Source of the DNA: Glandiceps talaboti
Taxonomy: Eukaryota > Hemichordata > Enteropneusta > Spengelidae
DNA length: 64,000 bases
Assembly (NCBI RefSeq): GCF_964340395.1
Contig: NC_135555.1
Location: 12,653,746-12,717,745, forward strand
Direction of reading: 5' to 3'
Part shown: piece by piece, positions 1-64,000 of the stretch
Position numbering within the stretch: position 1 is the stretch's first letter
How the letters are laid out: each line of letters begins with the position of its first letter
Made by a program: the position numbers and the translations under genes
Notes under the pieces: model-generated
What the model saw: the letters and a program-made list of their open reading frames with translations, nothing else
Databases searched by the model: none
Told to the model about the DNA's origin: nothing

Positions 1-235
1 TCGATATAACTAGGATTAATTGATAAAGACTTTATTACTTGTAACTTTTACACCCCTAATCAAGCTGACCTCATAGTATATATTGTCAATGTTGATGTTG
101 ATGTACATTCAATGACATTACAGATAGTCAGCTGTAACACAACTGATGGTACAACAAGGGTTTCCTAGGTAGTTTAGTATATATTTACAAAATCATTTCA
201 TTCTAAAATTGTAAAAAAAACAACTCAATACTCAC

Positions 236-3200
236 TTGTGGTGGAAATTTAAACTTGGTGTCTCCAAAATTAAACTTCATCTCTGCATTCTAGGATAAAT
301 TGAGTAAAAATCAGATACATGTATTAAAAACTACACCAGCTGAATTCAAACCAACAACATATTTAATTACTAAAGCTTGTCTACCTTGGAGGGGGGGGGG
401 GGGGGCAGCATCCTGTGACAGTACACAGGCATATCTCTAGGCTAGCCTTGGTATTGCACTTTCTGATGAATGAAGCTAATCTAGACATAGAAATATACAT
501 ACCTTTAGGACAACAGCAGCTAGGAAAAGTGAACTCTTTATATGACCAGGAATATCAAAGGCATGACCTAAATCTTTACCTAATGGAATCAAAAGATTAA
601 ATATGAAGAGTTAATTCATGAGATGAAAAATTTACATGTTCATAAACATGTATGAAATTGACTCTCTGGGACTAGTGGCAAATACTTAGAATCTGGGAGC
701 TTCTTGAAATAACAAAACTACTTGACTTGTTTTACTACTAATACCTTTATGGTAAAATTAAGGACTACTCAACTTTGGCACTGGTTGATAGAATAATTGT
801 GAATGAGAACCACTGGCATATAATATTAGTAACCATTGGTAACTTAAGCAATGACATACTGGAGACAATTCAAAATTTGACATAAATCTCTTTATCTGGC
901 ATTTCAGGTTTAGTGATTTTCCAGTCTTCACTGTTACCTTAACCTAGTATTTTCAACTATGTGTGGCAAGTTGGTCATACAATAAACCAGAGAGTTTAGC
1001 CCTGCAGAGCCAGGCTATAGACATACCAATAAACTCATTAGAATCAAGAATGTTCAAAAATATTACCGATGAATAATCATGAACAAATTAATATTGAAAG
1101 AAAAAATAAGACTCTACAATACAACATACACTTTACTATCAATATTGGTAGTAATAATTTTGTTGATATCAACAAATGTGAACTACAAGAGATAGATTTA
1201 CATTGTGATAACGGCAAGTTACTATTGCAGGTATGTTGAACATGGTTGTTTTTAATGGATCACACAGCAAAAATAATGACATGATTAATAAACAACTTCA
1301 TAAAAAAAAATATGATTAAATTATAACCTTTGTAATTCACAATGTTATCATGAACACTAAGATAAGCTACATAATGAAACATGTGGATACAACACCAAAT
1401 AAGATCTAAACAGACATACTGAATCTCAAAATCTGGAAAGTTTGAATAATTTGTGATTTCTTGAAGTCTTACCATTCTTGCTGTACTTAATAGTGGCATT
1501 ATCCAGGTCTAGGTAACAACCCATGACATCATTGATTCCATATGCCTACAATCAAACCAAATCAAATCAAATCAAACCAAATCTCAGTCAAACAGTGACT
1601 AATGACATCATAAATAACTTAATAAACTGATTGTTAATTCTCGAACCAGCAATAATATTTTTATATTAGTAATTTTTTCTCCTCACACTAGATGGTCAAA
1701 ATAGAACAAGAAGGTCGACTCTATCTCTCATTACTGGAAGTTATAGCATTTTATCTCATGCTAGAGTGTCAAAACAGAACAAGGTTGACTTTTTATCATG
1801 TGTGTCTATAGTGATACATTGGTAGTGTATGGAGCTAAAGTCAAGGTGCAAACAAAGAAATCAAATGATTTGCTATTTTTATGATGCACCTACACTTTAC
1901 TTTAAGTAACTTGTACCCTTTTTTAAGTTCAATATGTTCATATATTTACTACTAAACAAATTTATTTTCATAGACCAATTCCTGATATTACAGTGGAGAC
2001 TCATTTATTTGTAAAAAAAAATTAAGTATAACAAGTAAACTTGTTTAAAACAAAGAGACACTGTGTCCATGACTTTTCCAATATCGACTTGTCTGTTTTC
2101 AGCCAGAAAACTCTCATAATGTCACATGACTATACAAAGTTAAGCTCACAGAGGTCAAAGGTGACTGTAAGACTAGTGATAGCATACAGTGACTCACCTC
2201 GCCATAGTCATCAAATTGTCTTCCAAATGATTTTTTTCCAGTACCTCCAAAACCAAAGCCATGTTTGTCAGTACCTACAGCAATGACATATTGGACACAA
2301 TTAATATTTTGACATAAATCTCTTACATTTTTGGCTAATTGATTATCTCGTCTTCACTGCTACATATAATACTGCCCATGATCATGAACACATTTTCTTT
2401 TTTAGAATTGGAGCCTTGATTAATATTTACAGAAACATACGACTCTGTGTACGAATGTGACAAAAATTTCACTATCAATATGGGTAGGAATTATTTTATA
2501 GATGTCAGAAAATTTGAACAGCATGAGGTAGCTCTATAGTGATAAGTGCAAGCTGCAGGTACACATTAATACTGGCAGAGAAAGTAAGTGGAACTTCTGA
2601 GTAATTTCTAGTACTTGACAACTTATCTTTGTCTTCAAGACAAATTCATGATGTCCTGAGACATTGCAAACCACAACTTACCCTGCTCCCTCAAACTTCA
2701 GCATAAAAGATGTTCTATTTTTTGATAATATGCTGGCCATCTATGTAGACATGTTTTACTTACCTAAATTAAGATCAGCTTTGGGAGTGGCCCATCCCAC
2801 ACGACATAGACCTTCATCAGTTACAGTGGCTTCATAGTAGTATTTACCTGGTAGTAGATACAAAGCAAAATACATCATGACTGACTACTTGCGGTGTGTG
2901 CTCCTTAGTATTACTTGCTAACACATATACATGTATATGTACATGTATAGCTATGAATCAAGTTAAAGTAAAATGTATGCAGTTTTATGGAAAATCTCCA
3001 CGTCATTATTTGACAACTATCATTTGTGTATATTAACAACAGATATCAGTGGGGTAGTATGGTAACATACATCATGTACTTTGAAAGTAGTGTTGGTGGA
3101 GTTTGAACTGGAGCCAACTGTCAGTAAAGTTGCTCCAATAATGTGATTGGGAGCGACAAGATTTTGTTGCCAAACAGAAATTGAATTCAGTCATGTGTTG

Positions 3201-6200
3201 GCTATATGGGGTATGTTTCTGTCTACATTATCACACTTAAGTGTATTTAACAGCAATTTGTCTATTGTATTTTTAGAACTTGCAGTTTGTCTCAGACATG
3301 ACATTTGATCAATTCTTGTTAAAAATTTAGCAGAGGATTATCTCATCTTATGTTAGAAAGATTTTGAGTTTTACATAATTTTGTACGAAAAGAGAGGTGG
3401 CAACTCTTCTCGCATGACATTACCTTTTCCTCTAACACCTTTATTGGATCTTGTTCCATGCCATGAGTGATGTTCCCTACTTTGGCATAGCAAGCCTTCT
3501 TTGTCCATAGCTGCAAAGTAAAATGAACACAAACCGATTTATGGTGTTATGGCTTATAGTGTCTTACCTCTTACTGCGATAGTGCTATATCTGATGTTTC
3601 TTTGACAGTGTGCTAATGTGGGTAGATTTAGTACATCATTAGATGTATTTTCCAAATTTTACAGCAGTAATGAGTTGAATCTTTGATGAGATTTGCATCT
3701 CAGTAGGCTTTTTCCAGAAAGTTTGAATTGTATATATACTTTGCCAGTTTGTGACATTACGGTATTATAGTATTACCTGTACATCAAGCACTTTGGTCTC
3801 ACACTTATCAGTTTTTGATGTTCTCAGTCCAAGAAAAAAATCTCAGCCTGAGCCTGATTGGAAATCACTGTTGTTGATTACCTATACATCAATACTACGT
3901 TTCCTTGTTCTTATATTTCTGTCACTCAGTATGACCTGATGTAATCAAAATCTACCGTTTTGAACCAACATGCAAGAACTGGTAAATATCTACAAACTTG
4001 AAATTCTAATCTAAACAACTTCTTACATCCTAAAATTTACAAACATCACATTTCAAAATCAATGGGTTCTCTTCAGTTGTTTGATTACGGTCTTTCATCT
4101 TCCACTAACAGTAGCCCCATCTACACCGCACTAAAAATCCTACCTGAGGTAGGACTAAAGATAGTTTGAAGCCCGCATAGACATAAATGCGTCTCAAACT
4201 TATGCTGAATTTGTCCTGACTTAGGACACCTTCAAGAGGTTTCCTGAAACTCTCCTGACTTCGTCCTATGTACTGTCAGGAAACGGAGTCAGCGACATCT
4301 ACGCCATAACCTTCCTGCGCGTAGACACACACCTATCCTACTTCAGGTAGGACTCAGAACTGCCTCAGGTTGGACAACCTACATCTAGATGGGGCTATTG
4401 TTATGAGTTACAGTTACCATGGTGAATGTATACTTACCCAAGGAAGTTCCTCTGTCATACACATTCATCCTCATTTTTGTAGCATCTATGAAGAAATTTT
4501 GGGATTTTGTTTACATTTAACAATATATTTTAATTCAAACCAGTAGTATCATACACCCAGACAAGTTATATAAAACTTTAAACTTCAATGTCAATAAGGT
4601 ATATGAATATCAAAGTACAAAGAGAACTTTTTACTTAATTGCAACCATGAACTTGTAAGTTGTAAGTAAATGATCTTAATTATTCTGAAAAACAACACAA
4701 TTCCACTATGAAGAAAGTCCACAATACAAAACTTCATGTAATTATTTATATCTTCCATTTGAATGACAATCAATGCAGGCAACTGTCTTTTATTATACTT
4801 TTAGTTGTTTTGCTATATATTTTTCATTTTTTTAGCAGAAACTTAACAGTAATGAGGTAATCTGGTAAAAATAGACAGTTTTTCTATGATGACATCAAAT
4901 ACAGGATACTTTGTAACAGGGCTGAGGCACCTAGACTGTGATTCTTGTCATCCTGATAATAAGTGATATGCGCATGTTGGATTAGGAGAGTCGGGTGTGA
5001 ATTTGGTCCAGAACAGAAATGACCCTATGTAATATAATGGAAAGAAAGTATTACTCCAAGACTATATGATTCAAATATTGGGGTTTTAATTAACAACTAA
5101 TAAATTTAATAGACTTACCAGATTTAAAGGTCATTTTTGCCTTTCCTCCTTTCCCTTCCCGGATATCGTGAATAGTTTCATGTACAATCTGAATTACTGG
5201 CATACAAAATGCCTGCAAAGAAGTAAATGAAATTAAATATGTTACTTGAAAGGTTGAAACACTGGCGACTGCATGTCAAGTCCTGAGGTCAGTACCTTAG
5301 GCAAACTAAGGGTATTGTGGATGCACTATTCTTGACAAAAGTAAGCTACCATAGACAGTTTTCCTATTTCTCCCATACATCATTCTCACACAGGTTGTTC
5401 AAATGCAGAAGAACACTGCCTCATAATGAAATGGAGGCTGGAGCATTCAGAATATCTCTGTTGATACATGCAGTTTCTGTAAGAATGGCTTGTTTGCCTC
5501 TGTTAATACATGCAGTTTCTGTAAGAATGGCTTGTTTGCTAAAACTGTGTAAGACTGTGATCCTTTAGACATGTTACCTTTTTTCTGAATAGTAATAATG
5601 ATATTCATTTCACAGGCTTTATGATAACACACACACACACAGTATGAAGCTTTCCGACAAGACAGTATTCGAACAACAAATAATTCTATTTATCAGATTT
5701 TTGAGGAAAAATTTCTGAGAAACCAAAATGTGACATAAAATGAATTTTATAAAGCCTAGAGATTTGCATTTCACCACATAACAAAAATGTTATATTTTGG
5801 TAACAAAATATGATGAAATGAAAGTATGCATCTTTTAAAGATTACTTACACCTGTTTTGCCACTACCAGTCTCAGCAGCCTGTTTGGAAAGAATGGACAG
5901 GTAGGTGATTTATCATATTTTATACACATATAAAAATATTGAAAATGAAATTGCATGTAAAAATAATTGTAACACACTATTTGTCTTCCATCAATATCTG
6001 CACATATAATAGCATTGTGCTGTGTTTCTATAATATAAAATACACACTTACTCCCCCAACCCCATCCCCACCCCCAACCCTCAGTTTCTAAACCCTATTA
6101 AAGGTGGTTATGTTCAAACATCATATACAGATATGTATGTTATGTTCTGCATTTTACTGTACTTTCTCTCAAGAATGAGTACATCACAATTTGTAACTTT

Positions 6201-8450
6201 GTTTTTAAGTTGGCCCATACTAAGCAAGGTAATACCACTGAGACATGTATACAATACATTCATAAATACATGTATTGTATTATAGGGGTTAGTATCCTGT
6301 ATGTACTACTCACCATTAATACATCACCTCCACCAAGGATCAATGGAACAGATTCTGCCTGGATATCAGTGGGCAGTCTGTGTGAAAACAAATTGTATGT
6401 TTAGTTGCATTGATTTCATTTGGGCAAAGTCCCTCTAGTGATTTGGGAATGACGTACAATGAAATCCAATGTAACAAGAACTGTTATTTTTGTTTCTAAT
6501 AACCCTAAAAATTGGCATTGGTATTGGCATTGGCATTTAGACAGATGAAATTTTACAATCTTGTTAAGTATACAAATTTATACATATATACTAAGCAACA
6601 TTCATACCAATGTTACAACCATGGCTACCTATTCACTTTACTACTATGGTAAATGTGCTATTGGTAAAATATCCAATCTGCTATCAGCATTACCGGTACT
6701 ATGGCAAAGGTATTATCTGCAAACTCAGATACACTGTCATACACACAAACTAAAACTAATTGTTCTTGCATATGGTAGATTACAAAATTGGGTAATAGCT
6801 GTGCCTAAGTTATGATGTGGATATAATCACCCCGTGGAAATGAGGTTGAACTGCCCTACTGTTAGTGTAATTTACATCAACATTCACTATTATACAACAG
6901 ATCCTTTGAAATGTAATTTTATTGGTGGTTTTTGTTTTGATTCTATTAGGTACTTAGTACATGTACATGCTATATACTTACAACCAGTCCATTTCTTCCA
7001 CTGCCTTGCTGATCTCAGGCATAATGCCCAACTCTGTAAAAAAAAAATAGTGACAAAAATATCAATCAAAACAAGTCATACCTTGTACCTTGTAGACCTC
7101 ATTTCCAAAATCGGTCCACCAGGGACTATAACTGGAAGGTTTTGATGAGAGTGGTAACAGGAATTTCTTTATTTCTATTGTTTAAATCATAACAATAATG
7201 TACTATGTAGTCTGTAAGGTATACCATGACACTGACACTGACTGGCACCCTCACATGTTGGTCAACCCCCTTCCCCTAGGACAGAGCAGGCCGGTGTGGG
7301 CAATGTGACACAACATATCTTAGTACAGTCGACAAATAATGAAGATCATGACAGAATGCATTAGTGACTATTTTTTATAACGGTCCTAAATACTATCAGT
7401 ATGGTGAAGGTGCAAACTGTATAGTTACAATGATAAGTTTTTAGATGCTGGTGGTACATACGTTGGCAGTCTGTATGGTCTAATCATAGATAATTTGTTT
7501 ACCATACATATGAATGTTTGTAAATGTGTTAAATGTGCAATCCCTTAGAAAAGGTTATTAATACTATGGCTGTAGTTCTGCTTGCGGACAGAATGAGTTA
7601 GGACTTGAGTCTGACATTGACCTTTCTACAGAAGGTAAGAGGACAGTGTCTGAATCAAGTTCCGACTTACTTCATCTACAAGCAGGACTATTATAGCTAC
7701 GACATAGATGTAAAAAAAATATATGGAATAAATAATAATTACATTGCAAACATTACAGAATATCTCAACATTTGTAGGAGTGACAAGTTGAGCATATTGT
7801 ACAGTCTGTACACACCCTGGGCATTTAAACTTTAACCTCACAGAAATATTGAATCTACTCTTTATGACTGCACTATGCTTCATTTTCGGAATGGGTTTTT
7901 TGTTATAAACTACTTTTAATGAATTAAAATTAAGGTGTGAACACCCCTTGTCTAGCAGAGAAATAGAGAAAAGTTGGTGTTGGACAAAAGAATAATCCCA
8001 TGATGATGTAATCCATACATGGCTCCCTAGTGATATGATATTGATAGCACAAATGCAAGATCCTAGGATTGAATCATGAGCCTTTATCATGTGGTATTAG
8101 AAATTAAAAAACTAAAACCTATTGGCACACTTAGTTTATAAATGCAGCGGTTGGCGTATAGCTTATGCCGGTAACCAATCCCCAATACAGACGTTTGCTG
8201 CTTGTCTGGAATTTTCTCTGTTTATCGTGAATAGATGTACACCCAGTTCTGCACAAACTGCAGCGACACAGCCTTCCTTCAGCCGCACACGCCTGAGCCT
8301 AGGAAACTGTATATGGGTATTTTGTTGATTTTTACAGACTGAAGACGGAATGTTCACAAAAGTAATACGTTTCGAAGTAGGAACTGCGATGAATTTGGTA
8401 CAAATATAATTATATTTATTGGAAAACTCACCCAAAAATGCGGTACCCAT
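236..8450 (-). CDS. DDX1: ATP-dependent RNA helicase DDX1, N-terminal part (runs off left edge)
   Basis: Twelve coding exons are visible, joined by GT-AG introns with consistent phase: 8432-8450, 6982-7033, 6314-6377, 5850-5879, 5119-5212, 4438-4485, 3424-3510, 2764-2847, 2198-2274, 1473-1545, 503-579, 236-289. They code about 253 residues; the human protein is about 740, so the rest lies left of position 1. The start [14 protein letters not shown] matches the family N-terminus. In order: Q-motif region ([17 protein letters not shown]), Walker A/motif I ([10 protein letters not shown]), then the SPRY domain inserted inside helicase domain 1 ([60 protein letters not shown]). That inserted SPRY is the hallmark of DDX1 among DEAD-box proteins. 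Known roles are tRNA-ligase complex function, RNA processing and RNA-DNA hybrid resolution, in nucleus and cytoplasm. Start codon chosen because the 19-nt exon 1 joins exon 2 in frame and its donor is good. Confidence 0.97.
1685..1830. repeat. Short tandem-duplicated repeat, related copy at 61205-61325
   Basis: Two diverged copies of a unit built on CTAGATGGTCAAAATAGAACAAG... followed by GGTYGACT lie side by side in a DDX1 intron. A similar stretch (CTATTGGGTCAAAATAGAAG, then GGTTGACTTATT) lies at 61205-61325, so this is a dispersed repeat family. No ends were defined. Confidence 0.45.
4106..4403. mobile_element. MITE with 18-bp terminal inverted repeats in a DDX1 intron
   Basis: Left end TAACAGTAGCCCCATCTA (4106-4123) and the reverse complement of the right end (4386-4403) match at 17 of 18 bases. 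The 298-bp interior has several short palindromes around CCTACCTGAGGTAGG and GTCCTGACTTAGGAC. There is no coding capacity. A target duplication is not clear. Class unassigned. Confidence 0.75.
5457..5540. repeat. 43-bp unit duplicated in tandem
   Basis: Two near-identical units containing TACATGCAGTTTCTGTAAGA and TGGCTTGTTTGC sit side by side in the DDX1 intron between the exons at 5119-5212 and 5850-5879. Confidence 0.8.
7208..7330. mobile_element. Small MITE of the TAGWCTGTAAG family (copy 1 of 5)
   Basis: The ends read TAGTCTGTAAGGTATA on the left and CATATCTTAGTACA on the right. The interior has TGTTGGTCAACCCCCTTCCC. Related copies at 23116-23220, 43099-43194, 46190-46252 and 54869-54963 share ends and interior. 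Non-coding, about 100-120 bp. Confidence 0.65.
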
Positions 8451-8869
8451 GTTGCTGGCTAGTAGACGACGTGTTTCACATTCAACATGCTGACTTGCCA
8501 GTTTTCGAGAGTGATCGTTGGTGGCGCAGTTCCAGATATAAATATAAGAGAATGTCAAGGTCAGGGTTAAGGTTTCGCCTGTATTTCGACTATAGCCAGC
8601 CTGGGGAAAGATTTTACCAACTACAAAAATGCTTGAGTAATTAATTGAAAATGACCAAAAGTCCGGTTTATACAGCAATTAAAAAACTGCAACAGTGGAG
8701 TAATGTAATAAAAGCAACCTAACATTTCCCCGCCATTTCGAAGACCCAATGAAAAGTTTTGAAGCGTGAGTGAAGGTCGAATGTGACATGTGCAGTTGAT
8801 GTGAATGAATATATCCCGGAATATCCATCAGATATATATATTTTTTGTATTTCTAATTCGTAATTAAAC
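8451..8869. promoter_or_regulatory. Divergent promoter region of DDX1 and DHODH
   Basis: Only 419 bp separate the two start codons, which point away from each other, so both transcripts must start here. A CCAAT pentamer lies at about 8746-8750, and CGCCATTT (reverse of the YY1-like core AAATGGCG) at 8731-8738. No TATA box is evident at a fixed distance. Transcription starts are not visible from sequence alone. Confidence 0.6.
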
Positions 8870-15498
<6,629 letters not shown>

Positions 15499-17035
15499 TA
15501 TAAATCTTGGTGAAAACAGTATGCCCAAAATTTTGGAATGTTACACTATCATAAGATACACTGCTGTACTATGAGAAAGACAAGTGTGGAAATGAATGTG
15601 AAGGAGAAACTGAATGGCATGTGTGTGTATCATGTGAATGTTTCTGAATATGGAGCTAGGACAAGATGCTGATAGAACAGATAGGTGCTATGTTGGAACA
15701 AGCAGACAGTTGTCACTGTGCTAGTCATGCAGGTATTGAAATGGACAAATTCAGACATTGTAATATCAAGTCTGAAATTATGACCAGATCTAGATAGACA
15801 TTGCCAGGTTGGAATAGATACAGGGTAGGGTCTTTTTTCAAAGCTCCTCAATCGGTGTCTGTAATGCATTATTGTGCGAGTACAATGATTTGTACATAGA
15901 AGCTGAAACTTATATTTCCCAGTCTTATGATGAAAAGGAATGAACTAGGACCAATCACACATGTCACGCAAATTAACTTAAGTGCACATAGCTTGTATAT
16001 TTATTTCAGAAATAAATAAAGTGATTTTTTTTTTACAAAACGGCAGTGTATTTGCATCTTATTTACAAGTATTCTTAAACATAAATGAGGCAGTGTGAAA
16101 GGAAGAATGACTACATGGTAGACAGTGTTCTGATTACTTTCAGAGAATAAAATTGTGTAATACATGATACGTTTTCAATTCACCTTTTGGTACCATGGCT
16201 GAGAGGGTTGTATTTACATAGTCCAATGTTAGCACCAAAACAGTAAGTAGGTTAAAATAATGCTTTCCCTCTTAAAGCCTATTTAAATGTACAAGAAAAT
16301 GTCTAAATGGTACCAGAAGTCAATCGTACTATTACTACAGTTCAAATACTTTATCCGGAGTTCTGATGTACTGATTAGCAGTTGTTTGCCAATGTGTATA
16401 CAAGACTGTATTTTGGTTTATTTTAGAGTATTGGGTTCAATCAAATTTTGTTATGGTCAGTCCTGAAATTTATATGAATCATACCAGACAACAATTTGCA
16501 AATTATTAATGTCTTGCATCAAACGGTACTTGTAATTTAAAACGTGAATGTTTCATGTGCATTGTCACATTAAAATGTTTATGGTCATGTTGACTTTGAA
16601 TCAAACTCTGAAATAGCCCACTGAGGTTTGGAACTAGTTGACAATTCAAACTGTTTTTGGACTAACTTACACTTGCAGCAAAAGATCACAACTGGTTGCA
16701 CCTTATGTTGCAAGATTACAACGCAAGACAATTGTCAGAAAAAAGATTTGAGGCTGAACTCTGGAAGCAATGAAAGTGATTCGACCAACACTAAATATAA
16801 AACATCACTCACTTTGAAAATCAAACGATTTTGAAATCTGGGTCAAGAAAAATAGTGTGAAGATGTTACAACTGTGTTGATCTAATAAATGATTTAATAT
16901 CAACATTAACTTCTCTCAAAGCAGCTCAGTATCTGATTGCATCCCAATATTATGTCATGAGTGAAGCCAGGAAGTAATTGTGGTGGCTGTTCCTGTATAT
17001 TTCTTGACCTAACAATGGGATTAAGTTGTCTGTAT
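15499..17035. other. Tail-to-tail intergenic region, DHODH 3' UTR
   Basis: From the DHODH stop to the end of the CENP-T tail-repeat array I see no further coding exon. DHODH poly(A) signals lie at 16011-16020. Beyond these I found only unique AT-rich DNA up to the repeat array. Confidence 0.6.
16011..16020 (+). terminator. Poly(A) signals of DHODH
   Basis: Two overlapping AATAAA hexamers (16011-16016, 16015-16020) lie about 510 bp after the DHODH stop and are followed within 20 bp by a T-rich stretch. This is the likely cleavage region. Confidence 0.7.
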
Positions 17036-17426
17036 TCCAGATCTACTGATGGGAATTAGTCTGTATTTCAACTGGTTAACTTATTTTGGCTTCAAATTGG
17101 TTCCAGTACATTTCCAGACCTAGCTGTGGGATGAGGCTGTTGCCTGTATTCCAGTGGTTTATTTTGGCAGTGGTTCCAGAATATTGAAGACTATATACCC
17201 GTGGTATATTTTGGCAGTGGTTCCAGTACCTTTCCAGATCTACCTATGCCAGTATATATTGTTGCCAGTATTCCAGTGTGTTATTTTGGCTTTGGTTCCA
17301 GTACATTTCCAGACCTAGCTATTGGAATAAGTTGTTGCCTGCATTCCATTTGGTTATTTTGGTTTTGGTTCCAGTACATTTCCAGACCTAGCTATTGGAA
17401 TAAAGTGTTTCCTTAATTCCAATGGG
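17036..17426 (-). repeat. Tandem copies of the CENP-T C-terminal coding segment past the stop codon
   Basis: Directly after the CENP-T stop, the segment coding the last 22 residues plus stop repeats on the same strand. Copies anchored at the LEYRQ codons start at + strand positions 17491 (the real one), 17418, 17345 and 17272, exactly 73 bp apart. More degenerate copies follow near 17150, 17066 and 17036. Copy 2 would read PLELRKHFIPIARSGNVLEP then KPK and stop; copy 3 reads QMECRQQLIPIARSGNV then LEPKPK and stop. Later copies carry an in-frame stop or lose the frame. A period of 73 is not a multiple of three, so readthrough would not join them in frame. An AATAAA on the minus strand in the fifth copy (17158-17163) could end the mRNA, placing copies 2-4 in the 3' UTR. 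Confidence 0.92.
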
Positions 17427-20063
17427 TTATTTTGGTTTTGGTTCCAGTACATTTCCAGACCTAGCTATTGGAATAAGTTGTTGCCTGTATTCCAATGGAA
17501 GATGCCTTTGAATCAAACTATCCAAACTCTGGTTGTCTGTAACAATTCGTTGCCTACAAGGAGAAATAAATGAAGTTATTTACTAGCAACTTGATGACTG
17601 TTTATAGAGTATCTAACTCTCATTTCCAAACTATTACTTTCTGATTATCACTCATCGTTGTTGGTGATCCATACTGCTGTTATAGTGTACCCACAATGAT
17701 GGATCCTTCCCTCTAAGTTAACTTTGTTCAGAAAAGTATATAATACCTTCTCATCAGCAACTCAAAGTCAGCTTGAGTAACTATCTTTCTGCCAGCATGT
17801 TTGCTGTAAGCACTCACACTAGAATACATTCTTCTCAGGAATCTTTCCGAACTGAAATGAAATAGAAAAAAATAGTGGCACTTATATTTACCGGTTGATT
17901 TATTCAGTAGTAACGTACTCGCTTTGCAATCTTTGACCAAATCATTTTCATCTCTAGCTTTATAACATTGATCAGATCACCTTGCCTTAAACAATTTATC
18001 ATCTAGACACTCCTAGGAACATCCCAACCAAATATCAAACAAATCGGCTTTATACTTTCCACCCAAAAATCAAATTGTAGGTCTTATGGGTATATCAGCC
18101 TAATTAATTGGTCATTTCTTGGAAAATACACCTACAAATATCCAAACCAAATTTTAGACCAACTTCCCTAGCAGTTTGAAAGTTAACTCTTCAGACCAAA
18201 AATAAAATTTTAAGACAGGTAACTACATATCAACAACATTTGCTTATATTTGGGTCATCTTGTCTTGAATACTACTCCTTTACATGTAAGACATCCCTGG
18301 CAATACACTATCATCAAATTTCTGACCAATCTGCCAAAATAGTGGAATATTGTTTCTAGATAATCAACACCGTTCTTCTTCTCTCAACATCTAGTAATCA
18401 CAACATTTGTAACTACTAACACAATTTATAGTGTTTTACATGCTCGGAACAGTTGGAAAGTTTAACAGAAAGTCTTGTTCTAGAAGCAAAATAATGGCTA
18501 CAAATTATGTGATGAAAGAAAAATTGCATTATGTGCACCAGTTGTGAAGACGTTGTGTACAATGAAAGACAACCACTTGTGCTTGTGTAACACTGTAAGT
18601 TGACAACATCGACAGGCCACAATAAGTTATCAACACATTGTGATATTTGAATTGTAACTAACCCATCCGATAATGTGATTTGTACCATGAAATAGTCCAG
18701 TGCTTGACATGACAGTAGTCAATAAGGAACTGGCCATATCTTTTGCCAATGAAAGATAGTTTGCAATGTTTGACCAACAGATAAGATTACATTATTTGTA
18801 CAATCTTGTAAGACAGACTTTGCCCAGAAGGACTTTGTCCTGCCTTCCCAATCACAGAAACCATAATCAAGCCACCGTGTCCCCGTTGGGTCAACAAGAT
18901 TTCGAGGAAGCGTAAGTCGATAAAGTAAAATACTATACTATTACTAGAGAAAGTCAAGACTGATGAAATTCGTATCTTCACTTTATGAATACCTTTTCAC
19001 TTTTGGTAACAAAACTCAAGCCTTGTACATTGCTAACTTCGTCAATGAAATTTAGTAATACCTGTCTAATAAATCTCAAAGAGTACAATGAGCAATAGAC
19101 AACACTGATCAGTACAGTGGAAATGCATGTAGTGAATGGACTGACAAACTTTGTTGGCAGAAAATGACTCAAAACATTACAATTCAGAGAAATACTGAAA
19201 GCTGGAAAGAGGAAAACACGGAAAGTTTCAAATTTAAGTATGGAGTAACAACAGCCACGTTTTACAAAAATGATTTATGTTTATATTAGGCCAAATAAAA
19301 AAAATTGTGTTTCTGATAACCCGACCGACACTAGTTTAAGCCTCCGACATCCTAAACATTTTAAAAACATTTCAAACAAAAAGATTTTACTGTAAAAAAA
19401 TTGTCTTCTTCACCTTTATTTTCTTTCTCTAGTGATGTCTGTACATATTTTATCAAACTGTCACAGAAGGGGTACTCTGACCGCCATTTTGTTTGTTTTT
19501 GGGTCAGGGTAATGTTTCAAAAATAAAAAAATAAAATAAAATAGAGTAAAATCCTGAGCTACCTACCCTATTTTCTAAGGCCATGTTATCGGAAACAAAC
19601 AATTTTTTCCCACCTTATTTACTGCAAGGGTTTAGGTGAAAATACTCCTACTAGGACTGAATCTTTACAACAACTCTACAAATGCTTGAAGTGTGATGCC
19701 AGACTTCCAGCGAAATCATATATTATAGTAGGAAAGTTTCTACCTCATGGTAATATGTTACAGCAAGCAGTTGTACAATCACACGTGTGACCCTGTCTAG
19801 GAAATAAAGATGTTGCTTGGCAAAGAATAAAGTCTTTACAGAGCGTAAGTGGCACTGTTAGTGTTAGATTATAATTGAGGCATGCAAACAAAAACTTAAT
19901 TTACTGGAACATAAGTACACCTGTATCTTTTGTGATCTCATCAAACATGGCTTAAACAATTTGTAACACAAAAGTTCAAGTCTAGCTCCATAACCCTGGT
20001 CATTTGTACAGAGAGAATTAAGAATCAAATTAAGAATTCTACACAATACGGTGAATACCATTT

Positions 20064-20147
<84 letters not shown>

Positions 20148-23100
20148 ACACATAAATGCACACATGGTTGTTGCACACACACGCACGCACTCACATGCAT
20201 GCATGCAACACCACACACGTACGCGCACACACACACACACAAATGTACACGATACATGCATTTCTAGTCTCTCTCTAAAGGAATACATGGTAGATCATCG
20301 ATAAGATTCAAGTTACCCCAGTAACCAACCCCCCAACCTGCTGCAGAATAAACCTACCTAGGCTACTCAAAACAAGCGACCTATCGGTCAGAATAGCTCC
20401 GCTGTTTTTTTTTTAATTTTATTTTTTATTTTGGTGACATGTAGAAGTGGTTCAGGTCTTCACTATGCAGTTTTGTTTTAGTGATGCAATAAAGTGGTTA
20501 GTGGTTTCATATGATGTCTCACTATAAAACACATTTTACACAGAAGTTGGTAATGTATTGTACTTTTATACCATAGTCACCATTTTATAACAAAAATCTA
20601 CTGTTATGAAAAATTGCACAAAATCTCAGAAAAAAATGACTGGGAAATGCACACAAGAAAAAGAAAAAAAGAGGATTTTGAGGTTGGCTATAAATAATTC
20701 CAGTGTCTTACAGCTGTAACCCTGGAAAATTTTAATGATGAATGAAATAAACTAGGGATCTAAAATAATTTTGAGGCAATTTGAATTTCAATTTTCTAAC
20801 AAATTTACAAAGTCAACAACATTCAACTTGTACTAGTTGTGGTAGATATATATAGGGAAGAAATGTATTAATCGCCATCTTAGTTTCCGTACGGCGACAA
20901 TCTCAAGTTAAGTACCCGGAAGAGAGTCATTCTCAGCCATACGTTACAGTGGTAACACTCGTTCATGTTCGGTTACCTTTCACAAAGAAAACACAACGAA
21001 ATGGTTGAAATGATCTTTTTTTTTATTTCTTTTCATCACAACAACAAAATCTGCGTGATTGATCAAAAGTGTTGTAAACTAAACCAGAAAGAATTATCGG
21101 ACTGGCTAAACTTCCCGATGAACTGGAGTAAGGTCCTACTACTTCCAAGTAAGCCTCGATAGTACTATAGTACGTGAGAAAATCGTCTCAAACTAGCGAT
21201 ACAACTTTCAAAATATAACTTGACATGTCTTCATTTGTTAGAGTTATACAATTCAAGACGGGTTTTCACTCGAAAACAACAATTCTGTGAATAATGACAC
21301 TCTGAACGCAGCGATTTCTCGGACGATGTTACCACTGTAACGTATGGCTGACAACGACTTGCTTCCGGGTTAGTCCCTCGTGCATACGGGTGGATTGTCG
21401 GCGATTAACACATACATCGTCTGATATTTTAATTCACAGTGTTTCTTGTGACCGGCGCCTGTCAGCAGACTCTGCCATTTTTTTCATCATTCCATTGTAT
21501 TTAAACCTTGTACTTGACATTTCGCAATATTTATAATTCTCAACAAAATACCTCAACATGCCTCACTTCGCTCGTACTCAAAGCAGCCCCGCGCGGTATG
21601 ATCACTGACACTGATGACATGATGAGAGAGAACCTTTTCGGATTTACATGTAAAACGGGGAAAGATACGCAAAACATAATGCAAAGTCTAAAGCCAAATT
21701 AAAGTTGTAATTATTTTAATTATTTTTACTTGCCAAATATTTGCATTTTGGAAAGGCAAGACACGTTCATGTCGTTTAACTTTACATGTGAACTGTCGGC
21801 CATAACTTCAACCGCATGTCTGGCATGCCCTTCCTTACGCAAGTTGTCTGAATTCTGGTTCACTGTCATTCCAAATTGCACGACAATATAGAATTAACCA
21901 CAAGTTACATGTTATCTGAAAACATCACACTTTTATAGTGGGTCTGAAGTGTGATTTTAGTGAGTACCAAGAACGTCCTGTGTTGATACTCAAGATGCTT
22001 GCTGTGGAAAATCGCTCGGTCAAATGAGGTCACCTTCAGCTTCTGGTCGAATCAGGATAGAGTATGCAAATGAGGATGTTGCGGACTGATTTGAAGTTTA
22101 CAACCCTGTTTCGAACAAACGCTTGTCATTTGGGCGCCCAATGCGTAGAATTATGACTATAGCACATATTACATCGTTTGTTTGACGTCAATAGTGTCTT
22201 TTGAAAAGTGGCAGTTTACTTAAAGTCTCGTCGACTGATTTCCAATATGGCGTCGGTCATTATGCTCATTAACATATTCATTTTTTTTTCAAATTACAAA
22301 AAAAAAATCATAAAAAATAAAAATGAGGATGTGCTGACTTGAAATTAACAAATCTGAGTAAGCTACCCCCTGCGCATCAACACGCCAGATATCAAAGCAA
22401 TCTAATAAGAGGTTTTCAAGGAGTTGATGAAAATGACATTTTATGAAAAAAAATCATAAAAAATTGAAAATGGCACAGATCAACTTGGCATGAACAAATC
22501 TGAATAGCCTCCCCCCAGGGAACATGCACACCAAATATCGAAGAATTCCGACTGTCACTTCCGGAGTAGATAGTAAAAATATAAAAGTTTGACGGACACC
22601 TATGATTCACTCTACTCTCTGTACCTCAATACCCACCTATACCTAAAGCTACGCTTTCAGCTTTCGCTGACAGCGGAGCTAAAAAAGTGCTGTACTAGCA
22701 ACAACAATACACTATTCTAAACTGACACTTTTTCTGATTCAACCTCATATCAAGCAGGGCCTTGTACCCCACTTGTAAAATATATCTTTGACATCAGACT
22801 TACCTGACCAATTACATTAGAGCTTTGCCACTATAAGTTAACAGTTTTGTCTTCATCATATATGATGGCTTAGCACAAAATATTATCCTACCTGACCTAC
22901 ATTCAGTCAAAGTAATTAATCAGTCTGTTAATAAGATATAAGGAATAAAATATTCCAAAAAATTCATACCCCTTGATTAAACGTAAAAATGTTTGGATGA
23001 CTTCTTTGTTGAATGTAATGGGGGGGTGGGGAGGGTGTCACTTATTATTCACTATGTCACGTGCAGTTACTGCACACCCACCTAAAAGTGACACTGCTAA

Positions 23101-26100
23101 AATCTGATGAAAATCTAGTCTGTAGGGTACACTGTGACAGGGTGCTCTCACACATCAGTCAACCACTGGGTGAGAGGAGGATGGTGAGGGCAGAAAGACA
23201 TGACATATCTTACAGTCTAATGAAAATAATGACATGTATTAATTTTATTTATTCATTATAACATTCCAGGTTTTCCACTTTCTGGGTTTGGAATATTCCA
23301 CTCGGAGAGAAGCACAGTATTTCAATTGGTCGCAAAATATAACTACTCAATTTGTGTTGATTTTACCAATATTTCAAATATGGACATATAGATGATTTGA
23401 ATTTTGATAAAGTTGTTAATCAATTACATTCAAAATTTATTTATACAGTTAAGTCGGAATGAGAGGTGTAAAACGGAACACAAAATACATGATAATTATT
23501 TAGAACAAGCCTTTGTCATTTCCCCCATTTTGCCATAAAGGTTAAGGTTGCATGCACATATAACATATAGTGTTGTTATATGTGCCAGGTTTGGCTCAAA
23601 TTGAATCATGGGTGTCTGAGATATGGCTGTCTATAGAATAATAGATAGATGGAAAGACTGACAGGGATGGGTCATTCCCTTATTCCAATTTGGGCATTGC
23701 ACATTTGGGGCTAATACCAGTCAAACAGCAACGCTTTTTTTTATCTTGCTTTGTTGACAGTGAAGTTATTTAAGTCCAGACACATTGTATGTATGGTGTT
23801 TTATACAATCTTGTATGTATTTGCTGTCTGTATTTCAGGATATTTCATGACAACATCTACATTTTTGTAATCAGACTCCAGTAGCGATGGAAACAAGTAC
23901 CACGGCATCATCATCACCAGCGAAAGTCTTCCTGTGGTCTGCTCCTAGAAGTTTGAGTACTGCTTTTGAAAGATGTGTGTTAAATTTGCCTGATGTAAAG
24001 GCTTTCGTTGAGCCTTACGTCAGGGCTGCACACTTTGGACCCATGGAGGAGAGATTTAGAGGATATACTACTTTTCCAGCTAATCCAGAAGTTTCGTACC
24101 AGCAAACGAAAACAAACCTAGAAGATGCATTCCCCGGTAAAAAGATAGTATTCGTCAAAGATATACCTCTATATGTAATTGATCATGTAGATAAACTCCC
24201 CGTGGGATTTCGTCATTCATTTCTCATACGCCATCCAGCAAAGATTATATTGTCTTATGACAAGGGTTGTCAAAAAATCAAGAAGATGGGATATCCTTAC
24301 TATGACGAATTCCGTGCAGACTTGATGGGAATAAAAGAGTTGTCCTATCTGTATAACTACCTTGTGAAGGAGAAAATAGAATGCGACCCTGTTATCGTGG
24401 ATGCTGACGATTTACAGCGTAATCCAGCTATGGTGATGAAGAAATACTGCAAATCTGTTGGTATTCCCTACAACGAATCCATGCTTACTTGGAAACAAGA
24501 TATTCCAGAGAAGATTAAGGAAGAGATGGCATGGATATTTCCATTGGAAGTGTGGCATGGTAGAGTTTTATCTAGTAATGGTCTTCACCCATCTTGTCCT
24601 TCTGATGGAGATGATATTGACGTCACAGTCTATCCTGAAGACATACAACTTGCAATTCGCGAATGTATGCCATTTTATCAGCAATTATATGAGCATCGTT
24701 TGCGGTAATCGGTTGTTTATGGTTGAGATGAGCACTACAATTTTGTGCATATATCATTTTTAAAATAAAAATTCAAAGAATATGAAATTTATACTTTCCA
24801 AGAGACTACTATACAATGGACATTTTTTTTGTTTTAAATCTGGTCCGAGTGTCAGCTAGAGTGTAATGTGAGATATTGAAGATTGCTTGGGGTGGCAGAA
24901 GTCAGTGAAGCTGGGTAACCGAGACTAGACTGAATACAGACCCTATATCTTCTTCCATTTGTACCAAACCCCTTATCTAAATGAATAAACTTATAATTGC
25001 TATGTTTATCATTTACTCTGACATTGTAACTTGCAAATTAACATAACCAACACCACAAAAACATTCAATGGTCTGCTGATGAGGAATAATTTCTTGCCTA
25101 GATCACTTTCTCATGTTTATGCTTGGAATTGGCCATATCTGTTCACAATTTTTTGTTTTTGTTTGCGTTTACTTCCCCACCTCTTTTTTTTTTGGCATAT
25201 ATTTGTTTTTTGGTATTTTTTTCTTTTCCCTACAAGGTGCAATTTAATAAAGTAATTATTTGAAAAGCTGGTGTTGTGGGTTTTTTTCTAAACCAATTTT
25301 AACTTCTTTTGCTGGTTTTAATAAACCAGCTTGACTATTACTACCTTATTAATTATTTACAAGTTAGTTCTACTGAGCGCCCTCAACCTGTGACCATTCA
25401 AAACTGTGACCCTTCCTCATCCCACTCACCATGAGAAGAAGCTCTTCTCTCATATTGCCAATGGGAAATATTATCTGCACCTTCATAATCAAATCTTAAA
25501 GAATCTGTTCCCAACTTGCAAACTGCAGCATGTAGCGATAATAATAGGAATATTACAATAATGGACTTACCCTTTGTACACCGACTCCATTGCTTGTGGA
25601 TTGACTCGGAGTCTTGAGTGAAAGGAAAATATATTTTTTGTTAAACTTCTTGGAAGGGTTGTTTTTATTGCTGGCACTTTCCTTCGGAGAGAGACTTTGC
25701 TTGCTTGTTGACTAGAAATCAAGAAAAAAATTGATACCAATGATGAATATTTTCTGATATAGCCAATAGCATGCAAAATATTGTACTCAAACAAAGTGCT
25801 AATGCAATAGGGAACTTGCAATCCAGACTGAGCATGCTCAGACACAAAGGACTATGGGATTATCTGAGGTTATTGTATTACCTAATCTGGAGCTACCAAT
25901 AAAATAAACCTCCCACAATGGTCAGGGTGACTATGAATTGATCATTTGTGGTTACAAACAATATAACAATATTGTTAGTAATACTTATTGGTTAGTACTA
26001 AGTATTTATAATCACATTTCCCATGATGCAACATTCAACATGGCGGGTTTGCAGGTTCCCTATTACTACCTCTAGCACAGACCTATGATAGCACAAGAGC

Positions 26101-29100
26101 CTTTGCTGAACCTTAGTTCAGTTGTGCTAAAAAAAACCCAACATTATATATTGGGTAAACATTGTATTATAGCATAATGTATGTCAATGCATATTTTAGA
26201 TTGGGTCAAAAAACGAAAAGAATTGTTACTGGTCAGGACATTTTGTCTAAAGTGGTGCAACGACGTGGTTTTTCTTTTAAAAATTCTCAACAAACCTGTC
26301 ACTCAGTCTACTATTTAAGGAAGTTACTGTTCCTTTTATTTAGTACTTTAAAGCAAGCGTGTGTGCTTGTTGATAATTGACTCTGCAGTTGTGTTCACTA
26401 AAGTAGGGAGGGATATTTTTTGTGTTTCACCACGGATCTGCAGACTGTATGGTCTGGACAAACACAAAGAAAAGTCCGATGTGACGCACTGACCAGAAAC
26501 ATTTCTTTTTTTTTTTTTGGCCTTAGGCTTCCTTTTTATTTTAACAATTTTAATTCAGAAGCAAAAAAACGATGCAAACACAACAGATCAAGCAAGAAAC
26601 AAGACTGCAACAAAAAGACAAAGAAGTAGGAAAAGGGTGACACTACTCAATATTGAATTAAATTACCTACAGGAAAATTAGATAAAAATGTCTTCTAAAG
26701 ATTAGGTTTCCATTACCTTTTTTGTCTCACTTCAACTTCCACTTCCTCTTCTTCCTAGAAAAGAATAAAGTTCATATCTATCAGTAAATTGGTAAAAAAA
26801 AATTCAAGAAAGTCATGAAACCTTTTTCTTGAAAAAAATCTATTTTTAGTGTTAACTTTGTACACCATACAAACTTATGATCTGTTGGTCAACAACGCCA
26901 TCAAATTACATACACTTTGTATACCATACATATTTGCTATCTGCAGTTCAACAAAGTTGTAGAATTACACACAAAGTTTTGGTACTTAACATACTTTTTA
27001 CCACCTAGGTGCTTCGTAAAAAAAATGATCATTCTATTTCTTTGTCAAACGTGACTTCCACTCCACATGCTTTTACAGGGTTCGTACACTCAAAGCAAAA
27101 CAAAATTCCAGGACTTTCCAGGGGTTTTTCGTCAGTTTTCCAGGGGTATTCATATTGATTTTGGCCATTTTCCAGGGGTGTTGACACTAAAGTATATTTT
27201 TTGAATGACATCTAATTGTCTGATGTGGACAAGAAAAATCAGCAACAGTTCCCATATGTCACAAAAATTTTTAAAGGCAATCGACACTATGCAAGATATT
27301 GGTTTCAAAACCACGTTTACACGCTAAGATTAACGGAGAAACCTCTGTCCCTAAGTAGCCGTTTCGTCAAGCTAGTGCATTGATCGTGTAAGATTGAGTC
27401 GCAGCATTCGTCAGTCTAATTCAGACATATCCACAAAAATAAATCAAAAACTAAAGTTTGTCCTCATTATTGTTTGGTTTGATGTAACTAGATTTATAAG
27501 CCGCCTAAAATAATTTTTTTCTTCAAAATTTTGAATAAAAACGTCATTTACGTAACGAAATTTCGAGCTATGAATAACTGAATACATTCATCGCTTGCGT
27601 CTCGATGTTTATGTACCGATGCCACGAGTTGCGGAACATCGCGATTTCAACTCAACTTGACCATTGACGAATGTTACTGTACCGGCGACAACATAAAACA
27701 GTAGTTTATTCTTTTAGAACATGTAACACAAATACCATTTATCGACAAAATAAAAGTCACAACCGTACTTCCACAACCCGGAAATTCAACTGCACTTCCC
27801 TAGGCCCTAACCCTAGCTTGTAGTATCAGTCGGTGGGCGGTCATTTCGTCCCAAAACCATCTCGTCCCAAACTAACTCGTCCCAATAAAGTTGTTCCCGG
27901 GCTAACTCGTCCCACAACCAACTCGTCCCACCGCCATCTCGTCCCATTCAAAGAATATTCCTGTGTGGTTCATAATTAACTGTAAATAAGCATAATGCAT
28001 GTAGCGTCATATCCCTGTTTGCCGACGGTTTACGGGTCTACGCTACGCTGACTTGAGGATCAAAGGGACGACTAACTCCGTATGCGAAGAGGACTAATGG
28101 CGTCATAGATCATACGTCAAAATTTCTGTCATCGTATTTTTTCATATCAAAGTTCGGAAACATAACTATAAAGTAAGTGTTTGTAATTGCAAAACTTTCG
28201 ACAGATGAAAAGTCACGTTGCCTTCTCGACAGAATCTGCCAAAGTTGCGTCAGTTCACGTTTGTGTTCTGAACGCGTAGCTAAACACAATATTATTAGTG
28301 GTGGGACGAGATGACGGTGGGACGAGTTCGTTTTGGGACGAGTTAGTCGTGGGACGAAATGGCGATGGGACGAGTTCGTTTGGGACGAGTTCGTTTTGGG
28401 ACGAGTTGTCTGGCAACCGTATCAGTCGACTCGTGCGCCGAACTTGTAACAATTTCTAATCGAGGTTGATGATGCTTTGATACTCGCTACAGTGTTACGA
28501 TAATCTTGTTAACAGACCTACTGTACATGTTACCCCGGCCGGGACTGTTACAATATCATGTCCCTGAAATGACGACTGGGAGATGTACGGAGTAGCAATA
28601 TATGCTAGATCGAAAGAAACACTGCGGCGCCCATTCAACTAATACGCACGGTCTGTGGGGCAAAGTGTCTCGTGGAACGATCGCTTGACTGTCTGGGTTC
28701 AATCGGCGTGAATTTTGATTCATCACCCAGCGTGGCGAAAGACTTTGAAAATATTTTCGCGATTTCACATTTACGAGATTCAGAATCATATGAATGGGTG
28801 GCTCGAGCACGGACATGACGATCGTCAATATTAATCGATCGATTGACCATGATCATTTTCCAGGGTTTTCCAGGGGTAGGGCGCATTTTTCCAGGGTTTT
28901 CCAGGGTTTTCCAGGGAGGGTTTGAAATTCCAGGGTTTTCCAGGACCGTGCGAACCCTGTTTTATAGTCTATATATGCTTTACTATATGCTTTACTATAG
29001 GTGAGGCCTCCTTGCTCTATTTTGACACTCTAGCACTAGGTGAAATGCTATTGTAGGTACATGTAACAAGTCTTACCTCCTCATCACTGTCTTCCTCAAT

Positions 29101-32100
29101 CAACTCTTCCATCACCGCCTCCTCCTCCTCCTCCTCTTCCTCCTCCTCATCATCATCATTTTCATCAACACCTTTCTCTATGTTGTTGTCATTGATATAT
29201 TCAGCTTTCTCAGCATCATCAACAGATGGAATGGGTTCACCATGAATTTCAGTGTCTGCTGGCATATCTGCATCTCCACTATGACTGTCAGTGTCTGCTG
29301 GCATATCTGCATCATCTCCACTATGAATGTCAGTGTCTGCTGGCATATCTGCGTCATCTCCACTATGACTGTCAGTGTCTGCTGGCATATCTGCATCATC
29401 TCCACTATGACTGTCAGTGTCTGCTGGCATATCTGCAACGTCATCGTCATGAATGTCAATGTCTGCTTTTGAAAGAGTGGAATCATGATGACCGTCAGTG
29501 TCTACTTGTGAAGGAATATTGTCATCATGAATGTCAGTGTCTTCTGGAGTCTCAGCCACTTCACCCTGAACATCGGTGTCTGCTGATGTCTCAGCCACTT
29601 CACCCTGAACATCGGTGTCTGCTGATGTCTCAGCCACTTCACCCTGAACATCGGTGTCTGCTGATGTCTCAGCCACTTCACCCTGAACATCGGTGTCTGC
29701 TGATGTCTCAGCCACTTCACCCTGAACATCGGTGTCTTCTGATGTCTCATCCACTTCACCCTGAACATCGGTGTCTTCTGATGTCTCAGCCACTTCACCC
29801 TGAACATCGGTGTCTGCTGATGTCTCATCCACTTCACCCTGAACATCGGTGTCTGCTGATGTCTCAGCCACTTCACCCTGAACATCGGTGTCTGCTGATG
29901 TCTCAGCCACTTCACCCTGAACATCGGTGTCTTCTGATGTCTCAGCCACTTCACCCTGAACATCGGTGTCTTCTTGTGTCTCAGGGACTACCCCATCGTT
30001 ATCACTGTCTGCTGGTGTTGGAGCAACTTCATCACTATCTGATACATCATGTGTGATAGTCTCTTTCACTATACGACCAAATGTACCTACAGACATTCTG
30101 TCCTTTCTTCTACGTGTAAACTTTGGAAGGTGATCTGGCCCTGCAGAATCATCCAGTTCATAATACCCAGGAGGTGAATGCCTGCATGAATAATTCACAG
30201 TTCTAAGAGATTAATGTTTAAAATATTTACCTAGATAAGTAACATTAGTTTTAAAATGTGTCTCCACATTTACAGTACTACAACACTGACAGACATTGTG
30301 GAAGTTGTACTAAAATTTAGAGATGATATACAGTAATTATACATTTATTGCCTGGTAATGCAGGCACTAGTAGACATCCATTACCACAAAGGTTGTTATG
30401 CAGAATTAACTGAGGCAGAAAGCTGAGGGAAATTAGTTGCTACATAACAGCATGAGAGGTAACAAGACATCTACTAGTGCCCAAATAAGGCAAGGTAATA
30501 AGTGATTTATAACACATCACATTCTCTGGAAAGTATTCTTTCTAGAGTCAAAGTAAATCATGGGTAGATAGAATTCCTGTGCTATAATAGTGCTCTAGAG
30601 AAAATAGAAAAGGAATATCACCCGCTGTATGCAAATTGAGGTCACTATGTATGGGTCAATAGTCTATACCATGTGATACAATCTAAGCCAATCAATAATG
30701 GTTATGTGAAAATAATGTATTTTAACAGCATTTAATGCCCTGGCAACCTAATCAAGGAAAGGCAGACCACCCATTGTCTGTTTGCTCCTTTGCACTTATT
30801 CATGTTTCGCAATATTGCATTTATGAAGTTATAATTACATTACCCTCCAATGTTTTCATCATTCAGCCTAAACATACTTATGACATATCATTAAGTATTT
30901 TGTCACTACTGGTCTTGGATGGAACGACAAGGCCTGTTAGGTCACTCATACTTTCCTTGGCTGAGTGAAGACATTTTTGGGGGGAACAATAACTTTAATA
31001 TTCAGTTGATATTCACCTGATTGCATTCTGTGTTCTAGTTTTCACACCACTGGCTGCTGTCACATCAACTTGTGTGTCGTCATCATCCTCGTCATCTATC
31101 ATCTTTTCTTGGACAACTTTCCCAAATGTTCCCACAGACATTCTCTGTTCTTTTCGTCGCTTGAACTTAGGGGGTTCTCTTGTGTCAAAAGAGTCATTAT
31201 CTTGATCAGAATTGACAGTTTCTCTGCATGAAATAATATGAAAACATTGAACGGCTGTTTTGCATGACACTGCTAGACTTGTTACAATAGCAAACATATT
31301 GATGGCGAGATTTAAATGTTTTATGAATTTCTACAACCCCTAACATTGAAGTAAAGCACTTTTGTATGCATCACTCATTTATGGGTGTTTGTATCAAATG
31401 TAAAAGTATATGCTTTCAATAGGGAACTTGCAAACCTGCCATGTTGAATGTTGCATTATGGGAAATGTGACGATAAATACTAATTGATTAGTATTGTAAA
31501 CAATGTTGATACATTGTTTGTAACCACAAATAATCAATTCATAGTTACCCTGACCATTGTGGGAGGTTTATTTTATCAGTAGCTCCAGATTAGGTACATG
31601 TATTACGATAACCACAGATAATCCCATAGTCCTTTGCGTCTGAGCATGCTCAGTCTGGATTGCAAGTTCCCTATTGCTTTCATATCATAAACCTGGTTTG
31701 TGGCCTTACCAACATACCAGTAGTCATGTTATAAACAGTATTTTCTGGTAATGAACAGCCAACTGATTACAGTGAAGGATGTCATGTGACTATATTTAGC
31801 TCTCAATCTAGATCTAGACAATGTTTTACATTTTAGCAATTGACTGTTTACTTCCTTTGCACTGCTAAGATTGTTTACAGATTTTATTACACTGGGAGAC
31901 ACCCCATACTGGGCTATAATTGAAATAGTATACCTTTACCATTGATATGGATGCATTTAAATATTATGGAAAATCAAGTAAATGTTTTACTTGAGTGTTA
32001 TGAGTAACAGAGTTGTATTTTATTCATGAAGTGTCAACAAATCTTGCTGACTCCTGTTATCTGCCATGTTGCCATGAAAATGACACTCGGTAAGGTATGG

Positions 32101-34209
32101 AATGGTGAAATAAATGTCACCATTTCATAGCTAACTCTTTACAGCAAACTCTAAAAAAAACATTGCTGAGCCCTGTCACACCAATTAGGGGCATGATACT
32201 CACTAATTTTGTGCAATATTTCTATTAACATACATGTAAAACATCAAGGGCTTTCACTTTATCAGGGAATACTGAACCGATCCCTGATACATCACAGGGT
32301 ATAGTACATATAAACAATAACTATTATCATATACACAGAATCTATTCCAATGCAATGCAATGGAGAGCACGCACATTGAACCGGGGCAATAATTTTCTGT
32401 ATCACAGCCCGGCACACTTTGCCCAAATATGGCAAGTGGCACTCTCATCGATATCCATTCGCTCAGTGGTTTGGCTTTGTTAATTTCTTCACTATTGTTA
32501 CGTTTCTGAGAATAAAATAATATTTCAGTGCCAATTTATGTGATTGTGTCATTCAAATTATGTTTTCATGCAACTACATGTTGTATATGACAAAACTCGG
32601 TAGTACTGCATAAGGACCCTCCTAAAGTCGGGCCCTTCTGCCATACAACCTCAGTCTGCAAAACCCATATCCAGGCCATAAAGATTAACAGTACCTGACA
32701 GTATCCATCTGTGGAACATCTTTCGCAAGTTGTACATCTGGTAACTTTGGAGATGCCTTTCGTTTTCTTGGTATGTACACCGCAGGTGTTCCTGGTGGTG
32801 CTGAGAACAAAAAAAAATGACACACTTAAAGTCAGGTTAAAAATCAAAGTCCAAACCGGAACATAACCATACAACAACCAAATTCAAGTTTAATATGTTT
32901 GAAATATTTTTATAGCAAATTTTGGGGACATACTTGTCCATGCCATGTAAACTGTGAAAGCACAGATTTTCTCTCTACTTGAAATCACAGTAAAACGTCA
33001 ATTAGTGCACCTAATGATATTCCGAAACATCAAATGAGAAAAGGGCTTGGCTTTAATACACATAGTACCAATAACAGGCAAATATTAACAATAATCTTGT
33101 AACAAACAGGGAAAGTAAACAGAGGATTGGGTTTAGTAACACTTGGCATAGCAAGTTGGAGTTTGATATGCATTACATTCCATCATTTGATAAGAGGACT
33201 TGGATGGCATCTTTACATAATACTGGTAGCTCACATTCACAAACAAAGTTAAAGTCCCCAAGTATTTCATATACATATGAGGCCATAAAACTTCCTATCA
33301 AACTATGAAACATAATATTCTGTAGTTCAGACATACCTTTGCACTAAAATGTTATGAGCCAATTCACTTACTTTCCCTGTTTGTAACAAATTCTGCTTGT
33401 TACTGCTTGCCTGTCGCTAGTTGTAGTACAGTGACGTTTTATTTTTACCTCAAAATAGAGAGTACCACAGTTTTAAGATTCTTAAGACTTACCATGTTGT
33501 AAAAAACCTTTTATTAAAGTCTTTGGTGTTGGTCTACTAGTGTCTTCTGTCAAAATGGACTGTGGTATCTTCTTGCTTGCACTTCTAGTAAGTCGTCTTT
33601 GCAGAGGTATCTTTTTAGCCGAGGGTTGATCCACTGGTTTTGGTTGAGGAGATGAAAGCCTGGTTACCCTCTTACTTTTAGGAGGTAACTTCACTGTTTC
33701 TGCATTTTGAAGAAAACCTCTGATCTATATGATGAGAATAGAGGAAAGATTTTAATAGAATAACAAATAATGGCAATGGTATCATTTTAAGTTGGACATA
33801 CAATTCAAAATAATATGAATTCATAATGACAAATACCACTACTTCTAATTCATAGTTAGTACAAATTAACTACCGGGTAGTGATAAATCTTGATTCCATG
33901 AATGTGATAATGGGACATGTTCATGGTTGCTTACAAGTTTCCTTTTGTCATCCATCTGCACTCTATCATGTTACAATATAGCAAATCAATTTCGATTTGG
34001 ACTCTTAATCTCGTATTTCTGCACCACTTGACTGAGATTGAATGGAGTCACACTGACCAAACATATCTGACCCTGTATTCAAGTCAAAGTTTCCTCAGAT
34101 TACATGCATTTGTCACATCACTGCCAATTGAATTACACATGTAGGTGTCACTCACCAGAGTCTTAGGAGTTTCTGCTGGAGCTGACAGTTTACTACTTCT
34201 TCGAGACAT
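17427..34209 (-). CDS. CENPT: Centromere protein T (CENP-T), histone-fold inner kinetochore protein
   Basis: Links centromeric DNA (with CENP-W/S/X) to the Ndc80 and Mis12 complexes. Ten coding exons join in phase to 704 residues: 34156-34209, 33493-33724, 32695-32800, 31017-31223, 29077-30181, 26717-26754, 25571-25711, 17747-17851, 17427-17553, with a 5' UTR exon proposed upstream (nine listed are coding). N-terminus: two TPKTLI(R/K)GFLQ motifs at T14 and T84, matching the CDK-phosphorylated Ndc80-binding sites of vertebrates. Two RxxRMSVGTFG motifs at about 159 and 229. Then acidic 13- and 14-residue repeats, an acidic run, and at about 595-690 the histone fold (LPRSLTKNIFSFH, AYSKHAGRKIV, DFELLMRR) followed by the CENP-T tail HLPLEYRQQLIPIARSGNV. 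The middle is clearly disordered. The acceptor before the start ATG lies at 34228-34229. Confidence 0.95.
17990..18360. repeat. Diverged tandem repeat in CENP-T intron
   Basis: Three similar modules of about 120-150 bp, each with a form of CCAAACCAAATTTTAGACCA followed by a C-rich stretch. A related motif (CACCAAATATCGAAGAATTC) lies at 22510-22560. Likely transposon debris. Confidence 0.45.
20066..20146. repeat. (AC)n microsatellite
   Basis: About 80 bp of perfect AC, followed by a more complex AC/GC-rich tract up to 20240. The cysteine-valine frames here are artefacts. Confidence 0.98.
20394..22681. mobile_element. Candidate 2.3-kb element with 12-bp inverted termini
   Basis: TAGCTCCGCTGT at 20394-20405 recurs inverted at 22670-22681. 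Between them lies an internal inverted repeat (20868-20956 against 21328-21408) containing CCATACGTTACAGTGGTAAC. No transposase frame is visible and no target duplication was found, so the boundaries are tentative. Confidence 0.4.
23116..23220. mobile_element. Small MITE of the TAGWCTGTAAG family (copy 2)
   Basis: Starts TAGTCTGTAGGGTACACTGT and ends GACATATCTTACAGTCTA. The interior has CACACATCAGTCAACCACTG. Its palindromic ends match the other copies. Confidence 0.7.
23887..24708 (+). CDS. Sulfotransferase-like P-loop protein, intronless, nested in CENP-T intron
   Basis: A single open frame of 273 residues. Near the N-terminus VFLWSAPRSLSTAFERC (14-30) fits the 5'-phosphosulfate loop of PAPS sulfotransferases. 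FLIRHPAKIILSY (112-124) fits the 3'-phosphate motif (Arg and Ser). This family is often labelled branched-chain-aminotransferase-like in invertebrate databases but has no aminotransferase fold. No signal peptide or membrane segment is evident. The substrate is unknown; the core suggests sulfonate transfer from PAPS. It lies on the strand opposite to its host gene. A splice-acceptor-like TTTCAG at 23833-23838 hints at an upstream 5' UTR exon, and AATAAA follows at 24764-24769. Intact frame and complete motifs argue for a live gene, possibly of retrocopy origin. Confidence 0.88.
   Translation: METSTTASSSPAKVFLWSAPRSLSTAFERCVLNLPDVKAFVEPYVRAAHFGPMEERFRGYTTFPANPEVSYQQTKTNLEDAFPGKKIVFVKDIPLYVIDHVDKLPVGFRHSFLIRHPAKIILSYDKGCQKIKKMGYPYYDEFRADLMGIKELSYLYNYLVKEKIECDPVIVDADDLQRNPAMVMKKYCKSVGIPYNESMLTWKQDIPEKIKEEMAWIFPLEVWHGRVLSSNGLHPSCPSDGDDIDVTVYPEDIQLAIRECMPFYQQLYEHRLR
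24764..24769 (+). terminator. Poly(A) signal of the nested sulfotransferase-like gene
   Basis: AATAAA lies 56 bp after the stop codon, followed by T-rich DNA at 24820-24840. Confidence 0.6.
25807..26063. mobile_element. hAT-like MITE, copy A
   Basis: 257 bp bounded by ATAGGGAACTTGCAA and the inverse of ATAGGGAACCTGCAA. It matches, in inverted orientation, the copy at 31419-31674 along its whole length (shared GAGCATGCTCAG, CCTCCCACAATGGTCAGGGT, TTTCCCATGATGCAACATTC). The target duplication has decayed. Confidence 0.85.
26215..26515 (+). mobile_element. MITE-like repeat, copy A (inverse copy at 45180-45530)
   Basis: About 300 bp, bounded by CTGGTCAGGACA and its inverse CTGACCAGAAA. The interior (GACATTTTGTCTAAAGTGGT, TTTATTTAGTACTTTA, CTCTGCAGTTGT, ATCTGCAGACTG) matches the reverse complement of 45180-45530 closely. 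Non-coding. Confidence 0.8.
27076..28959. mobile_element. DNA transposon remnant with CAGGGTTCG termini
   Basis: Left end CAGGGTTCGTACACTC and inverted right end CAGGGTTCGCACGGTC. Both are followed inside by repeated TTTTCCAGGG-type motifs. Such ends are common in hAT-type elements of aquatic animals. TTTTA flanks both ends, too short to settle the class. No transposase is visible, and a second element is inserted inside at 27832-28418. It sits in the CENP-T intron between the exons at 26717-26754 and 29077-30181. Confidence 0.75.
27832..28418. mobile_element. Nested element with TCGTCCCA subterminal repeats and 9-bp target duplication
   Basis: 587 bp flanked by GTATCAGTC on both sides (27823-27831 and 28419-28427), a perfect 9-bp duplication. 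Ends are GGTGGGCGGTCATTTCGTCC and, inverted, GGTTGCCAGACAACTCGTCC. Each end carries five to seven copies of CTCGTCCCA in inverted orientation relative to the other end. Nine-base duplications are typical of Mutator-like elements, so that class is suggested but not proven. Confidence 0.85.
29250..29437 (-). repeat. In-frame 42-bp coding minisatellite in CENP-T
   Basis: Five units code ADMPADTDSHSGDD or close variants in the disordered middle of CENP-T (about residues 450-520). One unit is shortened in frame and one lacks three bases. The frame is kept throughout. Confidence 0.92.
29538..29985 (-). repeat. In-frame 39-bp coding minisatellite in CENP-T, about 11 units
   Basis: Eleven units of 13 residues, consensus AETSADTDVQGEV with A/D at position 1 and A/E at position 5, plus a partial unit. 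The array forms about residues 266-410 of CENP-T. Neighbouring units are nearly identical, indicating recent expansion or homogenisation. The long plus-strand frame over it is a shadow. Confidence 0.95.
30348..30493. mobile_element. Foldback MITE, about 146 bp
   Basis: Left arm 30348-30385 and right arm 30458-30493 are imperfect inverted repeats sharing TTGCCT, GGCACTAGTAGA and TTACC. It lies in the CENP-T intron between exons 29077-30181 and 31017-31223 and is non-coding. Confidence 0.75.
31419..31674. mobile_element. hAT-like MITE, copy B, intact 8-bp target duplication
   Basis: 256 bp bounded by ATAGGGAACTTGCAA and its inverse, flanked on both sides by TGCTTTCA (31411-31418, 31675-31682). 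An 8-bp duplication fits the hAT superfamily. It is the inverted counterpart of 25807-26063. Confidence 0.9.
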
Positions 34210-34373
34210 ATTCTCTATACACAGGTCCTACAAACACAATTTATCACTGACATCATATTCTATGGAAGTGCATGTTTACTACCAAACCAGCAAGACTATA
34301 AATATTGGCATAATGTTTTTCACTACTCCCACATTTTTTGTTACGAATTACGCAAACAAAATCAGGCACTGAT

Positions 34374-34375
<2 letters not shown>

Positions 34376-34453
<78 letters not shown>
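34376..34453. repeat. (AC)n microsatellite in CENP-T 5' UTR intron
   Basis: About 78 bp of perfect AC, about 170 bp upstream of the CENP-T start codon on its strand, inside the proposed first intron. Confidence 0.98.
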
Positions 34454-34455
<2 letters not shown>

Positions 34456-35190
34456 AAATGCTACATTTTATGTCACTGTGAACACACAAAAACAATTTTG
34501 TGTTTGAATCTTCCTTGTTTCATCCAACAGTGATGTTGATTTGTGTTCACCGTGAGATAAAATGTATCATTTTTATATGCTTGGCTGCTATCAGTGTCTG
34601 TATTTTGTTTTATTAATTTGTAACAAACCACATTATATTATGGCATTGAAAAAAAATGTTGCATTGCCTAACTGAAATTCTGTAGTCACTCTGGTTTGGT
34701 AGTAAAACTGCAAAAGAGTATAATTTTTTTCGATAAAAGCAACCAGCAATATATTCACTGAAAATTGTTAACATATCAATAACTAGACATTATATACAGT
34801 AACATGATAGTTTTTTTTATCTATAAGAAGTACATTAACAGGTTCAAAATTGATTGCATTGGGGTGCTGATTTGCATACAAGAGAAATTGACCAGTTGCA
34901 AAGTCGACAAGTATCAGAACTTGGCCAACTGTAATACAACAAAAATATAAATTGTGTATTAATCTGAAGTATCCAGAATCTATCTAATTAGCTTTATCAA
35001 GTGTACATCTAATGATTACAGGTATTTGTCACTATTGGCGAAACTGTCTCTTGAAGACAATACAAACCATCTTGACCTGTGTCTGTCACTGCCAGAAGAT
35101 TCCTGTTACTTTATGTACATCATCAATTCAATTTTCTGAGTGTACATACACCAATTTACTTCATAAAAGTAAACAAGATATATTTTATAT

Positions 35191-35323
35191 ACATGTACCT
35201 AGCTGCAATAATTGTAGCGTTTGCTGTGATTTTGAGGGCTTTTTCTTCTGTTTTTGTGCCTTTTTTCATTCCGATGTTTAACCTGAAGCAAAGCAAACGC
35301 TACAATTATCACAGCTAACATGT
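35191..35323. mobile_element. Foldback element with 32-35-bp arms
   Basis: Left arm 35191-35225 and right arm 35292-35323 are inverted and share ATAATTGTAGCGTTTGCT exactly, plus ACATGT and AGCTG. Arms of this length with a 66-bp loop would make a strong hairpin in either transcript. It lies in the proposed first intron of CENP-T. Confidence 0.8.
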
Positions 35324-35495
35324 ACCCTGCCTTCAAAACTTTGCTTGTTTATGTTTATAACAATTTTATTGGAGTAATTGTTTTCATTATTGGCCGACTT
35401 CTCTAGAGTGCACACCCAAATTAAATCTGATTTAGTGAAAATGTTTCTCTATTGCATTCTTTGTCACTAACGTCTGAAGAGAGTACTTTTAGTGG

Positions 35496-35600
35496 CATAG
35501 GCACTCGAATCAATTTGTATGATTTTTTTTAAAAATTGTAGAGTAAGTATGGCATACTTTACATTTTTTAAAATCATACTAATTAATTCGAGTGCCTATG
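35496..35600. mobile_element. Foldback element with 31-bp arms
   Basis: Arms 35496-35526 and 35570-35600 share CATAGGCACTCGAAT and GTATGATTTT in inverted orientation, with an AT-rich loop. It lies in the proposed first intron of CENP-T, about 170 bp right of the previous foldback. Confidence 0.8.
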
Positions 35601-35875
35601 ATTAGTGGTATTTCAATTTTCTATGTATATGTATTGCTGTTGGCAACAACCGTCATGATGTTGAAACTAATGAAAACGAAATATAGATTTGTATTTACTC
35701 AATGAATCATGTACGAAAAAATATATAATTTCTTTATAAATAAGTTTTAATAACAACTTCAAGAACAACTATAATTATAAACTCGGTGCAAGATTACGCG
35801 TCCCTGTGTTCTTCAGAGCCACTGGTTCGTATTTTAGACACAATCAAAACATATAAAACATCAAAGAAAACTTAC

Positions 35876-35995
35876 CTGTCCAATATTGAGATAGGTTTGT
35901 TGGTCGAAGTACTAGTAAGTGTAGCCGTTTCGTTTTGCTTTCACTTTCTTTTACGCTTGAAAAAATGACAACAAGCGTTTCTGGAACTTCAAGTT
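35876..35995 (-). other. CENPT: Proposed 5' UTR exon of CENP-T
   Basis: A donor GACAG|GTAAG ends at 35876, and the CENP-T start exon has an acceptor at 34228-34229 (TTTGTAG|GACCTG), so an upstream non-coding exon is needed. The right end is estimated from the nearby YY1-like motif; the exact start is not visible. Confidence 0.5.
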
Positions 35996-36345
35996 TTCAA
36001 AATGGCGCCGTTTTGATAAGACTGCCTATCTCCCTACTTAATATTAGTAATATTTCTAAAATGTTATATCATCCATGAAATGATCACTTTATGTTGATGT
36101 TATTTCAATAATAAAGTTACATGTAATATTGCTCAATGGTTGATTTCGTACAAAAATATATTTTATAAACACACAATCATGATGTATAAAAAGAAGTGTA
36201 TTTCGCTTTACCAACTTAGGGGTTTCAATATTTTCTCGCGAGATATGAACGTGAGTTGAAATCAAGATCTTCGAGCATTGCCCGTCCATGTCAACTGTCG
36301 GTGAATGTCTTGAGTTTTTAACAGCCGCCGAGGACACAACTAATC
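35996..36345. promoter_or_regulatory. Divergent promoter region of CENP-T and NUTF2
   Basis: About 350 bp between the proposed CENP-T first exon and the NUTF2 start codon. CAAAATGGCGCCG at about 35998-36010 resembles the YY1 site (AANATGGCGNC), a frequent element near starts of housekeeping genes. CTCGCGAGA at about 36234-36242 is a palindromic match to the TCTCGCGAGA core-promoter motif of housekeeping genes. Confidence 0.65.
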
Positions 36346-38502
36346 ATGAACGTGTTTGCGCAATTCAAAGAGATAGGATTTGCGTTTGCTAACCATTATT
36401 ACATCACATTCGACGCAAATCGATCCAACCTCAGACCTCTTTATGTAAGTATGGAACAAGCTCCTGTCTATGTCTGCATAGGCTTTGGCTTGCAAATGAC
36501 ATTCATGTTTCGCTCTCTCTGCAGTAAATAGTACAGCCCTGTAATCACGATGTGTTCTTGGTATTCATAATCATTTGAATGGTAAAAAAATAGACAATGT
36601 GCCTCCATTGTCTATGGATCATTACACACTATTACGTCAAGAGTGTTTGGAACAGGGTGTGTGTGAATCCAAGTTCACATGCAGTACTAGTCCTGCTTGC
36701 AAACGGAGGAATTCGGGACTCGATTCTGACAATTGTCCCTCCCCTCCAAGTCAGTAATACAGACTCGTGCACCGTCATGGAAGCAGGACTAATGCAGTAC
36801 CTGCTGTACAGTGTGTACAGTATATTGCAGTGCTATGTAAAAGTCAACAGCCAAAGCAAAATCCATGTAAATGATTAATGTATTGCATCACATTACTTGA
36901 AATTGTCAATGTAATTACTTGGGTTCCCTAAGCAATTATTCAAACACCAAGCAAATTAGGTGAATTTGTGACAAAAAATGTCTGAATTCGAAAAAAATAA
37001 ATACAGTATTGCACAACAAGAATCTTTACAAAGTTACATATACATATTTGTATATGTTTGATGAGGATAATTTATTTCTAGAGCATAGGCTTACATTCAT
37101 TTACTCACAGTCCTATAATAGAGTTAGGGCCTGTGATTTACTAGGAAATCTCAAACAAATACAATCAGGAACAGGCAACCATTTACAAGCTAAATTTTAG
37201 GCCTAAAGTGTTATCAAGGAGGTTTAAGACTTTATACTTCCTTGGTTATTAATCCAATTCAGTTGTTTACTTTCCCTGTTTGTATAAGATTCCGTTTTCA
37301 TCCATGGTCTCATATCGCCAGCTGTACTTGTCTCTGTACTTCCACCATGGTGTGAGAAGTGTTATAAATCCAATTCATTACATACTTCCCTGTTTGTAAC
37401 AAGTTCTGCTTGTAAAAGCTTACCTGTCACTGGTTGTAATACGGTTATGTACCAGTTATACACATTTATGCCCTGCACAAACAAAGTTTTATGCATGTGA
37501 ACAGAAAATAAGTTATTTATTTTCTTGTTCTGTGTAATGACAATGAAAAGTACACTGTAAGAGTCAAAATGTTATAAAAAATAACCATTGTGTGTCCTCA
37601 TACTTTGCACAGGTATAATTATATATAATTCTCCAATATTTTCTTGTGGAAAGTAAATACCTGAATCTAGCATTATTATGAGAGTAATTTTGCTTTGAAT
37701 GCACTACCAGTTTTGTATTTCGCAGGACAGTATGTTCAAAATATAGAAAAGCTGTCCTTCGCTAGCCATTCACCAACAGCTTTTATTGTGAATATACATG
37801 TACCTCTTGTTTGATTTGCAGTGACAAAGGACATTATGTCACCTCAAGTTTATGGAGAAAGTTGGTAACTTATTCAATCATAGACCCTACCACTTGTAGG
37901 GTCTCTGATTCAAAGAGACTAACGTTAAAAAAGTATGATGGGTTCGTTTGTTAGATGATGTTGGATGTTCAATGTTTTTGCTATGGTTTTTATAACCCCT
38001 AGTGACTTACTACTGTAACAAAGAGGGGAATCAGGGACAATTGGTGTAAATCGCCATACCTCTAAGGCTCTTTTGGGTGGGGAACCCAGGTAAAATACCT
38101 GGGGAACTCTGGTACATTTTATGTGCCTTCACCTTAATAGTACTGGTACTCAAAGTGGCACAAGCTGAGTTTATAAGCTTTCTACTCAATTGAAAATACT
38201 TCAGTAAAATCCCATTCCTGTATAATGGTAATGTCGATGCATGTCTTCTATAACATTACTTACAACTGTCTTCTGGCATTGTTAGAAGTTACTGTTGATC
38301 ATCAGATCTGTATCTTAATAGTAATAATACCAGGTTTGAGTTCAGTCAATTGCAAGTGGTGGCTAAGTATGCTAGAACTGTGAGTACAATACTGCGAGTA
38401 CCTTTTAAATATACATCAAAAACTACACCTAAATACATATAAGCTAAACTTGTGCCCTGTTAACAAAGAAATTGATGATGGTGTTGTTGTTTTTGTTGTT
38501 AA

Positions 38503-38538
<36 letters not shown>

Positions 38539-41500
38539 ACATGATGCAAGTTAAAGTGTTTTTCATGTTTTTTTAATCTACAGGCTCCAAGTGCTTTACT
38601 AACATTTGAAAATGATCAGTTCCAAGGACCTGATGCTATTATTACAAAACTTACTGTAAGTATCTGATGTTACCTATTGTAAGATATTTTGGATTTGTAC
38701 CAATGAACATCAGCTTTCATTATACTCTCTCACAGCCCTCACCAGCTTTGCTAAAGTGTCTGTTTTACTGTCACCAGTTTGATGAGGACACACAATAATT
38801 GGGGATTGAGCTAGTTGTTGGGTCAAAGTAAAGGGGAAAAAACCACATAATTCTGCAAAGTCAGTGATGGCTGTGAGAGAGTCTAGTTAATGTCAAGATC
38901 AACACAATGGAGATAGTGCACAATCATTGCTTTCAAAGTGTCTGCTTTGTAACTGGCAAATGATGTAAATAGTAGCAACATGCATCCTACTGCTTTTAGT
39001 ACATAGGCATTTAGATATGAACACAGGTGTGCATAGCAACCATGCAGACACCCATAGCAACAGCCGTGCATATCTTGGACAAAGATAGCCGGGGTGTGTA
39101 TGAATCAACTTACCAAGACAGAATCAGAAAAATGTCCTATTAATCAAACCCACTGAAAATTGCAACATCAATCATTGCCCTAATTCTACAGTTGTGCTAC
39201 AGTGCCATTGGCACTTTTTTCAAGATTCTGTATCAGTAAATGTAGTTAGTTAGTCCAAAAGTATTTCAACTTTAAGCAGAAACAAAATGTGGATATGGTC
39301 ATTGTTGCATTATGGGTTGTAAATACAAATGTATGTCATATACAAGTTACAGTCTGGACATTCGATCTCATTTGCATACGGTCAGAGTTGAATCACATCA
39401 AATGGCGCGCTATTTCATGTGTTCCTTCGAGATGCTATCTACATAACAATACAGTGTTATTTTTAGAATGCTGCATGTACAATGTTCCAAAGTCACTGTA
39501 CAATCTACAAGTGACCTACTCGCATGTTTAGTACCTTCAAAAAACATAGTTTCACGTGAGATTTTTCATTATACCGTTTTGTTTGGTCGATGTTCGTTTT
39601 CAGATTTCTCAGTTTCACTTCCGTGAAGAAAACATACCCGTCGTAAAACGGCCTGGGCTAAGAGAAAGACGCACGGGCTAAGCATGTCACATACATCATT
39701 CGATTTGTTATTAAATTCTACACAGATGAAGCCCTGCAACGTAAAATCTGTCCATGCAATGATATTCAACTATATCTCTGAACATGTAACCTTGTTTGTT
39801 TTTAGAAATTGAGTGCAACGTACTCTCGACTACTGTAGGTTTTACTGGCTCGTTTTCCGTCCGTATGCAAGTAAAATGTGATCAAAATGCATCATGCTAA
39901 AAATCACCGCACAGTTAATCACTGTATGAAAATTCACGAAATTTGACCACGGCCTTTATTTTTGCCGATAAAGTCAAATGACAGTCAAACTTTCAAGGCA
40001 ATTTTTATTTTCAATAATTCAGTTTTAGTCATCATTGATCAGCTAGGAGTTATAATTTCTATGCGATGTTTTAAAAATAATAAACACAATTGGCCCATGT
40101 ATTTTCCAGATATAAATTTCATCTCATGTGATTTTCTTGGTGCTTGTTTATGTGTAAACATGTTTTTCATCAAAGAACATTTCACTTTACGTATATTTTT
40201 TTGTGTCGAAAATATGTCACTTGGATAAGTCACGATGCACTCTGTGATCAATCGATAAAAATGTTGTAATTCTTTCCGAACATTTGCTGGAATTTCCACT
40301 TCTCAGAGAGCCTTATTCATAATAATGTTGGTCATGTTGTATTTAAAGATTCAAACTCTATAAAAGCATCAAATTCTATGAATATTTAGACCGAAGTAGG
40401 ATTTCAACGTTAATGCACGATAAATATGCGCAGACAGGCTGCGCAGACGAATGTCCAGACTGTAATACAAGTATAGAGTTGGTATCAGATTCAGAATCAG
40501 ATTCACATTGGAGGACAATATGAGGCCAGTCTCATATTGAGCCTCAGGTTCAGTCTCGTATCTGAAAAATCATGCGATAACACCACAGCAGTCAAACAAG
40601 AAATTATCTCACTTGTCACCCATCAAAAATATTACTTCTACAGACTTTTAAATAAGACTACAATCTTTTTAAACAGCCGCAATTCAGATTCCATTATTGG
40701 AATAGTGCGCCTACCAACAAACACATCAGCTGAACTTTGACCTCTCGCAAATGTCTTAATGCCATCAGACAACAAGCTTCTATCTCTGATTTTCAGGCTT
40801 GGCTTGTTCAAGCTGAGACATCCCCCCCCCCCCCCCCCCCCCCCCCCATCAAGTGAATGTGAAGGGGGAACATTTCCTGTAGCCTGGACATTATCATTTC
40901 TTGTTTGACTGCTTTTCTCTGGTGTTATCATGATTTTTCGAATATGAGACTGAACCTGAGGCTCAATATGAGATTGGCCTCATATTGTCCTCCAATGTGA
41001 ATCTGATTCTGAATCTGAGAACAACTAATATACTCGTCTTCATATTCCAATATCAGGAAAATAAAAGATATTTTAGTTTGGCCACTGGAGGGCGCAATTT
41101 AAAAGCATATATTTTGGTCAGAATTGTTTCAGTACTTAAATTGTACCTTGACAGTAGTAATCCTTTTCCAACAAAAAAAATGTCAAAGGTTTTTTTTACA
41201 TCTTTTTATTGATTGCTTCACGTACTGCCATGCATTTTGCGTACATGATGAAATTTAAATTTAACCTGATTTTTCTATATCTTGTGTGTCATTTGCACTG
41301 TGCTTGTTAAAAGATGACTGGAAAGTAGATAACTAGAATATGCTTTGTGAGTTGAAATAGCAAAGTACGGTTTACTAATGCTATCTTTGGTGTCTTTGTT
41401 ACAGTCACTACCATTTCAGGTTGTCAAGCATGTAACTACAACAGTAGATTGCCAACCTATTGATGAACGTACCGTTCTTGTCTTTGTGGTTGGTCAGCTA

Positions 41501-42602
41501 AAGGTATGTGATTCCTCATCACTCTATCTTTTATTGTATCTTTTATACTTTATTGTACATGTAGTGTGTTTAGTTTTGGCGCACAGAAAAGTTGGACAGA
41601 ATGGCAACTTATTTAAGACATGTCAGGTGCACTTTAATTTGGTTGACACGGTGCAATGAGAAATTAGGCAGTAAGTTGTACTTGTGAAGAACTCATCTGG
41701 TCTCTCCATCATATTCAGCTCAACTACTTTTGACACCTTTCGCAACAGCTGAAAATACCAGTATGTGAGCCCCCTCCATACAGATGTTATTGTTATTGTG
41801 TGCATGTTTTGTATGAGAGGTCATGTTGCTATGGCTGGCCACAGCATTGATGCAAGTGTATCCTTTATTTGCACCAAATTTACAACTCAAGTTAATTCAC
41901 ATAATGTTTGTAAAGTATGGTAGCAAGACTTGTGTCCAACTTTCTTCTCTTTTTTTTTTGGCACATATCCAGCTAAAATAGTAAAATACAATGCCTTGAT
42001 AATGCAATGATGTAAAAGGATGGAAGATTTACGGACATGAAAGTATTTTAATAACAAACATATTTCCAATAGAGGAGCCCTGTTTTCAGTTCAGGAATGA
42101 CTACTGGTCACCATCCTTGGGCTATACCAATATCTGCAATGGGTAGCCCACGGGGAGTACCATAGAAAAAAGTTAATTTCAAGCCCTGGTAACGTTTCAC
42201 CTGTTCAGGTTGACAGGCTTCGTCAAACTGTACATTTGCTAGCTTTACTGCTAGGTGGCAAAGTGGCGATGACGTGATCCTAGAGATGATGTTATTGGTA
42301 TTCCCCCTTGTTCCCTGTTCATGGGACGAATAGTAAAGCCAGCAAATGGACAATTTGACAAAGCCTGTGGACCTGAACAGGTGAAATGTTACTCCCAAGT
42401 AATATAATCAGAAACCTTGGTTGTGATACCAAGATGTTTTACCGACCTGATGTACATATTTAAGAATGTTCTTGTGTCTTTTCTCTTACAGACAGATGAT
42501 GACCCACCTCACGGATTCAGTCAAGTTTTCCAATTAAAAACAGATGGTAATACTTGGTTCATTGTCAATGATATGTTCAGGCTTACTTTGCATCATCAAT
42601 AG
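36346..42602 (+). CDS. NUTF2: Nuclear transport factor 2 (RanGDP import factor)
   Basis: Carries RanGDP through nuclear pores by binding FxFG nucleoporins as a homodimer. Four coding exons in phase 0 throughout: 36346-36444, 38584-38655, 41405-41503, 42492-42602. They code 126 residues (human 127). The single NTF2 fold is complete: FAQFKEIGFAFANHYYITFD, RPLYAPSALLTFENDQFQG, AIITKLTSLPFQVVKH, VLVFVVGQLKTDDDPPHGF, FQLKTDGNTWFIVNDMFRL. The start chosen is the only ATG giving the normal N-terminus. The small size and lack of extra domains separate it from NXT1 and G3BP. It is divergent from CENP-T. Introns 1 and 2 are 2.1 and 2.7 kb and hold a (TTG)n tract and several foldback repeats. Confidence 0.97.
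38481..38537 (+). repeat. (TTG)n microsatellite just upstream of NUTF2 exon 2
   Basis: A nearly pure TTG run ends 46 bp before the exon 2 acceptor at 38582-38583. In the NUTF2 RNA this is a (UUG)n, U/G-rich tract close to the splice site. Confidence 0.95.
38880..39215. repeat. Dispersed repeat with CATAGCAACAGCC motif (copy 1)
   Basis: Shares ACCCATAGCAACAGCC and ACAGTTGTGCTACA followed by GCCATTG with the stretch at 49030-49575 in HACL1 intron 2. Ends not defined; probably an old mobile element. Confidence 0.5.
40485..41019. mobile_element. Foldback element with arms of about 130 bp
   Basis: Left arm 40485-40610 and right arm 40890-41019 are inverted copies sharing TCAGATTCAGAATCAGATTC, CCAATGTGAATCTG and CCTCAATATGAGA. 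The centre includes a 26-C homopolymer (40822-40847). It lies in NUTF2 intron 2. No transposase or recognisable protein. Confidence 0.85.
40822..40847. repeat. Poly(C) tract of 26 bases
   Basis: Uninterrupted C run in the loop of the foldback element. A 15-G run also occurs at 391-405, and a C run near 45163-45173. Confidence 0.95.
42190..42390. mobile_element. Foldback MITE with arms of about 62 bp in NUTF2 intron 3
   Basis: Left arm 42190-42254 and right arm 42329-42390 are inverted copies sharing TTTCACCTGTTCAGGT, ACAGGCTT and CTTTACT. It ends about 100 bp before NUTF2 exon 4. Non-coding. Confidence 0.8.
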
Positions 42603-43098
42603 ATACATTCTAGATCTGAAACTAATACCTTTACATTACCGCATTTCATCAATTTCTTAGCCTTTCCTCGTCTTCAGAAACATGATCCTTGCTACGTTGG
42701 AAGTTGGAATAACTTCACTATCTTTGCCTAATTTCAGATTTGTAGCTATAGTAACGAGTTAAACAGTTCAGCTGTGGTGCTTTATGGTGGAGCGCTTGGA
42801 GAGTGTAACAATGTCACAAATAATAATGTCGATGTTGTTATTTATTACTGTCCAGCATATTTTTTTTTATATATTTTTATTTTTATTTTTATTCCCAAAT
42901 GAATCTTAACATAATAAATTGTAAGTTCTGCAAAGACTTGGCCATAGCAAAGCCTAAATGCTGCCTTTACATACATCATCATTATCAGCAAGTTAAATTG
43001 CTCTCATCATAGAACCAGGCTGTGTTATGTAACCCCTTATGTAATAAAGTATTGAGAACATTTCAGTAATAAAACTTTGTCAAAATCGTGATATGACC

Positions 43099-43194
43099 TA
43101 GACTGTAAGATACGTCGTGTCACTCCACCCTCACTGGTGAGAGGGGTTGACCGATGTGTGAGGGTGCCCCATCACGGCGTACCTCACAGACTAA
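43099..43194. mobile_element. Small MITE of the TAGWCTGTAAG family (copy 3)
   Basis: Starts TAGACTGTAAGATACGTCGT and ends GCGTACCTCACAGACTA, so its ends are inverted repeats. The interior GAGGGGTTGACCGATGTGTG is the reverse of copies 2 and 5, so it sits in the other orientation. Confidence 0.75.
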
Positions 43195-45059
43195 ATATGA
43201 CCCTGATGTAAAAATGTCCTGAAAGGATCTTCTTTGATGTGAGACAGTTTTAATTGTTTCAAGTGAGGACTCTTCAGTCACTGATCAGCAACTTGATGTG
43301 TATTCTCAACTGTAATTTAGAATTATTGTCTATTTTTGAGGGGTGATCGCACAATGTTACACATGCTCAATAAATGAACTTTGTTTGTTTAGAGGGGGAA
43401 AGGTCTGGCATCAGTGCGATTGCTGAACTTCATTTTCACACTTCTAACCAAATTTTGAAAATGTTCATGCCTTGAATGATGACAAGTTCTTGATTAACTA
43501 CTGAGATTTTTATAAGTCGATAATTTAACATTTACGTCTCGCGTGATATACAGTGCTGGGTTTCCAGTAGCATCATATTTTTACATTGTATCAGTCATAG
43601 TTCATCATGGTTTACATCATATATAAACGAGTGGATGTAGCACTTGTGAACGTTCGTTTAGGGGGAGGGGGTTTGTCCTAAACAAACGAAGTTTTATTGA
43701 GGTTGAGCGACATTGTGTGATCTTCCCTGAGATCTCGTGTATATCAGCCAGTACAGTGGAAACGATGAAACCTTGGCAAATGTGTAGTGTCAATTCAGAT
43801 CACACACGTCAATTATAGTGTATATTTAGTTAGAGGTTAGTAAAACCACAGAAAACAGAAGTCTTTGTACAAAACTGAACTATTCAAGTTCATCACAGAG
43901 AGTGGCCAGCACTGGAGCTGTCAGTTTTATAGTAAAAGCAATCAAGAAAGAGAAGGTATGACTTGAATGTGATTTGTCTTTTATTTCCACTGGTTTTTAT
44001 CTTTCAAAGTTTTGTTTTTTGAGTTTACAGTCACTTCTTCATCTGTGACTCAACAAATCTTGAAATACAATCATACATACAATAAATTATAAAATAGATA
44101 CAGCCGGAAAAAGACTCTGTGATCAATCACGCCATTTTATCGGAATTATTTCACATTTGCACTAACATTGAATCCGTCATATTTAGAAAGGGGATATTGC
44201 AGCTTTAACACAAAAAAACAGCGATCTCTATTCAAATTCATCATAACACTCTGTATTATAATAATAATGATAATAATAGTAGCTTTGTTTATGAAATAAA
44301 TATTACAGCAACTATTTGCCAGTTTTAAATCATTACTAATTGTAATTATGCATATTTGTTATCACTGTAAACGATTTAATTTGTTATATTGGTGGGTGAA
44401 GTTATAGCTTATAATTGACCGATTCTTTCCACTATTTTTTCTTTTTGCCAAGAACAGTTGTAACATTTTATTGAAATATTTTCTCCAGTCCTCTCAATAT
44501 TTCACACACGAGTACTACTGTACAGTGAAGGATGAAAATCTTCAAATTTGTCGTAACAGCACATTAAATCACAGACCTTGTTCACCATTTCAAACATTTC
44601 TAAAGACGATAAGAATGTCATAATTTGACAGTAAGATATGGTTTAAGTTTAATAGATTATAACCCAGTGGTCGTATATAGCATTTATGAAATACAGCTCC
44701 TTACAGTATCACTTGGTTTTTTTTTCAAGTCAGGTGAATAATTATGTGAAATAATTTTCATTTTTGGTTATTGCCCATGTTTTCATGAAGCTCTTTGAAT
44801 AAAGCTTTGGTTTTTCAAGTATTTTTTTGTTTGTTTGCATTCCCTGTGTATTTCTTTAGCTGTTTTATCCAATGATATGATCTATCTAGCTACAAGAAAT
44901 TACTAAGAAAACATTACTTTGATGGGACTTCCTAATTAAAATATTCCAATTTCTGTTGTTTCCAAAGATATGTTTTTGATACGGGCTGAAAGTAGGTGAG
45001 TGGTTTACTTGGGCTCCCCACCTAAAACATGATACCAAGATATGGCAATCTATACAAGT

Positions 45060-45640
45060 TTCATCATTTGAAGTTCATTGCTATGTGAATGCTTTAACCC
45101 TATGTACTAAAAGAGTCTGCAATGGAGTATGTGCTTCCCAGGGAGTTGAAGTATGTATAAGCCCCCCCCCCCCAAAAAAGAGAATTTTTTCTGGTCAGCA
45201 TGTACACCACTTACAGCTGTAAATACCCTTATATCTGTCTTTTTTTTGTTTGTCCAGCCCATGCAGTCTGCAGATTCTAGAGGGGAAACACAAAAATAAC
45301 CCTCTCTCCTTCAGTGAAGACAACTGCAGAGCCAATCATGAACAAGCAAATGACATCTGCCACACATACACACTTGCTCTAAAGTACTAAATAAAAAGAA
45401 CAGCAACTGCCATAAATAGTAGATTTAGTGACAGGTTTGAGAGAGATAAAAGAAAAAACCGCATCATCGCACCACTTTAGACAAAATGTCCTGACCAGAA
45501 ATATTTCTTCTTTTTTTGGCCTAAAGGGCTGTTGTATTATTATAGGTCCATGGCAAGGGTAATGATTGGAAGGCGTACAGAGTAGACAGGCGCTATATAG
45601 AAATACTATTAGTAGATCATTATTATAATACTGTAGACCA
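45060..45640 (+). mobile_element. SINE copy interrupted by a MITE
   Basis: GTGAATGCTTTAACCCTATG and CCCAGGGAGTTGAAG (45077-45150) match the SINE body at 14497-14560. The match resumes at about 45526 (CCTAAAGGGCTGTTGT) and ends with GGCGCTATATAGAAATAC and ATTATTAT. The gap is filled by the MITE at 45180-45530. Confidence 0.7.
45180..45530 (-). mobile_element. MITE-like repeat, copy B (inverse of 26215-26515), inserted in a SINE
   Basis: The reverse complement follows copy A almost throughout: CTGGTCAGGACATTTTGTCT at one end, TTTATTTAGTACTTTA, CTCTGCAGTTGTCTTCACT, and ATCTGCAGACTG near the other. Termini CTGGTCAG are inverted. Confidence 0.8.
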
Positions 45641-46189
45641 AATGATAAGGGTACAAACTAAACTTATTTTTTTAGTTATTACAAAAAAAGGTCTGTATGT
45701 TTGATTATTCAGAAACACACTCGGTCAACATGACATTAAAAGAAATTTATTAAAATCATTAAGAAACACTTGTATTGCAAAAATAATACATTTTAAAAAC
45801 AAGTCAAGTAAGGAAGCATTTGTATATGGTCTATGAGTTGTGTAAGCAGAGTAGTAATGACAGGCCCAACAAGCAGGAAGTATATTTTTATATATAATGG
45901 TATTTTCATTTATTCATTCTTCAGATTATTTCTGCAACACACTCTCTATAGTGATAATATGTCAGCTTTTGTGGCAGAATTCTAATTGTTTAAGGTCACT
46001 CTTTCACTTGTGTTTCTTAACCCTCTGAAAGCATGCATCTTTTTTCAAATAAGACTGAAATCAGTGTGTGTTTACTATGTGTGCCAGGTGCTAAGTAGGT
46101 AAAAAGTTTCCAATGTTCAACCCAGCTTTGGAGTATGCCTCTCAATGATTAGAAAGTGGAAATTTATGCGAGTTTTAGCAGATTTACCC

Positions 46190-46252
46190 TTTTGATGAAA
46201 GGGGTTGATCGATGTGTGAGGGTGCCTCTGATACAGTGTACTTTACAGACTA
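46190..46252. mobile_element. Partial MITE of the TAGWCTGTAAG family (copy 4)
   Basis: AAAGGGGTTGATCGATGTGT and GAGGGTGCC, then GTACTTTACAGACTA. Only about half of the element remains, in the orientation of copy 3. Confidence 0.6.
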
Positions 46253-46504
46253 TCCTTTCTGTTACAAGAGTTCCTAAACCTGGTTCATTATGTTTAATAA
46301 TTTATTGTTCACAAGTAAACAAAATACCTGGGGGTGTCTGATAAAATTTAGTTTCCTGTAAAATATGTGGGGATCTCAGGTAGAAATGAATACCTACTTA
46401 CTGACATTTATTAAAAAAAATTGCTTGTCCAGCAAAAATTAAATGAAAGCAAGAAATATCGATAAGTATTCTTTACACAGCGATACCAATCACCAAGTTC
46501 CTTG

Positions 46505-47439
46505 CTAGACATATTGAACACCACCATCTGTTATAAATAGTCTTTGTTGGTCCGATTCTTGCGACTGTAAGCAAATAGTAAATTCTGATGCAGAACGTTT
46601 CCACATAAAGTATCGCTTAGTGGATATTTTCTGCCAGATCCTGCTAATTGGGTCCACGTTAAGATGCCATGAGTTGACACTACCCCCGTTGTCATCTCGA
46701 TTTGGGGTATTATAATTGACAAGTGAGTTGGTTAGAAATGTTACAAGTTGATAGTCCTGGGTAACCTTCTGTAGAGTACTTGTCAAGTGTTGGAGTTTTG
46801 TCTCTCCATAATTATTGCGGTCCATCCAGTAAAAAGCACTAATACTGTCTACCATAACAACAGCAATGTTTGGTTTGTTGCCTAGCAACGTCTCCAACAT
46901 TTCTATAGTAACCAGGAGTTCAACTGTGTTGTGACAACGTTCGTAATGAAAATGTTGCAAGCACGACTTGATTAGCGTTTCTACATCATGGTTATTTGAT
47001 TGGTCTGTACTACCAGTCTGGTGGATGTAGCCCTCAACTTTGCTTTCGAGTATACTGACCAGTCGTAGAATGGAGAAATGACAATCATTGTCAATAAAGA
47101 GAACATCAACATCTCGACCTCTGCATGGAACACCTTGCCAGCTGTCAGGTAAGATACAATGTGCAATCCAATGCAGTAACATTTCAGTTTTGCCACATCC
47201 ACTCTCACCACACACCTCAATTATGTTTCCTGGTTTTAAGGACATGGTCTGAGTGAATAGCCTTGGGTCTATTCCATCCAAGTTTGGTCTGGTTCCCAAA
47301 CGAGCCAGTAACTAGAAAGATAAGGGGAACAAATGATATTTCATTTCGATTCAACAAAGGTCGTTAAATTTGTAACAAAATGTCACTAACAAATGTGTTC
47401 ATCTATCCACCCACCCATTCATCTACCCACCCATCAATG

Positions 47440-47496
<57 letters not shown>

Positions 47497-47624
47497 CATC
47501 CAGCAGAATGAAATTCATGAAAATTCAGTCTCTCGATCTGTGCCAGCTTTTCACCAGATTGGATAATTTCATTGACAGAAGTTATGTTTACCTGTGCCCC
47601 ACTTTCCGAATTACAAGCGCACAT
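46505..47624 (-). CDS. XRCC2: RAD51 paralogue XRCC2 (homologous recombination)
   Basis: Member of the BCDX2 complex (RAD51B-RAD51C-RAD51D-XRCC2) that helps load RAD51 in homologous recombination repair. Two coding exons: 47592-47624 and 46505-47311, giving 279 residues (human 280). Exon 1 codes only MCACNSESGAQ, and the joint to LLARLGTRPNL reproduces the conserved ESGxxLLARL start. Walker A is GESGCGKTEM, followed by VDVLFIDNDCHFSILRLVSI. The Walker B region is AVVMVDSISAFYWMDR, as in the human protein. The C-terminus is complete (LFITDGGVQYV). Human XRCC2 has three coding exons, so one intron is missing here. Divergent from HACL1. Confidence 0.96.
47443..47495. repeat. (CAAT)n microsatellite in XRCC2 intron 1
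   Basis: About thirteen CAAT units, preceded by imperfect CCAC/CCAT repeats from 47407. It lies within the 280-bp intron between the two XRCC2 exons. Confidence 0.95.
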
Positions 47625-48086
47625 ATTTCCTCATATACATCTATTCCATCGGTAATCGACAGCAGACAAGCTGCATCTAGATCTAATCGATCTGACGTCA
47701 AGCAGACAGCATAACAGCAAAGTATAACTTGTACTAGACACGGATACAGATTCGCGTACATGAGGGTAGAGATCCGACAAGATCCGCGGACATACTTAAT
47801 GAAAATATATGAACAGATTATGGCCGTCCTCGTCAGTTTACAAATGTCGTGTTAAAGTTGTGAGCTGAATCGTACTTTACCCCAAAATACATGTAGGAAA
47901 CCCTTTTCAGAGTCTTATGCAAAGCGCTTCAAATCGGGATGTATCTGTTGCTAATTTCACACTCGAGAATGTTGATTGGCCAAGAGGCAGGGCCAAAGGT
48001 TACTGTACGGAGGTCGAGGGTTCATTCGTCTCAGTACACAAATCGTCAACATCAGAAAAGGGTCTTGCTGAACAACCGAATCTACG
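47625..48086. promoter_or_regulatory. Divergent promoter region of XRCC2 and HACL1
   Basis: 462 bp lie between the two outward-facing start codons, so both promoters must be here unless upstream non-coding exons overlap. The HACL1 start itself sits in CGATGGCGAGCG, similar to a YY1 site. No TATA box is obvious. Confidence 0.6.
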
Positions 48087-50388
48087 ATGGCGAGCGAAGA
48101 AAGTTTGGATGGGGCTACAATTCTATGTAGATCCCTAAAAGATCAGGTTGGTTTTTCAATCTCACTTTTGCTGAAATATAGTGCATTACTGTAAATATTA
48201 CCCAATGCAATTAACAAGTTTGTAAATAAGCGACCCCAACCACTGACAGTGACACAGAGTCCAAAGTTACGCCACAATACCAAAGGTCCACGAACTTTAG
48301 ACCGAAGCACCCATGGTACCCTAGTGTTTTCCTATGGCTAGCCGCGGTATTTAGAAGGGGAAATAGGATGTGTTACTTACAAACACTGCATAATTCTATA
48401 CAAAAATTCAACTTTAAATTTTGGTTGAATAAGATATTGACAATTGTAATATTTGTCGAAAACGTGTGTGTGTGTGTGTGTGTGTGTGCTGCTTTTCATA
48501 ATATATATTCAATGATTCATACACAGCGTCTTATGTATTTAAAGGGGAATGTTTAATTCTCTTTTCTTCATTGAAATTCAAAATGATGCATATACAATAC
48601 AGTACACTTGTATTTTCTTTGCGACATTCTTTTTATCTTTCATTGTTGAAATTGTTAACCTTATTCTTGCAATTCTTGAAATACATCACTCATATTATAA
48701 CACAACTTTACCATGTTTATACTTCAGATTCTTTGTTTTAAATTTTCTTCATCTTTGAAATTAAGGTGTGTTAATAATTCTTTAGTGTTTTTTTGCTTCA
48801 TGTGCCTTAAAATGTTTTAGATATTTTATGCTGGAAACATTTTTTTTTATTTATATTTTTATTTAGGGTGTTGAATTTGTGTTTGGTATTGTTGGGTTTC
48901 CAATCATAGAAGTTGGTGTTGCAGCCCAAGCAGCTGGTTTGAAGTTCATTGCTATGAGAAATGAACAAGCTGTGAGTATATCAAAGTTATAATCATATCA
49001 AATCAATGAATCAACTCATAGACTGCCATATGTAGTGTATTGACCCTCAGTGTGCTCTCTAAGCCCATTTGATGTGTCATTGATGCACACCAATTTCATG
49101 TGATCTCACCAAATTTGAGGTGTCTGTATCACTCACTACCGGGGTATGCATGCAGTGACTCATAAACAAACCCAGCTTTTATCATTTTGACTAGTGATTC
49201 AAACTTTTGTCTCTTAGTAGCGGACACACTGTGTGACTCTTTAGGCTAAGTCTTAAATTCACCCTTACACACTAGGACATGGAAAAATCGTAATTTTAAA
49301 ATCTTATTTTGCTGATTTGCATATACATTGTTAGCATGATTAAATATGTATTGATAGGCAAACAAATAATCATTCAAAAAATGTATGCAAATATCCCTAG
49401 CAACAAAACCACACACATAGCAACAGCCAAATTGTGGTGTACATTTCAAAGATAGCAACTGGAATGGATAGGCATGTGAATAAACATTTTCAAAATGTAT
49501 GCAAATATGCCTAGCAACAAAACCACGCCCATAGCAACAGCCACATACAGTTGTGCTACAACGCCATTGATGCTATATTATTTATTGCAGGCATCCTATG
49601 CAGCATCAGCCATTGGTTACTTGACAGGCAGGTAATAATGACAGTTTACATCATAGTTTTCTACTATTTGTCTTTGTTAAAACTTCTTGTAAGTAAAGGT
49701 AGCAAACTTTAAAAGTTTCATTATTTCAGTATTACATCGTAGATATGTACATGCATCGATACAAGTAATCATTGGTACAAATGTCATAAGTTACCAGGAC
49801 TGATCAGAAATGAGAACTTAAAACAAAACTTGCTTAAACAAAAGTACTGAGCTCTTGCTCGAGTGAGGGCAGTAACACGGTTACACATGTATGTATGAAA
49901 ACAGTCAAGTTCAAGGTAGTGTTGATGGCTTACTGAATTTGTATGTATCAATCTGTTGAGACTCAGGTAAAGTACAAAACTGGCTGATCTCTTTTTAAAC
50001 CGCCACTATTGATCAGATTTATGACAGGGTTTATTTACCTATAGTAAATTTTGATATTTTAAAGACAATGTTGATGATTGAGTTCCTGTCTTTAGTTCTC
50101 ATAATGTTTATTTTGTTATGTCTATGTAGGCCAGCAGCATGTTTGGTTGTATCTGGTCCAGGTCTTGTTCATGCACTTAGTGGAATGGCTAATGCTATGG
50201 CCAACGCATGGTAGGTAATTTTTTGAACTCATTCCACATTTTATTTTACATTTTTAGTGAAATTAACATTGTAACACTCGTTGACAATGTCTTGTGTTTT
50301 CCAGAGTTTTGAATGATTGAAAGGTTAATTAATTGGATGATTGATTGGTTGATTGATTGATTGATTGATTGATTGATTAATTGATTGG

Positions 50389-50421
<33 letters not shown>

Positions 50422-53400
50422 ATTTGATTGATTGATGGACGGGTGAGTGGGTGGATGGATGGATGGATAATATGATGGATGGATGGATGGATGGGTGGGT
50501 GGAAGGATAGATGGATGGATTTATTTTTTGTTGCTTCAACTTGAGACTATAAATGCTCAAAATCTTCACTGAAATCAAAGAACTTGTTTCATAATAACAA
50601 TCAATATCAATCTTTATTGCGTAACATCATGCTTTAGCGAGCATGGTAAAGCATACAAAAATAAGTAAATAAAATACAATCATTTAGCCAACTGCTATAT
50701 TTTTTACATTAACAAGAAAGTTTCCAAGAGAAAGTTTATCATCTGCAGACAAAATATGTAAAAATTTACTTTAGTTATCTAAGGAATGAAAATTGTAATT
50801 ACTTAATGAAAAAGAAGAAAAAAGTTTCTTTCTCTCATTTATGTAATGAGAACAAATAATTAAATGATGAAATTCATCTTCTACCATATTTTGGCAAAAT
50901 TTACAGAATCTTTCATTCGCAGGAATCTTAATTCCATTTGAATGTTATAATCTGAAATTCTAAATTTAGTCACTAGTGTTCTATGGACAGGATTTGAACA
51001 AGGTATTTCTCAAAAACAAAATCTGTTTTAAACAATCTATATGTTCTCAATTTGTTTTTATCAGTACTATTTCTTCTAATGTCATTATGTAATTCCCTGA
51101 ATCAAGATTTTCAAAATTCTTTACATAAAGTATCATGAACTTTTTTGATTGTATAATTGAATTTGCAAAGATTTGACCAAATGCTGTTCTCACTATATTT
51201 ATCAAGTAAATTTCTTATATAAATGCCCCATTTTGAGTAACGCATAGAAGACATATAGGCTGCTCTCAGTAAACCATCTCCATCAACAATTAATCTATAC
51301 CAATACTTGAGCATCAGTTTTATTACAGTGAAATTGATAGGAAAACGACCCAATTCTCCAATAATACCACACCTTGAGGCCTTTTTAGAAACCCCAAGTA
51401 AAAATCTATAAAAAAAAAAAAACTAACATCATCAAGAAAATTTCTTTTGCCTTCAATTTCATAACCCCAAACTTCACAACCATAAGTCATAATAGGAACA
51501 ATTAAACGATCAAAAAGATCTAGCGCAACATCAATAGAAATACTCCCATTTGGAGAAATAGTTCTACGTAAACTAAACAGAGCTCTCATCGATTTAAGTT
51601 TTAAATTATTGAAGTTTTGTTTAAATTTACCATTAGCAGAAATGATGATACCATAATAACTATAATCCTCCTGCAGTCTACATATACGTATTATCTGATT
51701 CCGTTGTAGGCCATTGATTGTCATTGGAGGCTCCTGTGATGCAGATCAGGAAGGCATGGGTGCTTTTCAGGAATTTCCACAGGTAACATGCCATCACTTG
51801 ATATAATATAGGACCACTTCATGGCTAATGGCAGCCAAATTCGTGGAGATAAATGAATGTTTTATGAATACAGAGATTGAAATGGATATATTGACACCAA
51901 AGATATATGTATTAATACCAAAACTTCCTTCACAGATATTCTAGGAGGACACATGTGACCTGTATGCAACAACCCTTGCAGCCCTGTTGGTAGCCATCTT
52001 GAATATTCAAACCTCTATAGGGATGCATGGGTATCATCATGCAGATCCATATCAAACCAGTAGATCTTACAGATAACAAATTTTGAAGAAGAAATGTCAG
52101 TTTTGCATGGTTCAAACATTGTGACCTTTGCTGCATGTATTATGCAATACTTGTACTTAATAATTAGGAAGCTGAGCAATCATATTTTGAGAGCAAAACT
52201 TATTATAAGTTGTGGGATGTTATAATCATTACTTGCAATATTTTATTTGTTGACAGGTTGAAAGTACACGACTATACAGCAAATTTGCAGCAAGACCGTC
52301 CAAGATTGAAAGGATCCCATTCTATGTAGAAAAGGTAAAAATCTAGGAAATATTTTAGACTTTGTACTCCAGTTCTGACTTTTTCAGTGAATGCAAGTGC
52401 ATTTCTTGTCGCTCATCAAAGTAAAAGATACAATAACTCCATTGTTATCAGTAGTACAACAGATTTTGATACAACCATCAATATACTGTATCTATCAAGT
52501 ATAGAAAACACTGTTAGTAGAATATACCCCAGCATCTTACTTCTTCTTTTTCAAACTTTTCAAAGATGTTACCCGTGCTGACCAAATAGACAAAATTAAT
52601 CTCAGCATCTCATGTTCAGCTTTGAATGCACATCTTACTGTTTCTTGTATTTGCTTTAACTGATGATAGTCAAGGTGAAGGTATAAGTTAAAGGTGAGTT
52701 TATAGAGACCACCCAGTTTTCATTTCTGTTCTAGTGATATCCAGCTGTCATTTCTAAGATTAGTACATATTTTAGTCTCTGTTTTCCTCTACAGGCTGTG
52801 AGAACCAGCATAACTGGAAGACCTGGTGCCTGTTATATTGATCTTGCCGGTAGTATGGTCAACAAGAGAACATCATCATCTGAAGTAGAGTATGTTGAAC
52901 TTGCAAATACCATAAACATTTTGGGTGCAGATTATGTTAATGACTTTATTGGAAAAAGACTAATGTGGGAAAATTACTTTCATGAAATTGTACTTTCTTC
53001 TAGTAAATTTCTAGCCACATTGTGACCAGGACTCAACAGTACAATGTATAGTGTAAAAGTTTGACATTATGGACATATCTTTTTAGCTTCTGCTGGAAAG
53101 AGATCATGTGGTTAGTCTGTCTGCCTGTCTGTCTGTCTGCCTGTCTGTCTGTCTGTCTGTCTGTCTGTGTCATCGATATCTCAATAGAGTGGGTGGATGG
53201 ATTTTTGCTAGCAGTCACAGCATTATAACCTAATACTGGAGAAATGAATTTAGACATTTTTCAACAGCTTTCTTTTTTTCTCAATTTCTGTACACCATAT
53301 TACTTCGATCAGCTCTCCCTCTGACATCCACCATTTTCTGTCATCATAACCCTTCACTCTTTCTCCCTCTGACCCTACCCCAGTTTGGCTACGGTCACTG

Positions 53401-56400
53401 TAATTATCAAGTGTTTACACTCATTCAATTTCACTATAGGTTTGTAGAGAAATGTAGAGCTGGTCCACGTATGATGGCAGACCCTGATGCAGTGAAGGAA
53501 GCTGTCAATTTACTTACATCCTCATCAAGACCGCTGGTCATTGTTGGCAAAGGTCAGTATATCCATGGCAACTACAACCCCTGCAGCAGTTGTCTAAAGA
53601 TGCCTCTGATCAGATCATCATTTTATCAGTGGTGAACAATTATAACTGGCTATGTACATGCCAAAAAGTCTTCTCTGTATCACACTATCAAATTGCCATA
53701 CACTAATTCAAATCAACAAAGAGTTTCTCTAACGTAAGTTTCATGCCATGGTCTTATCAGTTAATTTATGTCTGGGAAAGTTAGTCATATTGCTGTGTAC
53801 TATATGACTAACTTTCACCGCATAAACAAACTGATAAAGCATGGTGTGAATCTATGTCTAAGGCATTTGTTGTTTTTATATCAATACATGTCAGTGTGAT
53901 ATGGAGAAGACTTTACAGTATCAAAGCTTTAATTGTCCAGTACTGATAATGTAATAATCTGATCAACAGCCTCTCTAAACACCTGCTGCAAGGGTTGTAG
54001 TACTGCAGGGTTTGTGAACCATAATGTGCATGCACCCAACACTGTTTTTTCCAACCATTTGTATTTTGTTGTCTTCAACACTTTTTATTTGGTTTCTTCA
54101 TAGGGGCTGCCATAGCACGTGCAGAAGACAGTGTACGTCAGTTCATTGAAACTCATAAACTGCCATTCCTACCAACACCAATGGGGAAAGGTGTTCTTCC
54201 TGATGACCATCCACTGTGTGTTGCACCTGCAAGATCCAGGTAAGCCTAATTCACTGGCATACATGTTGATTCATACATGTAGATTGTTTAATATATGGGA
54301 AGTGACCTCTACACGTGCATACTGAATGTTACATTGTGATTACTTCTGATTTAATACCCAATTTGTTTCCAAATCACTTCCTGTACAAACCTTTTACACA
54401 TTTATATTTTGCAACTTTAATATTAGGCTCTACAAATTCAGAATGGGTCTGTGTTGTTTCACACACAAGAAGAAGAAAAAAAAGGAGTTTATGCAACCTT
54501 GTGTCACTTAAATTTGATCATCAAGTCCCAGCATAAAGATTTACTAGTGCCAATGACTCTACAGTGGACTAACACTGGCTTTATGTACAAACCAAAATGA
54601 AACTATAGATTTTTATGAAAAGAAAGGAATGACATTTAATCGCTCAGTATGAAAATTTTACCTCTTATTGTAGGGCTTTGCTGAAAGCTGATGTTATTAT
54701 ACTGCTTGGTGCACGTTTGAACTGGATACTTCACTTTGGGATTGCACCAAGATTTGCTCCAGACACAAGATTTATACAGGTAGGAAATTATTCATTTATT
54801 GAAAGCATGGCGTCAAGATTTTATACTTTCTAATTACCAGGATGTTCTTGTGTTACATTTGACTTCATAGACCCATGGGCACCCCCCTCATACATCGGTC
54901 AACCCCTCCCAGGTGAGAAGAGGCCAGTGAGGGTAGAACAACATGACATATCTTACAGTCTAGTCATTTCTCCGTTCGACTTAGACTGGCACCAGTGGGA
55001 GACTTTTTTTGTCTACTAATCTTCAAATGTTTTGAATTTGTTATTCATTTCAAATTTTGTGAAGGAAAACGTGGTCAACTTCTTTTTAATTTAGAGCTTT
55101 AGTGTTCACCCAACTATTGCAACGTACCACTCACTCAGGTTGCTGTTTAACAAAAATGAACACAGCTGCCTTTATTCACAAAAAGGGTGAAAAAAAACAG
55201 AGACTTGATTAAGGCTACAGTTGACACTGATAAATGTGATAACCCATCTTTATTAACAGGGAGAAAATTGCTGGAATATGTTAAAATACCAAAATGGATT
55301 ATGTATAGCTATTGAATTTTTCTTGTATTTTCCATGTTGAAATTTAGGTTGATATATGTCCAGAAGAACTCAACAACAATGTGGGTTTAAGATGTACAGG
55401 TCTTGCTGGTGATGTGGGCCTAGTTACAGAACAGGTGAGTTGTAACTTGTAACAACAGACTAAAATGGTTATACCTGTTAGATGAAATACTTACTTTTCT
55501 TCACATATAATTTATTTAACGGTACTACTGTAAAACATTATTTAAAAGTTGATCTGAGTGAAAGAATGTTGCCAATCACTTGCATCATATGGATTTGAAA
55601 TCCCTTTTCACTTAATGTTTAACCTTATAAAGCCTAACAGCCTGTATTTATAGTATAATCATTTAGTGGTTAAACAGCTAAGTATCTGAATTCAGAATTT
55701 CATTTGAATTACAGCTAATGCAAGCACTTGGTAAGTTTCCTGGTGTGTATAAACATCCAGAGACAAGTTCATGGTGGAAAGAATTAGATGACAAGATTGC
55801 CAGTAATGTACAAGCTAGTAACGACCTTGCTGCACAGACATCCTTACCTATGAACTATTACAATGTCTTTGATAAGGTAAGTCATAAACTAATTGTTGTA
55901 AATGTACATACTCACCAGTAAATGAGTACAAGAAAAACTAGTTAGAATTGTCGACTAGTTTTGTACCTCCGCAGGCTTTATCAAGAAGTTTGATTTACAT
56001 ACACAGTGTAAATGTACATACTAACAGACTGTACTAGCTTTTTATATTTGACAATTATTCATCAGTGATGTTTTTTTTTGTTTCTAAAATTTTTGAATGA
56101 AACTCTGTTGATTGACATTATATGTACATGTTTGTATTTATCAACAGATGAGGAAAGTGTTACCTAAAGACTGTATTATTGTCAGTGAGGGCGCTAACAC
56201 CATGGATATTGGTCGCACTATGTTACCAAATTATTTACCAAGACATAGGTTTGACAACTTTACTTTACAATTACTTTTTACAAATACTTTGGTAATTTGT
56301 TTTTTTTGACAGGACAATCACTATCGTTGTCATTTTATGGTAGATTGTCACTTTGGTCTCTACAATACCCATCATGCAATAGTTTGACAACTACTCGTTT

Positions 56401-58976
56401 TCAATATGTCATCAGTTCAGGAAAAATCAAAACATTTTGAAAGTCTGCTAACAATTTTTTTTCTGTCAAGTCACAATAGAGTATAAAAATGTAAATTGTT
56501 CTTACTTTCAACAAATTCTGTTGAGTTTCTTTGTGAATTTTATCTGAAGTCCTATCAAAGTTAGGCACTAAACTTGATTCTCAACACTTTATTATTGTCA
56601 GTAGTGTTGTGGCTCTAAAATTGGTACGTTGTGATTTCTAAAATTGTTGTACTGTATGAATTTGAATATCAGAAAGACAAAAGATTGCATACTTTGGCCA
56701 CTTGGAGTGCTGTTCAAAAATGGCTTTTAGAACACAAGTGAGGGCCATTATAGTTAGTTGATTACTAAAACCTTCTTTGAAAAAAATATTAATTACCCAT
56801 TGTTTCATGGCAAAACTTGGTGACATCAGTCAATTGAAAAAGTATGCAAACTTTGTCTCAGATCATGTAATTTACAGGAACTTAAGATATTTTAACCACA
56901 TTTGTTGACTGCAAGGTGGGTAACCAAATTTAATGGTGTCATTGCTGAAACCTCTATGCATTGATAACATTTCTATAAGTGATCTAAACTTTTTTATTTT
57001 GTCATACATCCAGGTTAGATGCAGGTTCATTTGGTACAATGGGAGTTGGCCTAGGGTTTGCCATTGCTGCTGCAGTCTGGTTAAAACACATTGGATCTAA
57101 TAAGAGAGTTGTATGTGTGGAAGGGGATAGTGCATTTGGATTTTCTGGTATGGAATTAGAAACAGTTCATAGGTAAGAAACTCTGCACTTACTTTGGATT
57201 TTATGATATGGAAAGAAGTTTGTCTAACACAAATGACTGATCCCATCCTATCCTTATTACGCCACTGGTGCAGTAATACAAATACAAGAACTTGGGATTG
57301 AGTCATGGGCCTTTAAGTACTTTAAGTGTGTCAGATACCAATAACTAATCTAACACAGTACAATACATTTTATTCATTTACTTTAGATACAATCTACCTA
57401 TTTTATTTGTGGTTGTTAACAACAATGGCATTACCATGGGAATAGATGAGGACTTCTACCAAGCTGTGAGGGAAGAGAAACAAGAAGAGTCAAGGTTAGA
57501 AACTGAGATCACTGTCTTATCATACCAAGGTCTTTAGAAATCTAGTGTTATGCATCCTTTTTTTAAAGAAGAAATATGATAACATTATTATTATTGGGTT
57601 GTTGATGATCGCAGAGTGGTAAAAGCACTTGCCTCTGAGGTCAAAGTTCAAACCTTGGTTTGATTAAAATTTGCCATACTGTATTAGTGTCAAGAGTGTT
57701 CATCAGTTTGACAGTACTGAAAAATAGTCTGAAAGGTCCTGTCATTGGTCTGCTTATGTAACCACTAACTACCCACATGTGTGTGAGTAGATTTAAGCAG
57801 AAACAAAGAAGCCTGGATCTTTCAGGCTACACTGAACAACACAGGTTTTCCTTGGCCACTCTGGTTTCCTCTTGCCTTAACTCTAAGAGGTTGACCCTCA
57901 ATGAACTTTTGGAGAAGATATAAAGTCTCGTAGAATTGAACAGCATTTTAGGATCAGAATTTACTTTCTAACAAAAAGTCCGAAGCAGCAAAACCTTCAT
58001 TAAAAGTGGGATGGATATGTTATGAATTCAATTTGTTTACAAAAAGTTACAATTCATGCAAATTTCATACTGATAAGTGAAAGTGAATGAAACCAATGCA
58101 TATCTCATTTGACATCCAAGTTTTTTTATGAGTTAGTGAATTCAGAAGGTATCCTTGAAAATATCAAAATAAATCAGATAAAGTAACCACAAGTTTGTTC
58201 TTACAATTACTCTGGGTATGTATTTTGATTACAGACTACCGGTGGTAGCACTCTCACCCAATGCTAGGTATGACAAAATGATGGAAGCATTCCATGGCAA
58301 GGGTTACTATGTCAACACACCAGAAGAATTAGAGAAAGCATTGGATTCTTGTCTAAATGTGCATCCAACAACGCCCTCACTCATCAATGTTTTAATAAAT
58401 CCATCGTCTGACAGGAAAAAACAGGTAAAATATTCAGTTTGGGTCTTCTCTTTAGTATCTCACCATTGTAGCTACCTGATGCATGTATTGTGTTTTGTAT
58501 GTACATGTAGTAAATGATTCGAGTTGGTCATCACCCTGTTTTCAAATGTGTAATTCCAAATAGCTTGAATTTCACAGTGAAATAGACTATGCAGACCCTC
58601 CTGGGGGGAAGGGGGTACTTCCATTGAAAGGCTATGGTACATGCTACCCAAATGAGTCTACTTTTGGGTGTCTGAGTCTGCAATATGAGTCTTGGGGAAA
58701 AGGGGTTCATACCATGAAGATCCATATTGATTTTGCCTGTCAAATGGTAACTGTACCAATAGGGTGTCCATTAGTCATATGTTGTCTGGAAAGGAGAAGG
58801 GCTTTTCTCTTGCTAATCACGCATTCCTAGGTGACTAACCCCCACCCCAAGGGCTGACAACCCCATTGACATCCCTTTGCTCTGTTGGACATCATCTGAG
58901 GCCAAGTAACACTCATTCCATTGTCATTTTGTTTTCTCTGTAGGATTTTTTCTGGTTGACAAGAAGCAAAATGTGA
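48087..58976 (+). CDS. HACL1: 2-hydroxyacyl-CoA lyase 1 (peroxisomal, thiamine diphosphate)
   Basis: Cleaves 2-hydroxyacyl-CoA to formyl-CoA and a shortened aldehyde in alpha-oxidation of phytanic and 2-hydroxy fatty acids. Seventeen coding exons in consistent phase give 575 residues (human 578): 48087-48146, 48867-48971, 49591-49631, 50130-50210, 51710-51782, 52257-52334, 52795-52889, 53440-53552, 54104-54239, 54674-54779, 55348-55434, 55715-55876, 56148-56248, 57014-57172, 57387-57494, 58235-58424, 58944-58976. The N-terminal ThDP domain has [16 protein letters not shown] and the MRNEQA segment with the catalytic Glu. The middle domain has LVIVGKGAA and [11 protein letters not shown]. The C-terminal ThDP/Mg site is [15 protein letters not shown] with VVNNNG. 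The protein ends in SKM, a PTS1-type peroxisome signal (human SNM). Confidence 0.98.
49246..49575. repeat. Tandem and dispersed repeat with CATAGCAACAGCC motif (copy 2)
   Basis: Two copies of a unit with AAATGTATGCAAATATSCCT, AGCAACAAAACCAC and CATAGCAACAGCCA lie about 120 bp apart in HACL1 intron 2. The end ACAGTTGTGCTACA followed by CGCCATTG also occurs at 39190-39210. Confidence 0.6.
50340..50520. repeat. (GATT)n and (GGAT)n compound microsatellite in HACL1 intron 4
   Basis: About 80 bp of GATT units with interruptions, then about 75 bp of GGAT units. The Ser-Ile-Asn-Gln frame on the other strand is an artefact. Confidence 0.95.
50590..51700 (-). mobile_element. 5'-truncated non-LTR retrotransposon (LINE), 3' part of ORF2
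   Basis: The minus strand codes the end of a reverse transcriptase: [33 protein letters not shown], then after a frameshift at the A-rich run near 51410, [20 protein letters not shown]. Near 50840-50930 it reads [20 protein letters not shown], the CxxC...H...C C-terminal motif of CR1/L2-type elements. The 3' end near 50595 has AATAAAGATTGATATTGATT. Frameshifted and 5'-truncated, therefore dead. It lies in HACL1 intron 4. Confidence 0.88.
53117..53168. repeat. (GTCT)n microsatellite in HACL1 intron 7
   Basis: About 13 GTCT/GCCT units. The flanks (AGCTTCTGCTGGAAAGAGAT, GATATCTCAATAGAGTGGGT) look like old repeat DNA. Confidence 0.9.
54869..54963. mobile_element. Small MITE of the TAGWCTGTAAG family (copy 5)
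   Basis: CATACATCGGTCAACCCCTC and CAGTGAGGGTAGAACAACAT, then ACATATCTTACAGTCTAG at the right end. Left end degraded. Same orientation as copy 2. In HACL1 intron 10. Confidence 0.65.
57592..57960 (+). mobile_element. Diverged tRNA-derived SINE in HACL1 intron 15
   Basis: GATCGCAGAGTGGTAAAAGC with TTGCCTCTGAGGTC and AAGTTCAAACCTTGG look like a decayed tRNA head (D-arm/A-box region, anticodon stem, B box). A body follows with GGCCACTCTGGTTTCCTCTT. It differs from the SINE at 14300. Confidence 0.55.
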
Positions 58977-59958
58977 TAACCATACCGATAATGCTGGATG
59001 GATAGGAATTTGTAATAACTCATCAGCACCAATAACCATGGCAACAAAAATATGAAGTATGTCAAAATTATGAACAGCCAAAAAATGTATCATTTGTCAC
59101 ATGAACATTGTTAACATGACTTCATGTTACCATGACAATGGGAATAAATCAGAGGGAACATAATTTTATAGATTACTCCAAAAAGTACTATGAATACTGG
59201 TACATCATATTAGCCGAATAGTAAAATCACAAGAATTGGTTACCATGACAACATAAGTGAATTAGCAGGAATTCGATATGTGGATTTCTCAAATATTTTG
59301 GACAGCCAAGTTATTGTTAGTCACATGACCAAAGCTAAAATGACTTGCATTGATCCTTTATTGGCTAGGAAAGGGTTATGGATGACCAAAAACAAATCAG
59401 AAGATATTTGTGAAAACACAGACTGAAAGTTAGTAGTACTATGAGTATCAGAAAGGTGCAATATTGACAACTGTGTAAAAATTTTACTAGACTAAATTTT
59501 GTAAATTGTCAAGGATTTTTTTTTTCAGAAGACATTTTTCATGCAAAAACAAAGTTGACAGCATAGCTAGACTTTTGTTATACTGATTCAAAGCTGCACT
59601 AGCTGCAAGTGGAACATTTTTTGAAACTTGTTATGTTAGATAGAATGACTTACTTGGAATATCGTACACCCTGCTGAACAGTGTTGAATAACAGATATAT
59701 ATGTAGCTGTACACATAGTATGGTGCTATATTTTCAATCAAATTAATTTTTTTGGATCCGCACCCAAAAAATCACACTTTCAACTTACATTTTGTATTAC
59801 TGTACTTCTTATAAATAAAATAGATGAGTAATTGACATGTACAGTGTCTAATTATTGTATTCTAACAAATTTCAGTGAATATTGTATATCAAGATGTTTT
59901 GAAAAAATAACACCCCAGTTACAGTTAGTGCAGGTTTCAGACATATGTAATAATTAAA

Positions 59959-59964
59959 AATAAA
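59959..59964 (+). terminator. Likely poly(A) signal of HACL1
   Basis: AATAAA followed after about 20 bp by ATTTTGTGTTTTTTT, a U/GU-rich downstream element. It lies 982 bp after the stop. An earlier AATAAA near 59813 is possible. Confidence 0.6.
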
Positions 59965-60039
59965 GTCTTTGTAAAAAATAATTTTGTGTTTTTTTATTTT
60001 GTGTGGAAAAGAGACTGTAGAGAGGGCATGTATGTAATC

Positions 60040-60430
60040 ACATAGAAGGTATGTATGTAGTCACAGAAGATATGTATGTAGTCACATAGAAGGTATGTAT
60101 GTAGTCACATAGAAGATATGTATCTAGTCACATAGAAGGTATGTATGTAGTCACATAGAAGGTATGTATGTAGTCACGTAGAAGGTATGTATCTAGTCAC
60201 AGAAGGTATGTATCTAGTCATATAGAAAGTATGTATGTAGTCACATAGAAGGTATGTATATAGTCACATAGAAGGTATGTATGTAGTCACATAGAAGGTA
60301 TGTATCTAGTCACAGAAGGTATGTATCTAGTCACATAGAAGGTATGTATCTAGTCACATAGAAGGTATGTATCTAGTCACATAGAAAGTATGTATGTAGT
60401 CACATAGAAGGTATGTATGTAGCCACATAA
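60040..60430. repeat. 23-bp minisatellite, about 17 copies
   Basis: The unit is GTAGTCACATAGAAGGTATG plus TAT, with GTAG/CTAG variants and some units lacking CATAG. It starts just after the HACL1 poly(A) region. Confidence 0.95.
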
Positions 60431-62144
60431 AATTATAGGTGTTAGAAAGATCTATGAAGGTATGTATGTATCAGGCATTTCACCTTGCCCTTGGTAAATG
60501 AAAGACCAAAGCTTGTGCAAGACAATTAATTACTTTCTTTATTTCATATAAGTTTCTCACATCATTATATTGCTATTTTTACAATCAAAACAGTAATTTC
60601 TTGAAAGATCATCAGTAAAAAATAATCACAGGGATTCATTACATCTTTGGACACAAGTCTTGCATAGTAAGTATCTGACACATTTACTCTACTTAGTAAG
60701 CAACATTTCTACTCACGAAATCAAATCATTTCTTGGAAGTGAATCCGCAAATTTTTGCCAATGTCTCATCAGCATCATCTAGGGGTGTACTACAAGAAAT
60801 ACCAAGAAGTTATTTGACTCTCTGTAAGTCTAAATTTTGATTAGTAACTATGAACCTAGAGTACATGAACAGTCAATCTCTCTCAAATTTATTCTTGTCC
60901 TAACACAAGGTATCCTAAGCATTATATTACAGACCAGCTTGACGTAAAAGATATGGGCTGTCACTGTATGGTCCAAGATATTAACTTTAGTTTCAATTTC
61001 AAATACTATGTTATTCCAGCTAGTATACTATGTTGAATCATATCTATCTACCAACTGGTATACACTCTCAGTAGACATTCGTACATATAAAAAGTCACAT
61101 AAAGATGTTACATTTGGGGTACCAATGAATTCAAAAAAACATCCCCTCTTAGTTCTCAGCTTCTCTGTGCATATGTAAGCAGGCTGCATTGGTTGCAATT
61201 CTTGGTACCTGCAATAACATTCTACCTCATGCTATTGGGTCAAAATAGAAGAAAAAGGTTGACTTATTCTCACATGCACCTATTAGTGATGCATGTGTAG
61301 ACAGAAGATTTGATGTTGAACAAGAAATGGAATGATTGTATCTTTGTGACAAGCCCAGGGGGTAAAGTCCATTTCAGGTATCGAGTATTCACTGCTTGAT
61401 AACTTTTAGTCCATATTGTGCATTTTATGTTGTACTCAGGCTTTGATTGAAAGTGGAGTCTCAGTTACAGACTACCACTTTGAAAACTGGAAAAAAACAA
61501 AGACTTGATACTTGAGAGTTGAAAAGTTATTTTAGAATCCAACCACTGCACATACTGCTAATATACATTTCTGTTAGATAACAGTGCCAAACCACATAAG
61601 TATACATACATAAATACCATATATCTTACTCTGTTGTGTCATTTGGTACTTTACTGTGGGGAGGGGGCAGTGACATCTTTCTTCCCAGGGGGCATAAATA
61701 TGAAAAATATTAATTTTCAGGCGATAAACCGTGTATTGTACAGAAAAAAAAAAATCAGTCATCAATGATGCTTGAGTTCAAAATGGGTCAAATGAGTTAT
61801 TACAACACCCTGTATGATGCCTCAGCTGTTGTCAAACAACACAATATAGATGAAAACATTTCTACAATCTTGTAACGGGAAGGTTTATTATAGTCTCTTA
61901 TCAGTAGAGTTTCCTAAAAAAAGAGACTTTACAACAATACAACAATAATTCTCTACTCAATTCTATGTGCAATTACAGTCTAGTCTACCTCAACTAAACA
62001 TTTTCAGGAAAGTTTCTTCAAGAAAATTTATCGAGCACAAAATTAAGTTACTGAATTTGATCATGACATTTAACAAAGTACAAAATCTATCTACATGTGT
62101 GTATGGATATAATGTACATGAACATATGTATGTTATGTGTGTGC

Positions 62145-62232
62145 ATGTATGTATGTATGTATGTATGTATGTATGTATGTATGTATGTATGTATGTATGT
62201 ATGTATGTATGTATGTATGCATGCATGCATGC
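62145..62232. repeat. (TATG)n microsatellite
   Basis: About twenty TATG units, then CATGCATG and ACGTACGT steps. The Tyr-Val-Cys-Met and His-Thr-Tyr-Ile frames are artefacts. Confidence 0.97.
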
Positions 62233-62398
62233 ACACACGTACGTACGTGTCTGACTCTCTTGAGTATTTCAAACTCCTTTGGAAATCGCTACCATGAAAT
62301 GTGACAGCACTGGATTGTAATTCATTGAGTAGGAGATTTCACCACCAATGTCACCACTACAAATGTTTTGCTTTCATGACTCTATGTAATAAATATTT

Positions 62399-63219
62399 TC
62401 ATTGTAGCAGTATTGTGACTGGTTTTCCATCTTTTCCAATCTGTTTGACGCCGTGAGTTAAATCGTACTCTCGTCTAAGAAATGCATACATCAGATCCGT
62501 TATCAAAAACACCTGTAAGCAAAAGGAAACCAAATATTTGAATATCATGACCATAATGCAGCGCTCGCTATACAACATAATACTTAGTTTAAAAAATAAC
62601 AACTTTAAGATCAAATGATATGCATGTAACAGCTAACCTGTAATTACCTATAGAGGGAATGTGTGTGGTTCTCATTCAAACAGGTTAGTCACTATCATAC
62701 CAATGTACTCTACTTTGATTCAGTGTCGATGGTCAGATATCTGTATATAATTATTTGTTTTGTACATTTAATGTACACCATCCCAGTCAGTAGTGGCTAT
62801 CACAGAAGGAAAGCTAATGTTGAAGATGGGTGTTGTGTTTTTTGTTGGCGGAATGGAGTGTTTGCAAAGAGTGGTAACTTAGACTAATTACTGGTACACT
62901 TAAAACCATGGACCAATTATGGCAACTCTGGACCAATTACTTTGAGCAGTAGACATAGTTTTTTATTGATTGCCATTGGTCAACAGATTGGTATTCTAGA
63001 TACAATGTTTAGTAGTCTATGTGCCCTGCAGGCCTGGACTACTGCTAATCTCAAGACTGTAACAACATTGACTTACCTGTGCTGTTGTATAAACCAGAGT
63101 CATGGCAAAGAAAAAATTGGCATTAGCACTGCCAGCAAAGATCCATAGATGCCATACAACAAAAGCAAGTATTGATGATACCACATACATAACACCAACT
63201 ACCAAACTATTCTTTAAAT
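62399..63219 (-). CDS. Multi-pass membrane protein, C-terminal part; MARVEL-like
   Basis: Two coding exons, 63077-63219 (enters in phase needing one upstream base) and 62399-62512 (stop TGA at 62399-62401), join in phase. They code about 85 residues: DLKNSLVVGVMYVVSSILAF, a hydrophobic helix; HLWIFAGSANANFFFAMTL, a loop and start of a second helix ending near FLITDLMYAFL; then a hydrophilic tail with REYDLTHGVKQIGKDGKPV. Two closing membrane helices plus a short cytosolic tail fit the end of a four-helix MARVEL/CMTM/plasmolipin-type protein, but I cannot name the family with certainty. Upstream exons lie to the right, partly outside the window. Human CMTM genes cluster at 16q21-22, which would fit the neighbourhood, but that is inference. 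Confidence 0.5.
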
Positions 63220-63826
63220 CTGAAAAGAAGACAGACAAATTATTTACAACTCTAGTTGGTTGAAGGTGTAGCCATTTTATGATATTTTGTCATGGCAAGT
63301 TCAAGGTCAAAGGTCAGCCTATTGTTTTCTATTCCATTGAATTTGGCTTTGACTGTATGATTGCCTGCTTGTTAGTGCCAAAGTTGATGTTATAAAATTA
63401 CACTGGGCTAGGCTGTTTAACTGCAGAAAGCTGGGGTGAGTTCAGGATAAAAACAGTTTGTGATCTGTTAGCTTAATTGTCCATGGCACTGATCTGTAAC
63501 TATGCTATGGACAAGACTAGGTGCAGTAACACATCCAGTGATGCAGACAGGCTAGCTAACGGATCACTAACCATTTTTATCCTGAACATATCAGATTATG
63601 GTAGATTAAGCTGGTTTTAACATTTTACGTGTATTGCACTGGTAGTTTTGACTCAGTTAGGATGTAACAATTAAATATAGTAAACTGATGAGGCTAGAAT
63701 TATGTTTCAGAAGGGTGGGTTAGGCTGTAAAACATGTAGTTAATTTACATGTAATTAGTTAGGTTGAAAATGTCAGGTTATAGCTGTATAGTCTGTTTTA
63801 GTGTAGAGAATTGGTCTGGTTAATTA

Positions 63827-64000
63827 TGATAGATACACATAGGTTATACTTACAAATACAGGTATGTGACCAGACAGGTAACAATGCTAAATACACATAG
63901 GTTATACTTACACATATAGGTATGTGACCAGACAGGTAATAATGCTAAATACACATAGGTTATACTTACACATATAGGTATGTGACCAGACAGGTAACAA
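63827..64000. repeat. 58-bp tandem repeat, about three copies, reaching the right edge
   Basis: The unit contains TACACATAGGTTATACTTAC, GGTATGTGACCAGACAGGTA and AATGCT. On the minus strand each unit has an acceptor-like TATTTAG and a donor-like GTAAGTATAA about 33 bp apart. The array continues beyond the window. Confidence 0.85.

Follow-up and report, generated by a model that had tools for sequence, protein, structure and literature searches.

Behind the stop codon of a kinetochore gene in Glandiceps talaboti lie repeats of that gene's own coding end, and the question is whether they act on the gene or are merely carried along with it. The original prediction had left two choices for these copies, passengers in the untranslated region (UTR) or a reservoir for gene conversion of the C-terminus. 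The analyses below were conducted on a 64,000-nucleotide stretch (the window) and on the assembly from which it comes. Very probably, the array is an ordinary decaying minisatellite that was seeded by tandem duplication of the CENP-T exon tail and is now probably 3'-UTR passenger DNA.

Identity of the gene

The gene is CENP-T. Its two last exons, when joined, match the Pfam family PF15511 (CENP-T_C) with an E value of 2.9e-21 (76 bits against a cut-off of 28.1), a cut-off under which the last exon alone falls at 25.9 bits. The PDB matches of the joined exons are chicken and human CENP-T chains (3vh5, 3b0c, 7qoo, 28op), with chicken CENP-T at E 6.7e-23, and these alignments stop at most two residues from the chain ends. 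The last coding exon (17553-17427, minus strand; acceptor AG at 17555-17554) translates in full as QRIVTDNQSLDSLIQRHLPLEYRQQLIPIARSGNVLEPKPK-stop. The penultimate exon (17747..17851, minus), encoding SERFLRRMYSSVSAYSKHAGRKIVTQADFELLMR, lies in an ORF that itself matches Pfam CENP-T_C at E 1.8e-8, and its frame runs on into the last exon unbroken across the junction. The C-terminus had earlier been given as ...GNVLE-stop, from which PKPK had been dropped; the protein ends ...GNVLEPKPK-stop (...HLPLEYRQQLIPIARSGNVLEPKPK-stop).

By eye, the first exon of the gene is probably one with an ATG near 34200, and TPKTL-type motifs come after it. Near this likely N-terminus, TPKTL followed by IRGFLQ or IKGFLQ was seen by eye twice (34206-34147 and 33722-33490, minus), with one of the two motifs split by an intron. 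We take these motifs to resemble the N-terminal outer-kinetochore binding motif of CENP-T. None of three upstream ORFs submitted to Pfam was matched. Two exon-like ORFs that lie apart on the CENP-T strand (minus; ~31172-31120 and ~30114-30075) each contain RRK followed by RMSVGTFG, a pair of motifs that we liken to a duplicated docking motif, its function being presumed from that resemblance.

The same strand carries an ORF (29020-30210, minus) with two in-frame minisatellites of 42 and 39 bp (29238-29467 and 29537-29984), which encode DVQGEVAETSADT-type repeats, DTDVQGEV occurring 11 times; they probably belong to the acidic linker of CENP-T. The tail-to-tail neighbor of the gene is represented by dihydroorotate dehydrogenase exons (PF01180; 13797-15027, plus strand). 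The window also holds an inverted repeat pair, 25804-25950 (plus) and 31677-31525 (minus), with 91.5% identity over 153 aligned bases.

Structure of the array

The predicted tandem array is real. Tandem Repeats Finder (TRF) reports period 73, 4.0 copies, and 86% matches with a score of 405 at 17207-17498, whereas among 500 sequences generated from a first-order Markov model of the 2 kb around it, three contained an array of period 20 or more, with a top score of 61. The unit begins with the L of LEYRQ and ends 4 bases beyond the stop, bounds that agree with those first proposed; its length of 73 bp, as had been remarked, is not divisible by three. Behind the coding copy (c0; 17423..17495, minus, stop TAA included) lie two near-perfect copies and five broken ones, which together make an array of ~0.5 kb and reach ~16975, beyond the distal limit of 17036 that had been set before.

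All copies lie on the minus strand. The first two, c1 (17350..17422) and c2 (17277..17349), are identical to c0 at 67/73 and 69/73 positions. They are followed by c3 (17202..17276; 58/75 against c0), in which a 2-base insertion accompanies loss of the frame, and by c4 (17155..17201), a 47-bp remnant whose end is similar to the end of c3. The first part of c5 (17076..17154) matches c0 at 51/58 positions, the last 29 bp of that stretch being identical, and is followed by a 5-base insertion. The truncated c6 (17036..17071, boundaries by eye) overlaps c7 at a common CTGGA; c7 itself (16975..17040, end by eye), the most distal recognizable copy, reads LEYRQ-LNPIVRSRNIQEQPPQ with the stop lost and is recovered by blastn within the window at 79.6% over 54 bp (E 3.6e-4). 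In-frame readings are LEYRQQPHPTARSGNVLEPI for c5, LKYR--LIPISRSG for c6, and LEYRQ-LNPIVRSRN for c7.

Several regularities first ascribed to the array hold for its near end only. The exact 73-bp period applies to start-to-start spacings from c0 through c1 and c2 to c3; beyond c3 the spacings become 75, 47, ~83, and ~31 bp (the last two from boundaries set by eye), because c3 contains the 2-base insertion, c4 is a remnant, and c6 is truncated. An in-frame TAA is retained at the end of c1 and c2, but c3 has TAT and c7 TTA at that place, c6 ends before it, and the insertion in c5 creates an earlier in-frame TGA, so not every copy keeps its own stop. The early copies are indeed nearly identical and the later ones decayed, but without a smooth gradient. 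In codon columns, identity to c0 is 61/66 for c1, 63/66 for c2, 49/57 for c3, 58/66 for c5, 28/36 for c6, and 48/63 for c7, counted with c4 omitted, three codons of c3 masked, the 5-base insert of c5 removed, and part of c6 absent. The copies are thus not a simple age ladder, c2 being closer to c0 than c1 is and c5 closer than c3.

Because assemblies are known to go wrong in tandem arrays, a repeat falsely expanded in assembly might be suspected. We consider this extremely improbable: every copy from c1 to c7 has substitutions or indels of its own, which would not arise if reads had been falsely duplicated, and the array is only ~0.5 kb long.

The array is local and not a dispersed repeat, a single locus among the best candidates scored. 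A peptide search of the 590-Mb assembly at E up to 10 gave five matches among the best candidates scored, all at this locus (the two exons, c1, c2, and c5). DNA searches of the same assembly (best candidates scored, very common words skipped) gave 1 and 4 matches, again all here, and no further copies of the unit were found elsewhere in the window. Imperfect copies arranged head to tail in a local array (period 73, 4.0 copies plus remnants) place the CENP-T tail repeats among minisatellites, which have units of ~10-100 bp.

Substitutions and ancestry of the copies

Of 19 residues of the c0 unit aligned with chicken CENP-T, 13 agree (hand count), including L1, Y3, and L7, which are replaced in c1/c2; the gene is therefore the source of the repeats and not their product. 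All five coding-part differences of c1 from c0 are replacements, as are two of the three in c2. Silent and replacement differences were counted over 22 codons in six repeats (c1, c2, c3, c5, c6, and c7), with c4 omitted and c3 and c6 partly masked. Differences private to a single copy comprise 6 silent and 22 replacement changes (22/28), close to the outcome of unconstrained change (expected silent share 0.23-0.29). Of the differences common to at least two copies, 5 are silent and 3 are replacements (Fisher P = 0.040 against private), a contrast that depends on 8 common sites in a hand alignment and is accordingly a small sample. Without the doubtfully aligned tail of c7, the ratios become 5:2 for common and 5:20 for private differences (P = 0.019).

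The clearest common silent states are AGA for AGG (c6, c7), CCC for CCA (c5, c6, c7), and G as the third base of the AAA codon, which is AAG in c2 and c5 and CTG in c3. We read the common silent states as possible old states of the conserved exon, preserved in cast-off copies. If this reading is right, the array has kept a small natural archive of the silent changes that a conserved kinetochore gene went through. Some sites conflict with any single order of copies: c3 and c6 are alike at columns 32 and 36, and at column 1 c6 has T against C in c3, c5, and c7.

A protein-coding role for the copies was considered and rejected. By eye, no acceptor-like tract precedes a copy; the frame of c3 is lost, c4 is a remnant, and the private changes are dominated by replacements. 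Constraint on c5, c6, and c7, which are in frame, was likewise set aside, since silent substitutions in the coding lineage can account for their silent:replacement counts against c0 (4:4, 5:3, and 6:10).

Possible exchange with the coding copy

The differences are not evenly spread along the units. Over 52 bp (permutation P = 0.002), c0 and c1 are identical, and five changes lie clustered within the adjoining 12 bp; identical runs against c0 reach 51 bp in c2 (P = 0.03) and 29 bp in c5 (P = 0.04). This pattern suggests patchy exchange or crossovers within units, with a direction that is not readable from one assembly. Since the identical runs are longer than independent point mutation would leave, it is likely that copies have exchanged sequence to some extent, the coding copy possibly among them. 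Mosaics of identical and diverged tracts are common in minisatellites. A hairpin-templated origin of the change cluster in c1 was examined by eye from predicted folds and discarded, as the arms do not match the templating prediction.

Such tracts raise the alternative that the array is a gene-conversion partner of the coding tail, which it would homogenize, or by which it would pass variants into the CENP-T C-terminus. In addition to the long tracts shared by c0 with c1, c2, and c5 beside diverged ones, a silent A at codon column 60 is common to c0 and c1, where c2, c3, and c5 have G; c1 as a young duplicate, however, explains this A equally well. The coding unit, moreover, retains chicken-like residues at L1, Y3, and L7, the very places replaced in c1 and c2, which leaves the originally proposed reservoir unsupported. 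Transfer into the coding copy is invisible in one assembly because differences are counted against that copy. Overall, we regard a conversion partnership as unlikely. A wider version, in which the CENP-T tail and the downstream copies exchange so as to homogenize or diversify an essential kinetochore interface, in a gene that seemingly also has in-frame coding minisatellites, appears distinctly unlikely. Exchange with the coding copy, if true, would matter more than the passenger reading.

The array behind the stop codon

The copies behind the stop probably lie in the 3' UTR. Of the two roles originally offered, that of UTR passengers is the better supported, given the replacement-rich c1 and c2, the lost frame of c3, the remnant c4, and a unit present at this locus only (best candidates scored).

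The first canonical poly(A) signal behind the stop, a candidate AATAAA (17158..17163, minus), is inside c4, and the next poly(A)-like signal, a candidate ATTAAA (16893..16898, minus), is behind the array. Through the candidate signal in c4, the array may affect the position of the mRNA end. This placement, together with AATAAC, one base off, in c0, c1, and c2, could speak for the array as a 3'-UTR regulatory element, for example, a poly(A) signal or a series of repeated protein-binding sites. Yet the canonical hexamer occurs in a single copy, a second signal follows the array, and the changes in the copies mostly look unconstrained. Unusual RNA folding is also absent: compared with shuffles, the whole array folds no better (z = -1.29), and c0, c1, c2, c3, and c5 taken singly are unremarkable (z = -1.54 to +1.20). 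A regulatory element is, on balance, very unlikely. The same folding results led us to reject a role through RNA structure. A bacterial promoter and terminator scan, inapplicable to a eukaryotic gene, found 2 promoter-like sites against 2.9 expected and 0 terminators.

Minisatellite abundance and the origin of the array

Arrays of this general kind are abundant in the genome. The same assembly was sampled at fixed steps in 18 stretches of 10 kb (180 kb). There, strict limits (period at least 40, at least 3 copies, score at least 200) returned 12 arrays, which cover 4.6% of the sample and occur in 8 of the 18 stretches. Looser limits on the same stretches gave 16 arrays (5.1%) or 33 (6.4%), and the window by strict limits has 6 arrays (2.7%). 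Two of the sampled arrays, L016:3352-4211 and L016:5768-6617, lie ~1.5 kb apart with common periods of 30, 52, and 74 bp, and are perhaps one duplicated array.

Scaled to 590 Mb, the strict density corresponds to ~39,000 arrays. If these were scattered at random over a genome assumed to have 20,000 genes, hundreds of stop codons would fall inside arrays, a figure that selection would lower. With arrays so abundant, one that straddles some stop codon is expected, and no special cause is needed. The view that one conserved protein motif was captured as a minisatellite is thus correct as anatomy but calls for no particular explanation. The lesson is one of base rates: where minisatellites take up ~5% of the sampled sequence, it is inevitable that some arrays lie across gene ends.

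The ordinary minisatellite favored here would have arisen as follows. The 73 bp that reach from the LEYRQ codons to just beyond the stop would have been duplicated in tandem through replication slippage or unequal exchange, and further copies would have been added by the same process. Coding constraint would keep the coding copy intact; the units behind the stop would decay free of that constraint, presumably as neutral sequence, and become rearranged and partly homogenized as minisatellites are. The array needs no function to account for its existence.

Comparison with known systems

The conserved C-terminus of CENP-T ends with the residues that the amplified codons encode; judging from position, these residues would correspond to the end of the histone-fold extension. 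In yeast, according to PMC7641736, the two C-terminal helices of this extension bind and pack against Cenp-K. If contact is made as in yeast, it would explain why c0 is conserved; it is silent on the copies. An in-frame supply to the extension is possible from the coding copy only, the other copies being behind the stop. The literature searched (titles and abstract openings, mostly outside subscription journals) contained no earlier report of a CENP-T tail minisatellite, and the accessible part of PMC12678787, on insect CENP-T, adds nothing on repeats.

The array is a new instance of a known phenomenon, the minisatellite at a gene end. The variable-number tandem repeat (VNTR) of CEL lies in frame within the coding part. 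In the portions of the two reports available, SLC6A3 has a 40-bp VNTR in its 3' UTR (PMC8502797) and CEL a VNTR in its last exon (PMC12185230). As far as these portions describe them, both resemble the CENP-T array in that the units run head to tail, at one locus and at a gene's 3' end, the CENP-T copies being imperfect. Within the same bounds, the CENP-T array differs from both in that its unit carries a conserved coding end together with the stop and has a length that is not a multiple of three.
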